Positions 1-64,000 of a DNA stretch of 64,000 nucleotides are shown here, piece after piece. The position numbers were made by a program, and so were the translations under genes. Numbering within the stretch: the first letter of the stretch is position 1; every line of letters begins with the position of its first letter. The stretch spans positions 124,001 to 188,000 of the forward strand of contig NZ_NFKS01000001.1 in the NCBI RefSeq assembly GCF_002160515.1. Direction: 5' to 3'. The notes under the pieces were generated by a model. It was not told the origin of the DNA. It saw only the letters and a list, made by a program, of their open reading frames with translations, and did no database searches. This DNA is from Anaeromassilibacillus sp. An172. Its GTDB lineage: Bacteria > Bacillota > Clostridia > Oscillospirales > Acutalibacteraceae.

Positions 1-135
1 GCTGTAAAAGCTGACCTGTGCCGAAAGGGAGTGCTGCAGCCGCTTGGACTCCATTGAGACTCTCGCGTAGGCAGCGACCCTTTTGCGGCGCGGCATCTGC
101 GGTGTTTTCGCTTCGATTTTATTTACAATCCGCAT
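1..135 (-). CDS. Serine recombinase, N-terminal fragment (runs off window)
   Basis: Forty-five codons are visible, starting at an ATG at 135 preceded by a good Shine-Dalgarno (GGAAAGGAGTG). The translation contains RRKRVAAYARVSMES, the resolvase/invertase N-terminal motif in which the serine of ARVS is the expected nucleophile. The remaining catalytic domain and the recombinase and zinc-ribbon domains lie outside the window. Large serine recombinases integrate and excise phages and conjugative elements. A position just downstream of the lysis genes at the end of the late operon is usual for clostridial phages that use them. It has its own promoter at 159-187. Family is clear; target site and full length are unknown. 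Confidence 0.88.
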   Translation of the reverse strand, partial: MRIVNKIEAKTPQMPRRKRVAAYARVSMESKRLQHSLSAQVSFYS

Positions 136-158
136 GAAATCACTCCTTTCCGACACTA

Positions 159-187
159 TATATCACTCTGAAAGCCAATTATATCAA
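159..187 (-). promoter_or_regulatory. Promoter copy A (recombinase)
   Basis: On the minus strand, a -35 TTGATA (187-182), a 17-base spacer and a -10 GATATA (164-159) lie 24 bases before the recombinase start. The spacer ends in TTTCAGAGT just before the -10. Three other copies with the same spacing and spacer motif occur at 19.5, 21.4 and 22.8 kb. Confidence 0.7.
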
Positions 188-355
188 GTCGTTTTCCGAT
201 AATAATGTACCCAAAGACGACGAGAACTCAGCCCGCAGATTTGTATCAATTACGGCATATTCCTCCTCGCTCAGAAGCCCCTTTTCCCTGAGATTCTTTG
301 CGATGGAAAGGGCGGCAAGGTAGCTCATTTCAGAGCGGAATTTATCCTCACTCAT
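179..355 (-). CDS. Small SHOCT-like protein
   Basis: A 58-residue protein starting MSEDKFRSEM. Its C-terminal half, with GLLSEEEYAVID, resembles the short helical SHOCT domain found in many small clostridial proteins encoded beside serine recombinases. The ATG at 355 overlaps the end of the upstream zinc-finger gene by 8 bases, so the two are probably translationally coupled. A longer reading from further upstream is an out-of-frame shadow of that gene. Function is not known; the location suggests a recombinase accessory or regulator. Confidence 0.7.
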   Translation of the reverse strand: MSEDKFRSEMSYLAALSIAKNLREKGLLSEEEYAVIDTNLRAEFSSSLGTLLSENDLI

Positions 356-770
356 GCCCGTCACCGCCTTTGTAGCGGTCTGCAATATAGCAGGCGTGAG
401 AGCAGTATTTTCTTTTTGCATTGCCGTAGGTGGTGAAGGGCTTTCCGCAGTGAGCGCAAGTAAAGTGGTATACGGCCTTGCGGTTAACCTTTTCAGGATG
501 TGCATTCCACCAAGCGGTACGGCAGTTATCGGAGCAGAACTTGACGCGCTTTCTGCCGGGAGTCTGCGTAAGCAGAGCGCCGCACTGCGGGCAAAATCCG
601 GCGTCCAGTTCAATGCGGCTGTTATCTGCGGCCTTCGTGCCGGTCAGCCCCACCTTACGGCAGAATGCTACAACGGTATCTTTCTTCAGTCCTATCGCCT
701 TTGCAATGGTTGCATATCCATAGCCCTGGGAGCGTAGGGCAGTTATCTGTTCTTTTTGCTGATGGGTCAT
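348..770 (-). CDS. HTH and zinc-finger protein upstream of recombinase
   Basis: A 140-residue protein. Residues 1-45 form a helix-turn-helix (QGYGYATIAKAIGLKKDTVVAFCRK). Residues 55-135 carry two zinc-binding segments, one with CPQCG and CSDNC, the other with CAHCG and CSHAC. It is probably a DNA-binding regulator. Genes of this type commonly precede SHOCT and recombinase genes in Clostridia. The ATG at 770 has the Shine-Dalgarno TGGAGGAACC. A repeated 36-base element (804-839) lies directly upstream. Confidence 0.75.
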   Translation of the reverse strand: MTHQQKEQITALRSQGYGYATIAKAIGLKKDTVVAFCRKVGLTGTKAADNSRIELDAGFCPQCGALLTQTPGRKRVKFCSDNCRTAWWNAHPEKVNRKAVYHFTCAHCGKPFTTYGNAKRKYCSHACYIADRYKGGDGHE

Positions 771-803
771 TTTGGTTCCTCCATTCCGAGGGTTACCCTC
801 AAT

Positions 804-839
804 GACCCATCTGGACAGAAGAGCGAATTTTGGCCGAAA
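804..839 (-). repeat. Two-part repeat element, copy 1
   Basis: On the plus strand, GACCCATCTGGACAG (804-818) is followed after 11 variable bases by TTGGCCGAAA (830-839). The same two blocks with the same 11-base gap recur at 38,228-38,263. Each copy lies shortly upstream of a minus-strand start codon, so a shared regulatory role is likely. Confidence 0.65.
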
Positions 840-877
840 AAAATATGCCCACCGAGCGGTTATGGCTCGATGGGCAT
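837..877 (-). terminator. Rho-independent terminator after endolysin
   Basis: ATGCCCA (845-851) pairs with TGGGCAT (871-877) and CGAGC with GCTCG inside it. On the minus strand the stem is followed by seven T residues (843-837). It sits 13 bases past the endolysin stop codon and would end the late operon. Confidence 0.8.
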
Positions 878-889
878 TCAGCAGTTTGG

Positions 890-1861
890 TTATTTAATTT
901 TAGATGTATAGTCAAGCGAAATCCATCCCGCGCCGGATTTCAGCCGGCCCCAGCCAGCCGTGGAACCCTGCCCGGATTTGACCTCCATGATGGTAAATAC
1001 GCCTTTTCCTGTAAACTTACCGGTCTTGGCATAGTCCGTTCCCGGCCCTTTGCGGATATTCAGGTCAGAAATGCTGACCTGGACAAGAAACGGCACATCT
1101 TCGGACGGCGCAGAAGCAGCCCCGCCCGGCGAGTAGATATTGACCCCGTTATCGTCGAACACGCTGTAACCTGGGTTGCTGTCGGCACACCTCTTGGCGT
1201 TGGATAGGATCTTGTATGCGCCTTTCTGTGTCTTACTGTCCGCCCATGTCTTGCGGACACGGTAATAGCCTTCTGTCAGCTTTTCGGGATGCTCCGTCTC
1301 TGTGTTCCCAGAGATCCCGCCGCCAAGCTGTGCCGTAACTTTTTCCGCCAGATCACCCATCCGGGCATACATCCAGTTTCCCGGACAGGACTTGTTGGCA
1401 AACCAGCGGTGGACGGTCAGCACCATCTCATCCGACTTCGGCTCATAAGAGAGCGTCTTGTCCTTGTCTCCCAGCCACAGGAGCTTTTTCTTGCCGTTTC
1501 GCTTGCAGATGTCCGCGCAGAGGGTGATCAGCTTCTGGTAGACCACATCCTTAAAGGCATACGGCTCAGCCGTATCGGACGCGCACTCAATGGTGATAGC
1601 CCTCTGGTCGTTTGCATTGGAAGAAGAACACCAGGAGCGGTTCTTTTCCTCTACATACATTCCGATTCTGCCATCCTCGCCGATACCGTAGTTGCAGCTT
1701 GCCTGTTTGGAAACCGGCAGGAAGATATTCCCCAGTGTTTCCACAGAGCATTGTCCTACCACACAGTGGGGCGTGATGCGGTCGATGGAGTGCGTCCGCT
1801 GCCCGGAGTGGTTCGGGCTGAGTTTTGTGTAAGATACCAGTGAACTGTTCGTATAAGCCAT
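890..1861 (-). CDS. Phage endolysin, amidase with SH3-type domain
   Basis: A 323-residue N-acetylmuramoyl-L-alanine amidase of the amidase_2/PGRP fold in its first ~170 residues (SIDRITPHCVVGQ, ITIECASD, VHRWFANKSCPGNWM, which supply the zinc-binding His and Cys). The middle segment around 195-250 (EGYYRVRKTWADSKTQKGAYK) resembles a wall-binding or linker module. An SH3b-type domain follows (PFLVQVSISDLNIRKGPGTDY, to residue ~320). It cuts the stem-peptide linkage of peptidoglycan at host lysis. It lies 2 bases after the holin gene and just before a terminator, as the last gene of the late operon. Confidence 0.9.
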   Translation of the reverse strand: MAYTNSSLVSYTKLSPNHSGQRTHSIDRITPHCVVGQCSVETLGNIFLPVSKQASCNYGIGEDGRIGMYVEEKNRSWCSSSNANDQRAITIECASDTAEPYAFKDVVYQKLITLCADICKRNGKKKLLWLGDKDKTLSYEPKSDEMVLTVHRWFANKSCPGNWMYARMGDLAEKVTAQLGGGISGNTETEHPEKLTEGYYRVRKTWADSKTQKGAYKILSNAKRCADSNPGYSVFDDNGVNIYSPGGAASAPSEDVPFLVQVSISDLNIRKGPGTDYAKTGKFTGKGVFTIMEVKSGQGSTAGWGRLKSGAGWISLDYTSKIK

Positions 1862-1863
1862 AG

Positions 1864-2286
1864 TTATTTTCCCTCGCTTTCTGTGTTTTCCGCCCGGTCA
1901 TGGAGCTGCGCCAGGATGTCCTTCATCTTCTCCGGCACGGGAAGCCCCAGGTGCGCCGCGTTCTCCAGCAGGCTCACGCCCTCATTGGAGAGATAAAAGA
2001 AGATGACTGCCGTGCGAAGCACCGAGCCTGTGCCGATGACCTGTACATCCACGATGTTGGCGATTCCAACCAGCAGGAAGATCAGCACCTTCCGGCAGAT
2101 GCCCTTAAAGCCCACCTCGCTGGACAGCTTCTTGTCCGAGACGGCGCACATCACGCCGGTGATGTAATCCACCGCCACGAACACCACCAGGGCGATGAGC
2201 AACCCGTCGCAGCCGCCCAGGAAATAGCCCAGCCATCCTCCGATTGCCGCAAAGATCACCTGCGCCGTATTCCAAAGTTCCTTCAT
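1864..2286 (-). CDS. Phage holin
   Basis: A 140-residue membrane protein of the toxin-secretion/phage-lysis holin family (phage_holin_4 type). Three to four hydrophobic segments are visible: AQVIFAAIGGWLGYFLGG, LLIALVVFVAVDYITGVM, VLIFLLVGIANIVDV and TAVIFFYLSNEGVSLL. It opens the membrane so the endolysin encoded 2 bases downstream can reach the wall. MKELWNT is chosen as the start because it has a Shine-Dalgarno (GGAGGTATCAAC); the longer upstream reading has no family similarity. Confidence 0.88.
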   Translation of the reverse strand: MKELWNTAQVIFAAIGGWLGYFLGGCDGLLIALVVFVAVDYITGVMCAVSDKKLSSEVGFKGICRKVLIFLLVGIANIVDVQVIGTGSVLRTAVIFFYLSNEGVSLLENAAHLGLPVPEKMKDILAQLHDRAENTESEGK

Positions 2287-2367
2287 GTTGATACCTCCGT
2301 TTCTTGAAATGGTTTGTGTACTTGAAAAAAGCGGCCGCCCCGCAGGGCAGTCGCCAGTTCCCATGAT

Positions 2368-4809
2368 TTATTCGATTTGTTTCGGCATGACCTCCCACAG
2401 CCGCATATCCTCCTGTCCTAAAGACCAGATCGCAATGCCGCGCAGGCCCCACCGGTAAGCAGCCTCGTTGGCCCAATATACCAGCGAATCCACGTCCTGA
2501 TAATACAGAATGGAAAAACCGTCCGCGTCGCCCAAGAACAGCCGGGCGGTCCAGACGTTTATATCCCGTGGGATCACCCTGGCTGTGTAATCATTCCCGC
2601 AGGAAATTTCCAGCAGGTGGGAATGAAAGAAATCATAGTCGAGGGAAATATCCTCGCTGCGGGTGGAGCCTTCATCCACGTCGCTGTTCACTGAGAAAAT
2701 CTGAAATTCCTCGTCCCACGTCACGCCAGAGCGGGCGATCCGCCCGAAGCTGGTGCGCACCCCGTCCGGATACACCACGTCAAAACACTCATAGGGTTCA
2801 TAAGCCCAGGCATCACCGGCCCGCAGCAGGTCGCAGACGATCTCATTGTCCGCCTGTATCCCCGCATAGCCGGAGGTGGCGCTCACCGTTGCGGTAAACC
2901 GCAGGGTGTAGCTGGAACCGGAATACACCCGGACCTTGCTCCCACGCTTTCGCATCTCAATGGTATAGACGGTCGGATCGCTGTGGAGCTGCGCATCCGG
3001 GGTCTTGGAAAAGCTGGTGGAGTAGCTCCCCAAAAGCGTGGAGCCTTGGTATAGCTCCACCCGCTGAGTATCGTAGTTTAAGCAGCAGAACAGGTTTCCA
3101 AGGAATACCCCGGCCCGTCCGCCGCCATTCTGTGGAAAACCCACCCGTGCCCGGATATGCAGGTCGGAGAATCCATCATATTTCCATGCCAGCTTGCCGG
3201 AGCCTTCCAGCAAGGAATATGGCCGGTTCTCGGTGGTGTAGCTTTCCCTCCACACCGACCATTCCCCGGAGAGCGTCATCCAGTAGCTGTCCGGCAGAGG
3301 GGTATCATCCCGGAAGTCCTCATACCATACCAGCGCCGAATCCGGTTTTCGCCGGAGCATTTCACAGGTGAGTTTAAAGCCCTTGTCTGGTGTGGCTGGC
3401 TGGCCGTTCACGTCCAGAAACTGCCGGGGTGAGAGGGTAAACGCCGCCTCTCCGGCAGACGGTTCCTCAGAAAAGCTGCTGCATACCCGGAAACCGTAAA
3501 ACTGTACACCGGGAACGCCGCCGCTGATCGTAAGCGTATGGCTGCCTGCGGAGAGGCTCCTGCCGGAAGCAAAGGAAAGCCAGCAGGTGCGCCGCCAGTA
3601 TGGCCACCACAGGCGGCTCTCCGAAAAGGTCTTTGAGCTTCCGTCCACAGCCACATTCAGCGCGTTTTTATCCCAAAAAGGAAAAGCAAGCCGTACCGCT
3701 ATGTCATAGGTGCCAGCCTGCTCAATCGTAAAATGAAAGGTTGCTGTCGCGCCCTCACCGAGAACCGTCATGTAATCGGACACAGTGGCAAGCCCGGTGT
3801 AGGAATCCGGTGTGCCGCCGCCACGGTCAATGTAGATTGTGCCGAAGGAGGTCTTTTGCTCCTTCCCGTAACAGGTCAGATACCGCCTGCGGTTATAGAC
3901 TTCCTGCTGCAGGGGCGAAGTTACCGAGGAAGCATCCCATCCTTCCATGTAGTCATATACCTGCGGAAGCGCCCACGGCACCATATCTACATCGTCCCAA
4001 TAGGCAATAATGGGGATCATGGGCTGGGGCGGCGCATCCCCGGTAAAGTTGTAGCCGCCAGTCATCCAGAGCTTGGCGGCATAGTAGGTGTTGGAAATCC
4101 CCCGGTAGGTTTCGCCCAGGTTCTCCGGGGTGTCGTATATCTGCCAGTTCCAGCCGTATCCCGGCAGGCCCATGAAAATCTTTTCCGGGGACATCGCCGT
4201 GACCGCGTAATCGTAAATGCCCTCCAACCAGCTCCGGGGAGATACGGGGCCGGGGGCGCTGCCTGCCCACGCCATGCCATAAGACATAATAGAAGCCGTG
4301 TCGCAGTACGGGTTGAGGTCGGCATAGACGCACCAGTTTTCCCCGCCCACACTGCCCTGAACGCCGGTCATGCCGGGCAGGCAGATATTGACGAGTTTGG
4401 AGGAATCATAGGCTTTGACCGTCTGGTAAATAGCCTGAAATAAGGAGTTTGCCGCTTCCCGGTTCTCATATCCGCCGCCGCGCTCCAAATCAATGTCCAC
4501 TCCGGCACACCACGGGTATTTTTCCATGATGCGCACCAGCTCCGTTAAAAACTTATCTTTTGCTCCGTTTGTGTTATTGCGCAGAGCCGTGAAAATACTG
4601 GCTGTCCCGTGGTTCATCACGGTCAGCATCCAGTGAATGTGCGTCCACTTGTTGATGTAGGTCATCATGGAGGAAATGCTTGTGCCAGTTTCCGAGAGCG
4701 TCCCGGTGGCATCCACCTCAAAAGTAAAAATCCCCACCGTATCCAGCCGGTCGCCATAGTCCCGCAAAGCCTCGTACATCCGAGCGTTCTGCATGAACGA
4801 CCAGACCAT
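2368..4809 (-). CDS. GH18-type glycosidase baseplate/tail protein
   Basis: About 813 residues. The N-terminal ~300 residues are a glycoside hydrolase family 18 domain. CAGVDIDLERG carries the D-x-D-x-E catalytic signature, with W and Y residues around the expected cleft. The centre (YDIAVRLAFPFWDKN, HTLTISGG) and C-terminal third resemble beta-sandwich binding modules. Its place between tail genes and holin suggests a structural baseplate or tail-tip enzyme cutting cell-wall or capsular glycans. The ATG at 4809 with GGAAGG before it is preferred to a TTG at 4842. Substrate cannot be told from sequence. Confidence 0.8.
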   Translation of the reverse strand: MVWSFMQNARMYEALRDYGDRLDTVGIFTFEVDATGTLSETGTSISSMMTYINKWTHIHWMLTVMNHGTASIFTALRNNTNGAKDKFLTELVRIMEKYPWCAGVDIDLERGGGYENREAANSLFQAIYQTVKAYDSSKLVNICLPGMTGVQGSVGGENWCVYADLNPYCDTASIMSYGMAWAGSAPGPVSPRSWLEGIYDYAVTAMSPEKIFMGLPGYGWNWQIYDTPENLGETYRGISNTYYAAKLWMTGGYNFTGDAPPQPMIPIIAYWDDVDMVPWALPQVYDYMEGWDASSVTSPLQQEVYNRRRYLTCYGKEQKTSFGTIYIDRGGGTPDSYTGLATVSDYMTVLGEGATATFHFTIEQAGTYDIAVRLAFPFWDKNALNVAVDGSSKTFSESRLWWPYWRRTCWLSFASGRSLSAGSHTLTISGGVPGVQFYGFRVCSSFSEEPSAGEAAFTLSPRQFLDVNGQPATPDKGFKLTCEMLRRKPDSALVWYEDFRDDTPLPDSYWMTLSGEWSVWRESYTTENRPYSLLEGSGKLAWKYDGFSDLHIRARVGFPQNGGGRAGVFLGNLFCCLNYDTQRVELYQGSTLLGSYSTSFSKTPDAQLHSDPTVYTIEMRKRGSKVRVYSGSSYTLRFTATVSATSGYAGIQADNEIVCDLLRAGDAWAYEPYECFDVVYPDGVRTSFGRIARSGVTWDEEFQIFSVNSDVDEGSTRSEDISLDYDFFHSHLLEISCGNDYTARVIPRDINVWTARLFLGDADGFSILYYQDVDSLVYWANEAAYRWGLRGIAIWSLGQEDMRLWEVMPKQIE

Positions 4810-4838
4810 GCACCGCCTTCCTTTTAGATAGTCCCGGT

Positions 4839-5420
4839 TCAAAACCGATCACCGCCTTCCTGCATTTCCTGAAATTCAAACAACAGCCGGGCGGATTTAT
4901 GCTCCTCTACTGTCACCGGATGCTTGCTGTCCCCGGCAGCCGTGTATTGAAAGAAGCCGCGCTTTTCCGCGGGGCTTCCGTTGAGCAGGCATTTCCGGGA
5001 AGAAGCCAGAAGGGCCAGCTCATCCCCGGCACTTACCGCAGCAGGGAAAGCTGCCTTGTGTGCGCCCGCGCCTAAAGCCACGGAAATGCTGCCCGCCGCC
5101 ATGTCCTGCACCGGGTAGAGATAGCAGTCCAGCCCCGCCGTATCGGAGCCGAGGTTGAACAGCACCACCGTTTCCGCCGAGCGCACCACGCCGTTGTAGA
5201 AACGGGGAGGAACAATGGAGCCATCCTCCCGGTATTTTTGCAGAATTGTTTCTGTATTTATCACATAACCTGTGAGCCGGTCGCCTTCCTGTACCATCAG
5301 GTCGGTGAAGTAAATCCGGCCTGTACAATCAGAAATCATCGGCTTCACGGTGATGCTTACCACCCGCTGATCCTGTTTTGTCAAAATTGTTTCTGAAAAT
5401 CGAGTAAATTCCGCCGCCAT
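4839..5420 (-). CDS. Baseplate/tail protein with duplicated motif
   Basis: A 193-residue protein starting MAAEFTRFSETIL after a GGAGGC-type Shine-Dalgarno. Residues 18-45 (ITVKPMISDCTGRIYFTDLM) are closely similar to the small upstream protein at 5431-5625, so the two share a duplicated module. The rest looks beta-rich and has no function I can name. Its tail-module position suggests a virion component. The longer reading upstream is out of frame with the neighbouring gene and is not used. Confidence 0.7.
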   Translation of the reverse strand: MAAEFTRFSETILTKQDQRVVSITVKPMISDCTGRIYFTDLMVQEGDRLTGYVINTETILQKYREDGSIVPPRFYNGVVRSAETVVLFNLGSDTAGLDCYLYPVQDMAAGSISVALGAGAHKAAFPAAVSAGDELALLASSRKCLLNGSPAEKRGFFQYTAAGDSKHPVTVEEHKSARLLFEFQEMQEGGDRF

Positions 5421-5430
5421 ATCTGCCTCC

Positions 5431-5625
5431 TTAGCCGTCCAGCGTCCACTGGATTTCGCTGGGATGGCCCACCCAGCCGGTAGCAATGGAGCCACCCTGC
5501 ACCATAATGTCGGTAAAATACACCTTGCCGGTGCAGTCCGTAATACAAAGCCGGATGGTGATAGAACGCAGCCTCCCGTACCCCTTGGGGGACAGGTCGG
5601 TGGCAGTTTGCGAAAAAGAAGCCAT
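5431..5625 (-). CDS. Small tail protein sharing module with neighbour
   Basis: A 64-residue protein. Its core ITIRLCITDCTGKVYFTDIM matches residues 18-45 of the next gene downstream at roughly two positions in three. It ends SEIQWTLDG. It begins 18 bases after the Tal-like gene and stops 10 bases before its paralogue. It is probably a short virion or baseplate component; the function is unknown. Confidence 0.7.
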   Translation of the reverse strand: MASFSQTATDLSPKGYGRLRSITIRLCITDCTGKVYFTDIMVQGGSIATGWVGHPSEIQWTLDG

Positions 5626-5643
5626 AGGCCGCTCCCTTCTATA

Positions 5644-8166
5644 TTAAAAGAGGTCGATGAACCGCGTTTCCGTGGAACCGTCCTCATATTCAAAGGTTAC
5701 TTCGATGCCGACCTGCCCGCTGGGGCCTTTCTGCAAATCCTCCGAGGCAATCTGCGCTGAAAAGGTATAACTCCGGCGGCTGGCCGGGTAGACCGTCTGT
5801 GTCAGGCTTTTTGTCATACCCAATACGCCCTCTGCCTTGAAGGAAGCCGTACCGGAAACGCCGTTTTCCGCATCCACCTCAAAGCCGGAGTTCGTCCAGT
5901 AATTCATGCCGCTGTCAGCGCGGGAATTACGCAGATGGTTAAAAGGCACCAAGTCCTTTACTTCCTGCCGGTCGATCACATCGGTGGATGCCAGCACATC
6001 GGCGGCCTTATCCCATTGTGCGGAGGAATCGCCCAGTTCCCGAAGGGTAGTGGAAAGTTCCAGCACAGTTTTCCACGGCTCCTGCAAATTGTACTGGCGG
6101 CGCACCACGCGGGTTTTTACCGACAGATTGAGGTCTTTATCATCCACCGTTACAATGTCGCCCAGCGCCCACGCCTCATGCTCATACCCGGTAAGGGCCG
6201 ACAAATCCATTGCGGAGAGAACATAGGAAACGCGGGGCTGCGCATATTCCGCCAACCGCATCTGCGTGTATTCCAGCATCTGATAGGGATTGGTGAAGTT
6301 CGAGCAGTCCAGCGTGGATATGCGCACTTCGGTGGTATAGGAGAAGTCCTCCACATAGTCCTTGCCGCCATTGATCGAGGCGAACGTCATTCCATCCTTG
6401 CCATAGGCGTAGAGCCTTGTTACCAAGCTGCGGGTATCCACCACCCGCTCAATACTTTTGAGATTTTTGCGATATGCAAACAGAGCGCCGCTGTCATTCC
6501 CGCCAAAGGTAAGAAGATGGACGAGCCGGTTCGGGCAATCAAAAATCAGGTCGCCGCCGTGGATATTCTGCGTGGCCCGCAGGATGGAAAGGGCGTTTTT
6601 CTCCGTACACTGCCATGTGCGCAGAGTGGTGACGTTGACCGTTCCCACCGACCAGCCGGTGCCTTCCAGTGCGTGCCGCATCGGTGCGTCCGCCGTATCT
6701 GCGTTGAAGTCCACCGTTTCTTTTTCCTCGGAAAAGGACAAGTCGTAGAAAGCAGCTTCGGCATATACCTGCGTCACAATCCGCCCATCGGCGTCCTTTG
6801 TATCGGTGAGGGTTCGTATGCGGTAAATGTCATTGACGATCTGCACCTGCTTTTCATTGTCCAGCATGGCACGCTTGGGATCGTGGAAAGGCAGATAAAA
6901 TTCCATCGTATCGGCCCCGTTGACTTCGCTGGTGACAACAATATCAAAGGCGTTTTCCAGAACCGCTTCCCACGCGCCGTTTGCATCCAGCACTACCGGG
7001 CGCGCAAAGCCCAGCTTTTCATAGGGGGCCTTCGGTATATCGTGGAGCTGGATTTCCAACAGCTTCGGAGTTCGGCTGGTATCCTCAGTGGCAAGCGTCA
7101 CACGGAAGCGGATATACTGGCGGTTCGGAGATTGCAGTTCGCCGCTGGTGCCGATAGTCTGCCAGGCAGACCATTCCTCCAAATCGTCCGAAGTGGAGGT
7201 TTCCACTTGTTCAATGGCAGTCACGCCCGCTGTATATTCGCTGGTCGCAGCCACGCGGCCCGTACCGGAAAGGGAGCAGGCTGTCGCCTTTGTAATAAGC
7301 TGCCCGCTGGATGGATAGGCTCCGTCCGAGCTTCTAAGGGTAACGCTCCCCGGCTCGGTGAGCGCATCCACGTCACCGGACATATCTCCGCCGTTGGCAA
7401 ACAGAGTGGCCTTAAAATATTCCGCCAGATCTTCGGCAGTCAAAGAGGAATCCGTATCCAGAAACCAATCATCAAAGCCGCCTGCGTAATAATAGGTGTC
7501 AGCGTGCATCCCCATGATAAGGTCGGCGGTACAGGAACGGTTCAGTTCACCCTCAATCGTCAGCTCGTTTGAAATCCAGACTGTACCGGTGCTGCGGTCG
7601 CCTACCACATAGCAGGCTTTGTATGCGTCCGGCTCGATCACAGCGGCGAGGAAATACCAGCCGTTGTTTACCAGAGAAAACGGGGGCGTTACCGACTCGT
7701 CCAAAATCAGGGAGCCGGAGGAATTATAGAGCATTAGGCGGGGCCGCCCGGAATACAGCGAAAGATACAGGATCGGCTGGCCCGGCCCCTGCCTTGTGTT
7801 AAAAATAGGGCAGAAGGTATTGCCTACCGAGTAAATGGTGGGGTTCATCCAGCCGCCCACCACAATCCGTTCCCCCAGCGAGGAGAAAATCGAGCCGTCG
7901 TTTACGGCTTGAAGATATGTTTTCTCCGAGGTTGGGTTATTGATGTTGAAGCGGAAATAATGTCCACGCCAGCCTTCCAGCAGGTTTGCCGTGGTGCCGC
8001 TCCAGTTGATAATATTGAAATCCCGGCCATTGCCGGAAGAATCCATCAGCCGGTCGTTGCTGTCCGGTTCGGACTCGTTAAAGCGCCAGAGGCCGGAGCC
8101 TGCCCATGCAGATGGAAATTCCCCGGTAAAGTCCTCCTGCGCAGTCAAAGTAGTTTTTACTGCCAT
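5644..8166 (-). CDS. Tail-associated (Tal-like) minor structural protein with LamG-type N-terminus
   Basis: An 840-residue protein. Residues ~20-250 resemble a LamG/concanavalin-type beta-sandwich (LWRFNESEPDSNDRLMDSSGNGR, WYFLAAVIEPDAYKACYVVGD, GGFDDWFLDTDSSLT). Residues ~390-700 resemble the N-terminal region of phage minor structural/tail endopeptidase proteins of the Tal family (MEFYLPFHDPKRAMLDNEKQ, YLYA-like AYGKDGMTF, VDDKDLNLSVKTRVV). A further beta domain ends the protein. It follows Dit, the usual order for siphophage baseplates, and probably contributes to host recognition at the tail tip. Confidence 0.85.
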   Translation of the reverse strand: MAVKTTLTAQEDFTGEFPSAWAGSGLWRFNESEPDSNDRLMDSSGNGRDFNIINWSGTTANLLEGWRGHYFRFNINNPTSEKTYLQAVNDGSIFSSLGERIVVGGWMNPTIYSVGNTFCPIFNTRQGPGQPILYLSLYSGRPRLMLYNSSGSLILDESVTPPFSLVNNGWYFLAAVIEPDAYKACYVVGDRSTGTVWISNELTIEGELNRSCTADLIMGMHADTYYYAGGFDDWFLDTDSSLTAEDLAEYFKATLFANGGDMSGDVDALTEPGSVTLRSSDGAYPSSGQLITKATACSLSGTGRVAATSEYTAGVTAIEQVETSTSDDLEEWSAWQTIGTSGELQSPNRQYIRFRVTLATEDTSRTPKLLEIQLHDIPKAPYEKLGFARPVVLDANGAWEAVLENAFDIVVTSEVNGADTMEFYLPFHDPKRAMLDNEKQVQIVNDIYRIRTLTDTKDADGRIVTQVYAEAAFYDLSFSEEKETVDFNADTADAPMRHALEGTGWSVGTVNVTTLRTWQCTEKNALSILRATQNIHGGDLIFDCPNRLVHLLTFGGNDSGALFAYRKNLKSIERVVDTRSLVTRLYAYGKDGMTFASINGGKDYVEDFSYTTEVRISTLDCSNFTNPYQMLEYTQMRLAEYAQPRVSYVLSAMDLSALTGYEHEAWALGDIVTVDDKDLNLSVKTRVVRRQYNLQEPWKTVLELSTTLRELGDSSAQWDKAADVLASTDVIDRQEVKDLVPFNHLRNSRADSGMNYWTNSGFEVDAENGVSGTASFKAEGVLGMTKSLTQTVYPASRRSYTFSAQIASEDLQKGPSGQVGIEVTFEYEDGSTETRFIDLF

Positions 8167-8169
8167 TGC

Positions 8170-8937
8170 TTACCTCCATCGGCTCTTTGCCTGTATGTGA
8201 AGTTCGGTAAAAACGGCGCTGCCTTCAACCGCGATTTCAACCTTATTCACACCCCGGCGCAGTACCGGGAAATTCAGCTCCTCCAAACAGGGTAGGCCGT
8301 TTCGCAGGGTATTGCCCGCGCTGTCCGTCACTTTGGCTGTGACCATGCCGGTGTCGATTACCAGCACTTCCCCCGCAGCCAGCGGGCCAACCACTCGCAG
8401 GTTTTCTCCATTGGTCGTCAGTACAACCGCGCCGGAGGAAATTGTTCCTTGCAGAGAATACACCGGCTCGGAGTCTGTGTTTCCGATTTCACGCTCCACC
8501 TCATGCTCACCCGCTTGGGAGAGGGTAAAGGTTTCATCATCCAGTGCGTAACCATAAGGGTCAGGGCAAAGAAAACGGAGGGTAAAGGAACCGGCTGCCC
8601 GGAGGAGCCGTTCACAGTCCACCGTATCGGAAAGCCGGGCCATAAAATACCGGTCCGGCACATCGTCCAGTACAAGCTGTTTTGTCCCCACCGTAGGGTC
8701 TAACCATGCCGCCGCCCGATCTAAAACTGCCACCAAACCGGCAAAGGTTTTCTGCGGATAGACATTGCAGGAAACATCGATGTACCGCTCGCCGCTGTCG
8801 GCCCCAAAGTCCGCAAGACCCGCTTTGCCGGGAACGATTTCCGTGTTGCTCCGAAGAGTGGGAACCATCTGCCAGCCGGTAAGACGGGCCTTGATATTCA
8901 TGGACTGAGAAGAAATTCCGTTGTATTGAAAGCCCAT
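8170..8937 (-). CDS. Distal tail protein (Dit)
   Basis: A 255-residue siphovirus Dit-family protein. The N-terminal half (NIKARLTGWQMVPTLRSNTEI, YIDVSCNVYPQKTFAGL) matches the ring-forming domain that joins the tail tube to the baseplate. The following CPDPYGYALDDE is a frequent family signature. ATG at 8937 is chosen because GGAGG lies 8 bases before it; a GTG three codons earlier is possible. It lies between the tape measure and Tal genes, as expected. Confidence 0.88.
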   Translation of the reverse strand: MGFQYNGISSQSMNIKARLTGWQMVPTLRSNTEIVPGKAGLADFGADSGERYIDVSCNVYPQKTFAGLVAVLDRAAAWLDPTVGTKQLVLDDVPDRYFMARLSDTVDCERLLRAAGSFTLRFLCPDPYGYALDDETFTLSQAGEHEVEREIGNTDSEPVYSLQGTISSGAVVLTTNGENLRVVGPLAAGEVLVIDTGMVTAKVTDSAGNTLRNGLPCLEELNFPVLRRGVNKVEIAVEGSAVFTELHIQAKSRWR

Positions 8938-8952
8938 AAATCCCACCTCCTC

Positions 8953-11622
8953 TTAGGCTGTAATGATGCGGCCCTGTGCGCGGGAGCCGACTTGCATGAG
9001 ATTATAAAGTTCCTGGGAAATCCTGCGGATGTCATCCTCGCTGCGGACAATCATCTGCTGGATGGTAATGAGGGTTCCAAAGGATGCGCCCCCGCTGTTC
9101 ATGCCGCCGGACGCAGAGCGGATCGTCCCGCCGGCGTCAAAGGCAAAGTTCGAGGGAACAGCGGACTGCATATCTGCCGCCAGCCCGTTCATCACGCCCA
9201 GAATGCCGTTGTTCAAATCCTCTGCGGCGCTGACCGCTTCGCCGGCGCTGTCCTCGATGCCGCCGGCAAGGCCCCTGCCCAGCATTTCGCCTACCCAGGC
9301 CATTTCCCTGGATGGAGAGTTGATGCCAAAGAAGCTGCAGATCCCGTCCCAGATGCCGGAAATCCAGCCGGAAACCTTGTCCCAGATCCATCCGGCAAGG
9401 CTCTGGATACCCTGCCACAGCCCCTGCACGATGTTCTTACCGATATTGACAATCTGCCCCATTGAGGAAGTAAAGGCGTTTACAATTCCCGCGATGATCT
9501 GCGGTACTGCTTTTACGATTTCCACGATGATAGTGGGCAGGTTTTGGATCAGCGACACGAATAGCTGGACGCCTGCCTGTATGATCTGGGGGATGCTGTT
9601 CAGGATGGCGTTCACCAACGAGGAAATAATCTGCGGGATTGCCCCCACAATGGTGGTAATAATGGTCGGAAGGTTCTGGATCAGGGAGATCAGCAGGTTC
9701 ACGCCCGCGTCAATGATCTGGGGGATACTGCCGAGGATCGCCGTTACCAGCCCGTCAATAATCTGGGGAATCGCCGCCACAATGGCCGTAATGATCTCCG
9801 GCAGCGCGGAAACCAGCGAGGTCAATAGCTGTATCCCGGCATTGATGATCTGGGGGATCGCCCCCACGATAAACTCCACAATCGCCGTAATGATGGCGGG
9901 CAGGGCCGCAATCAGGACCGGGATGGCATTTAATAGCCCCTGAGCCAGCCCCGTGATAAGCTGCAATGCCGCGTCCAGAATCATCGGCAGGTTTTCGATT
10001 AAGGTCTGCACGATCTGGGTAACCACCAGGACAATCTGCGGGATCAGGGTGGGAACCGCCGCCGCAATGCCCTGGGCCAATGTGACGAGGATCTGCGCCG
10101 CGCCCTCCATCACAGCCGGAAGGCTCTGGATGATGCCGGAGAGCAGCGAGGTCAGCATCTGCATCCCGGTATCCACAAACTGCGGCAGCATGGAAACCGC
10201 CGTGTTTACCAGCCCGGTAATAGCTCCGGCAAAGGCTTCATCCGCCCCGTCCACACCGTTTACCATGTCGGTAAACGCGGAGATGACTTCTGAGATTGCC
10301 GGGAGGAACTCTGCCCGGAGGTTATTTTTCACATTGGAAATGGTCTCCCCAAGCCCTGCCAGGGTTTCGTCAAGCTGCGCCTGGCCTTCCCGTGACGCCA
10401 CCAGCGCCTCGTTGTTGCGGTAAAAGGCGCTGCTCGCCTCGTCATAGGCCCCGGAGAGGGTATCCATGATGAGACGGTTCCGTTCACTTTCACTGGAACA
10501 GGCCGCCAGCTTTTCATTGAAGGCATCCTCGCTGATACCCACCCAGTTTAAGGCGTCCGCCAGGGAACCGGTGACCTGCCCGACCTTGGCGGTCTCATTG
10601 GCGGACTCGATCATGCCCTCGATGGGGAGTGCATCGCCGAAGGTGCCGTAGACGCCGGCCGCGATATTCGTCCACTTGGTAATGTCCTGCTCGTTTTCCG
10701 CAAGCTGCGCCAAAAGCTGGGAGGCTTCGGTGGCGGTATCCGTATCGCCCAGGATTTTATAAAATTCTGTATAGGATTTCTGCGCTGCGTCCCCGCTGTA
10801 TCCCGCCGCTTCAAAGGCGGTGGTGAGCTTGCCCTGGGCCACCCGGTATTCCTCGGTGGCTTCGTCCAGGTTCCAGATGGCGCTGCCAAGCTCCTGGATT
10901 CCGCTCAATGCCGCCTGGATGCCGGAAGAGATGAGGTTGCCCATCGCCACCGTAGCGACCGAAAGGCCGGAGCCCAATTTATCCGCCCTGTTGGATGCGT
11001 CCTCCAGGGAATCGCCGAAATCCTCCGCCACATCCCCGGCATCCTTCATCCGCTCCCGGTTTTCCCTCAGTTCCCCGGAAAGCTGGGAAATACGCCCTTC
11101 CAGCTCCTTTGCCTCGCTGGAACCTTTTCCATACTCCAGCACGGCGTTGGAATAGGCGCGTTTCATCCCGGCAAGTTCATCCTCCTGCCGGGAAATCTCC
11201 TGGGAGAGCCGCTCTGTAGCGTCCGCCGCCTCCGTTTCCTGCTGGGAAAGGGATTCCATCGCCCGCTCGTTGGCGGAAAGCTCCCGCTCCATGCCGTTTA
11301 AGGCGGCTTCCGCATTGTTAAGCTGGATCTGCCAGTTCTGCGTCCGGCGGTCATTTTCCCCAAAGGACTCGGAAGCGTTCTGGAGGGCAGCCCGCAGCGT
11401 TTCAATTTTCTGGCGCTGGGCGTCGATTTCTTTGTTCAGAACGGTATTCCTTGCGGAAAGCGCCTGGATGGATTTATCGTTGGCGTCAAACTGAGAGGAA
11501 ACCAGCTTCATCTCGGAACCCAGCACCTTGAAGGACTGGTTGATCTCTGAAAGAGCCTTTTTAAATTCCTTCTCGCCCTCAATGCCGATTTTCAGGCCAA
11601 AATTATCCGCCACAAGCCGCAC
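8953..11622 (-). CDS. Tail tape measure protein
   Basis: An 889-residue protein with a GTG start at 11622. Residues 1-240 are coiled-coil rich (LNKEIDAQRQKIETLRAAL). Residues ~480-740 are hydrophobic and built of repeated IPQII..G...L.SLIQNLP.II units, typical of tape measures. The C-terminus (GWIWDKVSGWISGIWDGICSFFGINSPSREM) matches the family ending. Its length sets tail length, and the chaperones made from the frameshifted gene just upstream assist its assembly. Confidence 0.95.
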   Translation of the reverse strand: MRLVADNFGLKIGIEGEKEFKKALSEINQSFKVLGSEMKLVSSQFDANDKSIQALSARNTVLNKEIDAQRQKIETLRAALQNASESFGENDRRTQNWQIQLNNAEAALNGMERELSANERAMESLSQQETEAADATERLSQEISRQEDELAGMKRAYSNAVLEYGKGSSEAKELEGRISQLSGELRENRERMKDAGDVAEDFGDSLEDASNRADKLGSGLSVATVAMGNLISSGIQAALSGIQELGSAIWNLDEATEEYRVAQGKLTTAFEAAGYSGDAAQKSYTEFYKILGDTDTATEASQLLAQLAENEQDITKWTNIAAGVYGTFGDALPIEGMIESANETAKVGQVTGSLADALNWVGISEDAFNEKLAACSSESERNRLIMDTLSGAYDEASSAFYRNNEALVASREGQAQLDETLAGLGETISNVKNNLRAEFLPAISEVISAFTDMVNGVDGADEAFAGAITGLVNTAVSMLPQFVDTGMQMLTSLLSGIIQSLPAVMEGAAQILVTLAQGIAAAVPTLIPQIVLVVTQIVQTLIENLPMILDAALQLITGLAQGLLNAIPVLIAALPAIITAIVEFIVGAIPQIINAGIQLLTSLVSALPEIITAIVAAIPQIIDGLVTAILGSIPQIIDAGVNLLISLIQNLPTIITTIVGAIPQIISSLVNAILNSIPQIIQAGVQLFVSLIQNLPTIIVEIVKAVPQIIAGIVNAFTSSMGQIVNIGKNIVQGLWQGIQSLAGWIWDKVSGWISGIWDGICSFFGINSPSREMAWVGEMLGRGLAGGIEDSAGEAVSAAEDLNNGILGVMNGLAADMQSAVPSNFAFDAGGTIRSASGGMNSGGASFGTLITIQQMIVRSEDDIRRISQELYNLMQVGSRAQGRIITA

Positions 11623-11631
11623 CCCCTCTCC

Positions 11632-11835
11632 TTAAATTCCGTATGGGATCACATCGTCAATGGTCAGTTCCTGCTTTGGCTTTGCAAGCCCTAAAAACTG
11701 CCTGTGACATTCCCACAAATCCATCAGCAGACCAAACGGCATGAGCCACACCTCGTCCATGCGCAGGGAGAGGTGCGCCATGCCGTAATACAAAAGCCGG
11801 GTAAACAATTCCTCATCGCTTACCCGGCCGCTGTG
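11632..11835 (-). CDS. T-like extension of tail assembly chaperone, reached by -1 frameshift
   Basis: Sixty-seven codons with no start of their own, read in the -1 frame relative to the gpG-like gene (beginning HSGRVSDEELFTRLLYYG and ending DDVIPYGI). It begins at base 11835 inside the slippery heptamer 11835-11841. A fusion of 122 residues from the upstream frame with these 67 gives a 189-residue gpGT-like protein. This arrangement, immediately before the tape measure gene, is the conserved siphophage tail chaperone design. Confidence 0.85.
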   Translation of the reverse strand, partial: HSGRVSDEELFTRLLYYGMAHLSLRMDEVWLMPFGLLMDLWECHRQFLGLAKPKQELTIDDVIPYGI

Positions 11836-12200
11836 TTTTTTCCCTCCGGCTCACTTTCAATATTGCGTTTCGTCCCCCGGTACATCGCCTCCATAATGGC
11901 GTCCTTATAGTCCGTCAGTTCCATTGGGGAGGTGAGAAGTTCCACCTCCTCGGCGGTCAGCTCCGGCTTTTTGTCCTCCGGGTGTTTTAGGTTGTGAACG
12001 AGGATGGGCTGATTGCACAGAAGGGTAATCAGCCACACGATCTCGTCCAGCGCCATCTCAAAGTTCTCCGCCTTCATCAGCTTCTCGCCCAGGTTCTCCA
12101 ATCCGCCGTAGCGTCCTGCGATGGCCTTGGTCGCCCTGGTGGTCAGGAGCATTTCGTATTCCTGCCCGCCGATATTGACAGTAGCTGTTCTTTCATCCAT
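11820..12200 (-). CDS. Tail assembly chaperone, gpG-like
   Basis: A 126-residue protein starting MDERTATVNIGGQEYEML. It lies between the major tail protein and tape measure genes, where siphophages encode the G/GT chaperone pair. It ends EPEGKNTAAG and carries a slippery heptamer in its last codons, which allows a longer fusion product. Expected role: binding tape measure and tube subunits during tail assembly. Confidence 0.85.
   Translation of the reverse strand: MDERTATVNIGGQEYEMLLTTRATKAIAGRYGGLENLGEKLMKAENFEMALDEIVWLITLLCNQPILVHNLKHPEDKKPELTAEEVELLTSPMELTDYKDAIMEAMYRGTKRNIESEPEGKNTAAG
11835..11841 (-). promoter_or_regulatory. Slippery heptamer A AAA AAC for programmed -1 frameshift
   Basis: The minus strand reads GGA AAA AAC in the gpG frame, giving the canonical X XXY YYZ heptamer A AAA AAC. 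A slip of one base back continues into the open downstream frame (11632-11835). The zero-frame stop (TAA at 11822-11820) lies five codons later. Confidence 0.85.
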
Positions 12201-12213
12201 ACCTCAAACCTCC

Positions 12214-12825
12214 TTATCCTTCGCCGCCCGCGCCCGCTGTCTGATCCGCATAGGACGGCTCATAGACCTCATCGTACCAGCCCGTGATAACCGTGGAAGA
12301 CACACCGGAGTCATCCTCGGACACCTCCGCTTTCCAGGGGTGCTTGCCCTGACCGTCCACCTTGTTGCGTCGGGTCACGGTTCCCTCGATGGACGGGGTG
12401 GAAAACTCGATGCTCTCGCCCTTAGTGGTCAGGTTGGTGGCAGGGATGCCGAAAATCACCCGGTACAGCCAGAAATAGCGGTACTTGCCGTTGGCTTTCT
12501 TGGCACGGAAGCCAATAGCGACCGGAGCGCCTCCGTCCTCCGACGCAGAGATCAGGACGCCGTTTTCATCGATTACCGCCCCGGTTAGGTCCTCTGCGAC
12601 AGATTTGCCGATGTCGTCCACACCCAGCGTCAGCGTCCCGCTCTGGAACTCCTTCACCACCTCCGCCGCGCCATCGTCCGCATACAGCGTAGCTTCCGCC
12701 AGTTCCACGGAAAGCTCGGCGGTCATGGCCTTTGCCAAAGGCAGCGGATCTTCGTAAGTTTCATTGCCCGAAGTATCTTCGGTAATCTTGGCGTAATACA
12801 GCTTGTCAAGGCCAATCGTAGCCAT
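12214..12825 (-). CDS. Major tail tube protein (phi13 family)
   Basis: A 203-residue protein starting MATIGLDKLYYAKI, matching the phi13/TP901-type major tail protein family. Conserved stretches include GTLTLGVDDIGK, RYFWLYRVIFGIPATNL and KGESIEFSTPSIEGTV. Many copies form the tail tube. ATG at 12825 follows GGAGGAATGAACT. It is flanked by the tail terminator and tail chaperone genes. Confidence 0.92.
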   Translation of the reverse strand: MATIGLDKLYYAKITEDTSGNETYEDPLPLAKAMTAELSVELAEATLYADDGAAEVVKEFQSGTLTLGVDDIGKSVAEDLTGAVIDENGVLISASEDGGAPVAIGFRAKKANGKYRYFWLYRVIFGIPATNLTTKGESIEFSTPSIEGTVTRRNKVDGQGKHPWKAEVSEDDSGVSSTVITGWYDEVYEPSYADQTAGAGGEG

Positions 12826-12828
12826 AGT

Positions 12829-13170
12829 TCATTCCTCCAATCTGTAGGGTTTCGCCACGTCAATGGCGTAATGATGGAAGCCGGTATCGTCCTCATGGTC
12901 AATATACCGTCTGTCCGTAATGGTAAAATCAGCGGCGAGGAGCGCCTTTGAAAGCTGCTCCTTCCGCTTCAGGTAGTTGCCTTTGGTAAACAGGGAGAGC
13001 CGCGCCTCCTGGGTTTCATACTCTGGGAGATTATCCGCATGGAGTTCATAGGTGTCCGCCAAAGGCGTGACCACCACATATTCCTCCGGCGGCTCATCGG
13101 AGAACACGCCCGTCTCCACAGGCAGGCCGCAGCCGGTAACCGCAGCCTTGATTTCCGATAAAAGGCTCAA
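12829..13170 (-). CDS. Tail terminator/completion protein
   Basis: A 113-residue protein, TTG start at 13170, that overlaps the gp10-like gene by 4 bases. Position just before the major tail gene and size fit the tail terminator that caps the tail tube. Sequence similarity is weak (VVVTPLADTYELHADNLPEYETQEARLSLF), so the call rests mostly on gene order. Confidence 0.65.
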   Translation of the reverse strand: MSLLSEIKAAVTGCGLPVETGVFSDEPPEEYVVVTPLADTYELHADNLPEYETQEARLSLFTKGNYLKRKEQLSKALLAADFTITDRRYIDHEDDTGFHHYAIDVAKPYRLEE

Positions 13171-13598
13171 ATTTTCTCCACCTCCTCGTCCAGTTTTGCT
13201 TTCATAGCGTTGATACAGGCGTTTCTGGAAGAGGAACGGGCTGGTTTTAAGAATGGCTTGGCGGGCTGGCCGCTTTTGCCGTATTCCAGGATGGTGGCGA
13301 TTTTGGCGTTGCTGTCGCCATCGGAACGAGGCTCGGAAAAGCCCACCTTTACATTGAGATCGCCGTTCTTATCCTGCAGGGCAGGTGAAGTGCCAAGGGA
13401 GCGCAGAAGTTCCCCGGTGCTTCTGGACTCATACTTCGTCCCGCTGCCGATGACCGCCTGCAAATTGGAGCGCACCTTGTCCTCCACAACCTCCGCGCCT
13501 GCCTCCAGCACCTTCGGGAGAATCTCATCCGTCTTGTCCGCCAGCCTGGACACCTTCATCAGAAAGTCGTCCGGCATTTTCATCTGAACCTTAGCCAC
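13167..13598 (-). CDS. HK97 gp10-like head-tail joining protein
   Basis: A 143-residue protein of the HK97-gp10 morphogenesis family. Family features are the N-terminal helical segment, STGELLRSLGTSPAL, and the closing YGKSGQPAKPFLKPARSSS. It overlaps the head-closure gene by 8 bases. Probable role in completing the neck between head and tail. Confidence 0.85.
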   Translation of the reverse strand: MAKVQMKMPDDFLMKVSRLADKTDEILPKVLEAGAEVVEDKVRSNLQAVIGSGTKYESRSTGELLRSLGTSPALQDKNGDLNVKVGFSEPRSDGDSNAKIATILEYGKSGQPAKPFLKPARSSSRNACINAMKAKLDEEVEKI

Positions 13599-13923
13599 CG
13601 GGTTTCACCTCCTGCGCCATAATCTCCAGATACATCCCCCGGCCTTTGACGTCTTCCACCGAAGTGATCTCAAAGGTATGCCCATCGCAGAGGATGCGCA
13701 TATCCGTTGTGACTGTGACGCCGGGGATTACCCGGAACCGGAACAGGTCGGTGGCGGTGGAAAAGGACGCCATATTGGCCCATTTCTCACTGCCATGCCG
13801 GCCTTCCCGGTAAGCCCGGACCTCCGCCACAGTCACATCCGTTTCCGTCTTAAAGCCCTCATCATCCTGCGTGAACTGTTTCTCCACAAGCGAAATGAAG
13901 GTGTTCATCTTGCCAAAGCTCAT
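13591..13923 (-). CDS. Head closure / head-tail adaptor protein
   Basis: A 110-residue protein resembling SPP1 gp16-type head-tail adaptors (RFRVIPGVTVTTDMRILCDG, FEITSVEDVKGRGMYLEI). ATG at 13923 with GGAAGG 7 bases upstream is preferred over a TTG five codons earlier. It starts 2 bases after the connector stop and overlaps the gp10-like gene. Confidence 0.82.
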   Translation of the reverse strand: MSFGKMNTFISLVEKQFTQDDEGFKTETDVTVAEVRAYREGRHGSEKWANMASFSTATDLFRFRVIPGVTVTTDMRILCDGHTFEITSVEDVKGRGMYLEIMAQEVKPGG

Positions 13924-13925
13924 GC

Positions 13926-14237
13926 TCACACCTTCCAATCCCGGTCAAGCCGCAAAAGAAGGTTGACCGTGTTCCAGACCTGCTGGCCGGCCTGTACATT
14001 GTCTGCGAAAAAGCCGCCCGTGGAACCGTCCCTGGACTCGTAAAAATGCGATGCCAGCATGATCACCGCCTGTTCGGTGGTGGCCGGCATCGCATTCTCT
14101 GTATAATACCCCTCCTGGATATGCTGGTAGCTCTCCGCATAGGAAACAGCGGCGGTGATGTAGCCCTGCAAAAGCGCATCATCCGCCGAATGTTCCAGAA
14201 TCAGGTTTGCCTTGACTTTTTCCAGCAGAGTGTCCAT
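13926..14237 (-). CDS. Head-tail connector (gp6-like) protein
   Basis: A 103-residue helical protein (LLEKVKANLILEHSADDALL, YITAAVSYAESYQ, AVIMLASHFYESRDG) of the phage DNA packaging/head-tail connector family. It follows the major capsid gene, the standard place for the adaptor that binds below the portal. A GTG one codon upstream is an equally possible start. Confidence 0.85.
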   Translation of the reverse strand: MDTLLEKVKANLILEHSADDALLQGYITAAVSYAESYQHIQEGYYTENAMPATTEQAVIMLASHFYESRDGSTGGFFADNVQAGQQVWNTVNLLLRLDRDWKV

Positions 14238-14256
14238 CACCGCCGCCCCCTTTCCG

Positions 14257-15459
14257 TTATGTCGATGCTTTCTGTGCCAGCACCTTGATGGCTTCGGACA
14301 GGATCAGCTTGCCGTCCACGCGCTGGGAAGCGAGGAAGCCCACCTGGCCGTTTGCCGCGTACAGTTCGTTCAGCCGCTTGAAGGAACGCCCCTGGCGGTC
14401 CGCAATCCAGTAGTAGCTGAAATCTCCAAAGGCGATGGTTTTGGCGCTGGCCGCGATGGCGGGCATATAAGCGGAAGTGCGCACAGGACGGCCCAGGATT
14501 GTATCCGGTGTGCCTGCGGTCAGGGAAGGCTGCCACAGGTACTGGCCATTGCTGTCCTTCAGCTTGCGGATGGCCTTAATGGTGGAGTCATTCAGCACCC
14601 ACACGGCGTTGCGGCGGTAAGGAGATTTCAGGGAGTAGAACAGGTCGATCAGCTCATCCGCCGTAATGGCGGTAGCGGACGCAGCGGTGATGCCGGTTTC
14701 CGCGCCGCCGCTCGAAGCCAGGATGCCCAGGGGCTTGCCAGAGCCATCCCCGGTAAAGAAGGCTTCTTCCTCCTTGGCGCCGATACGGCGGGCAAATTCA
14801 CGGGAGATGTAGCTTTCCAGATCAAAGACGCTGTCGTTCAAGAGTTCCTCGGAAACCTTGATCATCGTCCCCAGTTTGTAGGCCCCGATGGATACCTGAC
14901 CGAAGGAATCGTCGCTCTCGGTGTAGGCGCCTTCCTCGTCAATCCAGGATGCGGTGCCCTTCGTTGCCACCACCGGAATCTTGCGGTCGCCGCTGGAGGT
15001 CTGGATCACTTTGGCGAGCTGGCGGAACACATTCTCTTCCTCCAGCGCCTCCACCAGGGTGCGCTCGTACTCATCCGGCACCAGGTATCCGCCCTCGGAG
15101 TCCGTACCGATCTGCAGGGCGTTTACCACAGAGGGCATGGGCGCTTTGGAGCGCATCATGTTCCAGAAATTCTGCCGGTACTCATCCGTGGCGCGGCCGG
15201 TCTTATTCTCCTCCTTGCCGTTCATAGGCTTACCCGTCAGGGGCTTGTTCACCGGGCGGTTCAGTTCCGCGTCCAGCGCCTCCTGGCGTTCCAGGCGGGC
15301 GATCTCCTTGCCAAGGTCGGTAATTTCCTGCTCCATGCGGGTGTAGGCGGCGTCGTCCTCGGCAGACAGGACGCCCTTATCATTTCTGTGGGAATCCAGA
15401 AAGGCTTTGGCGGCTTCCCAGGCTTTCGCGCGCTTCTCGCGCAGTTCCAAAATCGTCAT
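14257..15459 (-). CDS. Major capsid protein, HK97 family
   Basis: A 400-residue HK97-type major capsid protein. Residues 1-~105 are a charged coiled-coil delta domain (LGKEIARLERQEALDAE) that would act as scaffold and be cut off by the upstream protease. The HK97 fold follows (GGYLVPDEYERTLVEALEEENV, GTMIKVSEELLNDSVFDLESYI, RRNAVWVLNDSTIKAIRKLKD). ATG at 15459 follows GGAGGATACGACT. It lies 13 bases after the protease gene. Confidence 0.96.
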   Translation of the reverse strand: MTILELREKRAKAWEAAKAFLDSHRNDKGVLSAEDDAAYTRMEQEITDLGKEIARLERQEALDAELNRPVNKPLTGKPMNGKEENKTGRATDEYRQNFWNMMRSKAPMPSVVNALQIGTDSEGGYLVPDEYERTLVEALEEENVFRQLAKVIQTSSGDRKIPVVATKGTASWIDEEGAYTESDDSFGQVSIGAYKLGTMIKVSEELLNDSVFDLESYISREFARRIGAKEEEAFFTGDGSGKPLGILASSGGAETGITAASATAITADELIDLFYSLKSPYRRNAVWVLNDSTIKAIRKLKDSNGQYLWQPSLTAGTPDTILGRPVRTSAYMPAIAASAKTIAFGDFSYYWIADRQGRSFKRLNELYAANGQVGFLASQRVDGKLILSEAIKVLAQKAST

Positions 15460-15472
15460 AGTCGTATCCTCC

Positions 15473-16213
15473 TTAATGCTTCAAAAGATTGAGCCGCTCG
15501 TAGAGACTGTCTACAGAGCGGCCCTGGGGGTTGGGTTTTTCAGTTTTCTTAGGGTTGGTCCTGCATTTGGCTGCGATCTTATCCATAAGGGAATTCACCA
15601 CAGCGGCTTTGGAATAGAGCATGGACACCGCAGACGGCTCCACATCCTCCGGGATCTCCGCCCGGTGCAGGACGTCATCGGCAAAGCCAAGTTCCACCGC
15701 CTTGTTCGCGTCCATCCAGGTCTCGGCATCCATCAGATGGGAGAGTTTAGCGCGGGACAAACCGGTCTTGATTTCGTAGGCGTTGATGATGGAATCCTTG
15801 ACGCTGCCAAGCATCTCGATGGCTTTCTGCATCTCTGCGGTATCGCCCATGGCAACGGTCATAGGGTTGTGGATCATCATCATGGACACCGGAGATACCA
15901 GCACCTTCGTGCCGGCCATGGCAATGACCGAGGCGGCGCTGGCTGCGATGCCATCGATCTTTATGGTCACATCATGGGGGTAATCCATGAGCATATTGTA
16001 GATCTGCGCCGCCGCCACACAGTCCCCGCCTGGGGAGTTGATCCAGACGGTGATATCGCCGTCCCCGGACATCAGTTCCTCCTTAAAAAGCTGCGGCGTG
16101 ACGTCATCGTCAAACCAGCTTTCCTCGGCGATGGTGCCGTTCAGGAACAGCGTCCGTTCCGCCGGAGCTGTCTCCGTTGCTGCCTGGTTCTTCCACTTCC
16201 AGAACTTCTTCAT
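15473..16213 (-). CDS. ClpP-like head maturation protease
   Basis: A 246-residue Clp-fold prohead protease. GIAASAASVIAMAG carries the likely nucleophile Ser92, and MMMIHNP the catalytic His115; an Asp further on would complete the triad. It processes capsid delta domains during head maturation. The ATG at 16213 has AAAGGAGG upstream and lies 104 bases inside the end of the portal gene, so the two genes overlap in different frames. Confidence 0.93.
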   Translation of the reverse strand: MKKFWKWKNQAATETAPAERTLFLNGTIAEESWFDDDVTPQLFKEELMSGDGDITVWINSPGGDCVAAAQIYNMLMDYPHDVTIKIDGIAASAASVIAMAGTKVLVSPVSMMMIHNPMTVAMGDTAEMQKAIEMLGSVKDSIINAYEIKTGLSRAKLSHLMDAETWMDANKAVELGFADDVLHRAEIPEDVEPSAVSMLYSKAAVVNSLMDKIAAKCRTNPKKTEKPNPQGRSVDSLYERLNLLKH

Positions 16214-17468
16214 CGGGGTTTTCCTCCTTTCCCGTTTGTGTATCTGCAAAAGCACCCGCATTTCCCAGCGGGAGCATATTGCCGTTAATAAGGTACAGAT
16301 CGCCGCCATCTTCCGTAGGAATACGATCAAGGTTTTCCAGTTCCCGGATATCATTGGCGCTCATCCATCCGTTCTGTCTCGCCGTGGCGTAGCCGGACAT
16401 TCTGCTGGCATAATCGCCCCGGAGCAGCCCCTCCACGTTGAACTTGGCAAAGTACCGCTTCTTTTCCTCCGGAGAAAAGAGCGTCCGCTGGATAGACTGC
16501 TCCCAGCGCACCAGCCAGGGCTCCAGCGTGTATTTCACAAACTCCAAGGACTGCTGCTCAATATTAGAAAAGCTCGACTTTTCCAGGTCGCCCACCATGT
16601 GGGGCGGCACCCGGAAAATCCGGGCGATCTCATTGATCTGGAACTTTCTCGTTTCCAAAAACTGCGCCTGCTCCGGTGAGATGCCGATGGGCGTATATTT
16701 CATGCCTTCCTCCAGCACGGCGATCTTATTGCTGTTGCCGCTGCCGCCGAAGGTGGACTGCCAGCTCTCCCGTACCCGCTGGGGGTCTTTGATGGTACCC
16801 GGATGCTCCAAGACGCCACCAGGGGCGGCGCCGTTGGCAAAGAACTTGGCCCCGTACTCCTCACAGGCAATCGCCATGCCGATGGCGTTCTTGGCCATAG
16901 CGATAGGGGAATAGCCCACCAGCCCGTCAAAGCCAAGCCCCGGAATGTGCAGCACATCGGAGGGCGGCAGATTGACCGTCACGCCTTTCATGGTCGGCGC
17001 TTCTTCCGTGGAGCGCGTATACTGGTAATAAAGCTGCCCGTGGATATCCCTGTCCACCACCATGCGGTTTGGCATCAGGGGGTAGAGGGCAATGACCTCG
17101 CCCTTGCCGTTGCGGATGATCTGGGCGTAGGCGTTGCCCCACAGGAGCAGGTGCGTCATGAGCGTTTCCCGGAACACAAAGGAACTCATCTCCGGGTTCG
17201 GCTCATCATGCAGGAGCAGATACAGCGGATGGTCAAGTGCTTTTTCCTTGCCGCCGTCCTCCTTGTAGCGGTAGAGATGCAGCGGCAGACCTGCCACCGC
17301 TTCGGCCAGGATGCGGACGCAGGAATACACGGCGGTCATCTGCATGGCGGAACGTTCCGTCACCGCTTTGCCGGAGGTGGTGCCGCCGAAATAGAACGCA
17401 TAGCCGCTGCCGGCGGTGCAGTCCTGGGGCTTGTCCCTGGAACGGAACAGCCCGGAAAAGATACCCAT
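16110..17468 (-). CDS. Portal protein
   Basis: A 452-residue HK97-type portal. Family features include SAMQMTAVYSCVRILAEAVAGLPLHLY, HLLLWGNAYAQIIRNGKGE, RVPPHMVGDLEKSSFSNIE and the C-terminal GNMLPLGNAG. Twelve copies would form the DNA entry ring. It follows the large terminase by 17 bases. Its last ~35 codons overlap the protease gene. Confidence 0.95.
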   Translation of the reverse strand: MGIFSGLFRSRDKPQDCTAGSGYAFYFGGTTSGKAVTERSAMQMTAVYSCVRILAEAVAGLPLHLYRYKEDGGKEKALDHPLYLLLHDEPNPEMSSFVFRETLMTHLLLWGNAYAQIIRNGKGEVIALYPLMPNRMVVDRDIHGQLYYQYTRSTEEAPTMKGVTVNLPPSDVLHIPGLGFDGLVGYSPIAMAKNAIGMAIACEEYGAKFFANGAAPGGVLEHPGTIKDPQRVRESWQSTFGGSGNSNKIAVLEEGMKYTPIGISPEQAQFLETRKFQINEIARIFRVPPHMVGDLEKSSFSNIEQQSLEFVKYTLEPWLVRWEQSIQRTLFSPEEKKRYFAKFNVEGLLRGDYASRMSGYATARQNGWMSANDIRELENLDRIPTEDGGDLYLINGNMLPLGNAGAFADTQTGKEENPDEEVLEVEEPGSNGDSSGGTDAVPERHHRRGKLV

Positions 17469-17485
17469 ATCGAATCACCGTCCTT

Positions 17486-19087
17486 TCAGATAAACAAAAG
17501 CCCCCGGCTGTCATAAACCGAAGCGCCTGTATCGTTGCCGCAGCGGATCGCCCGGTCAAGCCCCATGATAGTGGCGATTGCGCCGTCGATTTTCTCTGTG
17601 GATTTCTCTTTGTCCGCCTTGATATTGCCCGCCGGATCCGTGCGGATATAGATGTTGTCCATCATCCAGCGCAGCACTGGGTGGCCGCCGTGAGCGATGC
17701 GTTCCTCCAGCACCAGCTTCATCAGCTCCTTGGTCGGCGGGGACATATCCTTAAAGCCCTGTCCGAAGGGAACCACCGTAAAGCCCATGCCTTCCAGATT
17801 CTGCACCATCTGCACAGCGCCCCAGCGGTCAAAGGCAATCTCCCGGATGTTGAACCGTTCGCCCAACTGCTCGATGAATTTCTCAATGTAGCCGTAATGT
17901 ACCACGTTGCCTTCTGTAGTCATCAGCGTCCCCTGGCGCTCCCATAGATCATAGGGGACATGGTCGCGTCGGACACGGAGGTCAAGCGTTTCCTCCGGTA
18001 TCCAGAAGTAGGGCAGGATGTAGTATTTGTCCTCCTCATCCAGCGGCGGGAACACCAGCACAAAGGCCGTGATGTCCGTGGTGGAGGACAAGTCCAGCCC
18101 GCCGTAGCAGATGCGGCCTTCCAAATCGTCCTCGGAAACCGGGAACGCGCAGGCGTCCCACTTGTCCATCGGCATCCAACGGACAGACTGTTTCACCCAC
18201 TGATTGAGCCTTAGCTGCCGGAAAGCGTTCTCCTCGCCAGGATTCTGCCGGGCGGATTCACAGGCTGCCCTGACCTTGTCGATCCCCACCGTGATGCCCA
18301 GGGAAGGATTTGCCTTCTTCCAGACCTTGGGGTCTGTCCAGTCCTCATTCTCGGCAGCACCGTAAATGACCGAATAAAAGGTAGGATCAACCTTCCGTCC
18401 CTCTGCGATGTCAATGGCTTTCTGGTGTACCTCATAGCAGATGGAGTTGGTATCGTTGCCGGCCGTGGTGATCAGAAAGTAAAGCGGCTGCATCCGGGCG
18501 TCCCCGGAGCCCTGGAGCATGACGTCAAAGAGTTTCCGGTTAGGCTGGGTATGCAGCTCATCGAAGATTACGCCGTGGGTATTAAAGCCATGCTTGTTCG
18601 CCACATCCGCCGAAAGCACCTGGTAGGAGCTGTTAGTGGGAAGGTAGGTGATCTTCTTCTGGGATTCCAGGATCTTTACCCGCTTGGAAAGCGCCGGACA
18701 GAACCGCACCATATCCACCGCCACATCAAACACGATCTTTGCCTGGTTGCGGTCAGCGGCGCAGCCATACACCTCAGCCCGTTCCTCGCCGTCCCCACAG
18801 AGAAGCAGGAGCGCCACGGCGGCGGCAAGCTCCGATTTGCCCTGTTTCTTGGGGATCTCGATATATGCTGTATTAAACTGACGGTAGCCATTGGGCTTTA
18901 ACACGCCGAACAGGTCGCGGATGATCTGTTCCTGCCAGTCAATCAGTTCAAAGGGTTTTCCCGCCCAGGTGCCCTTGGTGTGGCAGAGGGACTCGATGAA
19001 CATGACCGCATAGTCGGCGGCGTCCTTATCATAGTGCGAGGTCTTCGCCATGAACTTGGTAGGCTTGTATTTCTTCAGTTTTCGCAT
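17486..19087 (-). CDS. terL: Terminase large subunit
   Basis: A 533-residue DNA-packaging motor. The ATPase domain has the Walker A-like IPKKQGKSE (79-86) and Walker B with FDE (175-177). The nuclease domain follows, with GGLDLSSTTD supplying a likely metal-binding aspartate. ATG at 19087, 8 bases after GGGAGG, is used. The small subunit is not adjacent but about 7.7 kb upstream, with an accessory block between. Confidence 0.95.
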   Translation of the reverse strand: MRKLKKYKPTKFMAKTSHYDKDAADYAVMFIESLCHTKGTWAGKPFELIDWQEQIIRDLFGVLKPNGYRQFNTAYIEIPKKQGKSELAAAVALLLLCGDGEERAEVYGCAADRNQAKIVFDVAVDMVRFCPALSKRVKILESQKKITYLPTNSSYQVLSADVANKHGFNTHGVIFDELHTQPNRKLFDVMLQGSGDARMQPLYFLITTAGNDTNSICYEVHQKAIDIAEGRKVDPTFYSVIYGAAENEDWTDPKVWKKANPSLGITVGIDKVRAACESARQNPGEENAFRQLRLNQWVKQSVRWMPMDKWDACAFPVSEDDLEGRICYGGLDLSSTTDITAFVLVFPPLDEEDKYYILPYFWIPEETLDLRVRRDHVPYDLWERQGTLMTTEGNVVHYGYIEKFIEQLGERFNIREIAFDRWGAVQMVQNLEGMGFTVVPFGQGFKDMSPPTKELMKLVLEERIAHGGHPVLRWMMDNIYIRTDPAGNIKADKEKSTEKIDGAIATIMGLDRAIRCGNDTGASVYDSRGLLFI

Positions 19088-19201
19088 AGACACCACCTCC
19101 CAAATGGCATAAAAAATAGCCGCATCGCTGCGACTTCCAAAATGGTTCTGTACGAGAGAAAGAGCCGTGCGGCTCGATCTCAGGTTATTATGTTCTTTTA
19201 T

Positions 19202-19489
19202 TTACTGCTGCATCGCCCAAGCGATGGCGTGGCCATCATCCTCAAACTCAACCCCGCTGGCTGCTCTCAGCCCGATCATACCTTCGCAGGTGTGGTCATC
19301 GGTAAGGAACTCGTATGCCGCGCCGAAGCAGCAGGGCTTGTTTCTCCCGTTGTAGTAGTATCCGGCAAGGAGAACCTTATCTCCAAAAGTCAACGTCTTG
19401 CCGTCCATGCCGGAGAACCGCATCTCCAAATCCTCGGTTGTGGTGGGGTTCGGCAGCCGGTACTTTTTCATCGCTTCGTTGATCATCAT
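19202..19489 (-). CDS. Unrecognised phage protein, 95 aa
   Basis: A 95-residue protein starting MMINEAMKKYRLPNPTTTED, with an ATG after GGAGGATACAAGCC. I do not recognise the family. It looks like a compact alpha/beta protein without membrane segments. It is the only gene between promoter copy B and the large terminase. Confidence 0.7.
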   Translation of the reverse strand: MMINEAMKKYRLPNPTTTEDLEMRFSGMDGKTLTFGDKVLLAGYYYNGRNKPCCFGAAYEFLTDDHTCEGMIGLRAASGVEFEDDGHAIAWAMQQ

Positions 19490-19533
19490 GGCTTGTATCC
19501 TCCGTTTTCTTTGTTTTCCCTTTCGGTGTGTAC

Positions 19534-19562
19534 ATATTCGCTCTAAAACCATATATTATCAA
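19534..19562 (-). promoter_or_regulatory. Promoter copy B
   Basis: Minus strand: -35 TTGATA (19562-19557), 17-base spacer ending TTTTAGAGC, -10 GAATAT (19539-19534). It is 44 bases upstream of the 95-residue gene and belongs to the four-copy promoter family. Confidence 0.7.
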
Positions 19563-19613
19563 GTTAATTCTGAGCATAATCCGCACAAAGATCGGAGGAA
19601 TAAATTGTGTATA

Positions 19614-19814
19614 TCACTCCTGTGTATGGCGGTGGATCGTCTCAATGATCTGCTCCTGCTCGGACGGCTCCACGCCAATGGACTGGAGCGCCTGTCGGGT
19701 GCCACAGTCCGGGCAGATGAGCGTTTTGTTATCCTCTCTGGAAAGTGCCGGGGCGCCGTGGTAGGTCCTGCCGCAAATCGGGCAAACCGCCATCCGGATC
19801 ACATTATCCTTCAT
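19614..19814 (-). CDS. Small zinc-ribbon protein
   Basis: A 66-residue protein with two CxxC pairs (VCPICGRTYHG and LICPDCGTRQAL), a typical zinc ribbon, and an acidic helical tail. It overlaps the cyclotransferase gene by 11 bases. Possibly a nucleic acid or protein adaptor; no specific function can be given. Confidence 0.7.
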   Translation of the reverse strand: MKDNVIRMAVCPICGRTYHGAPALSREDNKTLICPDCGTRQALQSIGVEPSEQEQIIETIHRHTQE

Positions 19815-20280
19815 ATCCGCATACCTCCCTGCATTTATCGTAGGCGTCAACCAGAATATTCTTGTCAAAGCGGAAGGCGTCGTACCCTTCCAGGCAAGTC
19901 CGCATATAGAGATTGCTGGGAACCCCAATCGGCCTGTCCTCGTGCATGATGTAGGCAAAGGCCGTCACCGTCCTGCGTCTGCCTGTCCGGATGCCTTTGT
20001 ACTGGAGACGGATATCCCGCTTGTAGTAAAAGGTCGGGAATCCTTCATAACGGTCGAGGGCGGCTTCGTCTGCAGCCGTTACCTCCCAGATCACCACGGG
20101 AACCGTGCCGTTTTCGCATTCTTCAATGGTCAGGTAAGAGCCGGTCCGGCTCCCCTTAAAAAGCAGTTCCCAATCTTTGAGGTTTGCCGTGCCGAGGATC
20201 GTGGCGTGTGGGCAGCGCATCCGCATCTGCCGAACATTCAGGTTGCTGCCGTAGGCGATGTAGTATCTTTTTCTTTTCAT
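19804..20280 (-). CDS. Gamma-glutamylcyclotransferase-like (AIG2/GGCT) protein
   Basis: A 158-residue GGCT-fold protein. YIAYGSNLNVRQM is the substrate-loop motif YGSN. The catalytic glutamate is expected within ALDRYEGFP. Members release gamma-glutamyl groups as 5-oxoproline. Here it follows an amidoligase gene that could make the matching amide bond. The gap from that gene (20,281-20,388) is unusually rich in hairpins. Confidence 0.82.
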   Translation of the reverse strand: MKRKRYYIAYGSNLNVRQMRMRCPHATILGTANLKDWELLFKGSRTGSYLTIEECENGTVPVVIWEVTAADEAALDRYEGFPTFYYKRDIRLQYKGIRTGRRRTVTAFAYIMHEDRPIGVPSNLYMRTCLEGYDAFRFDKNILVDAYDKCREVCGYEG

Positions 20281-20298
20281 GTGTATCCATCCTTTCCT

Positions 20299-20390
20299 GA
20301 AGGACTTAGGTTACTTGTCCTTCTACCACCCTAAGACCGCCGAAGCGGTCAGGGGAAAGGTGGCAGGAGGCTAACTCCTGCGTGTCCTTC
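20299..20390 (-). ncRNA. Candidate structured intergenic RNA
   Basis: In plus coordinates, GAAGGAC (20,299-305) can pair with either of two GTCCTTC copies (20,317-323 or 20,384-390). Between them lie ACCGC/GCGGT closing a stable four-base loop (UUCG when read on the minus strand), an outer CCACC/GGTGG pairing, and GCAGGAG/CTCCTGC. The element lies between the amidoligase and cyclotransferase genes and could be a leader, an attenuator or a processed RNA. Existence of structure is clear; function is unknown. Confidence 0.5.
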
Positions 20391-21339
20391 AAGCGGCGGC
20401 CCTGCCGTGCCGGAAGGCTGTGTCCCCGGTCAGGTTGCGGGTCAGGAAATCTCTGGCCGTTGCGAACTCCTCGCCGATGAAGCCCAGGCGGAGGAGCCAG
20501 GTGCGCATGGCGTATTTGGGGTTCTCGTTCTGCTGGGGCTTAGGGCTTGCCGTCCGCACATCCTTTGCCATTTGGCTTAAGGCCAGGCAAAGCTGGATGT
20601 AGCTCTTAAGCTGCCCCGCGTGGATGCCGCCTCGGCGCTCTGCGGTCGGCTCATCGAATTGGAAAAGCCGGAATTCGACCGTCCCCTTGGTAAAGGTGGC
20701 ATGGAGGTTGAGCATATGGTAGCGGCTGTCGTTGTAGTGGTGACTCCTGCCGTAGCTTGCGCCGTTGCTGGTGTACCAGATATCCGCAAGGTGCGCCATT
20801 GAGCGGGGCTTCCTGCGGTTGACCTGTTCCAAAAACCGTGGGTCTACCGTGCGGCAATAGCGGCTCATGCGGCCCCGGTCGAGTTTCAGCGCCTCAGCGA
20901 TCAGGCTCTCATGGCTTGCCATGATGTTGGCAAGGTTGCGCAGGCTCTGCGGCGTGTGTCCCTGCGCCCCGATGTGGATGTGGACGCCGCATCCTCTGGA
21001 GGCGTCGCTCTTGGCGCCTGCGTGTCTGAGCTGCCTGCAAAGCTCCTGCAGGGTTTCGATGTCATCGTAGGTCAGGATCGGGGTGACCAGTTCGCATTTC
21101 TGGTCATCCGGTCCCGCAATGGAAACATCCTTCTGGAACTTCCACTCGCGCCCGTCTGCGTCCCAGGCCGACCAGGTGCTGTATCCGTTGCGGCCGGCGG
21201 TATTCTCGTAGCGTCCGGTGCCGAAAAACTCGGCGGCAGCCTTGGCTGCCTTCTGGCGGGTGATGTTATTCATCTCAACCTCGACCCCGATGGTCTGCTT
21301 TTTCATCTCTGTAATCTGCCTTGCGGTTTTCTCATTCAT
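20389..21339 (-). CDS. Amidoligase-family (COOH-NH2 ligase) protein
   Basis: A 316-residue protein of the amidoligase_2 family, related to glutamine synthetase and glutamate-cysteine ligases. TIGVEVEMNN carries the first metal-binding glutamates, KCELVTPIL another, and GCGVHIHIGAQG the His motif. It should form an amide bond between a carboxylate and an amine using ATP; the substrate is unknown. The last ~45 residues closely match the C-terminus of the gene at 21,996. ATG at 21339 follows GGAGGATTCACC. Confidence 0.85.
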   Translation of the reverse strand: MNEKTARQITEMKKQTIGVEVEMNNITRQKAAKAAAEFFGTGRYENTAGRNGYSTWSAWDADGREWKFQKDVSIAGPDDQKCELVTPILTYDDIETLQELCRQLRHAGAKSDASRGCGVHIHIGAQGHTPQSLRNLANIMASHESLIAEALKLDRGRMSRYCRTVDPRFLEQVNRRKPRSMAHLADIWYTSNGASYGRSHHYNDSRYHMLNLHATFTKGTVEFRLFQFDEPTAERRGGIHAGQLKSYIQLCLALSQMAKDVRTASPKPQQNENPKYAMRTWLLRLGFIGEEFATARDFLTRNLTGDTAFRHGRAAA

Positions 21340-21387
21340 GGTGAATCCTCCGTTTTCATTTGGTGTGTTTTCCCTTTCGGTGTACAC

Positions 21388-21416
21388 ATATTCGCTCTAA
21401 AAGAGGATAATAGCAA
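21388..21416 (-). promoter_or_regulatory. Promoter copy C (amidoligase)
   Basis: Minus strand: -35 TTGCTA (21416-21411), 17-base spacer ending TTTTAGAGC, -10 GAATAT (21393-21388). It shares spacer and upstream sequence with copies A, B and D. Confidence 0.7.
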
Positions 21417-21468
21417 GGCCATTTCCGATAATATACTACACAAAGATGACTGCTGGATACTGTGTAAT

Positions 21469-21795
21469 TTACAGCCTTTTTCCACCATCCGTAATTGGCG
21501 TGAGAGAGCCGTTTTTTCCTTCATCGAGTATAGCGAGAGCCAGCCGGAATCCCGTCCGCAGCCCATCAATAAAATACTCCTCAGCGGTCATGCCCGTAAT
21601 GGAGGCTTGCAGGCAAATCATCTTATCAAGGATTTCGGACGTCTCATGATCCAGCATGGATCGGAGTTTTTCTTCTTCATCGGCCAGACCGGCAGCGGCT
21701 TTTCCATACTCCGAATTACAATCAAACTGCTTTTCATTCGGATTAATGTTCCCATAGAAGAAGTCCTTCAGAATGTTATTCGGCACGGCGGTCAC
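21469..21795 (-). CDS. DUF6809-like protein
   Basis: A 108-residue helical protein, GTG start, with LKDFFYGNINPNE near the N-terminus and GMTAEEYFIDGLRTGFRLALAIL near the C-terminus, as in the DUF6809 family common on clostridial mobile elements. It overlaps the upstream DUF4314-like gene by 20 bases. Function unknown. Confidence 0.72.
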   Translation of the reverse strand: MTAVPNNILKDFFYGNINPNEKQFDCNSEYGKAAAGLADEEEKLRSMLDHETSEILDKMICLQASITGMTAEEYFIDGLRTGFRLALAILDEGKNGSLTPITDGGKRL

Positions 21796-22012
21796 CCACC
21801 TTTCTCACAATGTCCTCCCCATAGACCACGTTCAGGCCGCTGCCGTTGTCCCAGCGCATGAGGAGGGAACCGGTATCATCCACACCGAGTACCGTGCCGA
21901 GCGTACCGGCGAGTGGCGCTTGGGCATCATCCATCCGCACCAGTTCCACACGGGTGCCGGCGGGATAGTCCCGGCGGATACGCTCCACGGTATCTTTATT
22001 CGGAAACCGCAT
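21776..22012 (-). CDS. DUF4314-like small protein
   Basis: A 78-residue protein (FPNKDTVERIRRDYPAGTRVELVRM, GTVLGVDDTGSLLMRWDNGS) matching the DUF4314 fold, a small SH3-like beta barrel. ATG at 22012 is preferred because GGAGG lies 7 bases upstream; an ATG five codons earlier also exists. It overlaps both neighbours, which indicates coupled translation. Confidence 0.75.
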   Translation of the reverse strand: MRFPNKDTVERIRRDYPAGTRVELVRMDDAQAPLAGTLGTVLGVDDTGSLLMRWDNGSGLNVVYGEDIVRKVGDRRAE

Positions 22013-22718
22013 GGCCGGCACCTCCATTCTTGAAGGCCGAGGACCCAGAGAGGTTCTTCAGCAGGATCTTGCGTTCCCTTTTGTACTCGCTGCCGATGAA
22101 GCCCAGGCGCAGGAGAAAACACCGGAAGGCGTATTTCTCATTGTCCACCGGCTTCTCGGTCGCTGTTACCCGCTTGGCATTCCTGCTCATCTCGCAAAGT
22201 GCGAAAATGAAATGGGTGTAGGCTTTGATGGCATCGCAATCTGGCAGCTCCCTGAACCAGGGAAATGCTACCCGGTCGTCCAGCACCTCGATACGAAGAT
22301 CAGTGATGCCCATGGCCTTCCGTATCAGATTCCCTTTGGCATCCAGCAGCTTGGTGAGGTTGCCCACCGCCACCTTGTCGAACGGGATTTCCACCGTAAG
22401 CCCCACGGGTTCGCCCTGTGGCGCACTGTCGGCGGCTTCTTCCGTTTCCTTGGTTTCTTCCCCGGAGGGCTGTTCACCACCGTCCTGCGGCTCACATTCA
22501 AAGCCGGCAGCGGCAACGGCTTCCAGCACCCGCTCGACTTCCTCGCTGTCGGCACAGTCATCAAAGAGGAGCGTCCCATCCTTGGTGACCGTAAAGTAGT
22601 CGATTTCATAATTGCAGGTGGGCATAAACTTGTATTCCGCCCTGGCGCCTGTGGCATTGGCGATAACTTTTACCAGTTCCTTGCGCTTGGCGCCTGTCAC
22701 ATTGTATCTGATTTCCAT
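21996..22718 (-). CDS. Unrecognised phage protein sharing C-terminal module with amidoligase
   Basis: A 240-residue protein. Residues 1-75 form a small alpha/beta domain (MEIRYNVTGAKRKELVKVIA). An acidic linker follows (~80-105), then a middle domain. The last ~45 residues (NEKYAFRCFLLRLGFIGSEYK to the end) match the amidoligase C-terminus. Homologues are often labelled virulence-related, without functional evidence. It starts after GGAGGTTTTCGCAC, downstream of promoter copy D. Confidence 0.72.
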   Translation of the reverse strand: MEIRYNVTGAKRKELVKVIANATGARAEYKFMPTCNYEIDYFTVTKDGTLLFDDCADSEEVERVLEAVAAAGFECEPQDGGEQPSGEETKETEEAADSAPQGEPVGLTVEIPFDKVAVGNLTKLLDAKGNLIRKAMGITDLRIEVLDDRVAFPWFRELPDCDAIKAYTHFIFALCEMSRNAKRVTATEKPVDNEKYAFRCFLLRLGFIGSEYKRERKILLKNLSGSSAFKNGGAGHAVSE

Positions 22719-22751
22719 GTGCGAAAACCTCCTTTGTTTTTGGTAGGTACA

Positions 22752-22780
22752 TATATCACTCTGAACCCTTGAAATAGCAA
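22752..22780 (-). promoter_or_regulatory. Promoter copy D
   Basis: Minus strand: -35 TTGCTA (22780-22775), 17-base spacer ending GTTCAGAGT, -10 GATATA (22757-22752), 33 bases before the gene starting at 22718. Fourth member of the promoter family. Confidence 0.7.
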
Positions 22781-22818
22781 GCGGTTTTCGCACATTTCTC
22801 TGTAGAATAGAAACCAGT

Positions 22819-24756
22819 TTATCCTTCCGAAAACTGTGCATAGTACACGATCCCGGAAAGCACGAAATAGACGTTGGGGAGCGCCACACCGTTGCCCCAC
22901 ATTTTATACTCCGCACTGTCGGAGTGGGGATTCTTCAGCCACTTGACGATCTGGTTCCGGCTCTTAGGCTTGGAGGACGTCCCCATGACGGAGCGGTGTG
23001 TCTCAAACACCTCTGTCCAGAACTCGATCTCGTCCTCGGTCGGCTCGTCTGTCCCAAGTCCGGCGCACCACCAGTCCGGGAACCCCTGCAGTCTGGCGCA
23101 TTCGGTGGGTGTCAGCCTGCGGACGATGTACTCCGGCTCGGTCTCGTTCACCACAGGCGGGTCCTTATAGTCCCTCGCCATCAAGGTCGGGGACTGTTCC
23201 TTAAGCATCTGGGTGTAAGTGCCGGTGGTCATGCAATAAGCCACCGCATGGCGGTCAGCGGCATCCAGCGTAAAGGACACATCCTCATTCACGCCGCTGC
23301 CCTGGGGACCGTTCTTGTCCGCCCTGCCAATCATGGAACCCTGCAGGGCCACCACAGCCATGCCGCCCTGGTTGCAGGTAGGATTTCCGCCGTTCGCATC
23401 CAGGCATCTGGAAGTTTCCGCTTCGTAGAAGCCGCTCTTGGGATTCTCGGATTTCATGGCGTTGCTGTCCTTGGAGCAGATGCCGTAAACCTTGACCGCC
23501 AGTTCATTGCACCGGATCTCGCCCACATCGTAGGTGTTCAGCGTGTTCGCCACATCGAAGGCTTTCCACTGCTGACCCTCATCGGGAGAGTGGGGACGTG
23601 TGCCTTTCACGAACGGCACGAACACCGTCTGGTCGTTGTTGCAGCCCAGCGTGGCGGACTTGTTATCCTGGATCAGCGCGCCTTTGCCGCCGCCCTCACA
23701 GCCGGAGCGGATCTTCAGCGTCTTAGGCGTCTCCACTACAAAGGGCTGGTTGTTCCCGCCCATGCCGTAGGTGGCGTTGACCGTGGGGGCCGTCTCCAGC
23801 GGGCCGGTGTATCTGGTGTCCTGGCTATGGTTCTCATAGACCGCCGCCGGCACCGTACCGGCCCGGAGGGTGGGCGAGGTTTCCTCCTCATACCCGATGC
23901 CCCTGGCCTGTGCGGAATGCTCGGTGCAGAATCCGGCAGCTCCCATCACGCAGGGAGGATGCCCGTGGTTTTCCGCCCGAAGCGTTGCTGCAACGTCCTC
24001 CGTCACATCCATGCGGCCGCCGCCCTGGTCGTTTAGGCAGACGCAGCCTGTCGCTCCAGCGCTTTCCTCAAAAGCTCCGGCAGCTCCTTGCCACGAACGG
24101 AAGCCCTGCGGAGTATACCCAGACACGCCTTCGGACTCAAATAGTATTTTTCCGGCACTCCCGCCTGCAAGATCTGCGACAAGGTAGATACGTTTTCTGC
24201 GTTGGGGGACTCCCCAGTACTGTGCATCAAATACCCGCCATGCGAGACTGAAATCGTCTGCCACGATCTCCCCGGCGGCTGGCCACTTCGCAGGTCGAGC
24301 AGGATCAATCTTGTATCCTTTGACCGAGCAGACCTCTTCGAGGACGGACTGGAAGTCCGCGCCCTTGTTGGAGCTGAACGCGCCGGGGACGTTCTCCCAT
24401 ATGATGTATCTTGGATATCTGCCATTGGTTTTGCACCTCATTTCCTTTACGATTCGGACGGCTTCATAGAAAAGACTGGAACGGGAGCCGTCCAAGCCCT
24501 CCCGCCGACCTGCGATACTCATGTCCTGGCAGGGTGAGCCGAAGGTGATGATATCCACCGGCTCAATATCTGCGCCGTTCATTTTCGAGACATCGCCGTA
24601 ATGCTTTATAAACGGCAGCCGTTTGGTGGTCACCCGGATAGGAAACGGCTCGATCTCCGAAGCCCACACAGGGGTAATGCCGGAGATCAAGCCGCCTAAA
24701 GGAAAACCGCCGGAGCCGTCAAACAGGCTGCCGAGGGTCAGTTTATTCTGTTCCAT
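22819..24756 (-). CDS. DNA cytosine-5 methyltransferase with expanded repeat-rich region
   Basis: A 645-residue C5-methyltransferase. Motif I LFDGSGGF (11-18), motif IV GSPCQDMS with catalytic Cys76, motif VI ENV (121-123), motif VIII QRRKRI (185-190), motif IX RRLTPTECARLQGFP and motif X GNGVALPNV are all present. The region between VIII and IX is about 350 residues, far longer than usual, and holds at least eight degenerate units of the form (S/A/P)-T-L/V followed by short variable stretches. It probably modifies phage DNA. It overlaps the ParB-methylase gene by 14 bases. Confidence 0.93.
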   Translation of the reverse strand: MEQNKLTLGSLFDGSGGFPLGGLISGITPVWASEIEPFPIRVTTKRLPFIKHYGDVSKMNGADIEPVDIITFGSPCQDMSIAGRREGLDGSRSSLFYEAVRIVKEMRCKTNGRYPRYIIWENVPGAFSSNKGADFQSVLEEVCSVKGYKIDPARPAKWPAAGEIVADDFSLAWRVFDAQYWGVPQRRKRIYLVADLAGGSAGKILFESEGVSGYTPQGFRSWQGAAGAFEESAGATGCVCLNDQGGGRMDVTEDVAATLRAENHGHPPCVMGAAGFCTEHSAQARGIGYEEETSPTLRAGTVPAAVYENHSQDTRYTGPLETAPTVNATYGMGGNNQPFVVETPKTLKIRSGCEGGGKGALIQDNKSATLGCNNDQTVFVPFVKGTRPHSPDEGQQWKAFDVANTLNTYDVGEIRCNELAVKVYGICSKDSNAMKSENPKSGFYEAETSRCLDANGGNPTCNQGGMAVVALQGSMIGRADKNGPQGSGVNEDVSFTLDAADRHAVAYCMTTGTYTQMLKEQSPTLMARDYKDPPVVNETEPEYIVRRLTPTECARLQGFPDWWCAGLGTDEPTEDEIEFWTEVFETHRSVMGTSSKPKSRNQIVKWLKNPHSDSAEYKMWGNGVALPNVYFVLSGIVYYAQFSEG

Positions 24757-25981
24757 CCGCGACCTCCTCATAGCTGTATGTCTTACCGTCTCTCAGGACG
24801 CTTACGCCATCCGCAGAGCCGACCTGCTCGATGTAGCGGTTCACGATGACATCGCAGAACTTCTCGTCCAACTCAATGGTTCGGCAGATGCGGTCGGTCT
24901 GCTCACAGGCAATGAGGGTAGAACCGGAGCCGCCGAAGGGGTCCAGCACCACCGAGTTTGCCATACTGGAGTTGCCGATGGGATAAGCCAGCAGTGGGAT
25001 TGGCTTCATGGTGGGATGGTCGCCGTTCTTCTTGGGTTTGTCGAACTCCCAGATGGTGGTTTCCTTCCTGCCCGTGTACCACTGGTGCCTGCCGTTTTTC
25101 TTCCAGCCGTACAGCACAGGCTCATGCTGCCACTGGTAGGGAGAGCGTCCAAGTACCAGGGACTGCTTCTTCCAGATACAGCAGCCGGATAAATAAAATC
25201 CCGCATCGGCAAACGCCCTGCGGAAATTGAGTCCTTCGGTGTCGGCGTGGAACACATAGATGGATGCGTCCGCCGCCATGACCGACTCCATATTCTGAAA
25301 TGCGGCAAGCAGAAACTCATAGAATTTCTCGCCTGCCATATTGTCGTTCTTGATTTTGCCCGCCGAGCCTTCATAGTTGACGTTGTACGGCGGGTCCGTA
25401 ATAACCAGGTTTGCTTTGACGCCATCCATGAGTGTGGTGTATGTCTCAGCCTTCGTGGAGTCCCCGCACACCAGACGATGCCTGCCAAGCGTCCATACAT
25501 CGCCAAGCCGGGAGAACGCAGGTTTTTGCAGTTCCGCGTCCACATCGAAGTCATCCTCTTTGGCTTCCATGCCGTCATCGAACAGAGCTGCCAGTTCCTT
25601 TTCATCAAAGCCGGTGAGCAGAGGGTCAAAGTCCATGCCCTGCAAAGACTCAATCTCCACCCGCAGAAGTTCCTCATCCCATCCGGCGTCCATCGCCATG
25701 CGGTTGTCCGCAATGATATAGGCTTTCTTCTGCGCTTCGGTAAGATGGTCGGCAAACACACAGGGAATCTCTCGGATGCCTTCTTCCTTTGCCGCAAGGA
25801 TTCTGCCGTGGCCGGCGATCACATTGAACTCCCGGTCGATGATGACGGGATTGATAAAGCCGAACTCCCGGAGGGACGAGCGGAGCTTGGTAATCTGCTC
25901 CGGGGAGTGGGTGCGGGCATTGTTCACATAGGGTACCAGCTTGGCGATAGGGACAAGCTGCATCTCGGTTGTCGTTTTCAT
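24743..25981 (-). CDS. ParB-domain N4/N6 DNA methyltransferase
   Basis: A 412-residue protein. Residues ~7-95 are a ParB/sulfiredoxin-type domain (YVNNARTHSPEQI, NVIAGHGRILAAKE). From ~155 it is a beta-type amino-methyltransferase, with catalytic TDPPY (195-199) and the SAM site LDPFGGSGST near 355. It methylates adenine N6 or cytosine N4; the target is unknown. Its ATG overlaps the SAM synthetase stop (ATGA), suggesting coupled expression with its cofactor-making enzyme. Confidence 0.93.
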   Translation of the reverse strand: MKTTTEMQLVPIAKLVPYVNNARTHSPEQITKLRSSLREFGFINPVIIDREFNVIAGHGRILAAKEEGIREIPCVFADHLTEAQKKAYIIADNRMAMDAGWDEELLRVEIESLQGMDFDPLLTGFDEKELAALFDDGMEAKEDDFDVDAELQKPAFSRLGDVWTLGRHRLVCGDSTKAETYTTLMDGVKANLVITDPPYNVNYEGSAGKIKNDNMAGEKFYEFLLAAFQNMESVMAADASIYVFHADTEGLNFRRAFADAGFYLSGCCIWKKQSLVLGRSPYQWQHEPVLYGWKKNGRHQWYTGRKETTIWEFDKPKKNGDHPTMKPIPLLAYPIGNSSMANSVVLDPFGGSGSTLIACEQTDRICRTIELDEKFCDVIVNRYIEQVGSADGVSVLRDGKTYSYEEVADGTE

Positions 25982-26763
25982 CGCACCAGCCCCCATTCCG
26001 CAAATTTTTCAAAGCCGCCGAGGGACCGGATGTATCTCCGGGCAGTCTCCACGATTTCTCTATAGGGGATGCCGTCCACCGTATCTTCCCCGATGGCGCA
26101 GCACAGTTCCACGGGCTTTCCCGTTTCCTGCGCCTTCAGCCATGCGTAGATGTTCACACTCACATCCGCTTTGGAGAGGTCTTTGCCGTGAAGGCCGCCG
26201 CCCGTCACCGAATCGGCCATGTCGCTGCCCAGCTTGCGGTTGGTCGCCCCAGAGTCTACATCCGTGCCGCCTGTCCAGTCGCCCAAGGGATTGACCTCGG
26301 CGCCCGGATACCGTTTCCGCAGCTCTGCGGCAGGGGCATTGCTCTGGCAGAGGATGAGCCTTGCTTCGTCAATGATGTACTTCCCATCCGAGGGATAAGT
26401 GTGATATACACTTTTGGCGATCTCACAGAGTGCTTTCTGCTCCTCCGTGACCGGAACCCCTTTGAAGATGCCGTTGTCCCCGCAGCGGATTCCTTCCGCC
26501 TGGTTATTGGCAAGACATCCGTCCTGCGGCATTTCCAGATAGTCCGTGTGCAGATTTCCTGCGATGCGATGGACAATGGATTCCACTTCATCCTGTGGAA
26601 TGCTCACTGATGTTTCCGCGATGATATGGCAGACGCCGTGGCCGATCAGGACTTCCACGGCGATCCTGGGATTTTCCTCTTTCCGGTACGCCGCATCCAC
26701 CAGGGCGCCGGCAATGCGGTCCGCCACCTTGTCCGGGTGGCACGGATTTACTTTCTCAAACAT
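25978..26763 (-). CDS. metK: Compact phage S-adenosylmethionine synthetase
   Basis: A 261-residue MetK homologue, against about 390 for cellular enzymes. It keeps the ATP-site HPDKVADRI (9-17), a CGDNGIFKG segment like the family GDQG motif, and GGGLHGKDLSKADVS, equivalent to the P-loop-like GGGAFSGKD. It would make SAM from ATP and methionine for the two methyltransferases downstream. Whether the shortened enzyme is active needs testing. Start ATG at 26763. Confidence 0.88.
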   Translation of the reverse strand: MFEKVNPCHPDKVADRIAGALVDAAYRKEENPRIAVEVLIGHGVCHIIAETSVSIPQDEVESIVHRIAGNLHTDYLEMPQDGCLANNQAEGIRCGDNGIFKGVPVTEEQKALCEIAKSVYHTYPSDGKYIIDEARLILCQSNAPAAELRKRYPGAEVNPLGDWTGGTDVDSGATNRKLGSDMADSVTGGGLHGKDLSKADVSVNIYAWLKAQETGKPVELCCAIGEDTVDGIPYREIVETARRYIRSLGGFEKFAEWGLVR

Positions 26764-26767
26764 AGCT

Positions 26768-27316
26768 TCACCCCTTCCTTGCGCGGAGCAGCCGCTCCAT
26801 CAGATCATCCTGGGGAGATACCTCCCCGTAATCGGTGCTGCAGTTTTCCTTCACGATCTGGAAGATCTCGTTCCAGAGCCGCACCGCCTGGTTCATGTAG
26901 TTGATGCCGATATTAATAAACGGCGACGGAATCGGCTTCTGCGTGGTGGGATGCTTGGAGAGGAAACCCATGCGGTTGGTCATCTCCTCGCACTGAATCC
27001 AGCGGGCGCTGCACATGGCGTACCGCTCCAGAAGCTGAGGTGACACCTTCGCCGCGCAGCCCACCTTTTTTAACCACTCCCAGGTTTCCGTATAAATTTC
27101 CTCCGCCTGGAGCGTGCTTCCGTCACGCTGCTCGGCGGATAAAAACTCATGGGGCTTTGGCATATCGACACCCTCGACTTCGGGAATGTCCAGCACTTCC
27201 AGTTTCCTGCCGCCAGGATTGCCGTTCTCAGCTTTCTCTTTGACAGCGGATTTCTTCCTTCCCGCACCGGGTCTCGCACCACCGCGCCCACCTGTGTTAT
27301 TGGATTTTGTCGGCAT
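26768..27316 (-). CDS. terS: Terminase small subunit, P27 family
   Basis: A 182-residue protein with a basic N-terminus (GGARPGAGRKKSAVKEKA), then a helical body typical of P27-type small terminases (ETWEWLKKVGCAAKVSPQLLERYA). It recognises packaging-site DNA and recruits the large subunit. Unusually, its partner gene lies about 7.7 kb downstream. The 134-base gap to the upstream HNH gene is a candidate cos or packaging site. Confidence 0.85.
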   Translation of the reverse strand: MPTKSNNTGGRGGARPGAGRKKSAVKEKAENGNPGGRKLEVLDIPEVEGVDMPKPHEFLSAEQRDGSTLQAEEIYTETWEWLKKVGCAAKVSPQLLERYAMCSARWIQCEEMTNRMGFLSKHPTTQKPIPSPFINIGINYMNQAVRLWNEIFQIVKENCSTDYGEVSPQDDLMERLLRARKG

Positions 27317-27450
27317 TTTCTCACCTCTTTTCCGCAAAAATAGAGCGACCGCTATCGGCCGCCGTCAATTACCCTTTTGATTTCGCCTTTTTCGCGCACG
27401 AAGCCCCGGGCCGCTGCCCGCGTACAGGACCCGCAGAGATTTTGACCGCC
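27317..27450. other. Gap between HNH and terS; candidate cos/pac region
   Basis: No open frame of note. In cos phages with an HNH gene beside terS the packaging site commonly lies here. The gap is GC-rich, with short inverted repeats (for example GCGGCCGATAGCGG-like bases near 27,345-27,362). Assignment rests on position only. Confidence 0.3.
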
Positions 27451-27798
27451 CTACCGGTCGCCAAGGTCGTGGTGGATCTTGGTGTGGCAGGAACGGCAAA
27501 GGCTCATCAGATTGTCCCTTGCATGAGTGCCGCCCTGAGAGATGGGAACGATGTGGTGTACCTCATCCACAGGAGTCAGCCGTCCTTCCTTGAGACACAC
27601 CTCGCAGAGAGGATGCGCCGCAGCGTATCGGTCACGGATGCGTTTCCATGCTCTGCCGTATTTCTTATTTACGTCCGCACTGCGTTCGTATTTGTTGTAC
27701 TGCCTGCGGGCGGCTGCTTCATGCTCCTTGCAGTACTGGCCCTCCGTGAGGTTGGGACAGCCGGGGTAGGAACAGGGGCGCTTGGGTTTTCTTGGCAT
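27451..27798 (-). CDS. HNH endonuclease
   Basis: A 115-residue HNH nuclease. The motif VDEVHHIVPISQGG with DNLMSLCRSCHTKIH is complete, and paired cysteines (CEVC, CRSC) hold the structural zinc. N-terminal CSYPGCPNL may bind a second zinc. HNH proteins next to terminases assist cos cleavage in several phages. ATG at 27798 follows GGAGGTGAAGCG. Confidence 0.9.
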   Translation of the reverse strand: MPRKPKRPCSYPGCPNLTEGQYCKEHEAAARRQYNKYERSADVNKKYGRAWKRIRDRYAAAHPLCEVCLKEGRLTPVDEVHHIVPISQGGTHARDNLMSLCRSCHTKIHHDLGDR

Positions 27799-27821
27799 CG
27801 CTTCACCTCCTTGGGGCATAA

Positions 27822-27860
27822 GAAAAGCCTCCACAGGACGCTCCCATGAAGGCTGTTTTT
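27822..27860 (-). terminator. Probable terminator before late operon
   Basis: AGCCT (27,826-830) pairs with AGGCT (27,850-854) with a further CC/GG pair inside. On the minus strand the stem runs into TTTTCTTAT. It would separate the regulator transcript from the HNH-terminase operon. Confidence 0.5.
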
Positions 27861-27930
27861 GTATTCTACTTCGCTATTGTAATGATATCACAGGACGGGT
27901 GTGCCATACTGTGCCAAACCGTGCCAACTT

Positions 27931-28341
27931 TCAATCCGGGACAGAAAAGTTCTGGAGAGCCGACCCGTGTATGCGGTGTACCGTGCGAAGCGACACGTTC
28001 AGCATCCGGGATATCTCCTCCCAGGAGCAGTTGTCCAGGTAACGGTAACGGAGTACCAGCTGCTCCTCGCGGCTGGCAAGCCTGTCGATTGCCGCATTGA
28101 TGGTTTCCTTGAGACACACCAGATACGCCACCTTTTCCGCCACATCCCTCTGGATGGCGTCGATTTTCTCAAGGCATCGTACAAAAGGGGCTTCTGTCGG
28201 TTTGTTTGGATTGTAGTGCGGTTCGAAATTACTGCCTGAGACGCTGCTCGATAAATCCCTCCAGTAGTCAATCTCACGCAGGCGGCAGTTTATAAGGGCA
28301 TCCAGGTGCCGCGCCTGGTTCAGATACTCTTTTGCGGTCAT
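27931..28341 (-). CDS. Sigma-70 region 4-like late regulator (DUF1492-like)
   Basis: A 136-residue protein. The C-terminal 50 residues (ASREEQLVLRYRYLDNCSWEEISRMLNVSLRTVHRIHGSAL) are a region 4-type helix-turn-helix, and the N-terminal half is helical. Such proteins sit just upstream of HNH/terminase genes in clostridial phages and are thought to activate late transcription. Its ATG overlaps the preceding stop (ATGA at 28,338-341). Confidence 0.8.
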   Translation of the reverse strand: MTAKEYLNQARHLDALINCRLREIDYWRDLSSSVSGSNFEPHYNPNKPTEAPFVRCLEKIDAIQRDVAEKVAYLVCLKETINAAIDRLASREEQLVLRYRYLDNCSWEEISRMLNVSLRTVHRIHGSALQNFSVPD

Positions 28342-28565
28342 GCGTCCACCTCCTTCTGCAGGGAGCGGATCAGCATCTCGCCATTCACATCTGTGAGTGC
28401 CGAGTACCACTGCGAACGGAAGAACCGCTCAATTTCGGCTTTATCTGCCTGTGCCGTCCTATTACGGGAGTTGGCTTTCAGGCTTTTCAGCGCCATGCGG
28501 TAATCCTTCACAGCTTGCAGGATGATGGCGTTCGCAAGGTCCTCGTAAATCGTGATATTGCTCAT
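28338..28565 (-). CDS. Small unrecognised phage protein, 75 aa
   Basis: A 75-residue helical protein (MSNITIYEDLANAIILQAVKD) with an ATG after GGAGGTGCGAAT. Basic and glutamine-rich in the middle. It is translationally coupled to the sigma-like regulator downstream. Function unknown. Confidence 0.72.
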   Translation of the reverse strand: MSNITIYEDLANAIILQAVKDYRMALKSLKANSRNRTAQADKAEIERFFRSQWYSALTDVNGEMLIRSLQKEVDA

Positions 28566-28620
28566 ATTCGCACCTCCGAAATTTTGATCCTCGGATTGGC
28601 ACGGATTTTCTTAGATTGTC

Positions 28621-29985
28621 TCAGATTTTCAAGTCCGCTTTCACGGCGTCGATTAGCGCCGTCTGGGTATGCTCCTTTTTGGAGATGGCTTTCATGATGC
28701 GTTCGTCAATGGTGCCCTTTGTGACGATGTGCTGTACCACCACAGTTTCAGAAGTCTGCCCCTGCCGCCAGAGTCGCGCTATGGTCTGCTGATAAAGCTC
28801 CAGGCTCCAGGTCAGTCCGAACCACACGATGGCCGAACCGCCGCTCTGGAGATTCAGCCCATGCCCGGCGGAAGCGGGATGGATCAGCGCCACCGGCAAC
28901 TCGCCATTGTTCCATCTGCGGATACTGGCGGCGTCATCCAGCTTTGAGAACGGGATATGCAGCTTTTGCAGCCTTTCCGAAATACGGGTCAGGTCATGCT
29001 TGAACCAGTAAGCCACCAGAAGCGGTTTGCCGTTGGCGGCTTCGATGATGTCCTCCAAAGCGTCAAGCTTGCGGTCGTGGATGCGGATGGTTTCGCCGCC
29101 GTCGTCATAGATTGCGCCGTTCGCCATCTGGGAGAGTTTCCCGGAGAGGGAGGCGGCGTTGGCGGCAGTGATCTCTGCGTCGCCCAGCGACAGCACCAGC
29201 TCCTGTTTCAAGTCCGTGTATTTTTTCTGTTCATCCTCGGAAAGCCGAACCGTGTATTCACTGCTGACCAGCTTTGGCATATGCAGGTGGTCGGCGGACT
29301 TCATAGAGATGGTGATGTCCGAAATCTGTCGGTAGATGGCGTCCTCTGCATAGGGCAGGGGTTTGTAGGAGTAGATGACCTGGCCGTTTCGCTTGTCCGG
29401 CGTGAAGTAATCGGTGCGGTACTTGGTGATGAACCGTCCAAGCCGCTGCCCCATGTCCAGGATGCGAAACTCCGCCCACAGATCCATCAGACCGTTGGAC
29501 GCAGGAGTGCCGGTCAGTCCGACGATGCGGCTCACCTTTGGTCTGACCTTTAACAGTGACTTGAACCGCTTTGTCTGGTGATTCTTGAACGAGGATAACT
29601 CATCGATCACCACCATATCGAAGTCAAAGGGAATGCCGCTCTCATCAATGAGCCACTGGACGTTTTCCCGGTTGATGATGTAGATGTCAGCGCGTCTCAT
29701 CAATGCCGACCGGCGCTGGGCTTCCGTCCCGACAGCCACGGAGCAGATGAGATCCTGAAGGTGATCCCACTTATCCGCTTCAGACGTCCATGTGTCCCGC
29801 GCCACTCTTAAGGGTGCGATGACCAGCACTTTATGGACCTCGAAGCTGTCAAACAGCAGGTCGGCTATGGCTGTCAGCGTGATGCTGGTTTTTCCCAGGC
29901 CGCAGTCTAAGAAGATAGCGGCTGCGGGGTGTGTCTCGATGTAATCCACCGCATATTTCTGATATTCATGAGGTTCGTATCTCAT
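28621..29985 (-). CDS. SNF2-type DEAD/DEAH helicase
   Basis: A 454-residue superfamily 2 ATPase. FLDCGLGKTS is Walker A, MVVIDELSS takes the DEAD-box place, GLTGTP is motif III, and IARLWRQGQT is motif VI of the SNF2 type. Likely a replication or recombination translocase. It overlaps the VRR-NUC gene by 20 bases, an arrangement repeated in many phages and suggesting the two act together. ATG at 29985 follows GGAGGGATACTGG. Confidence 0.9.
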   Translation of the reverse strand: MRYEPHEYQKYAVDYIETHPAAAIFLDCGLGKTSITLTAIADLLFDSFEVHKVLVIAPLRVARDTWTSEADKWDHLQDLICSVAVGTEAQRRSALMRRADIYIINRENVQWLIDESGIPFDFDMVVIDELSSFKNHQTKRFKSLLKVRPKVSRIVGLTGTPASNGLMDLWAEFRILDMGQRLGRFITKYRTDYFTPDKRNGQVIYSYKPLPYAEDAIYRQISDITISMKSADHLHMPKLVSSEYTVRLSEDEQKKYTDLKQELVLSLGDAEITAANAASLSGKLSQMANGAIYDDGGETIRIHDRKLDALEDIIEAANGKPLLVAYWFKHDLTRISERLQKLHIPFSKLDDAASIRRWNNGELPVALIHPASAGHGLNLQSGGSAIVWFGLTWSLELYQQTIARLWRQGQTSETVVVQHIVTKGTIDERIMKAISKKEHTQTALIDAVKADLKI

Positions 29986-30247
29986 CCAGTATCCCTCCAA
30001 TCTGCTCCATATCGTCCAGCACATACACCGGAAATCCCAGCCGCCGCAAAAGCCTGTGGCGGGAAAGCTGTAGCGGTCTCGGCTTTTCTCCCGGAGTCTT
30101 GACTTCAACAAAGCCTATCCGTCCATTCGGCAGCAGCACCATGCGGTCCGGCATACCGTCAAAACCGGGAGAGACGAGCTTGGGACAGATGCCGCCGGCT
30201 TGTTTGACCATCTGCGTCAGTTTCTTTTCAATTTCTTTTTCTCTCAT
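29966..30247 (-). CDS. VRR-NUC domain nuclease
   Basis: A 93-residue minimal VRR-NUC nuclease. The core GMPDRMVLLPNGRIGFVEVKTPG shows the PD...E-x-K active site (D of PDR, E and K of VEVK). It probably cleaves branched or flapped DNA in replication or recombination. It overlaps genes on both sides by 4 and 20 bases. Confidence 0.9.
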   Translation of the reverse strand: MREKEIEKKLTQMVKQAGGICPKLVSPGFDGMPDRMVLLPNGRIGFVEVKTPGEKPRPLQLSRHRLLRRLGFPVYVLDDMEQIGGILDEIRTS

Positions 30248-30783
30248 GGGCGTATCCTTTCTATGGGGTCGGCTAATTCAAAAGCGGCGTAGGCGGCTGA
30301 GACAAAATTGTCGAGGGGTTTGCCCTTGTAACTCCAAGATGTCTTGCCATCTACATAAACGCTGTAGCGATTGCCGCCCTTATTGTTGATAAACACCTTT
30401 CTGCCCTGATAAGTCAGCTGATAGTTGCCGTACCAGTTCTTCCGCCATTGACGGTGAGGAAAGTTCCGCTTCCGTTTGGCTCGGTTTTTCATAAGCCGCT
30501 CACGCTCTCTGGCGGCAAGGATATCGCCCTCCATAATCCCTGCGCAGATACAGCCGACTGAAACAGTCTCAAAATACTCGTCATGCCGCATCACATGGAC
30601 AAAGCGTACCTGTGAACAATCGCAGAGTTCACAGGTGAACAGGTCGATGTGATCGGGATCTTCCTCTTCATCGGCCACATCGTAAATATATTCACAATAC
30701 CAGCCGGAGAGGGGCGCTCCCCATTCCTGGAGCCGCTTCTGACACCTGCGGACATATGCGCTGTCTATTTCATACATTGACAT
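30244..30783 (-). CDS. Unrecognised phage protein with cysteine cluster
   Basis: A 179-residue protein. CELCDCSQVRFVHVM and VGCICAGIM suggest metal binding in the middle. A basic stretch follows (MKNRAKRKRNFPHRQWRKNW), then a small beta domain. ATG after GGAGGTAAATCAAA. It sits in the replication module between VapE and VRR-NUC; I cannot assign a function. Confidence 0.72.
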   Translation of the reverse strand: MSMYEIDSAYVRRCQKRLQEWGAPLSGWYCEYIYDVADEEEDPDHIDLFTCELCDCSQVRFVHVMRHDEYFETVSVGCICAGIMEGDILAARERERLMKNRAKRKRNFPHRQWRKNWYGNYQLTYQGRKVFINNKGGNRYSVYVDGKTSWSYKGKPLDNFVSAAYAAFELADPIERIRP

Positions 30784-31033
30784 TTTGATTTACCTCCGTG
30801 TTCTTAAAAACCTGAAAATCCTTACGCGCGTGCGTATGCGTGATTTACGGGTTCTGTACAGTCTTTTTGATACATTTCCGATTTATATGCTTTTTTAGGA
30901 ACACAGGAACGGAGCCTGTAAAGTTACCTTGCGGCGGCACATTCGGTGTGTTCCTGGCGGCGTTCCCGGAGTCTCCCCTGGGAACACTGCCGGAAGTCGG
31001 GAACTGTTCCTTATTCGCTCCGTTCCCGAAAAA
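30784..31033. other. Gap after VapE with in-frame continuation
   Basis: No separate start codon or Shine-Dalgarno for a gene. The VapE frame stays open beyond its TGA stop to a TAA at 30,845-847, about 62 further codons. The tract is rich in GTTCC/GGAAC words, which reflects the repeated G-N and V-P codons of this frame. Confidence 0.6.
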
Positions 31034-33373
31034 TCAGTCAGGAACATCGCCGGGAACAAAGACGAACTGGGGCCCGTATGGCTTGACGCGCTCCTTTTTC
31101 TCCTTGCGTACCCAGCCGAGCTTGGTGAGCATGGCTGTGAGGTTGTTGGATTCGGCGCGGCCAAGGCTGCCCTGGTCTTTGCCAAAAAGCTCACACCAGA
31201 TCTCCATATTGCAGACGCGTGTTCTGGCGACCGTACCAGCACGGCCGATATTATTCACCCCGGCGAGGAAGGAGCGGCGGTCGAACAGATCCATGCCGTC
31301 CCAATCCTCAGGGAGCAGAGTTTCCAGATACTCGCGCACCAGCCCTTCGCGCTCATCGGACTCCAGCGCTTCCCGCTGTTCGCTCTTGGCGAGTGTCTCC
31401 AGATCGGGAGCCAGATGCAGCTTCTCGCCGTTCTCCACAAGCACCAGCACCTCCGCCCAGATCTGGCTGATATCTTCATGGGTGAGTTCCCAGGAGTGCT
31501 TTGCGCCGCCGCCCGGCGTTTTGACCGGCCAGAACCGACGGTTGCCCGTGGTGTCCCGCAGGTAGCCGGACTCGGCATTGGTGGTGCCAAAGAAGATGCA
31601 CTGCCTTGGATGCGGCGTTGCCCGTCTGCCGAATGCGGCGCGATAGATATCGTTCTGTCGGGAGAGGAAGGAGCGCAGCGTCTCCACCTCGGCTTTGCGA
31701 AGTCCCGCCAGCTCACCGATTTCCAGAATCCAATAGCCCTGCAGTTTCTCGGCGGCGGTCTTGTCCTTGGTATCGCTCAGGTTCAGGCTGTCAGAGAACC
31801 ATTCCCCGGCAAGGCGGGAGATAAGAGTGCTTTTGCCGATGCCCTGGGGACCGTTCAAGACCAGCATGGTATCGAACTTCACACCCGGCTCCTGCACCCG
31901 GCGCACGGCGGCGCAGAGGGTCTTTCTGGTCACAGCACGGACATAGGAATTATCCTCCGCGCCCAGATAGTCGATGAGGAGCGTGTCCACACGGGGAACG
32001 CCGTCCCACTCCGGCAGAGCCGCCAGATATTTACGGATGGGGTGGTAGGAGCGGTCGTCCGCCACCTTGGTTACAGCGATCTGATAATTGCGCTGGGAGA
32101 ATGTGCCGTAGTGGGAATCCACATAGCTGATCAGCTGGGCATCGTCAGCGTCCCTCCAGTATTTGGATGGGTGCTTCCAGGGCACCTCGCCCTTGATCTC
32201 CATGCCGTCCAGCTGCTGGTTGAATACGATATTCTGGAGCTGTGGGTCGTTCTGGAGGATGAGCGTGATGTTGTGGAGGTTGTTTTTCAGAACTGTAGAG
32301 CGGGGTTCGTACTGGAAACGCTTCTGCCAGTCGGTATCCTCGCTGCCGGAGAAATCCGTCTCGGCATCCGCCATCCGTTCGCTTGCCGCCAGCAGCTTTA
32401 CCTCATCTTGCTGCATGGCGAACTCGCACATCGCCTTGTACGACGCTTTTTCGTCCAGATCTCCAAAGCGGTGGATACGGACGATGTCAAAGGCGTTGCA
32501 CAGCTTGAGGTAAGCCGGGTCTTTGGCATGGTGGCTGTAGACGAACTTGTCCTCCTTGACCTCTACGCCCGCCATGCTGGAGGATGCGATCAGGTGCCAG
32601 CGGTTCTCATTGTCGGTCGGCTCATAGACATCGGAGAGAAATGCCTCCAGCGCCTTGCTGATGGGATAATAGGTGCGGTTGAACAGGCCCACCACGCCTT
32701 CTTTGGTCAGAGGATCCTGCACCTTCTGCTGTGCGGTGGTATTCGCTTTGCTCTCCCTGGAAGAGGTGGGCAGTCTTGTGGGGTCAGTCCATTCCGGGTG
32801 CTTTGCGAGGATTGCATCGGGATCGAGCCAGCCACCGTCCGTCTCCTTATACACAAAGGAGCCGTTAGCCGGAGTGGACGGCCAGTACATCAGCTGATTG
32901 GGCTGGTAGGAGCATTCGTCAAAATAGTCGATGCCCAGCATCTGAGCGAGATAGCGGGACACCGCCACAAATTCCTCCGGGGTCACATCCCTGGTCAGCG
33001 GGAACACCAGCCGGACGCGGGGATTTTCCTCTGTGCTGCTGTGGGTGGTATACAGCGCGGAGGTATAGGGGCAGAGCGTTTCATAGCCTTCCAGAAAAGC
33101 GGCGTCGATGCGGTCACCGTCAAGCGCCACCATCGAGCGGCTCTCCACGGTATCGACCTTGCGTCTGCCGCCTTTCAGCACACCCGCCACAAAGCCGCCG
33201 TGGTCTTTGGCAGTGTCGCGCTGGGCGCGGCTCATCTTTGCATATTCCTCGGCGGACTCGGTGGTGCGGATAGGCACTCGGAGCCGTTCCTTCAGATCGT
33301 CAAACCGTATGGTCTTGTTGACCCATCTCTTTGCCTGCCGGTTGTTGCCGTAGGCGATGTTCAGTTCACGCAT
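31034..33373 (-). CDS. VapE-family primase-helicase-like protein
   Basis: A 779-residue virulence-associated E family protein. The N-terminal ~250 residues look primase-like (SRSMVALDGDRIDAAFL, NPRVRLVFPLTRD). The C-terminal half is an AAA-type ATPase with GPQGIGKST as Walker A and YWILEIGEL as Walker B. It likely acts as the phage replication initiator and helicase. It overlaps the DUF4406 gene by 8 bases. It ends at TGA although the frame continues. Confidence 0.9.
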   Translation of the reverse strand: MRELNIAYGNNRQAKRWVNKTIRFDDLKERLRVPIRTTESAEEYAKMSRAQRDTAKDHGGFVAGVLKGGRRKVDTVESRSMVALDGDRIDAAFLEGYETLCPYTSALYTTHSSTEENPRVRLVFPLTRDVTPEEFVAVSRYLAQMLGIDYFDECSYQPNQLMYWPSTPANGSFVYKETDGGWLDPDAILAKHPEWTDPTRLPTSSRESKANTTAQQKVQDPLTKEGVVGLFNRTYYPISKALEAFLSDVYEPTDNENRWHLIASSSMAGVEVKEDKFVYSHHAKDPAYLKLCNAFDIVRIHRFGDLDEKASYKAMCEFAMQQDEVKLLAASERMADAETDFSGSEDTDWQKRFQYEPRSTVLKNNLHNITLILQNDPQLQNIVFNQQLDGMEIKGEVPWKHPSKYWRDADDAQLISYVDSHYGTFSQRNYQIAVTKVADDRSYHPIRKYLAALPEWDGVPRVDTLLIDYLGAEDNSYVRAVTRKTLCAAVRRVQEPGVKFDTMLVLNGPQGIGKSTLISRLAGEWFSDSLNLSDTKDKTAAEKLQGYWILEIGELAGLRKAEVETLRSFLSRQNDIYRAAFGRRATPHPRQCIFFGTTNAESGYLRDTTGNRRFWPVKTPGGGAKHSWELTHEDISQIWAEVLVLVENGEKLHLAPDLETLAKSEQREALESDEREGLVREYLETLLPEDWDGMDLFDRRSFLAGVNNIGRAGTVARTRVCNMEIWCELFGKDQGSLGRAESNNLTAMLTKLGWVRKEKKERVKPYGPQFVFVPGDVPD

Positions 33374-33797
33374 AGTCGGTTACCTCCTCACATGTAGTCG
33401 TAAAATATCTCAAACGGTAGTTCTTCCATTTGGCTCTGCGGATCTCCGCTTCCATGCCGGAAGAGATGTATTCTCCGAACACCCACACCTCGGAGCATTT
33501 GCTCATCAGGGCGTTTCCAAAGAACAGCCCCAGCTGGCGCTCCTTCGGGTTGTCGTCACTGAGAAACTGTGGAAACAGCAGATGCGGCGCAATGGGAATG
33601 TATCCGGCGTCCACGGCAAAGCGGCTGTACCTCCGGGCGTTCTCCACATTGGCGGCCACCTCTCCGGCATAGGGAGAGCAGATGTAGACGATAGGGCGGA
33701 AAGCGCGGAGGGCGCGTTCTTCTTTTTCTATATTGGTGAGGGCTTCATAGGTGGTAGGGTCGTAGTAGCCCTCGCTGTTGAATTTATTGATGCTCAT
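33366..33797 (-). CDS. DUF4406 nucleotide-processing-like protein
   Basis: A 143-residue protein related to nucleoside 2-deoxyribosyltransferases (DUF4406): VYICSPYAGEVAANVENARRY matches the N-terminal strand-loop, and VWVFGEYISSGMEAEIRRAK carries the expected catalytic glutamate region. Phage copies may salvage or adjust nucleotides. ATG at 33797 is chosen; the upstream reading continues inside the polymerase gene. Confidence 0.78.
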   Translation of the reverse strand: MSINKFNSEGYYDPTTYEALTNIEKEERALRAFRPIVYICSPYAGEVAANVENARRYSRFAVDAGYIPIAPHLLFPQFLSDDNPKERQLGLFFGNALMSKCSEVWVFGEYISSGMEAEIRRAKWKNYRLRYFTTTCEEVTDYA

Positions 33798-33810
33798 AGG
33801 TGTTACCTCG

Positions 33811-35751
33811 TTAATCTTTCTTGTAAAAATCAGTCTCGTAGCCATCTGCACGAAGCTGCAGTCCGTTTGCCCAGGGTGGAGTCCTGCCCATCTGGTCACA
33901 GACGGCCTGCAGGGACATCCGGCGGTCGGCTTCAATGACCACCTCGTCGTGGATATGCATGACGATGGAGCAGCAGCGAAGGGTCTTCATGGCGTAACAA
34001 AGGATATCTCGTGAGGTTGCCTGGACGATGTTTTCCACAAATTTCGGACCGTAGCTGTCAATGCGTTCCCATTTCTTCGTGCCGCCGACGCCTTCATAGG
34101 TGATACAGTCGCCGCCGAAACGGTTCTCTCCGATCTTTGGCTTCACATAGGCAAGGCTCCTGCCGGACGGCAGAGTGATAAACAGCATCCCGTTTCTGGC
34201 GGAGAATATGATGCCGTGTGTTTTCGTGGTAGTCCTACGGCTAACGGCTTCCATCACAGCGCGGTCAACCGCCCACCAGAACTGCACGATTTTCGGATTC
34301 GCCTGACGCCATGCGGAAACCAGAGCTGGAAGCTCGTCCTCTGACAGCCCCATCTCCAGTGCGCCCATAGCCTTAAGTGCGCCCACTGAGCCGCCGTAGC
34401 CGAGAGCCAGTTCAGCAATCTTGCCTTTCTGCCGCAGGTGACCGTTGACGCCGTGCTTTTCTACGGGGACGCCGAACATCTGGGACGCGCTGGCGCAGTA
34501 GATGTCCTTGCCCTCGGCGAATACATCCTGCCGCCATTTCTCGCCGGCAAGCCATGCGATCACCCTGGCTTCAATCGCGGAGAAGTCCGCCACAATGAAT
34601 TTCCTGTTTTCCTGCGGCACGAATGCCGTGCGGATCAGCTGAGAAAGGGTATCCGGCACATCCTCATAGAGCATTTCCAGAGCGTCAAAGCCGCCTGCCC
34701 GGACAAGCCCTCTGGCTTCGGACAGATCGTCCAGATGGTTCTGAGGGAGATTCTGCATCTGAATGATGCGGCCTGCCCACCGCCCGGTGCGGTTGGCTCC
34801 GTAAAACTGGAACATGCCTCTTGCCCGGCCATCGGCGCAGACGGCGGTCTCCATCGCCTGATATTTTTTAACGCTGGATTTCGCAAGCTGCTGGCGCAGG
34901 GTTAGTACCTTTTGCAGCTGCGGCGGCGCAGTTTTCAAAAGCTCTGCTACAGCCTTTTTGCCCAGGGTATCGGTCTCTACGCCGTTATCCGCAAGCCACT
35001 GCTTCATCTGCTGTACCGAGTTGGGATTATCCAGTGAGGTCAGTTCCTTCATCGCCTGGGTCAGCTCCGAGCGGGAGCGCCCGTCCATCTGAATGGCCTG
35101 CCGCACCAGCTCCATATCCAGTCCCACGCCGCGGTCGTTGATCTCCTGATCGAGGTGGTATTCCTCCCAGACGCTGTCCGGCACGGGATACTTTAAGAGC
35201 CGTGCCTGGATAGACATCTCCGTCTCCACATCGCGGATGTTGTATTTTTTAAATGCCAGCCATTTGTCCGGGGCGTGTTTTGGGAGGTTGCGGGTGCGCT
35301 GGCCGTTGGACTTCGTTGGCGCACAGGGCTGGCAGAAATATTTGATGAGGTCTTTGCCTTCGGCCAGCTTTTGCTTTTCCAGCCCAAGAACGGCGCCGGC
35401 TCCCTCCAAAGATAAAGGCAGACCCATGTACGCAGCCCAGACCATCGAGCATTTCCAGGAGTCCGGCTCCAGATAGTCGCCGGTCGGATAGCCCAGAAAG
35501 CGTGACAGGCAGATGCGTTCAAAATTGGCGTTGAAGGCCCACTTGGTTACCTTGTCATCCTCCAAAGCGCAAAGAATCTCCGAGGGAATCTTCTCCCCGC
35601 AGGCAAGGTCTATCTGCTGTACGGGAGCGCCATCCACGCTGTAGGCAAAGAGCAGTATTTCAAAATCGGGAGACTCCACATAGCGATACACACCTGTTTT
35701 AGCAAGGGGCTGGTCGCTGTAAGTCTCCAAGTCGATTGATAAGGTTTGCAT
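33811..35751 (-). CDS. Family A DNA polymerase
   Basis: A 646-residue phage replicative polymerase. An N-terminal 3'-5' exonuclease-like domain begins SIDLETYSD. Polymerase motif A is VADFSAIEARVIAW and motif C is MHIHDEVV, each supplying a metal-binding aspartate. There is no 5'-3' exonuclease domain. ATG at 35751 with GGAAG upstream is used. Confidence 0.94.
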   Translation of the reverse strand: MQTLSIDLETYSDQPLAKTGVYRYVESPDFEILLFAYSVDGAPVQQIDLACGEKIPSEILCALEDDKVTKWAFNANFERICLSRFLGYPTGDYLEPDSWKCSMVWAAYMGLPLSLEGAGAVLGLEKQKLAEGKDLIKYFCQPCAPTKSNGQRTRNLPKHAPDKWLAFKKYNIRDVETEMSIQARLLKYPVPDSVWEEYHLDQEINDRGVGLDMELVRQAIQMDGRSRSELTQAMKELTSLDNPNSVQQMKQWLADNGVETDTLGKKAVAELLKTAPPQLQKVLTLRQQLAKSSVKKYQAMETAVCADGRARGMFQFYGANRTGRWAGRIIQMQNLPQNHLDDLSEARGLVRAGGFDALEMLYEDVPDTLSQLIRTAFVPQENRKFIVADFSAIEARVIAWLAGEKWRQDVFAEGKDIYCASASQMFGVPVEKHGVNGHLRQKGKIAELALGYGGSVGALKAMGALEMGLSEDELPALVSAWRQANPKIVQFWWAVDRAVMEAVSRRTTTKTHGIIFSARNGMLFITLPSGRSLAYVKPKIGENRFGGDCITYEGVGGTKKWERIDSYGPKFVENIVQATSRDILCYAMKTLRCCSIVMHIHDEVVIEADRRMSLQAVCDQMGRTPPWANGLQLRADGYETDFYKKD

Positions 35752-35816
35752 TTCGTCACTTCCTTCCATACCCCAATAGGGCGGCAGATCGCTCCGCCGC
35801 CCTGGGGCTTGGTACT

Positions 35817-36002
35817 TTATTTCTCCAGCAGCTTCATGCGGTTTTCGTGATACTCTGCGTCACGGGCCGCCTGTTCACGCTCACGCTTTTCGTGCTTGCG
35901 GTCATAGATGAAGGACTGGATGCTGCTGATCAGAATGACTGCGCTGATGCACAGCCAGATGGCGAGAACAGCAAAAAGCAGAATTGTCTGAAACATTGTC
36001 AT
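35817..36002 (-). CDS. Small membrane protein, 61 aa
   Basis: A 61-residue protein: one strong hydrophobic segment (TILLFAVLAIWLCISAVILIS) and a charged coiled C-terminus (KHEKREREQAARDAEY). RBS GGGAGGTAAACGGCC. Lies between the polymerase and SSB-like genes. Role unknown; superinfection exclusion or membrane anchoring are possibilities only. Confidence 0.7.
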   Translation of the reverse strand: MTMFQTILLFAVLAIWLCISAVILISSIQSFIYDRKHEKREREQAARDAEYHENRMKLLEK

Positions 36003-36022
36003 GGCCGTTTACCTCCCTTGTC

Positions 36023-36598
36023 TTAACCGAGGAAATCCTCGTCGTCGTCAGTTGCGAAGTCAGCTTCGGCACTGGCCTTGCCGCCCAGGGGTTCGCCGGG
36101 ACGGATGAGCTGCAGATTGTTCAGACCGCAGGCGATGCCCTTGTTGCCATTGCTGTTGAAAGCGTACAGGTTGATGGAAGCTCTGCCGTACACGCCGGAA
36201 TACACTTCGGAGCGGGTCAGAACAGGATTGCGGTCTGCGTCCACGATGCCGGGAGCGGTGGCGGAGTTGGCGTTGATGAAGTAGGCGTTCGCATAGGCGG
36301 GATCGTCAGGCCTTTCAACATCGCCGTCTCTCAGCGGAGTCTTGATCGCGGAGAGAGGAGGCACGCTGCGGCCGTTGCCCTTCAGCTTGGCCTGTCCCTC
36401 CTGATAGGCGGCTTCAATGGCGGCCTTGATTTTTGCCACCGTCCGGGTATCGGACTTCGGGATGATCAGCGACACCGAGTACTTCGGCGTGCCGCCGTTG
36501 ATGGACTTGGGCTCCCAGACGTTGGCGTAGGACCAGCGGGTGTCGGGGCCGGTGATGACCTTCATAGGGTTGTTGACTCTGTTTGTGTTGGTAGACAT
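36023..36598 (-). CDS. DUF2815 single-stranded DNA-binding-like protein
   Basis: A 191-residue DUF2815 protein, OB-fold SSB of the Enc34 type (YSVSLIIPKSDTRTVAKIKAAIE, YGRASINLYAFNSNGNKGI), with an acidic tail ending DDDEDFLG like many SSBs. It probably coats single-stranded DNA during replication. It is paired 1 base from the DUF2800 nuclease gene. ATG at 36598 follows GGAGGAAATGTAAT. Confidence 0.87.
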   Translation of the reverse strand: MSTNTNRVNNPMKVITGPDTRWSYANVWEPKSINGGTPKYSVSLIIPKSDTRTVAKIKAAIEAAYQEGQAKLKGNGRSVPPLSAIKTPLRDGDVERPDDPAYANAYFINANSATAPGIVDADRNPVLTRSEVYSGVYGRASINLYAFNSNGNKGIACGLNNLQLIRPGEPLGGKASAEADFATDDDEDFLG

Positions 36599-36599
36599 A

Positions 36600-37727
36600 T
36601 TACATTTCCTCCATAAAATCATTTTTCGCGGTATTCCATTCGGGCCGTTTATCGCTCGACCGCACGAGCGTCGGCCTGCCTTGCGGCTTTTCAATGTAGG
36701 GTGTGAGAAGCTCCTCAAAGCGGGATTTGCCCAGCAGCTTCTGCATGGCGGTGATGCCGAGGAGTTTCTTTTCGTAGGGGTTGAAGCCGGCGCCCTCAAC
36801 GGCTGTGGCCACAGCGGCTTCGCTGGTGTATTTGCGGTTGGAGCGGCCCTCGACCAGCTTCCAGCCGGGGAACGCCGTACCGCTGACTGCCTGCTGAAGA
36901 GCGTATTCCTTCACATCCGCAGCCCAGGCGGTAAGAGCGTCGACCTTGCCGAGAATATCGGCGATCTCCTCATCAGCGAGGAGCGCAGGGGTCTGGAATT
37001 CGTACCGGGCAAGAGCCAGGTTCGCTTCGGCGCGCTCTCTGCACTCGGCTTTCGCCTTGCAGAACCGGCACCACTCACCACAGCTGAAGGAGCCTTGACC
37101 TTCATAAGCAAGCTGCGCCTTCTGAGTCAGTTCACTGTTTGCCCATTCGTACAGGTCGGCCTTGTCCATCTCATACACGCTGATGTTGGACTTCCTCGGC
37201 TGATAGATGGTCATGCGGACAGTGTCGATGTCGTAGATGCCATCGAAGATTTCCAGAGCGCCCAAGGCATAGAGCATCATCTGTGGATTACGCTCTGCAA
37301 GCACGAGGCATCCTTGCCCGTTTTTGTAATCGCAGATGTTCAGAACACCATCCGCAATGACGATGCAGTCTGCCGTGCCGAAGCCCTCTTTGACCCAGCG
37401 TGAGAAGTCCACCCGCTGTTCGATCAGGATGAGCGGGTCGGCGCAGGTCTGCTTTGCGGTCTCCAGAAGCTCCGATACATAGGCGGCATACCCGGCGGCG
37501 CAGTCCTCCATCTCCTCGTTGTACCAGGAGAGGTTTTCGATGGGATCATCCGCCGGAATCCCCAGAGCCTGCTTCAGACGAAACTCACAGAGCGAGTGGG
37601 CGTCTGTTCCTTCTGCGGCGTAATCGCTGCCCTTGTCCTCGTAGGCTTCGCACAGCCTTGCTGAGGGCGGACAGTTGATCCACCGCTCTGAAGAAGAAGC
37701 GGATAAGACTGCGTGCTTAACTGCCAC
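36600..37727 (-). CDS. DUF2800 Cas4/RecB-like nuclease
   Basis: A 375-residue DUF2800 protein of the PD-(D/E)XK superfamily. GTADCIVIADGVLNICDYKNG holds the D and D-x-K residues, and CGEWCRFCKAKAEC near residue 220 resembles the cysteine cluster of Cas4/AddB iron-sulfur nucleases. Probably a recombination exonuclease that works with the SSB-like protein next to it. GTG start at 37727 after GAGGTGATGACGG. Confidence 0.88.
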   Translation of the reverse strand: MAVKHAVLSASSSERWINCPPSARLCEAYEDKGSDYAAEGTDAHSLCEFRLKQALGIPADDPIENLSWYNEEMEDCAAGYAAYVSELLETAKQTCADPLILIEQRVDFSRWVKEGFGTADCIVIADGVLNICDYKNGQGCLVLAERNPQMMLYALGALEIFDGIYDIDTVRMTIYQPRKSNISVYEMDKADLYEWANSELTQKAQLAYEGQGSFSCGEWCRFCKAKAECRERAEANLALARYEFQTPALLADEEIADILGKVDALTAWAADVKEYALQQAVSGTAFPGWKLVEGRSNRKYTSEAAVATAVEGAGFNPYEKKLLGITAMQKLLGKSRFEELLTPYIEKPQGRPTLVRSSDKRPEWNTAKNDFMEEM

Positions 37728-38034
37728 CCGTCATCACCTCCGCTTCGGCGAGTAGTGCCTTGTAATGTGCGGGGTCGATCTGTGACAGCTTGGATGCGCC
37801 GTACTTTTGAAGCAGGGCGCGGATCTCGGCGGTGTGTCCCTGGCGGGATTTGTCCGCAAGCACGGTTCGGACCTGCTCCAGCGTCAGTTCCGGTTTAGGA
37901 GGAGCAGCAGGAGTATCCTCTGCCTGCGGCTCTCCGCTGAACATCTTCGTCAGCCAGTCAGCGGCATCCGAAATAGCAGCGGCAGCACTGCGTAAGTCTT
38001 CGATGGTCTGTGCCATATCGCTCATTCTGCTCAT
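37717..38034 (-). CDS. Conserved phage protein, 105 aa
   Basis: A 105-residue helical protein. The C-terminal half (LTLEQVRTVLADKSRQGHTAEIRALLQKYGASKLSQIDP) looks like a small helical DNA- or protein-binding domain seen in phage replication modules. Overlaps DUF2800 by 11 bases. Homologues carry misleading names such as rrp5; no function is established. Confidence 0.75.
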   Translation of the reverse strand: MSRMSDMAQTIEDLRSAAAAISDAADWLTKMFSGEPQAEDTPAAPPKPELTLEQVRTVLADKSRQGHTAEIRALLQKYGASKLSQIDPAHYKALLAEAEVMTGGS

Positions 38035-38182
38035 GTGATTTTCCTCCTTCCCCGGATTTGCATTGCTGGCGTGCGGCGGTCAGGTTGCTCGCCAGTCTCT
38101 TCGACACCACGCTGATCGCGGTCAGGATATCAACAATGTCCTCGTCGGCGTGGGTGCCATAACGGTTTGTGTTGTAACGCAT
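37958..38182 (-). CDS. Small conserved phage protein, 74 aa
   Basis: Starts MRYNTNRYGTHADEDIVDILTAISVVSKRLASNL, with a strong AGGAGGAACGCCGAT before the ATG at 38182. Its last ~25 codons overlap the following gene, so the C-terminus is constrained. Unknown function; copy 2 of the two-part repeat lies 45 bases upstream. Confidence 0.65.
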   Translation of the reverse strand: MRYNTNRYGTHADEDIVDILTAISVVSKRLASNLTAARQQCKSGEGGKSHEQNERYGTDHRRLTQCCRCYFGCR

Positions 38183-38227
38183 ATCGGCGTTCCTCCTTTC
38201 CCAAGGCGTCTTGTGTTGCCTTTCACA

Positions 38228-38263
38228 GACCCATCTGGACAGGAAAGGAGGGGTTGGCCGAAA
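38228..38263 (-). repeat. Two-part repeat element, copy 2
   Basis: GACCCATCTGGACAG (38,228-242), 11 bases, TTGGCCGAAA (38,254-263), identical blocks and spacing to 804-839. Lies between the stop of the regulator at 38,268 and the start at 38,182. Confidence 0.65.
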
Positions 38264-38267
38264 GATT

Positions 38268-38780
38268 TTAGAATTTTTCCTTGAGCCGCTTCAGCAGCTG
38301 ATTGCGCTTATACACAAAGGTGTTCCGGGGCATCTGCAGCCGCTCTGCGCCGGCGCGTTCGGAAAGCCCGTCCGCAATTGCCATGAGGATCTCATAGCTT
38401 TCCGGGTCGGTTGACTGAAGCTCCGTGAGCAGACCGTTCAGGATCAGGGAGTCGATATCGATCTCTGTGGTCAGCCTGCTGTCCGCAAGAAAGCTGGCGC
38501 GGGAGACGCCGTTCTCATAGGCGTTCTCCATTTCTGTGTCGATGGAGAGATGCTGGGGAGCGTCTTTCGGGATACAGCGGAACTCGCAGGTGTCGCAAAT
38601 ACCGTCGCACTTGTAGCTCTTTTTGTACGGGATACAGCAGGCTCCGGCTCTCTGTTTTGCCTTGCGGGTAGTTCCTACGAACCGCTCCCAGTCCCGTTTC
38701 TGTTCCGGGGTGACCTCGATCCACTGCTTGAGCGGGCGGTAGTAGATGGTTGATGTGGTCTGATTTGCATTGGTTTTCAT
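38268..38780 (-). CDS. Early phage regulator with sigma-like HTH
   Basis: A 170-residue protein. A cysteine cluster (CCIPYKKSYKCDGICDTCEFRC, about residues 48-69) suggests zinc binding. The C-terminus GLSERAGAERLQMPRNTFVYKRNQLLKRLKEKF is a helix-turn-helix of the region 4 type. Likely a transcription regulator of the early genes. Its Shine-Dalgarno lies in the 3' arm of a hairpin immediately before the start. Confidence 0.75.
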   Translation of the reverse strand: MKTNANQTTSTIYYRPLKQWIEVTPEQKRDWERFVGTTRKAKQRAGACCIPYKKSYKCDGICDTCEFRCIPKDAPQHLSIDTEMENAYENGVSRASFLADSRLTTEIDIDSLILNGLLTELQSTDPESYEILMAIADGLSERAGAERLQMPRNTFVYKRNQLLKRLKEKF

Positions 38781-38785
38781 AAAAA

Positions 38786-38884
38786 GTCCTCCGATTTTCG
38801 ATTTCTCGAAACGGAGGACTCTGGGTGCTGCCGCAAAAAGGGTGCAAAAACCTAACCGCAGTCCTGACGGAGTACTCCGTTTCG
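38786..38884 (-). promoter_or_regulatory. Structured leader hiding the ribosome binding site
   Basis: Plus coordinates: GTCCTCCG (38,786-793) pairs with CGGAGGAC (38,812-819). On the minus-strand RNA the arm nearest the gene contains GGAGGA, the ribosome binding site, and is followed by five T residues then ATG. A second pairing is possible: CGAAACGGAG (38,807-816) with CTCCGTTTCG (38,875-884). The two pairings share bases and exclude each other. Confidence 0.6.
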
Positions 38885-39015
38885 GATTGCGGCTAACCCG
38901 CTCAAAAGGCAGCCGTGATATTGAGTTGTGCCGCCAGATACCGTTGAGCCATCAGTGATCAGCTGATGCGGTGTCGGGCGGTGAGCAGTTTTTTGTCTTG
39001 CTCAGGACAGATGGA
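38885..39015. other. Intergenic stretch, no gene seen
   Basis: No open frame with a start and Shine-Dalgarno. Together with the leader (38,786-38,884) this forms a 235-base non-coding gap between the two earliest minus-strand genes. Confidence 0.5.
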
Positions 39016-39216
39016 CTATCTTAGATCGGCTTCAATGGCGTACAGTTCGCTGAAAAGATCTTGAAGCGTATAGATGCTTGCTTTTTCAAGATTTCTAACG
39101 CCATGCTTTTTTAGAATAAACGCAATGGATTTATCAGCTGAATCCAGGTGGGACTCAATGAAATCGATGCTGCTTTCAATGCTGATGATTAGATTTTGCT
39201 TGTCACAATTTTTCAT
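39016..39216 (-). CDS. Small early protein, 66 aa
   Basis: MKNCDKQNLIISIESSIDFIESHLDSADK: a 66-residue helical acidic protein. ATG at 39216 with GGAGGAGGAAAAGTCA upstream. It is the first minus-strand gene after the divergent control region. Unrecognised; it may be a regulator or an anti-host factor. Confidence 0.65.
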   Translation of the reverse strand: MKNCDKQNLIISIESSIDFIESHLDSADKSIAFILKKHGVRNLEKASIYTLQDLFSELYAIEADLR

Positions 39217-39347
39217 TGACTTTTCCTCCTCCTTGTCGTATTCAGCTTCAATCCGGATTTTGGCTGTGCTTGTACTTAAAATTTTACTCAGAACGGCAGA
39301 GGCAAAAAACGAATGGAAAAAGAATGGAATCGGAAGATTTTCGGAAC

Positions 39348-39381
39348 GAAAAAACGGGGTTTCCGCTCACTGCGGAAACCC
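39348..39381 (-). terminator. Strong hairpin terminator in divergent control region
   Basis: GGGGTTTCCGC (39,355-365) and GCGGAAACCCC (39,371-381) form a perfect 11-base stem with a 5-base loop. On the minus strand it is followed by G and six T (39,353-39,348). It would stop or attenuate leftward early transcription. Confidence 0.8.
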
Positions 39382-39463
39382 CGGAAAGATAAAAAGGTGT
39401 TTTGTATTGGCAAGTTGTGGTTCAAGACGATGCGAATATGCTGGGTGACGATCAGACATAGAT

Positions 39464-39483
39464 TTTGACTTTGAAAAGTCAAA
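39464..39483. promoter_or_regulatory. Inverted repeat, candidate operator
   Basis: TTTGACTT (39,464-471), four bases, AAGTCAAA (39,476-483): perfect 8-base arms. Located between the leftward hairpin and the rightward promoter, where a repressor site is expected. Confidence 0.5.
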
Positions 39484-39511
39484 GTTAAACACGAACGTTC
39501 TCAATGTTGGC

Positions 39512-39540
39512 TTGACAAACACGAAGGTATGTGCTATAAT
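39512..39540 (+). promoter_or_regulatory. Consensus promoter of the defence operon
   Basis: TTGACA (39,512-517), 17 bases, TATAAT (39,535-540): a perfect housekeeping promoter. AAACACGAA occurs at 39,487-495 and again at 39,517-525 within the spacer, 30 bases apart, a likely operator for the XRE protein encoded next. Confidence 0.88.
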
Positions 39541-39586
39541 ATTTTATTGACGATATCAGTGTACATTAAAGCAAGGAGGATCGCCG

Positions 39587-39793
39587 ATGGAATATAACTA
39601 CAATAAGCTATGGAAACTGTTAATAGACAAAAAATTGATGAAAAAAGATCTGATGGAAAAAACCGGCATCACATCATCTACCATCGCCAAGATGGGGAAA
39701 AACAAAGCGGTGAGTATGGAGGTTCTCGGGAAAATATGTATAGCTTTGGATTGTAATATAGGCGATATCGTTGATGTGATTAAAGAAGATTAA
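39587..39793 (+). CDS. XRE/Cro-type regulator of defence operon
   Basis: A 68-residue single-domain helix-turn-helix protein (KDLMEKTGITSSTIAKMGKNKAVSMEVLGKICIALDCNIGDIVDV), YozG/Cro-like. RBS AAGGAGGATCGCCG. First gene after the consensus promoter and 39 bases before the HamA-like gene, so it probably autoregulates the defence operon; it may also serve as the phage control protein. Confidence 0.88.
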   Translation: MEYNYNKLWKLLIDKKLMKKDLMEKTGITSSTIAKMGKNKAVSMEVLGKICIALDCNIGDIVDVIKED

Positions 39794-39832
39794 TTTGAAG
39801 TGAATGGAACTATAGCAGAAGGAGGTAATCAA

Positions 39833-41350
39833 ATGGAGCATCTTTGCGTTGGCTCATATGTAAGAATTATGACATCATGCGCTATTCCCGCAGAGCGCAA
39901 GTTTGATCCCTTCTGCGAAAAAATCATGTTGTCGCTATGTCCGGTAGGTTCTACAGTCTTTTCATATACATCAGCCGATGGGTATGAGGTTACTTACTCA
40001 TATACTAATTTCAATAAGATTCACTCTGCAAGCCAGAACCTGCCAACCGAGGTTATGCAAATGGCTCTAAAGAAGGATGCCCGTGTAATCGAACGGTATT
40101 TTATTCAGACCATCATCCCTGCAATGGAAGAGGCTCGTAAGAAAAATGCTGTGCTTGCATTGAAAAATGTCATTCTGAAAGATGCCACAATTGCCGACTC
40201 TACACAGCTTGGTACAATCGGCAACCTCACCAAGAATGATCTTAGGAATAAAAATGAGTTCGTACTCTCTGAATTCCTGACAGATGTGTTCATTTATGCA
40301 GTCGCAAAAACAGATAACATGATAGAGGCTGCATTCACTAAATCTATCAAGAAGAATTTCTATACAGCTTACAATTTGATGGCAGATACCATTAAATTTT
40401 ACGAAGTAACAAAACCAAGAACTGCGGCAGCAATCCCCCTGACGAGCAAGGGCAAATTTGACAAGGTTTTTACGCCCGTATCAAGCGAGACACTTTCCAT
40501 ATCCGCAAAACACGACCTTCAGATTTTTTGCTTGAAGTTTGATGATTTTGATTTTGACTATCATGGTCTGTGGAGACACCTTCGTAACAATATCGGGTAT
40601 TACGTCTATTCCAGGGCTCAGATTGAGACTTACATGGAAGATGATGAGATTTCTGCACTTGCTTACGACGCAATAGCGTATATCAAAAAGGCCATCGCTG
40701 ACGGGAAATTACCGACTGGCAATGAGCTCGGAGAACTCTTGCTGTACATATTCCTGGAGCAGGTTCTCGTAGCTCCTAAATTAATGAGCAAGGTCGAAAT
40801 AGGAAATCACGGCGGTTTTATGACGAGCGAAAGTTCCGGTATCCACCTTCTTACCGCTAATGAAACAGTCCCTTTTAGTCAGGTCATTCTCGGGACATCA
40901 ATGATAAACGGGAATTTGCAAACAGCAATAGACTCAGCCTTTGCGGATGCACAAAAACTAAAGAATAGAAAGAAGGACGAGCGGCGATTTGTTGAATCAA
41001 ACATATTTGCGGCTTCTTTTCCATCGAAAATTTACGATCAGCTTGAAGCAATAATCCTGCCTTCCGAAACGGGCGGTCAAAAGCCTGCCACAGCGTTTGG
41101 TATGTTCGTGGGGTATAGTTTGAACGGAGTATCCGCACACGGAAAACCAGTAAACGAATATCAGGACGATGTGTTTGAGCAGGTCAGAAATGACATCAAA
41201 AACAATGTGTTATTCATTGAATCGAAAATCACGCAGTATGGACTTGACGGCTACTCTATGTATATCTATTTGCTACCCTTCGCTGATGCGGACGAGGACA
41301 AAAAAGATATCATGGACAAGCTGTTGCAATCCGGAGGAGGTCAGGCATGA
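39833..41350 (+). CDS. hamA: HamA-like (DUF1837) defence protein with N-terminal extension
   Basis: A 505-residue protein. Residues ~228-495 match the HamA C-terminal/DUF1837 domain of Hachiman (NELGELLLYIFLEQVLVAPKLMSK near 298-320, AFGMFVGY, YSMYIYLLPFADADE near 475-488). Residues 1-225 form an extension not found in ordinary ~280-residue HamA. At the place where I expect G-E-S/A-K the sequence is GTSM (354-357), and SSGIH (334-338) stands where D-G-x-H is usual, so the nuclease site looks lost. ATG at 39833 follows AAGGAGG. Stop overlaps HamB start. Confidence 0.8.
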   Translation: MEHLCVGSYVRIMTSCAIPAERKFDPFCEKIMLSLCPVGSTVFSYTSADGYEVTYSYTNFNKIHSASQNLPTEVMQMALKKDARVIERYFIQTIIPAMEEARKKNAVLALKNVILKDATIADSTQLGTIGNLTKNDLRNKNEFVLSEFLTDVFIYAVAKTDNMIEAAFTKSIKKNFYTAYNLMADTIKFYEVTKPRTAAAIPLTSKGKFDKVFTPVSSETLSISAKHDLQIFCLKFDDFDFDYHGLWRHLRNNIGYYVYSRAQIETYMEDDEISALAYDAIAYIKKAIADGKLPTGNELGELLLYIFLEQVLVAPKLMSKVEIGNHGGFMTSESSGIHLLTANETVPFSQVILGTSMINGNLQTAIDSAFADAQKLKNRKKDERRFVESNIFAASFPSKIYDQLEAIILPSETGGQKPATAFGMFVGYSLNGVSAHGKPVNEYQDDVFEQVRNDIKNNVLFIESKITQYGLDGYSMYIYLLPFADADEDKKDIMDKLLQSGGGQA

Positions 41351-43980
41351 GCGATTTTAGAGATGTCACCTTCGGGGAGCATTTGTTTTCGAGAATAGAT
41401 GATAACGTTTATCTGCAAAAGCTGTATCACAATATCCTTATCAACTATTCCAGGCGTTTGTTCCATTTGGATGAGATGGAGGAACAGCCTGTTAACATTG
41501 GGGATGCTTTGACCTTTGCAGATGTGCTTTCAAAATCATGCGGCACAAACCTGTCGGATATTCATAAGACTCGTGCGCAGGAAATGGTAGCACTGCTTTA
41601 CGATATGTATCCTAAAGATGAGCAGGTGAAGTATTATCTCGGTTCTGTCCTTGCCAGTACGGGGAATTTCCTCGGCATGAATAAACTGACACCAGATTTT
41701 GAAAATGCCTCTCTGCTCGAGCGTGTGTTCATGCACTTCAACATGGATTATCTGTCTGTGCCGTCCGATGGCGGGGCTCGTTTCTTTCCTGCGCAAAAAG
41801 AGATATACGACAGCCTGTCCAGACCCTATTTCAGCTATTCCGCGCCCACGTCTATGGGGAAATCTTTTATGATGCGTGCGTTTATTAAGCAGCAGATTGT
41901 GGATGGTGCAAAGAAAAATTTCGCCTTGCTCATCCCTACGAAGGCATTGATAAACGAGGTTACAAGTGAATTGATCGAGAGTCTCACCACTCTACTGAAA
42001 GAGACAGATTACCGTATTGTGACATCCTCTGGCTCGATGGCATTAGAGACGAAGCATAATTATATTTTCGTTCTAACACCGGAGCGAATGCTTTATATTC
42101 TGATTGATGATCCTGACCTTAAGATTGATTATTTGTTTGTGGACGAGGCTCATAAAATATCTTCTGGAGATAAGAGGAGTGCATTTTATTACAAGGTCAT
42201 CAACAAGTTAGGAGAACGGCATAGCAACGCACATATTATATTTGCATCGCCGAACATTCCGAATCCGGGAATTTATCTCGATACATTGTCAATGGGAGAA
42301 TCGACCATTGGAGAAGGATCTATCGTGGCGTGCAGATATGCTCCTGTCAGTCAGCTAAAATACATCGTTGACTTGTGGGAACGCAATATTCGCGTCTTCG
42401 ACTCATACTCGAAGAAATTTATATTGTTACACGAAATGAGTCGCCAGTACTCGTTGAGTGAGGTGATTGCCCGAATCGGCGATAAGAGGCACAACATCGT
42501 TTATTGCAAATCAAAGAATGATGCCATTCAGTTTGCAAGAGATTATGCGGACACACAGGAGCCGATCGGCGATAAAAAGCTACAGACATTTGCGGAGGCA
42601 ATCCGCAACGATGTCCATAAGGAGTACTATCTCGCTGAATTGGTTGAAAGAGGCGTGGCATACCATATCGGTTATCTTCCGGCAAATATCAGAATGCAGC
42701 TTGAGGATTATTACCGCGAAGGTCTTATTAAGACAATGTTCTGCACAAGCACCTTGTTGGAGGGAGTAAATCTACCTGCGGAGAACCTGTTTATTACAAG
42801 CTATAAGAAAGGCAGGAGTGACTTCTCAGAGGTAGACTTCAAGAACCTGGTCGGGCGTGTAGGACGCGCTAAGTACAATTTATATGGCAATGTCTTTATC
42901 GTCCGGCTTCAAAAGCAGGAACGAGAAGAAGATCTACAGAAGTTTGAGAATTTGCTGAAGGACGATGTGCCGCCGCAGAAACTATCCATAGAAGCGGAGC
43001 TAAACTCGAACCAGAAAAAGCTAATAGTAGACACGCTTCTTTCCGGCAGCGTAGAAATACACAAGTCCAAGAAGAACCAGAGTGAAGACAACTACGAGCT
43101 GATGCGAAAAACGATGCTGATTCTTGTTGGGGATATTGTAGACGGCAGGAACAGCCGGATAAAGCGGGAATTTGCCCCTTACCTGACATCTGAGACTGAG
43201 TCAAAAATCCGGGAGCAGTTTTCCGTACCAGAGAAAAAGCCTGAGGATGATATCAATGTCTCGTATGACCAGATACAGGGCATCGAAAAACTCATCCGCG
43301 ACGGACTGGCTTACCCAGAAATCAAAGACTCGAAACGCGGAGCGGATTATTACGAGACGCTGGCATTCCTCAACAAACTGGCTGTGGCGTTCAAATGGCG
43401 CATCTACGAAAATCGAACTCTCGGAGCCGGAGAAGGAAGAAATTATACCAAACTGACATGGTATACCGTTCTCCTAATCCAATGGATGCAGGGACATGGA
43501 CTCAGCTACATCATCGGACGAAGCATAGATGATTACGATGAGAAAAAGCGAGAGGTAAAAGTTGACTACAACAAGTGGGAACCATTTGACGGTTCTCAGA
43601 AACACAAGAACATAATCATCGCCGATACGCTGGAGGCAATCGAGGATGTACTTCTGTTCCGGCTGTCAAACTACTTCCTCAAATTTTCGGAGGAATACAA
43701 GCGTCAGCATCCTAACGAACCGTTCACGAACGACTGGTATGAATTTGTGGAGTATGGGACAACAAACCGCCTGCGAATCATTCTGCAGCGGAGCGGTTTT
43801 AAGCGAGACTCAACGGAGTATATCCGAAAAAATGCTAATACGTATGTACGAGGAACTCCGGACAATCCCAAGCTGCTTAAAACGGCATTACTGGAGTGTC
43901 CAAATGAACTGGTGAGAAGAGACACCGAAGAAATCCAGTACAATGTACCGGAGCTATTCATAGATGAAGGAGAAGAATAA
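41347..43980 (+). CDS. hamB: HamB-like DEAD/DEAH helicase
   Basis: An 877-residue superfamily 2 helicase. APTSMGKSF (166-174) is Walker A, VDEAHK (265-270) the DEAH box, and LVGRVGRAKY (501-510) motif VI. Length and motif style fit HamB, the sensor helicase that holds HamA until it meets damaged or phage DNA. Starts within the HamA stop (ATGA) and ends 1 base before the methyltransferase ATG, indicating stoichiometric coupled translation. Confidence 0.85.
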   Translation: MSDFRDVTFGEHLFSRIDDNVYLQKLYHNILINYSRRLFHLDEMEEQPVNIGDALTFADVLSKSCGTNLSDIHKTRAQEMVALLYDMYPKDEQVKYYLGSVLASTGNFLGMNKLTPDFENASLLERVFMHFNMDYLSVPSDGGARFFPAQKEIYDSLSRPYFSYSAPTSMGKSFMMRAFIKQQIVDGAKKNFALLIPTKALINEVTSELIESLTTLLKETDYRIVTSSGSMALETKHNYIFVLTPERMLYILIDDPDLKIDYLFVDEAHKISSGDKRSAFYYKVINKLGERHSNAHIIFASPNIPNPGIYLDTLSMGESTIGEGSIVACRYAPVSQLKYIVDLWERNIRVFDSYSKKFILLHEMSRQYSLSEVIARIGDKRHNIVYCKSKNDAIQFARDYADTQEPIGDKKLQTFAEAIRNDVHKEYYLAELVERGVAYHIGYLPANIRMQLEDYYREGLIKTMFCTSTLLEGVNLPAENLFITSYKKGRSDFSEVDFKNLVGRVGRAKYNLYGNVFIVRLQKQEREEDLQKFENLLKDDVPPQKLSIEAELNSNQKKLIVDTLLSGSVEIHKSKKNQSEDNYELMRKTMLILVGDIVDGRNSRIKREFAPYLTSETESKIREQFSVPEKKPEDDINVSYDQIQGIEKLIRDGLAYPEIKDSKRGADYYETLAFLNKLAVAFKWRIYENRTLGAGEGRNYTKLTWYTVLLIQWMQGHGLSYIIGRSIDDYDEKKREVKVDYNKWEPFDGSQKHKNIIIADTLEAIEDVLLFRLSNYFLKFSEEYKRQHPNEPFTNDWYEFVEYGTTNRLRIILQRSGFKRDSTEYIRKNANTYVRGTPDNPKLLKTALLECPNELVRRDTEEIQYNVPELFIDEGEE

Positions 43981-43981
43981 G

Positions 43982-45880
43982 ATGGCGAATTTTTACGAAA
44001 CCGTGCTGACGGTACTAAAATCAGACGAGAGATTTGTTGCCGAGGATGGCACTTTTCTACGTAATGCGGTCTATGAGGCTGCAATGAAGATGGACGAGGG
44101 ACTTATCCGTCTCCTTCTTGCGAATGACGAGACACGCACTCGATTCTTCGCAGAAGTCGATGGCGTCAAAGTCTTTGACAAGATGGGATTTGCCTGGATA
44201 ATCAACAATCGGCAATTTCTGCCGGATAGTTATACCCGTTTCAAGAATAAGATTGGGCTTGCCGATGAGACTGGTGCGCTGATTTCTGCATCTGGTAAGG
44301 TGGAACTTGTTTTTCCCTACAAAGATTGCATTCTGGAAGGCGGTCAAACAACGGAAGATCAAAAGCGCCATGAGATTTTTTATAACGAAGCATTAGCGAC
44401 CGATGAGGTTGATAGGCTTCTTTTTCCAAAGGTTCTCGCTTCTGCAAAGTCGTATTCAAAGGAAGGAATCGTCTCTGCATCTTCGATTACCGATGATGAT
44501 AATCTTGTTATAAAGGGAAACAATCTACTTGCCCTTTCATCGCTCTTAAAACGCTATGAAGGAAGGATCAAGTGTATTTGCATCGACCCACCTTATAACA
44601 CGAGCAATAGCGGGTTCGGATATAACGATAGCTTTAACCACTCTGCTTGGCTCACATTTATGAAAACAAGGCTGGAAATATCGCTTCGATTGCTGTCAAA
44701 GCACGGTACAATATTCGTTTTTTGTGATGACAACGAACAGGCTTACTTGAAGGTTCTTATGGATGATATTTTTGGCAGGGAAAGATACATACAAACTGTT
44801 ATTTGGAGAAACTGCGATAATAGCAACAATGATGCAAAGCAGTTTTCACAGGATCACAACTATATTCTTGTCTATTCTCGCAATGAAGGCTGGGAAAGTT
44901 TTAAGCTGGATAGAACTGAAGGTCAAGCTAAACATTACAAAAATCCAGATAACGATCCGCGTGGACCGTGGTTCGATGGCAACCCTGTAAATTCACCGAA
45001 CCCTCGGCCTAATCTACGGTATACAATTACCGCTCCGAATGGCAATATTATCAATCCACCAGCAAATGGATGGAGATGGAACCAAGAAGAACTCGCAAGG
45101 AGAATGGCCACGGGGGAAATAAGATTCAATGAATCTGGAACAGGAATCATCCGTAGAACATACCTTAATGAGCAGAAAGGGTTGCCGCCTTCAACTTTGT
45201 GGGATATATGTGAGGAGCCCTTGTGGGTTGATATTGAAGAAACAGGTCATACCCGGCAGGCAAAGTATGAACAAAAGAAGCTCTACCCGGGCGTAACAAC
45301 AAGCGATCTGTTCAAAACTCCAAAGCCGGAAAGGGTAATAAAAAAGATCTATGATATTTCCACTGAGGAAGGAGATATCGTTCTTGATTTCTTCGGAGGA
45401 AGCGGTACGTCGGCCGCTGTAGCTCACAAAATGAAAAGGCAATATATCCTTTGTGAGCAGATGGACTATATCGAGACATTTATCGTTAAACGTCTCGAAA
45501 GAGTAGTTGATGGCGAGGACGGCGGCATATCTAAGGAAGTTGACTGGCAAGGCGGCGGTTCCTTCGTTTACTGCGAACTGGCAAAACTGAACCAGACGAT
45601 TGTGGAAGAAATAGAAGCTTCTACTGATGATACTACTTTGTCCGACATCTACGGCAGAATGGTAAAGTCCGGCTTTATCAGTTACAAGGTAAATCCGGCT
45701 GATATTGATGCGGCTGCTGATGATTACGCTGCGCTCTCGCTGAATGACAAGAAACGATTCTTGATGGAGATCTTGGATAAGAATCTTCTGTATGTAAACT
45801 ACTGCGATATTGATGATGAGGAGTTTGGCATCTCCGATGAGGACAAGGCGTTTACGAGGAGCTTTTACAGGGAGGGATAA
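43982..45880 (+). CDS. mod: Type III restriction-modification methyltransferase (Mod)
   Basis: A 632-residue beta-class amino-methyltransferase. Catalytic DPPYNT at 202-207 precedes the SAM motif DFFGGSGTS at 469-477, the order of type III Mod proteins. The segment between (210-465) holds the target recognition region. It methylates one strand of an asymmetric site and guides the Res subunit. ATG at 43982 with AAGGAG nine bases before is preferred to one 18 bases upstream. Followed 2 bases later by res. Confidence 0.92.
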   Translation: MANFYETVLTVLKSDERFVAEDGTFLRNAVYEAAMKMDEGLIRLLLANDETRTRFFAEVDGVKVFDKMGFAWIINNRQFLPDSYTRFKNKIGLADETGALISASGKVELVFPYKDCILEGGQTTEDQKRHEIFYNEALATDEVDRLLFPKVLASAKSYSKEGIVSASSITDDDNLVIKGNNLLALSSLLKRYEGRIKCICIDPPYNTSNSGFGYNDSFNHSAWLTFMKTRLEISLRLLSKHGTIFVFCDDNEQAYLKVLMDDIFGRERYIQTVIWRNCDNSNNDAKQFSQDHNYILVYSRNEGWESFKLDRTEGQAKHYKNPDNDPRGPWFDGNPVNSPNPRPNLRYTITAPNGNIINPPANGWRWNQEELARRMATGEIRFNESGTGIIRRTYLNEQKGLPPSTLWDICEEPLWVDIEETGHTRQAKYEQKKLYPGVTTSDLFKTPKPERVIKKIYDISTEEGDIVLDFFGGSGTSAAVAHKMKRQYILCEQMDYIETFIVKRLERVVDGEDGGISKEVDWQGGGSFVYCELAKLNQTIVEEIEASTDDTTLSDIYGRMVKSGFISYKVNPADIDAAADDYAALSLNDKKRFLMEILDKNLLYVNYCDIDDEEFGISDEDKAFTRSFYREG

Positions 45881-45882
45881 TT

Positions 45883-48483
45883 ATGGCATTCTTATACGAA
45901 AAAATAGATGCCTTGCGTGAATACGGTAGCAGTGCCGTTCTCCCTTCCTATATTCCGGAGAATCTGAACCCAAACTTCGAGCTGCGCCCGTATCAGAAGC
46001 AGGCGTTTGAAAACTTCATAACACATTTTGAGAGTGGTAACCGTCCGAGGCCTACGCAGGTGCTTTTCCACATGGCGACAGGCAGCGGCAAGACGCTGAT
46101 TATGGCAGGACTGATGCTGTATCTCTACAAACAGGGATATCGGAATTTCTTGTTCTTTGTCAACCTTTCAAACATTGTCGAAAAGACACGAGAGAACTTC
46201 TGCAATCCGGTATCCTCAAAGTATCTTTTTGCAGATGAGATTGTGCTGGACGGGGAACGCATCCGCATCAACCAGGTGAACAATTTCCAGTATTCCGACC
46301 AGGATGCCATCAACATCTGCTTTGCCACTACACAGGGACTCCATATGGATATGTGGATGGCAAAGGAAAATGGTATGTCCTTTGATGACTTTGACGAACA
46401 GAAGGTCGTTCTGATTTCCGATGAGGCGCACCATTTGAATGTTGATACTAAAAAGAAAATGTCAGCAGATGAGGAGTCGAGTTACCATTCTTGGGAGCAG
46501 ACTGTAAAGAATATTTTCAACCGAAATGCCGAAAACATTCTGCTGGAGTTTACGGCGACCTGCGACCTCGCAAACCCCGCGATTCGTGCGGCTTATGAGA
46601 ACAAGATCATATTCGACTATGCCCTGGCAAAGTTTTATGGCGACAGGTATTCCAAGGACATCATCACGCTGCGTTCCGATCTGACCGTCATGGAGAGGGC
46701 TTTGCAAGCACTTGTCCTCAGTCAATATCGTTTGAAGGTATTTCAGGATCATCGTCTTGGGATTAAGCCTGTTGTGCTTTTTAAGGCTGCGAAGATTGCT
46801 GACAGCAAGGATTTCATGGCTGAGTTTATTGAAACGGTGAAAAAGCTGACCGGCGCACAGCTGCGCAGTCTTTCTACTGCTGTCAATAATGAGGTCATGC
46901 ACAAAGCCTTTGCTTACTTCGCTAACAACGGTATCTCTTTTGATACGCTTGCTGCGGAGCTTCGTGATGACTTTTCCGAGGAGCATTGCGTTTCCGTAAA
47001 TGATGATAAGGATGCCACGCAGAAGCAGATTCTTTTGAATTCTCTTGAAGATGCGGACAATCCTTACCGTGCAATCTTTGAAGTCAAGAAGCTGGATGAA
47101 GGCTGGGATGTCCTGAACCTGTTTGATATTGTCCGACTTTATGAAACGAGACAGTCCAGCGGCAAAAAAATAGCTCCCGCCACTATAGCGGAAGCACAGC
47201 TGATTGGACGTGGAGCAAGATACTGTCCATTTCAGCTTGATGATGAGCAGCCGAAGTTTCAAAGAAAATATGACGAGGACGTAACCTGTGAACTGCGTGT
47301 CTGCGAGACGCTCTATTACCATTGCCAGAATGACCATCGCTATGTGACGGAGCTGCGTAATGCCCTTCGTGAGATTGGTTTGGATACCGACAAGATCGTG
47401 CAGCGTGAGTATGTCCTTAAGGATGATTTTAAGGGCACCGACTTATACCAGCAAGGCCTGATCTTCTTGAATGATCGAGAGGTGAAAGATAGAAAAGATG
47501 TGCGCGGTCTTACACCGACCGTCCGGGATGACATATACCGTTTCCAAGCTGCGACGGGAGCATCCGGCTTTGATTCTGTCATGGTGGAAACTTCGCAGGG
47601 AGTCGACCTTGTTATTGATTTAAAAACGGCTCATATGACCATCAAGGAAATTGCAGCCATCAATTATGCAATTGTTAACAAGGCTTTGATGAAATATCCG
47701 ATTTTCAAGTTTAATACCCTGCGTTCCTATTTTCCGAATGTCTCATCCACGAGGCAGTTTATCACCGATGATGAGTATCTCGGTGCTGTCCGTATCGACA
47801 TTCAGAGCAAGGATGAGCATCCGACTATGGAAACGCTCTATGCTGCAGTTTTCTATGTGCTTGGCAAAATCGCCGGTTCTATTTCCGGCATTGAAGAAAC
47901 CTATAGAGGCACAAAGACATTTAGGGCGAGAAATATCAGAGATGTCTTTCGCAACAAGACTGTCAACTATACCGATCCTCATGATGGCGGAATTGGTATA
48001 TCGCAGAACGATCCATCTGTGAAGAGCGACTGGAAAATCGACCTCTCGACTGAGGACTGGTTTGTCTATACTGATAACTACGGAACATCGGAAGAGAAGG
48101 CATTTGTTGCTTACTTCCGAGGGTATGTTGCTCAGTTACGAAAAATGTATAATCGTATCTACCTTATCAGAAACGAGCGGGAATTCCACATTTATTCGTT
48201 CGAGGATGGTGAGCGTTTTGAGCCTGACTATGTTCTCTTCCTGCAGAGGGATAAGACGGACGGTTTTGAGCAACTCCAGATTTTTATCGAGCCGAAAGGT
48301 ACGCAGCTTCTCGAAAAGGATGCATGGAAAGAAAAATTCCTGCTCCAGTTAAGGACGGAGGCTGTGCCAGCCACCATCTTTGTGGACGACAACGACTACA
48401 AGATTTGGGGACTCCACTTCTTCAATCAGGATAACCGCATGAAAGAATTTGACTCGGAGTTTGCGGCTTTGATTGGGAAGTAA
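45883..48483 (+). CDS. res: Type III restriction enzyme (Res)
   Basis: An 866-residue helicase-nuclease. MATGSGKT (64-71) is Walker A, LISDEAHH the DEAH box, and QLIGRGARYCPF motif VI. Near the C-terminus FEPDYVLFLQRD then FIEPKG forms the D...E-x-K endonuclease site of type III Res. With Mod it translocates or diffuses between sites and cuts unmodified DNA. Both active sites appear intact. Confidence 0.92.
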   Translation: MAFLYEKIDALREYGSSAVLPSYIPENLNPNFELRPYQKQAFENFITHFESGNRPRPTQVLFHMATGSGKTLIMAGLMLYLYKQGYRNFLFFVNLSNIVEKTRENFCNPVSSKYLFADEIVLDGERIRINQVNNFQYSDQDAINICFATTQGLHMDMWMAKENGMSFDDFDEQKVVLISDEAHHLNVDTKKKMSADEESSYHSWEQTVKNIFNRNAENILLEFTATCDLANPAIRAAYENKIIFDYALAKFYGDRYSKDIITLRSDLTVMERALQALVLSQYRLKVFQDHRLGIKPVVLFKAAKIADSKDFMAEFIETVKKLTGAQLRSLSTAVNNEVMHKAFAYFANNGISFDTLAAELRDDFSEEHCVSVNDDKDATQKQILLNSLEDADNPYRAIFEVKKLDEGWDVLNLFDIVRLYETRQSSGKKIAPATIAEAQLIGRGARYCPFQLDDEQPKFQRKYDEDVTCELRVCETLYYHCQNDHRYVTELRNALREIGLDTDKIVQREYVLKDDFKGTDLYQQGLIFLNDREVKDRKDVRGLTPTVRDDIYRFQAATGASGFDSVMVETSQGVDLVIDLKTAHMTIKEIAAINYAIVNKALMKYPIFKFNTLRSYFPNVSSTRQFITDDEYLGAVRIDIQSKDEHPTMETLYAAVFYVLGKIAGSISGIEETYRGTKTFRARNIRDVFRNKTVNYTDPHDGGIGISQNDPSVKSDWKIDLSTEDWFVYTDNYGTSEEKAFVAYFRGYVAQLRKMYNRIYLIRNEREFHIYSFEDGERFEPDYVLFLQRDKTDGFEQLQIFIEPKGTQLLEKDAWKEKFLLQLRTEAVPATIFVDDNDYKIWGLHFFNQDNRMKEFDSEFAALIGK

Positions 48484-48504
48484 TGGGAGAAGGAGGGAAA
48501 TACC

Positions 48505-49356
48505 ATGCCAAGGAGTAAGACTTTAAAACTATTTTTGATGGATGGAGAGCCGAGCGGCAGGATTAAATGCTCCTTGGCCAACTGGACCGGGATTGCATAT
48601 AAAATCCCTCGTACTGCTTTGGACAAGTGCAAAGATTTGGATATTCTCAAACAGAGTGGCGTGTATTTCCTGTTTGGAACTGATAAGGCAGATAATGCCG
48701 TGGTGTACATAGGCCAGGCAGGAGTTCGTAAAAATGGCAAGGGGCTCCTTCTGCGAGTGCAGGAGGCACATAACTCCATTGACTATTGGACTGAGGCAGT
48801 CATGTTCACTACGACAAATAACTCTTTCGGGCCGACGGAGATAAGCTATCTTGAAAATCGCTTCTGTAATATGGCGATTGAAGCAGGTCGTTATGTTGTT
48901 AAAAACGGAAATGACCCCAATCCGGGGAATATAACTGAGGAGACAGAGAGCGAACTTGAAGAGTTTATCGACTATGCGAAAATTGTGATGGGCACTCTTG
49001 GGCATAAGGTGTTTGAGCCGTTTGCGCCTTCTGCAGAATCCGCTGACACAGAACCGGTCCTATACATGGAATATGGAAAAGGCAAGGCTTCCGGCAAAAG
49101 AACAAGCGATGGGTTTGTTGTGCTGAAAGGCAGTACAATCAATCCTACCATGACCAAAAGTTGCCCCGAAAGAACGATAAAGGACCGTAAGAAGTATGAG
49201 GATAAGATTGACAGCAATGGAATCTTAATAGCTGATGTACTGCTTTCCAGTCCTTCATCAGCAGCCGGATTTGTTGGTGGTGCTTCCTTAAGTGGAAATG
49301 CACTCTGGAAAGATGCTGAAGGGAAAACACTGAAAGAGCTTCTTGAAGCAGATTGA
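48505..49356 (+). CDS. GIY-YIG nuclease with DUF4357 domain
   Basis: A 283-residue protein. GVYFLFG (52-58) and VVYIGQAG (66-73) form the GIY-YIG motif, and SYLENRF (114-120) carries the expected catalytic glutamate E117. The C-terminal DUF4357 domain spans ~225-280 (LLSSPSSAAGFVGG). RBS GGAGGGAAATACC, 21 bases after res; last gene before terminators. Probably a nuclease effector or DNA-processing partner of the defence operon. Confidence 0.88.
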   Translation: MPRSKTLKLFLMDGEPSGRIKCSLANWTGIAYKIPRTALDKCKDLDILKQSGVYFLFGTDKADNAVVYIGQAGVRKNGKGLLLRVQEAHNSIDYWTEAVMFTTTNNSFGPTEISYLENRFCNMAIEAGRYVVKNGNDPNPGNITEETESELEEFIDYAKIVMGTLGHKVFEPFAPSAESADTEPVLYMEYGKGKASGKRTSDGFVVLKGSTINPTMTKSCPERTIKDRKKYEDKIDSNGILIADVLLSSPSSAAGFVGGASLSGNALWKDAEGKTLKELLEAD

Positions 49357-49463
49357 ACCTTTTAATTTTGCCCCACCTTTTAATTATTCCAAAATCACTA
49401 CACCGCAAGGCTGTCACTCCGCCACATTATCGAGCGGCAGCAGGACAACTGAACACATAAAAC

Positions 49464-49502
49464 AAGGGCTTCCAAAGTCAGAGCACGACCTCGGAAGCCC
49501 TT
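49464..49502 (+). terminator. Hairpin after defence operon
   Basis: AAGGGCTTCC (49,464-473) pairs perfectly with GGAAGCCCTT (49,493-502), 19-base loop. It lies about 107 bases past the GIY-YIG stop. The T-run is weak, so it may act together with the next hairpin. Confidence 0.6.
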
Positions 49503-49528
49503 ATTTCAAGCCTTTTTCGGTGGCTTTT

Positions 49529-49547
49529 GCCCCGGAGAGGGCTTTTT
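49529..49547 (+). terminator. Second hairpin with T-run
   Basis: GCCC (49,529-532), six bases, GGGC (49,539-542) followed by TTTTT. With the previous hairpin it forms a double terminator just before the conjugative-element junction. Confidence 0.6.
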
Positions 49548-49569
49548 CTTTTGTATCAAAATCAGTAAG

Positions 49570-49590
49570 AACATAGAGCCGTCCTGCGGA
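49570..49590. other. Junction between defence island and conjugative element
   Basis: From about 49,576 the plus-strand frame reads EPSCGTGNFFGLLPD, methylase motif I of the helicase gene of Tn1549-type elements. Upstream in the same frame there is no similarity and no start codon back to a stop at 49,450. The break therefore lies near here. Confidence 0.65.
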
Positions 49591-49623
49591 ACGGGCAATT
49601 TCTTCGGACTGCTTCCCGATACG

Positions 49624-52600
49624 ATGGCAGGCTCAAAGCTCCACGGTGTAGAAATCGACCCTCTTACGGGAAAAATCGCAAAGCAGCTCTATCAGAAAGC
49701 CAATATTGCCGTGCAGGGGTTTGAAGAAACAAAGCTCCCAGACGACCACTTTGATGTGGTTATCGGCAATGTGCCGTTTGGCGATTTTAAGGTCAACGAC
49801 AGCCGTTACAACGCCCAGAAGTTCCTTATTCACGATTATTTTTTCGCAAAGGCTCTTGATAAAGTCCGTGCAGGCGGTGTCGTTGCGTTCATTACCTCTA
49901 AGGGAACAATGGATAAGGCAAGCCCCGAAATACGCAAATATATTGCCCAGCGAGCCGAGCTGCTCGGAGCTGTCCGACTGCCCGACAACACTTTTCGAGC
50001 AAACGCAGGCACAGAGGTTACAAGTGACATTCTCTTTTTGCAGAAGCGTGACCGCATTGCAGACATCGAGCCAGATTGGGTACACCTTGATACCGATGAG
50101 AACGGCATTACGATGAACAGCTATTTTGTGCAGCACCCAGAGATGATTTTAGGCGAGATGAAAATGGAAAGCACACGCTTTGGTTTTGACTCCGCCTGCA
50201 AAGCCTATCAGGATATACCTCTGTCGGAGCTGCTTCATAACGCCGTCCAGAACATTCAGGGAGAAATCCCAGAGTACGAAAGCGAGATTGACGAAATCTC
50301 TGACGGGCAGGACGCTTCCATTCCCGCCGACCCGAATGTGCGTAACTTCTCGTATGCGCTGGTGGACGGCAAGGTTTATTTCAGAGAAAATGACCGTATG
50401 ACCCCTGCGGCGGCGTCTGTTACCGCAGAAAACCGCATTAAGGGACTTATCCAAATCCGTGATTGCGTGAGAAAGCTCATAGAGTATCAGACAGAGGATT
50501 ACCCAGATGATTTGATACGCACCGAGCAGGAAAATCTAAACCGTTTGTATGACAGCTTTACGCAGCAGTACGGACTTATCAACAGCCGAGGAAACTATCT
50601 CGCTTTTGCGTCGGACGAGAGCTACTTCCTTTTGTGTTCTCTGGAGGTGCTTGACGATGAGGGCAATTTCAAAAGAAAAGCGGATATGTTCACGAAAAGG
50701 ACGATAAAGCCCCACCGTGAAATCACTTCCGTTGAAACCGCAAGCGAAGCTCTTGCCCTGTCTATCGGTGAAAAAGCCCGTGTTGACTTGCCCTATATGG
50801 AACAGCTCACAGGCAAACCGAAAGAAGAAATCATAAAGGACTTGCAGGGCGTTATCTTCCGTATCCCCGCAGCCGAGCCAGCTCAGTATGTGACTGCCGA
50901 TGAGTATTTGTCTGGCAATGTAAGAGCCAAACTCATAACCGCCGAAGCCGCAGCAAAGGAAAATCCAGAGTTTGCGGTCAACGCACAGGCATTAAGGCAG
51001 GTCATACCGCAAGACCTGTCGGCGGCTGAAATTTCCGTCCGTCTGGGTACGACTTGGATACCGCAGGAGGATATTCAGAGGTTTGTAATGGAGCTTTTAA
51101 CTCCGTCAAGCTCTGCGGCAAGCCGTATCAAAGTACGGTACACGCCGATTAACGGCGACTGGTTTATTGAGAATAAGAGTTCCGATTACGGGAATGTAAA
51201 GGCGGACAGCACCTACGGTACAAAGAGGGCTTCCGCCTATCGCATTATTGAGGATACTCTAAATCTCCGTGACACCCGTATTTTCGATTATGTCTATGAC
51301 GAGAACGGAAACAGAAAGGCAGTATTCAACGCAAAGGAAACCACGGCGGCGCAGGCAAAGCAGGAAGTCATCAAGCAGGCGTTTCAGGACTGGATATGGA
51401 AAGACCCAGAACGGAGAAACCGCCTTGTCAGGTATTACAATGATACTTTTAACTCTGTCCGTCCCCGTGAGTACGATGGAAGTCATATTACTTTCGGCGG
51501 CATCAGTCCAGAAATCACACTAAGACCGCACCAAGTAAACGCTATCGCTCATATCCTATATGGCGGCAATACGCTCCTTGCCCACAAGGTAGGTGCGGGA
51601 AAAACCTTTGAAATGGTAGCCGCCGCACAGGAAAGCAAGCGGCTCGGACTTTGCAATAAAGCGATGTTCGTTGTCCCCAACCACCTTGTCGGTCAGTGGG
51701 CTTCCGAGTATCTGCGGCTGTATCCGAGCGCCAATATCCTTGTGACACGGAAGCAGGATTTTGAAACGGGAAACCGTAAAAAGTTCTGTTCCCGCATTGC
51801 CACAGGCGACTACGATGCGGTCATTATCGGGCATAGTCAATTTGAAAAAATCCCGATGAGTATTGAACGGCAACGGGAACAGCTCGAACGGCAGCTCGAT
51901 GACATTGAGCGTGGGATTGACGATGTGAAGGCAAGCAAGGGCGAACAGTTCACGGTCAAGCAGCTTATGAAAACCCGTAAAGGGATAAAAGCAAAGCTCG
52001 ACAAGCTCAACGATACCAAGCGCAAGGATACGGTAATCGACTTTGAACAGCTCGGTATTGACAGGATTTTCATTGACGAGAGCCATTTTTATAAGAACTT
52101 GTACCTCTACACGAAAATGCGGAATGTCGGCGGCATTGCCCAGACCGAAGCACAGAAAAGCTCCGACCTCTTTATGAAGTGCCGTTATCTGGACGAAATC
52201 ACAGGCAACCGAGGAACGATATTCGCAACGGGTACGCCTATCAGCAATTCAATGGTAGAACTGTATTCTGTTCAACGGTACTTGCAGTACGATACTTTGC
52301 TAAGAAACGGCTTGCAGCATTTTGACAGTTGGGCTTCAACCTTCGGAGAAACCATAACAGCTCTGGAGCTTGCCCCAGAGGGTACAAACTACCGAGCCAA
52401 GACACGCTTTGCCAAGTTTTTTAATCTGCCAGAGCTGATGCTGATGTTCCGTGAGGTGGCGGATATACAGACCGCCGATATGTTAAAACTCCCCGTGCCG
52501 AAAGTCAATTACCACAATATCAAGACAAAGCCGAGCGAGATACAAAGCGAAATGGTAGCTTCTCTTGCAAAGCGAGCTGAGAAAGTCAGGGCAAGGCTTG

Positions 52601-53991
52601 TAGAGCCGAATGTTGATAATATGCTCAAAATCACGAATGACGGGCGCAACCTTGCTCTCGACCAGAGAATGATTGACCCGATGCTGCCAGATGACCCGAA
52701 CAGCAAAGTCAACGCCTGTATCGACAATGTGTACCGTATCTGGGAGAAATACGCCGACACAAAAGCTACGCAGCTTGTGTTTTGCGACCTCTCCACTCCG
52801 AAGAATGACGGCACATTCAACATCTACGATGATGTGCGTGAGAAATTGGTTGCCCGTGGTATCCCTGCCGAGCAGATACGGTTTATCCACGAAGCGACCT
52901 CAGACGCACAGAAAAAAGAACTGTTCGCAAAGGTACGAAGCGGCGAAGTCCGTGTATTGTTAGGCTCTACCCCAAAAATGGGCGCAGGCACGAATGTTCA
53001 GGACAGGCTCATAGCCATTCACAATTTGGACTGTCCGTGGCGACCGAGCGACCTTGAACAACGGCAAGGGCGTATTGAAAGACAGGGAAATATGTTCCCA
53101 GAGGTTGAGGTTTACCGCTATGTAACTGAGCAGACCTTTGACGCTTATCTCTATCAGTTGGTAGAAAGCAAACAGAAATTCATATCCCAGATAATGACGA
53201 GCAAAAGCCCTGTCCGTTCTGCTGAAGATGTGGACGAGGTTGCTTTGTCCTTTGCGGAGGTCAAAATGCTTGCCACAGGTGACGAGCGTTTTAAGGAAAA
53301 AATGGACTTAGACATTCAGGTTTCCAAGCTCAAAGTGCTGAAACAAAGCTATCTATCCGAGCATTACGACCTTGAGGACAGGATACTCAAACACTTTCCT
53401 CAGACCATTGCGGAGTATGAACAGCGCATTGTCTGCTACCAAGCTGACACAGCTCTTACCGAACAGCACAAGCCGCAGGGCGAGGAAAAGTTCTGTCCGA
53501 TGACATTGCGTGGTATCAGCTACACCGAAAAAGCCGCCGCAGGTGAAATGCTCCTTGCGATTTGCAAGGAATATCCCTTGTCCGCACCTATCGAAATCGG
53601 CTCTTATCGTGGCTTCAAAATGGAGATTTTCTATGATACGGTGGGTACTCATTACTGCCTTAACCTCTGTGGGCAAGCGAAATACAAGGTGGAATTAGGC
53701 TCTGACCCTCTGGGAAACCTGACCCGAATTGAAAACGAGCTTGCCAAGCTCCCCGCACGGTTGGAAGCCGCACAGATTAAACTGGCGGAAACAATCGAAC
53801 AGCTTGAAACCGCAAAAGTCGAGGTACAAAAGCCGTTTACCTTTGAGGAAGAACTGAAAGAAAAGTCGGAACGGCTGAACGCTCTCAACATCGAGCTAAA
53901 TCTGGATAAAAAAGACCCTGCCGTACTTGACGCAGAGCCAGAAGAAACTGAGGAACAGCCCGAAAGAAAATGTGCAAATCGTGAGAGATAA
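49624..53991 (+). CDS. N6 methylase/SNF2 helicase of conjugative element, 5'-truncated
   Basis: 1,455 residues from the first ATG, with motif I (EPSCGTGNFFG) lying upstream and out of reach of that start. A methylase IV-type motif GNVPFGDF is near residue 50. The helicase has HKVGAGKT (about 652), FIDESHF (about 815) and RQGRIERQGN (about 1,145). The C-terminus is a coiled coil. Intact homologues are 2,000-3,000 residues and carry more N-terminal domains. It is likely non-functional or altered as it stands. No Shine-Dalgarno is seen at this start. Confidence 0.85.
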   Translation: MAGSKLHGVEIDPLTGKIAKQLYQKANIAVQGFEETKLPDDHFDVVIGNVPFGDFKVNDSRYNAQKFLIHDYFFAKALDKVRAGGVVAFITSKGTMDKASPEIRKYIAQRAELLGAVRLPDNTFRANAGTEVTSDILFLQKRDRIADIEPDWVHLDTDENGITMNSYFVQHPEMILGEMKMESTRFGFDSACKAYQDIPLSELLHNAVQNIQGEIPEYESEIDEISDGQDASIPADPNVRNFSYALVDGKVYFRENDRMTPAAASVTAENRIKGLIQIRDCVRKLIEYQTEDYPDDLIRTEQENLNRLYDSFTQQYGLINSRGNYLAFASDESYFLLCSLEVLDDEGNFKRKADMFTKRTIKPHREITSVETASEALALSIGEKARVDLPYMEQLTGKPKEEIIKDLQGVIFRIPAAEPAQYVTADEYLSGNVRAKLITAEAAAKENPEFAVNAQALRQVIPQDLSAAEISVRLGTTWIPQEDIQRFVMELLTPSSSAASRIKVRYTPINGDWFIENKSSDYGNVKADSTYGTKRASAYRIIEDTLNLRDTRIFDYVYDENGNRKAVFNAKETTAAQAKQEVIKQAFQDWIWKDPERRNRLVRYYNDTFNSVRPREYDGSHITFGGISPEITLRPHQVNAIAHILYGGNTLLAHKVGAGKTFEMVAAAQESKRLGLCNKAMFVVPNHLVGQWASEYLRLYPSANILVTRKQDFETGNRKKFCSRIATGDYDAVIIGHSQFEKIPMSIERQREQLERQLDDIERGIDDVKASKGEQFTVKQLMKTRKGIKAKLDKLNDTKRKDTVIDFEQLGIDRIFIDESHFYKNLYLYTKMRNVGGIAQTEAQKSSDLFMKCRYLDEITGNRGTIFATGTPISNSMVELYSVQRYLQYDTLLRNGLQHFDSWASTFGETITALELAPEGTNYRAKTRFAKFFNLPELMLMFREVADIQTADMLKLPVPKVNYHNIKTKPSEIQSEMVASLAKRAEKVRARLVEPNVDNMLKITNDGRNLALDQRMIDPMLPDDPNSKVNACIDNVYRIWEKYADTKATQLVFCDLSTPKNDGTFNIYDDVREKLVARGIPAEQIRFIHEATSDAQKKELFAKVRSGEVRVLLGSTPKMGAGTNVQDRLIAIHNLDCPWRPSDLEQRQGRIERQGNMFPEVEVYRYVTEQTFDAYLYQLVESKQKFISQIMTSKSPVRSAEDVDEVALSFAEVKMLATGDERFKEKMDLDIQVSKLKVLKQSYLSEHYDLEDRILKHFPQTIAEYEQRIVCYQADTALTEQHKPQGEEKFCPMTLRGISYTEKAAAGEMLLAICKEYPLSAPIEIGSYRGFKMEIFYDTVGTHYCLNLCGQAKYKVELGSDPLGNLTRIENELAKLPARLEAAQIKLAETIEQLETAKVEVQKPFTFEEELKEKSERLNALNIELNLDKKDPAVLDAEPEETEEQPERKCANRER

Positions 53992-54005
53992 TCAGATTTC
54001 CACAT

Positions 54006-54034
54006 TTGTGAAGCTCTTTTTCGAGATGTATAAT
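54006..54034 (+). promoter_or_regulatory. Promoter within conjugative element
   Basis: TTGTGA (54,006-011), 17 bases, TATAAT (54,029-034), 32 bases before the 108-residue gene. It could drive the downstream genes independently of the broken helicase gene. Confidence 0.7.
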
Positions 54035-54066
54035 AGGGCTGTGAAATGAAATTTGGAGGTGGTTAG

Positions 54067-54393
54067 ATGGCAAAGGATTTGAGCTTCAGCACATTTCTTG
54101 ATGAATACGATACTGACTTTTTCGATTATCTCAGCAAAACAAGCACAGCTTGTCATTCCGAAACGAGGTATAAAGAGCTGACGGAGCAGATAAAAATGCT
54201 CTACGAACAGCACCCCAATGTGAAAGCCGTCCTTGATGTAGATAGACCCTGCGAGCTGTCTGCGGAAGAATGTACCGCTTTGAGTGAAGTGCTGAAATGC
54301 AAAAACGAAATAGCAAACTTAGAGCTGAAAGAGGTTTATTTCAAAGGCTGTATTGATTGCGTCAGCTACCTTAAAAAGCTAAGTATTCTCTAA
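54067..54393 (+). CDS. DUF6664-like conjugative element protein
   Basis: A 108-residue protein starting MAKDLSFSTFLDEYDTDFFDYLSK, matching a small family that always follows the helicase in Tn1549-like elements. Helical, acidic, no motif of known function. RBS GGAGGTGGTTAG. Confidence 0.78.
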   Translation: MAKDLSFSTFLDEYDTDFFDYLSKTSTACHSETRYKELTEQIKMLYEQHPNVKAVLDVDRPCELSAEECTALSEVLKCKNEIANLELKEVYFKGCIDCVSYLKKLSIL

Positions 54394-54399
54394 CCCATT

Positions 54400-54474
54400 G
54401 CGGCATTGGCGTGAAGCTGATGCCGCTTTTACATAGCCGAGAGGTTTTCTTAACGGAAAATTCCTCGGCTTTTT
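54400..54474 (+). terminator. Tandem terminators
   Basis: GCGGCA/TGCCGC (54,400-405 and 54,421-426) followed by TTTT, and AGCCGAG/CTCGGCT (54,435-441 and 54,464-470) followed by TTTT. They separate the small gene from the primase operon. Confidence 0.6.
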
Positions 54475-54501
54475 CTATTGTAAAGGAGGTGATTTATTTG
54501 A

Positions 54502-55485
54502 ATGAGAAGTAACAGACCCTATGTGCAGCTTGACCCTGCCGTGATTGAGCAGGCACGGCAAATGGACTTGCTGTCCTATCTGCAACGGTATGAGCCGAAC
54601 AACCTGAAGCGTGTGGCAGGCAATGTATATTGCACCAAAGAACACGACAGCTTGAAGATTTCCAACGGCAAATGGTATTGGTGGTCGAGAGGTTTCGGCG
54701 GCGTTTCTGCCCTTGATTATCTAATCAAAGTTAAGGAGTACAGCTTTGTGGAAGCCGTAGAACTGCTTACGGGTGTCACGGCGGACTGGAAGCCGCCGCC
54801 CGCCCCTGCTCCCAAAGATGAGCCGAAGGAGCTGCTCCTGCCGCCGAAAAACAAGGACTACAACCGTGTGACCAAGTACCTTTTCGGGCGTGGGATTGAC
54901 CTTGCACTCATACAGGATTGTATTGCGGACGGCACGATTTTTGAAAGCTCTAAGTATCACAATGTTGTATTTATCGGAAAGGACGAAAGCGGAACGCCCA
55001 AGTACGCTGCCTACCGTGGTACGATAGGAAGCTCTTTTAAGGGGGACGCATCGGGCAGCGACAAACGGTATTCGTTTCGGCTTCTGGCAGACAAACCGAC
55101 TGATACCGTGCATTTATTTGAAGCCGCCATTGATTTGCTGTCCTACGCCACCTATCTAAAGTGTGAGGGAAAAGACTATAAATCGGAAAACCTGCTCTCT
55201 CTTTCGGGTGTGTATCAGCCCAAGAAAGAGATTAAAGATAGTAAAATCCCCATAGCCCTGACCACATTTTTGAAAGCAAATCCTCATATCGATACTATTT
55301 TTCTGCATCTGGATAACGACAAAACGGGCAGGCTGTGTACCGCCGCCCTCAAAGAACTGTTGCAGAAAGACTACAAAATCGTTGATGAGCCGCCGCCTGT
55401 CGGTAAGGACTTCAACGATTTTTTATTGTCCTATCTGGGAATTGCAAGACCGATTTCAAGCCGTGAAAGGAGTGATGCCCGTTGA
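54502..55485 (+). CDS. DUF3991/TOPRIM primase-like protein
   Basis: A 327-residue protein. Residues 1-100 contain a zinc-finger-like primase N-terminus and DUF3991 (NVYCTKEHDSLKISNGKWYWWSRGFGG). Residues ~190-320 are a TOPRIM domain (AAIDLLSYATYL with acidic residues, then FLHLDNDKTGR, the D-x-D metal site). It probably primes the complementary strand after transfer. RBS AAAGGAGGTGA. Confidence 0.88.
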   Translation: MRSNRPYVQLDPAVIEQARQMDLLSYLQRYEPNNLKRVAGNVYCTKEHDSLKISNGKWYWWSRGFGGVSALDYLIKVKEYSFVEAVELLTGVTADWKPPPAPAPKDEPKELLLPPKNKDYNRVTKYLFGRGIDLALIQDCIADGTIFESSKYHNVVFIGKDESGTPKYAAYRGTIGSSFKGDASGSDKRYSFRLLADKPTDTVHLFEAAIDLLSYATYLKCEGKDYKSENLLSLSGVYQPKKEIKDSKIPIALTTFLKANPHIDTIFLHLDNDKTGRLCTAALKELLQKDYKIVDEPPPVGKDFNDFLLSYLGIARPISSRERSDAR

Positions 55486-55573
55486 TTGTCCGCAGATTTT
55501 GACCCGAAGAATAACACGACAAACCAAAAAATTAAATGTTGAAAGCGAGGAAATAACCATTGAAAAAGTATGA
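55475..55573 (+). CDS. Very small ORF, 32 aa
   Basis: MPVDCPQILTRRITRQTKKL to IEKV. ATG directly after GAAAGGAGTG, overlapping the primase end by 11 bases and the next gene by 14. Basic. Good start signals support translation; it may be a real peptide or a coupling leader. Confidence 0.45.
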   Translation: MPVDCPQILTRRITRQTKKLNVESEEITIEKV

Positions 55574-55853
55574 TGTAACCCTGACTGCCCACTATGAAAA
55601 GACCATTTCTGTTTGTGCTGAAAGCGCAGAACAGGCAAAGGCAAAGACCGAAATTATCCTGTTCGATACCGACCTTATCAACTTTACCGATGAGGATTTT
55701 ATCTGCGGTGAAGCCAAAATCAACGAGTCTTGCGAGGACGGTGCTGAAGATACCGACGAAGAAGAAGGGAACGAGGACGAATGTTGTTCGGACTGTCCGT
55801 ACTTCTGTCCCGTGTGCGGAGAATGTATGTGTGAGGACGAGTGCAACGAGTAA
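55560..55853 (+). CDS. DpnD/PcfM-like acidic protein
   Basis: A 97-residue protein, TTG start at 55560. The first 60 residues (KYDVTLTAHYEKTISVCAES, AEQAKAKTEIILFDTDLINFTDEDFICG) match the DpnD/PcfM family found on conjugative elements. The tail is very acidic and cysteine-rich (DECCSDCPYFCPVCGECMC), likely binding metal. Function unknown. Confidence 0.75.
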   Translation: MKKYDVTLTAHYEKTISVCAESAEQAKAKTEIILFDTDLINFTDEDFICGEAKINESCEDGAEDTDEEEGNEDECCSDCPYFCPVCGECMCEDECNE

Positions 55854-55861
55854 TGTCTTAC

Positions 55862-55912
55862 CAAGCACTGAATTTGGTTATCCAAATTCGCTTGTTAGGG
55901 GGCAACCCCTAA
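55862..55912 (+). other. Hairpin pair, candidate oriT
   Basis: CAAGC/GCTTG enclose GAATTTGG/CCAAATTC (55,862-894), then TTAGGGG gcaa CCCCTAA (55,895-912). Inverted repeats this close upstream of mobC and the relaxase are where an origin of transfer is expected. No nick site can be assigned from sequence alone. Confidence 0.4.
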
Positions 55913-55940
55913 TACCCCACAGGCAGAAAGGAGTTTAAGA

Positions 55941-56093
55941 ATGATTGAGTTTATATTTTTCATCATCGGCGTAATGCTCGGCGGTCTGACTGGCATCGTG
56001 ATTATGTGCTGCTTGCAGATAAACCGACTTGCCGAGAGAGAGGAAGTGAAAAATGCGAAAACGAAATGTGCAGATACTTTTCCGCTTGACTGA
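55941..56093 (+). CDS. DUF3789-like single-pass membrane peptide
   Basis: A 50-residue peptide starting MIEFIFFIIGVMLGGLTGIV, a single membrane segment, then a charged tail. RBS AAAGGAGTTTAAG. Overlaps mobC by 41 bases. Small DUF3789 peptides of this kind sit before mobC in Tn1549-type elements. Confidence 0.72.
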   Translation: MIEFIFFIIGVMLGGLTGIVIMCCLQINRLAEREEVKNAKTKCADTFPLD

Positions 56094-56382
56094 GGAGGAA
56101 GCCGAACAGCTCTACTCTCTCGTTCAAAAATCAGGCTGCTCCAAAGAAGCGTTCCTGAGAGGAATGGTAAAAGGCTATCGGCTCTGCGAAAAGCCTGACC
56201 CAGAGTTTTACAAAATAATGCGTGAGCTGTCCGCCATCGGCAACCGTATCAATCAGCTTGCAGCGAAAGCCAACGCCCTGAACTTTGTGGACGCTCCGAT
56301 GCTGAAAGAGGAAGCGCAAAGGTGGCACGAGTTTCAAATCGCTGTCCGAAAAAAATATCTGCTTCCAAGAAAAGCACCGTAA
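56053..56382 (+). CDS. mobC: MobC-like relaxosome accessory protein
   Basis: A 109-residue protein. A ribbon-helix-helix-like N-terminus (RNVQILFRLTEEEAEQLYSLVQKSGCSKEAFLRGMVKG) is followed by the MobC signature ELSAIGNRINQLAAKAN. It binds oriT and helps the relaxase nick DNA. Its stop codon overlaps the relaxase start (TAATG). Confidence 0.88.
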   Translation: MRKRNVQILFRLTEEEAEQLYSLVQKSGCSKEAFLRGMVKGYRLCEKPDPEFYKIMRELSAIGNRINQLAAKANALNFVDAPMLKEEAQRWHEFQIAVRKKYLLPRKAP

Positions 56383-57074
56383 TGGCAGTCTGCGAAATAT
56401 GGGATGTGCGTGGCAGGCTCGACCACCCCATAGATTATGCGGAAAATCCCGAAAAGACAGCTAACCCCAAATACACCGAAGCGGATTTGCAGGCTATGGT
56501 CGATGTAATGGAATATGCCACCAACAAGGATAAGACCGAGCAGCGTTATTTTGTCACAGGCGTAAACTGCGACCCGACCACCGCCAGAGATGAAATGATG
56601 ATTGCAAAGGCGCAATGGAACGATGAAAGCGAGATTGTCTGCTATCACGGTTTCCAGAGCTTTAAGCACGGTGAGGTTACGCCAGAGCAGGCGCACGAGG
56701 TCGGTGTAAAACTTGCCCAAAAGATGTGGGGCGACAGATTTCAGGTTATCGTTGCCACTCACCTAAATACCGACTGTCTGCATAACCACTTTGTCGTAAA
56801 CTCCGTATCCTTTACGGACGGCAAGCATTACCACGACAACAAAGCAAACCTGCGGCTTTTGCGACAGCGTTCCGATGAGCTTTGCCGTGAATATGCTCTG
56901 TCCGTCATTGAACACCCAAGCGGAAAGAAAAAGCCATACGCTTTGTATCAGGCTGAGAAAAACGGTATGCCCACGAGGGATAATGTTACACGGCAGGCGG
57001 TGGACGAAGCTATCAGCAAGTCATTCACGCTGAAAGACTTTGACCGCATTATGGCTGAATGGGATACCGTGTGA
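56382..57074 (+). CDS. Relaxase, N-terminal half (frameshifted)
   Basis: A 230-residue fragment of a MobA/MobL-type relaxase. HLNTDCLHNHFVVNSVSF holds the metal-binding H-x-H motif, and the N-terminal tyrosine region (DYAENPEKTANPKY) the likely nicking residue. The frame stops at AEWDTV, exactly where the adjacent frame resumes with the normal continuation. The catalytic domain is complete, but the C-terminal domain is on the next frame. Confidence 0.85.
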   Translation: MAVCEIWDVRGRLDHPIDYAENPEKTANPKYTEADLQAMVDVMEYATNKDKTEQRYFVTGVNCDPTTARDEMMIAKAQWNDESEIVCYHGFQSFKHGEVTPEQAHEVGVKLAQKMWGDRFQVIVATHLNTDCLHNHFVVNSVSFTDGKHYHDNKANLRLLRQRSDELCREYALSVIEHPSGKKKPYALYQAEKNGMPTRDNVTRQAVDEAISKSFTLKDFDRIMAEWDTV

Positions 57075-57757
57075 GCTTTGACCCAAACCGCAAATATTGG
57101 ACGGTCATCGGTAAGGGGTGGAAACGCCCGAAGCGGCTGTATAAGCTCGGAGAAGAATATACCAACGAGAGGATTATGGAGCGTATCACAGAAAACTCCT
57201 ACGCCGTAAAGTTCTCCAGATTTACCGAGCCGCAAAGGACGGTCAAGGTATTCCGTGTCAAAGGCTCTCTAACGGGGGCTAAAAAAATCGGCGGATTGCG
57301 GGGGCTGTATCTGCACTACTGTTACAAGCTCGGTATCCTGCCTAAAAATAAAAAACAGAATTACGCAAGGCTTCATTATCTTTTGAAAGACGACTTAATG
57401 AAAATGGAAGCTATCACACAGGAAACAAGGCTGCTATGCCGTAATCGCATTGATACGGTAGAGCAGCTCTTGTCATATAAAGGCTCTTTGGAAACGGAAA
57501 AAACCGACCTGCTTCAAAAGCGCAAGGAACTTTATTCTATCTCCCGCAAAACAGGCGGCGAAGAAAAGGAAGCAATACGGTCACAGCTTTCCGATTTATC
57601 CAAACGCCTGAGCGTTATACGAAAGGAGGTCAAGTTGTGCGAGAGTATCGAAGCCCGTAACGCTGCTCTCAAAGAAAAGTTATCCACCATACGGGCAGAT
57701 GAAGAACAACAACGAAAGGAGCTGATGACGAATGAATACAAGCGGCGAAGCGGCTGA
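57059..57757 (+). CDS. Relaxase, C-terminal half (frameshifted)
   Basis: MGYRVSFDPNRKYWTVIGKGWKRP continues the relaxase in the -1 frame; the ATG at 57059 shares its A with the GAA codon of the first half. 232 residues, basic then coiled-coil (LQKRKELYSISRKTGG). It may be translated by reinitiation at this ATG, or a one-base deletion may have split one gene. No obvious slippery heptamer is present. Confidence 0.8.
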   Translation: MGYRVSFDPNRKYWTVIGKGWKRPKRLYKLGEEYTNERIMERITENSYAVKFSRFTEPQRTVKVFRVKGSLTGAKKIGGLRGLYLHYCYKLGILPKNKKQNYARLHYLLKDDLMKMEAITQETRLLCRNRIDTVEQLLSYKGSLETEKTDLLQKRKELYSISRKTGGEEKEAIRSQLSDLSKRLSVIRKEVKLCESIEARNAALKEKLSTIRADEEQQRKELMTNEYKRRSG

Positions 57758-58547
57758 ACAGATTGTCCGTATGAGTTTAGAGGGCTTTGAGGTCGCCGTT
57801 AAAATTACAGGTGCAGGAGCAAAAAATATTGCCGTTCTGTTATACTCCATTCTAAAAGAGGAACAGAAAACCAAAGGTAAAGCGAGACTTACAAATCTGC
57901 TCCGTTCAGGAAAGCCGTTAAAGATTTATACTTTGAAAAATGATGACTTACGAAAGTTTGCACAGGAAGCAAAAAAATACGGCGTTCTTTATTATGCTAT
58001 GGTTGACCGAAAAAATAAAGACCCAAAGGCGGAAGTGGATATTTTAGCTCCGATAGAAGACGCAGCAAAAATCAGCCGTATTGTGGAACGCTTCAAGCTG
58101 GCAGCGGTAGAAAGCGATACCATTGTGACCGAAGCAGAAAAATCCAAAGATGAAAAAACAGGTCAGCCAGAGCCAGACATCGGCGTACAGGAAAAAGCCG
58201 AGAAAGACAAGCTGCTCGATGAGCTTATGGGTAAGCCTATCCAAAAGGAGGAAAATGCTCAAAACCCCTCATTGGCAAAGACCGAAAAATCCCCTCAGTC
58301 CGAGCCTATCTCAGAGCAGCCAAAGAAGTCCGCAGAGGGGGCTACTATGACTAAGGACGAAAAACCGTCCGTCAGAGAGGAACTGCGGAAAATCAAGGAA
58401 AGCCGAAAAGAACAGGAAGCGGATACTTCTTCTGCCCTGGACAAAAGCTCTGCTTCTGACAGGGCGAAGAAGCAGCCCACAGGCAAGACCGAGCATAAGC
58501 AGCCCCAGAGAAAGAAAAAGAAACCCAAATCTAAAGAAACGAGGTAA
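57732..58547 (+). CDS. PcfB-family (DUF3801) conjugation protein
   Basis: A 271-residue protein. Residues 1-135 match PcfB/DUF3801 (AEQIVRMSLEGFEVAVKITGAGAKNIAVLLYSIL). The rest is a long charged, lysine- and glutamine-rich disordered tail. PcfB is a relaxosome accessory that links to the coupling protein. Overlaps the relaxase end by 26 bases. Confidence 0.85.
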   Translation: MNTSGEAAEQIVRMSLEGFEVAVKITGAGAKNIAVLLYSILKEEQKTKGKARLTNLLRSGKPLKIYTLKNDDLRKFAQEAKKYGVLYYAMVDRKNKDPKAEVDILAPIEDAAKISRIVERFKLAAVESDTIVTEAEKSKDEKTGQPEPDIGVQEKAEKDKLLDELMGKPIQKEENAQNPSLAKTEKSPQSEPISEQPKKSAEGATMTKDEKPSVREELRKIKESRKEQEADTSSALDKSSASDRAKKQPTGKTEHKQPQRKKKKPKSKETR

Positions 58548-58553
58548 AACAGA

Positions 58554-59417
58554 ATGAGCATTTATGATGTGTTTAACGGCGGCAGCAAACCGTTTGATAA
58601 AGCGGAATGGGCAGCCCAGAAACAGGCGCAGCGCAAGGAAGCCTATGAGCTGATTGACAACACCTGCGCTGAAATGATGATAAGCGGCGACAGCTTCCGT
58701 CAGTATCTTGATGTGCAAGGGCGTTTTGACCGTTACTCGGTTGCAAACGCTATTTTGGTATCGGCACAGATGCCCGAAGCGACACAGCTTAAAGACTACA
58801 ACACTTGGAAGCAGAGCCGTGTCTATGTGAACAAGGACGCACAGAAAGTTGTTATCCTTGAGCCGAGCAAGGAATATACCCGTGATGACGGTACAAAAGG
58901 TATTTCCTATAACGCCAAAGTGGTATATGACATTTCCGAAACATCGGCAAAAGAAAGAATGCAGCCGCAGGAGCAGAAATCTATGCGTGAGCTTGTATCG
59001 GCTTTGATTGACACAAGCCCCGTGCCTTGCGTTCCCGTTGATGACTTGGAACTGCCTGCCTACTATGACAGCTCTCAGCAGACTATCTTTGTCAAAAAGG
59101 GACTCTCTGAGGAAGTGCTGTTTATCAGTATGGCAAAGGAAGTATCTGCGGCGGTTTATGACTTTAAGTATAATGAGAGCCGTGATACTTCCGATTTCAA
59201 ATCCTTTTGCGTTGCCTATATGGTAAGCTCCCGTTACGGCGTGGATACCAAAGGCTTTGATTTTTCCAGACTGCCCAGAGAGTATGACGGAATGGATACG
59301 CAGGTATTTAAGGGAGAGCTTGGTACAATGCGTGATGTTCTGGGTGAAATGCAGAACGATATGTATAAGAGTATGGAGAAAAACAAGTCTGCAAGGAATA
59401 AAGAGCAGGAACGCTAA
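58554..59417 (+). CDS. ArdC-like ssDNA-binding protein without visible protease site
   Basis: A 287-residue protein. Residues ~30-130 match the ArdC N-terminal domain (FDRYSVANAILVSAQMP, ATQLKDYNTWKQ). In the C-terminal half, where ArdC has an HExxH metalloprotease helix, the sequence is SMAKEVSAAVYDF, so the zinc ligands appear missing. ArdC-type proteins guard incoming single-stranded DNA against host restriction. Confidence 0.75.
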   Translation: MSIYDVFNGGSKPFDKAEWAAQKQAQRKEAYELIDNTCAEMMISGDSFRQYLDVQGRFDRYSVANAILVSAQMPEATQLKDYNTWKQSRVYVNKDAQKVVILEPSKEYTRDDGTKGISYNAKVVYDISETSAKERMQPQEQKSMRELVSALIDTSPVPCVPVDDLELPAYYDSSQQTIFVKKGLSEEVLFISMAKEVSAAVYDFKYNESRDTSDFKSFCVAYMVSSRYGVDTKGFDFSRLPREYDGMDTQVFKGELGTMRDVLGEMQNDMYKSMEKNKSARNKEQER

Positions 59418-59432
59418 TCGGAGGTGCAGCTT

Positions 59433-59630
59433 ATGAAAGAAGAACGATACCATATCGCACTTGATAAGTACGATAAAAATATCGTTATCAATGCGCTCAA
59501 CAACCTGAGAAATCGGCAGATACAGGAGGAACGCCCCACCGAGCCTGTTGATGAGCTGATTGACAAGGTAGCCAACGCACCGACCAGAAAGGTCAAGGTT
59601 GTTCCGTGCAGGTGCAATGAGGAACGATGA
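59433..59630 (+). CDS. Small conjugative element protein, 65 aa
   Basis: MKEERYHIALDKYDKNIVINALNNLRNRQ: a 65-residue protein with a helical centre and a basic cysteine-containing end. RBS GGAGGTGCAGCTT. Overlaps the coupling protein start by 14 bases. Function unknown; conserved place before the VirD4-type gene. Confidence 0.75.
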   Translation: MKEERYHIALDKYDKNIVINALNNLRNRQIQEERPTEPVDELIDKVANAPTRKVKVVPCRCNEER

Positions 59631-61407
59631 CAAAAAAACGGGCTTAATCCTTTCTGTCTGCGGTATTGTTCCTGTTATATGGCTTGCCTTGATGACAGCA
59701 CCCTATGTGGGTGGAGGTTTAGTTGAAATAATCCGAGGTCTGCCCGTGGCAATGGGCAATCCGTTTCAAATAACGGTGTGTGAGGACAGCGTAAAGACTG
59801 TCCTTATTTTTTTGCTTGCCTACGCTATGGGTATCGGCATTTATTTCTCTACACGCAGGAACTACCGCAGGCGTGAGGAACACGGCTCGGCTAAATGGGG
59901 CGATGCGGGGACTTTGAACAAGAAATACCGTGATAAAGACCCGTCCGCAAATAAGCTGCTCACCCAGAATGTCCGCATAGGCTTAGACGGGAAAAAGCAC
60001 CGCCGAAATCTGAATATCCTTGTGTGCGGCGGCTCTGGAGCAGGAAAGACGAGGTTTTTTTGTAAGCCGAACGCAATGCAATGCAACACCTCAATGGTAA
60101 TTTTAGACCCGAAAGGCGAAATCGTGCGAGATGTGGGCGGACTGCTTGAAAAGAAAGGCTATGAGGTGCGTGTCCTTGACCTTATCAATATGCACCGCAG
60201 CCATTGTTACAATCCCTTTGTTTATCTGCGGAATGACAATGATGTGCAAAGGCTTGTGACCAATCTGTTCAAGGCGACCACTCCGAAAGGCTCACAGTCG
60301 CAAGACCCATTCTGGGATACGGCGGCAAGTATGCTTCTGTTGGCGTTGGTGTTCTATCTGAAATATGAAGCACCGCCCGATGAGCAAAACTTCCCGATGG
60401 TAATGGAGCTGCTTCGTGCGGGTGAAGTCCGTGAGGACGATGACAGCTATGTAAGCCCTCTGGACGAACTGTTTGACCGTCTGGAAATGGTAAACCCAGA
60501 GCATATTGCCCTGAAGTATTACAGGGACTATCACTCAGGCTCGGCTAAGACCTTAAAGAGTATCCAGATTACCCTTGCCGCAAGGCTTGAAAAGTTCAAC
60601 CTTGAAAGCCTTGCGGGGCTTACCGCCACCGATGAGCTTGACCTGCCCTCTTTGGGCGAAAAGAAAGTTGCTTTGTTCGCTCTCATTCCCGATAACGACA
60701 CGAGCTTTAATTTTCTCGTGAGTATCCTTTATACGCAGTTATTTCAGCAGCTTTTCTATCTGGCAGACCACAAATACGGAGGAAGCCTGCCTGTGCATTG
60801 CCATTTCATAATGGACGAATTTGCCAATGTGAGCCTGCCTGATGACTTCGATAAGATTTTGAGCGTTATGCGTTCCAGAGGTGTGTCGGTCAGTATTATC
60901 CTGCAAAATCTGGCGCAGCTCAAAGCTCTTTTTGAAAAGCAATGGGAAAGCATAGTCGGCAACTGCGATACTTTTCTGTATTTGGGCGGCAACGAACAAA
61001 GCACCCACAAATATGTGTCGGAGCTTTTGGGCAAGGAAACGATTGATACGAACACTTACGGAAAGAGCGAAGGTCGAAGCGGCAGCTACTCAACCAACTA
61101 TCAAATTTCAGGGCGTGAGCTGATGACACCCGATGAAGTGCGTATGCTTGATAACCGCTACGCACTTCTTTTTGTTCGTGGGGAACGCCCTGTAATGGAC
61201 TTTAAGTACGACATTATGAAGCACCCCAATGTAAGGCTGACAACCGATGGAGGTAAACCGCCGTATATCCACGGTGAGCCGACACAGGCTGTCGCAACCC
61301 TTGTGTTTGACAGCGATATTCCGAAGAACGCCGTAAGCGTAAAAGCTGTCAGCACTTCCTATGAACTTCTCTCCAATGAGGACTTGGAAGAAATCTTTAA
61401 TATCTAA
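59617..61407 (+). CDS. VirD4/TraG-type coupling protein (T4CP)
   Basis: A 596-residue coupling ATPase. Two N-terminal membrane segments (LILSVCGIVPVIWLALM, VLIFLLAYAMGIGIYFS) precede Walker A CGGSGAGKT (about 135-143) and Walker B FIMDEFAN (about 396-403). It delivers the relaxase-DNA complex to the secretion channel. ATG at 59617 lies within the preceding gene. Confidence 0.95.
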   Translation: MRNDDKKTGLILSVCGIVPVIWLALMTAPYVGGGLVEIIRGLPVAMGNPFQITVCEDSVKTVLIFLLAYAMGIGIYFSTRRNYRRREEHGSAKWGDAGTLNKKYRDKDPSANKLLTQNVRIGLDGKKHRRNLNILVCGGSGAGKTRFFCKPNAMQCNTSMVILDPKGEIVRDVGGLLEKKGYEVRVLDLINMHRSHCYNPFVYLRNDNDVQRLVTNLFKATTPKGSQSQDPFWDTAASMLLLALVFYLKYEAPPDEQNFPMVMELLRAGEVREDDDSYVSPLDELFDRLEMVNPEHIALKYYRDYHSGSAKTLKSIQITLAARLEKFNLESLAGLTATDELDLPSLGEKKVALFALIPDNDTSFNFLVSILYTQLFQQLFYLADHKYGGSLPVHCHFIMDEFANVSLPDDFDKILSVMRSRGVSVSIILQNLAQLKALFEKQWESIVGNCDTFLYLGGNEQSTHKYVSELLGKETIDTNTYGKSEGRSGSYSTNYQISGRELMTPDEVRMLDNRYALLFVRGERPVMDFKYDIMKHPNVRLTTDGGKPPYIHGEPTQAVATLVFDSDIPKNAVSVKAVSTSYELLSNEDLEEIFNI

Positions 61408-61423
61408 AGGAGGATTTTTATTT

Positions 61424-61780
61424 ATGAAACTTTTTAAGAAAAACGAAAACAAGGAAACCGTAAAGCTGCCAATGTCTGGCAAGGTAAAAAAGGGCTTCCG
61501 CTTTTACTGCGTGACCGTTATGACAACGGCTTTGGTAGTCGGCACTTCTATGACTGCCTTTGCAGCAAGCGACCCTCTTACCGTAGTCAATAATTTGTCC
61601 GACTTCATTTTCGGCTTAATCCGTGCCGTAGGTATGATTTTGCTCGGCTTCGGCGTGGTGCAGATTGGTCTGTCCCTCAAATCCCACGACCCGTCCCAGA
61701 GAGCTAACGGCTTCTTGACCCTTGCAGGCGGCGTTGTCATTACTTTTGCCAAAGAAATCCTTACCCTCATTACAGGCTGA
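61424..61780 (+). CDS. Maff2-family small membrane protein (VirB2-like)
   Basis: A 118-residue protein with three hydrophobic segments, the first ending in the signal-like TSMTAFAASD; then FIFGLIRAVGMILLGFGVVQIGL and FLTLAGGVVITFAKEIL. Known as Maff2 in clostridial conjugative elements and likely the pilin-like channel subunit. RBS AAAGGAGGATTTTTATTT. Confidence 0.87.
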   Translation: MKLFKKNENKETVKLPMSGKVKKGFRFYCVTVMTTALVVGTSMTAFAASDPLTVVNNLSDFIFGLIRAVGMILLGFGVVQIGLSLKSHDPSQRANGFLTLAGGVVITFAKEILTLITG

Positions 61781-61801
61781 TGAGGAACTGACACAAGACA
61801 A

Positions 61802-61884
61802 GATAACGGGAGCAGATCCGCTTTGCGGATTTACTCCCGTTATCCAATTATCTAAGGAGGTGGTCGAATGTCGGATAATTGGAT
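61802..61884 (+). promoter_or_regulatory. Hairpins controlling the VirB6-like gene
   Basis: First hairpin: GATAACGGGAG (61,802-812) with CTCCCGTTATC (61,834-844), with ATCCGC/GCGGAT inside. Second: ATCCAATTATC (61,842-852) with GATAATTGGAT (61,874-884), enclosing AAGGAGG (61,854-860) and the ATG (61,868). The two share three bases (61,842-844). Confidence 0.65.
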
Positions 61885-62704
61885 TGTGCAAAACTTGGAG
61901 AACGCACTCAAGACTTGGAACGATAAGCTATCGGAAATATGGCAGCTCATTACCCAATCTCCAGAGCAGTTCAAAGGCGGGACGATTTGGAATGTCATAG
62001 TAGATATTCACGGCGCAGTACAGGCTATCGGACTTGCCTTGCTTGTCCTTTTCTTTGTAATCGGTGTGATGAAAACCTGTGGCAGCTTTGCCGAGGTTAA
62101 AAAGCCCGAACACGCTCTGAAGCTGTTTATTCGCTTTGCCCTTGCAAAAGGTGTTGTGACCTATGGTTTGGAACTGATGATGGCTCTGTTCAACATTGTG
62201 CAGGGTTTAATATCAACCATTATGAACGCCGCAGGTTTCGGCTCGGCTGCACAGACGGTATTGCCGCAGGAGATTGTCACGGCTGTTGAGGACTGCGGCT
62301 TTTTTGAGAGCATTCCATTGTGGGCTGTTACGCTCATCGGCGGACTTTTCATCACGATATTGTCATTCATTATGATTATGTCGGTGTACGGAAGATTTTT
62401 TCGCCTGTATCTCTATACCGCAATCGCTCCCGTCCCTCTTTCCACTTTTGCGGGAGAGCCGAGCCAGAGTGTCGGCAAGAGCTTTATCAAGTCTTATGCC
62501 GCCGTCTGTCTGGAGGGTGCAATCATTGTGCTTGCCTGTATCATCTTCTCACTCTTTGCGGCTTCGCCCCCTGCTGTTGACCCGAACGCTGCGGCGGTAT
62601 CTATGGTGTGGAGCTATATCGGTGAGTTAGTATTTAATATGCTCGTCTTGGTCGGTGCCGTCAAAATGGCAGACCGTGTTGTAAGAGAAATGATGGGCTT
62701 ATAA
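61868..62704 (+). CDS. VirB6/TrbL-like protein (CD1112 family)
   Basis: A 278-residue membrane protein with at least five hydrophobic segments (AIGLALLVLFFVIGVMKTC, LMMALFNIVQGLISTIM, AVTLIGGLFITILSFIMIM, EGAIIVLACIIFSLFAA, ELVFNMLVLVGAVKMAD). It forms part of the inner membrane channel of the mating apparatus. Start region lies in a hairpin that covers the ribosome binding site. Confidence 0.88.
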   Translation: MSDNWIVQNLENALKTWNDKLSEIWQLITQSPEQFKGGTIWNVIVDIHGAVQAIGLALLVLFFVIGVMKTCGSFAEVKKPEHALKLFIRFALAKGVVTYGLELMMALFNIVQGLISTIMNAAGFGSAAQTVLPQEIVTAVEDCGFFESIPLWAVTLIGGLFITILSFIMIMSVYGRFFRLYLYTAIAPVPLSTFAGEPSQSVGKSFIKSYAAVCLEGAIIVLACIIFSLFAASPPAVDPNAAAVSMVWSYIGELVFNMLVLVGAVKMADRVVREMMGL

Positions 62705-62717
62705 GGAGGTGTAACTT

Positions 62718-63134
62718 TTGGAAGTCAAGATAAATAAGGAAATCCGTAATTACACGGAGAGTATGTTCTTTGGACTGTCGCTCAGACAGTTCATTTTTTC
62801 TTTACTTGCCTGCGGTGTGGCGGTTGGACTGTATTTTATTCTCCGCCCGTACTTCGGGACAGAAACCCTCAGTTGGGTGTGTATTCTCGGTGCTGCTCCC
62901 TTTGCGGTAATGGGCTTTGTTAAGTACAACGGTATGACCGCAGAGCAATTTGTATGGGCGTGGATTAAGTCGGAGTTTTTGATGCCGAAAAAGCTGATGT
63001 TTAACCCCGACAATCTCTACTATGAAACGCTGAAAACCACAATTCAAAACCACGAAAAAGGCATTTGCCCCGTGGCGAAAAAATCAAAAAAAGCAAAGCG
63101 CAGCAAGGAGGTAAAGAATGCTGAAAACTCTTAA
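62718..63134 (+). CDS. PrgI-family membrane protein (VirB3-like)
   Basis: A 138-residue PrgI-family protein, TTG start at 62718. Two membrane segments near the N-terminus (LRQFIFSLLACGVAVGLYFIL and LSWVCILGAAPFAVMGFV), then a soluble tail ending in lysines. It is the VirB3-like partner of the VirB4 ATPase and overlaps it by 17 bases. Confidence 0.88.
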   Translation: MEVKINKEIRNYTESMFFGLSLRQFIFSLLACGVAVGLYFILRPYFGTETLSWVCILGAAPFAVMGFVKYNGMTAEQFVWAWIKSEFLMPKKLMFNPDNLYYETLKTTIQNHEKGICPVAKKSKKAKRSKEVKNAENS

Positions 63135-64000
63135 AACTCTATTTAAGCAGGATAAGGAAAAGTTTGTCATTCCCAAATCGGTACAGGCGATTATTCCGAT
63201 TAAGACTATCTGGGAGGACGGCATTTTTCTTGTCGGCAACAACAAATACGCAAAGACATTTAAGTTTGAGGATATAAACTATTCCGTGGCAAGCCGTGAG
63301 GACAAAGAGGCGATGTTTCTTGAATACTCAGAGCTGCTAAACGCTCTCGACAGCGGAGCAACTACAAAAATCACGGTCAACAACCGCCGCCTTAATAAAA
63401 CGGACTTTGAACAGACCATTTTAATTCCTATGGCAGAGGACGGATTGGATAATTACCGTAAAGAATACAATAAAATGCTGCTTGATAAAGTAACGGGGGC
63501 TAATTCTATCGTACAGGATAAGTATGTAACGGTTTCCGTATGCAAAAAGAATATCGAGGAAGCAAGGAACTATTTTGCCCGTGTGGGAGCTGATTTGATT
63601 TCCCATTTCGCACGGCTCGGCTCAAAATGCGTAGAGCTTGAAGCGGAAGAAAAACTCCGTATCTTCCACGACTTCTATCGCACAGGTGAGGAAACGGCGT
63701 TCTATTTTGACCTGAAGCAGACAATGCGTAAAGGTCACGATTTTAAGGATTTCATTTGCCCAGATACCTTTGAGTTTGAAAAAGACTACTTTCGTATGGG
63801 TGATAGATATGGGCGTGTGATTTTCCTGCGTGAATATGCAGCATATATTAAGGATAGTATGATGGCGGAGCTTTGCGAGCTTAACCGCAATATGATGATG
63901 TCCATTGACATTATCCCCGTACCCACAGACGAAGCCGTGCGTGAGGTCGAAAACAGACTGCTCGGCGTGGAAACCAATATCACGAATTGGCAGCGTAAAC
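63118..64000 (+). CDS. VirB4-like conjugation ATPase, N-terminal part (runs off window)
   Basis: Open from the ATG at 63118 (GGAGGTAAAG before it) to the window end, 294 codons. MLKTLKTLFKQDKEKFVIPKSVQAIIPI and FRMGDRYGRVIFLREYAAYIKDSMM match the N-terminal domain of CD1110-type VirB4 proteins. The Walker motifs lie beyond the window. It powers pilus or channel assembly and substrate transfer. Confidence 0.9.
   Translation, partial: MLKTLKTLFKQDKEKFVIPKSVQAIIPIKTIWEDGIFLVGNNKYAKTFKFEDINYSVASREDKEAMFLEYSELLNALDSGATTKITVNNRRLNKTDFEQTILIPMAEDGLDNYRKEYNKMLLDKVTGANSIVQDKYVTVSVCKKNIEEARNYFARVGADLISHFARLGSKCVELEAEEKLRIFHDFYRTGEETAFYFDLKQTMRKGHDFKDFICPDTFEFEKDYFRMGDRYGRVIFLREYAAYIKDSMMAELCELNRNMMMSIDIIPVPTDEAVREVENRLLGVETNITNWQRK

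Follow-up and report, generated by a model that had tools for sequence, protein, structure and literature searches.

The catalytic motif of the HamA family has been described as the ‘canonical D-GEXK’ (PMC12799240), and in ECOR31 HamA residues E138 and K140 are required, the double mutant having lost defence (PMC12278908). The partner protein, HamB, is reported to respond to DNA ends (PMC12278908). Why a Hachiman relative carries a catalytically dead HamA has been posed as a puzzle (PMC12278908). The fusion of dead HamA to another domain is already known. AbpA joins a Cap4 nuclease to a dead HamA, and its defence depends on the Cap4 part (PMC12278908, PMC10732053); in protease–HamA fusions without D-GEXK the dead HamA promotes oligomerisation (PMC12799240), and a c-Jun zipper has been substituted there for the HamA domain. 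Further HamA fusions exist (PMC12799240) and the fusion described here may be among those in the supplement. The literature searched yielded no experiment on the dead-HamA subfamily to which it belongs.

The 64,000-nucleotide stretch of DNA analysed here (the window) encodes a HamA-family protein of 505 amino acids (39833..41350, + strand), composed of an N-terminal module and a HamA domain that appears from its residues to be nuclease-dead. The open frame starts with ATG at 39833, is preceded by a ribosome site (GGAGG) rated good on the window sequence, and overlaps hamB by ATGA. Pfam HamA matches residues 248–483 (E 1.5e-31), placing a HamA/DUF1837 domain in the protein, and the PADLOC HamA1 model PDLC00164 matches the whole protein (E 1.3e-201); because this match is full-length, the subfamily is already filed as HamA1 by PADLOC. 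NCBIfam gave no match for the protein. In the AlphaFold2 model (pLDDT 88.5), residues 202–501 superpose on two solved HamA chains, with Z 17.1 over 254 residues for 8zue and Z 13.8 over 229 residues for 8vx9; the HamA fold is therefore retained. The C-terminal half had been assigned to HamA/DUF1837 in the first-pass annotation, and the Pfam, PADLOC and fold matches bear this out. The HamA domain (around residues 205–500; 40445..41332, +) is proposed to serve as a HamB-docking adaptor. AbpA (chain 9wh1) is the best PDB sequence match of the window's HamA family (E 3.7e-27); a profile built largely from motif-intact HamAs matched AbpA alone in the PDB, and not 8VX9.

The D...GExK feature of canonical nuclease HamAs is, on the alignments, absent from the window's protein. 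The active site was compared with 11 HamAs that keep the family motif, in which E and K are found in 11/11 and D is nearly invariant; in these columns the window's protein reads S, T and M. The segment SSGIH (residues 334–338; 40832..40846, +) has S335 for the family's catalytic Asp, and GTSM (residues 354–357; 40892..40903, +) takes the place of GExK with T355 for E and M357 for K. The conserved Glu of the PD-(D/E)XK helix, E301 (in LGELLL; 40733..40735, +), is kept. In two plasmid HamAs fetched separately (Rhodococcus qingshengii; Paenarthrobacter nicotinovorans pAO1) the corresponding segments are SDGVH/TDGVH and FGESK. Among orthologs of the window's protein GTSM, GTSF or GTSN is found, with S, A or V for D. 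The first-pass annotation had proposed just this loss, at residue numbers that agree with the ORF translation and against a motif (GExK and an Asp) that matches both D-GEXK (PMC12799240) and E138/K140 (PMC12278908); the nucleotide range that it gave, 40862–40945, holds GTSM and leaves SSGIH outside. Since the HamA nuclease site is gone, the usual effector of the system is very probably inactive.

The N-terminal module (around residues 1–195; 39833..40417, +) is a candidate effector, because it is placed like the Cap4 of AbpA, the protease of the trypsin–HamA fusions and the TIR domain of one relative (L110), where Pfam TIR_2 (3.5e-11) occupies the module's slot in a dead HamA. Modelled alone, the module folds with high confidence into a helical domain (pLDDT 93.3, pTM 0.91); its residues C5, K134 and N162 are nearly invariant. 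Fold searches of the PDB and a viral library returned matches at chance level only (best Foldseek E 0.8, VIA Z 2.0) and no known fold is therefore assigned, which does not of itself prove a novel one. Pfam gave no match to residues 1–205 of the protein, and no protease domain is recognised in it; the missing Pfam match and the all-helical model argue against a Cap4/DUF4297 nuclease, although with fold matches at chance level a distant relation to one may still exist. The motif-intact HamAs that we have seen (about 280–332 aa) have no counterpart of residues 1–195. Profile searches located the module instead in other defence families: in LmuA proteins that carry CTD6, an ABC-3C domain, and adjoin LmuC/MC2 and LmuB (L149); in CTD11 proteins, which at L151 lie next to MC7 and an ABC ATPase together with a type III methylase and a Res-like gene; in NACHT proteins (L080, L081); and, weakly, in another, STAND-like protein at L005. 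It sits in the effector slot of LmuA at three loci (L149, L150 and L140). In LmuA the effector role is attributed to the N-terminal domain and docking to the C-terminal one (PMC10586767). As no enzymatic motif or fold was recognised, it is position that points to the mobile module being an effector or effector-assembly domain; it could instead act as an adaptor, bringing in a further protein.

A number of other arrangements of the module and its surroundings were seen. The TIR–dead HamA protein (L110:8433-9917) lies within an hsdM-hsdR-(TIR-dHamA)-HamB-GIY-YIG operon. ABC-3C operons at L151 and L154 (L152 is similar by eye) run xre - [N-module-CTD11] - MC7 - ABC ATPase - type III mod - res-like; the full operon is seen at L151 and its layout is that of the window with the sensor exchanged. 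The window's own genome has a second, more distant relative of the module (G000:C15:29745-30005, L146; E 5.7e-7); the gene that contains it encodes ~336 aa, and after it come a 242-aa gene and an ORF similar to LmuC/MC2. Two-gene cassettes at L141, L142 and L145 pair a ~210-aa protein with a distant N-module protein of ~305 aa whose tail is rich in asparagine. Comparison of window positions 36600–39793 with L147-L150 reveals that the same opposite-strand genes, DUF2800-like ‘HAVLSASSSxRW’ and a small ‘LTLEQVRTVLADKSR’ protein, flank HamAB, Lamassu and NACHT systems that have the N-module. These shared flanks suggest a defence-cargo hotspot common to a family of mobile elements.

The locus resembles each of the described systems in part. 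As in AbpAB of E. coli, an N-terminal domain is fused to a HamA lacking its active site and the fusion, which is of the AbpA type, is paired with a Ski2-like helicase; the front of AbpA is a Cap4 PD-(D/E)XK nuclease, whereas that of the window's protein is an all-alpha module with no recognised active site. With PflHamMAB (PMC12799240) the common points are a dead HamA without D-GEXK, its fusion and, as we read the locus, the triggering of the partner domain via HamB. There, however, the fused domain is a trypsin-like protease, which switches on an MBL nuclease encoded separately; the window's protein has no recognised protease or trypsin-like domain and the next gene upstream encodes a small HTH protein, not an MBL nuclease. 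The HamA fold and the intact, adjacent HamB are those of canonical HamAB (ECOR31, 8VX9), and a HamA/DUF1837 domain next to a HamB with helicase motifs identifies the pair as Hachiman; the window differs in the lost D/E/K, the extra N-terminal module and the downstream type III R-M and GIY-YIG genes. The likeness to Lamassu/ABC-3C lies in the module, which fills the effector slot of LmuA and CTD11 proteins, and in the CTD11 operons, which share the layout xre - module protein - ATPase - mod - res. Those systems differ in having an SMC-like ATPase and a middle component as sensor and CTD6/CTD11, not dead HamA, as adaptor; in the window the C-terminal domain is HamA and neither LmuB nor LmuC adjoins.

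Our preferred reading, which we consider reasonably probable, is that the gene pair is an effector-swapped Hachiman in which the dead HamA docks HamB and the N-terminal module makes the output. HamB, intact by its motifs, would sense damaged DNA or DNA ends. Cutting would no longer be done by the dead HamA domain; by analogy with the systems above we infer that it would still dock HamB and relay HamB activation, most simply through HamB-driven release or oligomerisation of HamA. The all-alpha module would then provide the output, as a portable effector or effector-assembly domain, and the infected cell would in the end stop growing or die. The neighbouring R-M system, type III here, would cut incoming DNA independently; we hypothesise that the linear ends so produced could trigger HamB, which fits its reported response to DNA ends (PMC12278908). 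A fused module is not required for the loss of HamA catalysis, since short members of the clade carry none.

The gene order around the pair is as follows. Upstream is a small Cro/C1-type HTH protein of 68 aa (39587..39793, +; Pfam HTH_26, E 5.6e-20), a probable operon regulator also by its positional conservation, as a homologue is found at position −1 in 15/27 long dead-HamA loci (0/18 short). HamB (41347..43980, +; 877 aa) is a Ski2-like helicase with an APTSMGKS Walker A motif, DEAH and GRVGR, matched by PADLOC HamB1 (E 0) and Pfam DEAD/Helicase_C. Among the dead loci, 26 long ones and 17 short ones have hamB following hamA, and the constant unit in the window's relatives is the N-terminal domain plus dead HamA, together with HamB. 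In the same operon follow the two genes of a type III R-M system with intact motifs: the methyltransferase Mod (43964..45880, +; Pfam and PADLOC matches, DPPY) and the restriction subunit Res (45883..48483, +; PADLOC REase_III, E 1.7e-129; TGSGKT, DEAH and a PD...EPK nuclease motif). The last gene encodes a GIY-YIG/DUF4357 protein (48505..49356, +; Pfam and PADLOC PDC-S14 matches, GVY and YIG motifs), a variable member of the operon.

R-M genes recur around dead HamAs, and the dead HamAB could on this account be an accessory of the adjacent R-M system, with Res or HsdR cutting and the dead HamA tethering HamB or letting it process the cut DNA. We regard this as unlikely, although it is the alternative that deserves most weight. 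Short dead HamAs, which have no N-module, are behind hsdR in 14/18 cases, as hsdM-(S)-R-dHamA-HamB (at one, L035, a 52-aa ORF call intervenes), and at L048 the dead HamA is preceded by a Mod gene and a 950-aa ORF; these neighbour classes come from seed-based profile searches and the R-M counts are descriptive, not being phylogenetically independent because the loci are mutually related. The dead HamA of an Anaerosphaera phage lies behind two hypothetical genes that read as helicase (GAGKT) and methylase (DPPF). The close orthologs of the window keep mod-res, the PD...EPK of the window's Res is intact, and the two plasmid-borne motif-intact HamAs have no annotated R-M genes within the 16.8 kb shown. 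Among long dead HamAs, type III R-M is downstream in the window, L002-L005, L009 and L108 and type I in L010, L055 and L062; type I or type III is upstream in L050, L053, L110 and L057, and type II genes are near L028 and L065. Against the accessory role, the R-M type is swapped between close relatives: L010, whose HamA is 66% identical to that of the window, has hsdR-hsdM-hsdS after HamAB in place of mod-res-GIY, and at L043, L047 and L051 no R-M gene adjoins. Moreover, a motif-intact HamA (L121) is likewise behind an hsdR fragment, and the clustering may reflect a defence island without functional coupling. At L116, behind hsdM-S-R, hamA is split into ORFs of 104 and 153 aa and hamB into ORFs of 551 and 310 aa; this is probably a broken copy of a dead-HamA locus.

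The first-pass annotation had suggested that the GIY-YIG protein or Res may do the cutting. This is not the best reading, for despite intact motifs neither is a constant partner (Res gives way to hsdR-M-S at L010 and is missing with the other R-M genes from the three loci named above), which makes both weaker effector candidates; as R-M genes are frequent neighbours, Res and the dead HamAB may nevertheless be functionally linked. That the GIY-YIG protein (48505-49356) is itself the replacement nuclease we consider very improbable. Its GVY/YIG motifs are present, and a homologue comes after mod-res in the window and at L001, L003, L004 and, past a spurious ORF, L005; at L110 and L116 one follows HamB. 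No copy is, however, recognised in the close orthologs L002 and L009 or in most long loci, and the PDC-S14 models, whose code we take to denote a single-gene defence candidate, indicate that the protein also occurs alone. The N-terminal domain, left out of account in the first-pass annotation, is the part that stays constant.

The motif loss is old and clade-wide. A tree was built with the three motif columns masked, and in it the 42 motif-less HamA domains form one clade, one change on the tree (ultrafast bootstrap 99, SH-aLRT 98). All 200 bootstrap trees (100%) recover the branch that separates them, and L113 (GESK) is the closest row with an intact motif. The tree is unrooted, and a single loss is the direction suggested because intact motifs occur widely across the family. 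One of two peptide patterns in one scan contains GAS/GTS and is biased toward dead HamAs; the genome profile searches are independent of that pattern. A scan of viral contigs with motif-intact HamAs gave no match. The HamA domain is under strong purifying selection, with dN/dS of 0.039 against L002 and 0.034 against L003, the two orthologs with unsaturated dS (more distant pairs are saturated). The 42-member clade and the low dN/dS rule out sequencing error and recent decay.

PD-(D/E)XK enzymes can relocate catalytic residues. The domain might accordingly still be a nuclease with a rearranged site, and E301 and H338 are indeed conserved; we give this little credence. Position 335 varies freely (S/A/V/D/E/K/G/N), as do 355 (T/A/K/S/I) and 357 (M/F/N/D/S/Q/H/R/E/C/K), with no consistent acidic or lysine replacement across the clade; in a nine-row alignment G354 and S356 are constant while the lost catalytic positions vary. 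In addition AbpA, where the profile alignment shows A in place of E and F in place of K, is reported to be inactive there and uses Cap4 (PMC12278908, PMC10732053). That the gene is a decaying relic without function, as the lost catalytic residues alone might suggest, is scarcely tenable given the open frame, the ATGA overlap with hamB, dN/dS of 0.03-0.09 over both domains and the clade-wide conservation.

A broader form of the effector-swapped Hachiman reading can be advanced tentatively, and we think it possible but somewhat less likely than not to hold in full. The N-module would be an unnamed effector type exchanged among Hachiman, Lamassu and NACHT systems, and dead HamAB would be a standard back-up to R-M: cutting by the R-M enzyme would yield ends for HamB to sense, and the response would come from the swapped effector or, where none is fused, from HsdR/Res. 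HamAB and the ABC-3C ATPases would then be interchangeable sensors in xre - module - sensor - mod - res.

Sharing of the module with Lamassu and NACHT proteins, a TIR–dead HamA protein and systematic embedding in R-M operons were not found in the literature searched. New here are the spread of the module and the frequent occurrence of dead HamAB inside R-M operons (hsdM-S-R-dHamA-HamB; dHamA-HamB-mod-res). One portable module is seen across three otherwise unrelated defence families, and Hachiman recurs in physical association with R-M operons of types I and III. The clade constitutes a natural series, in which the dead domain is constant while the front (unnamed module, TIR or none) and the R-M system vary. 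As the dead HamA stays constant through these changes of front domain and R-M neighbour, its proposed role as adaptor is directly testable.
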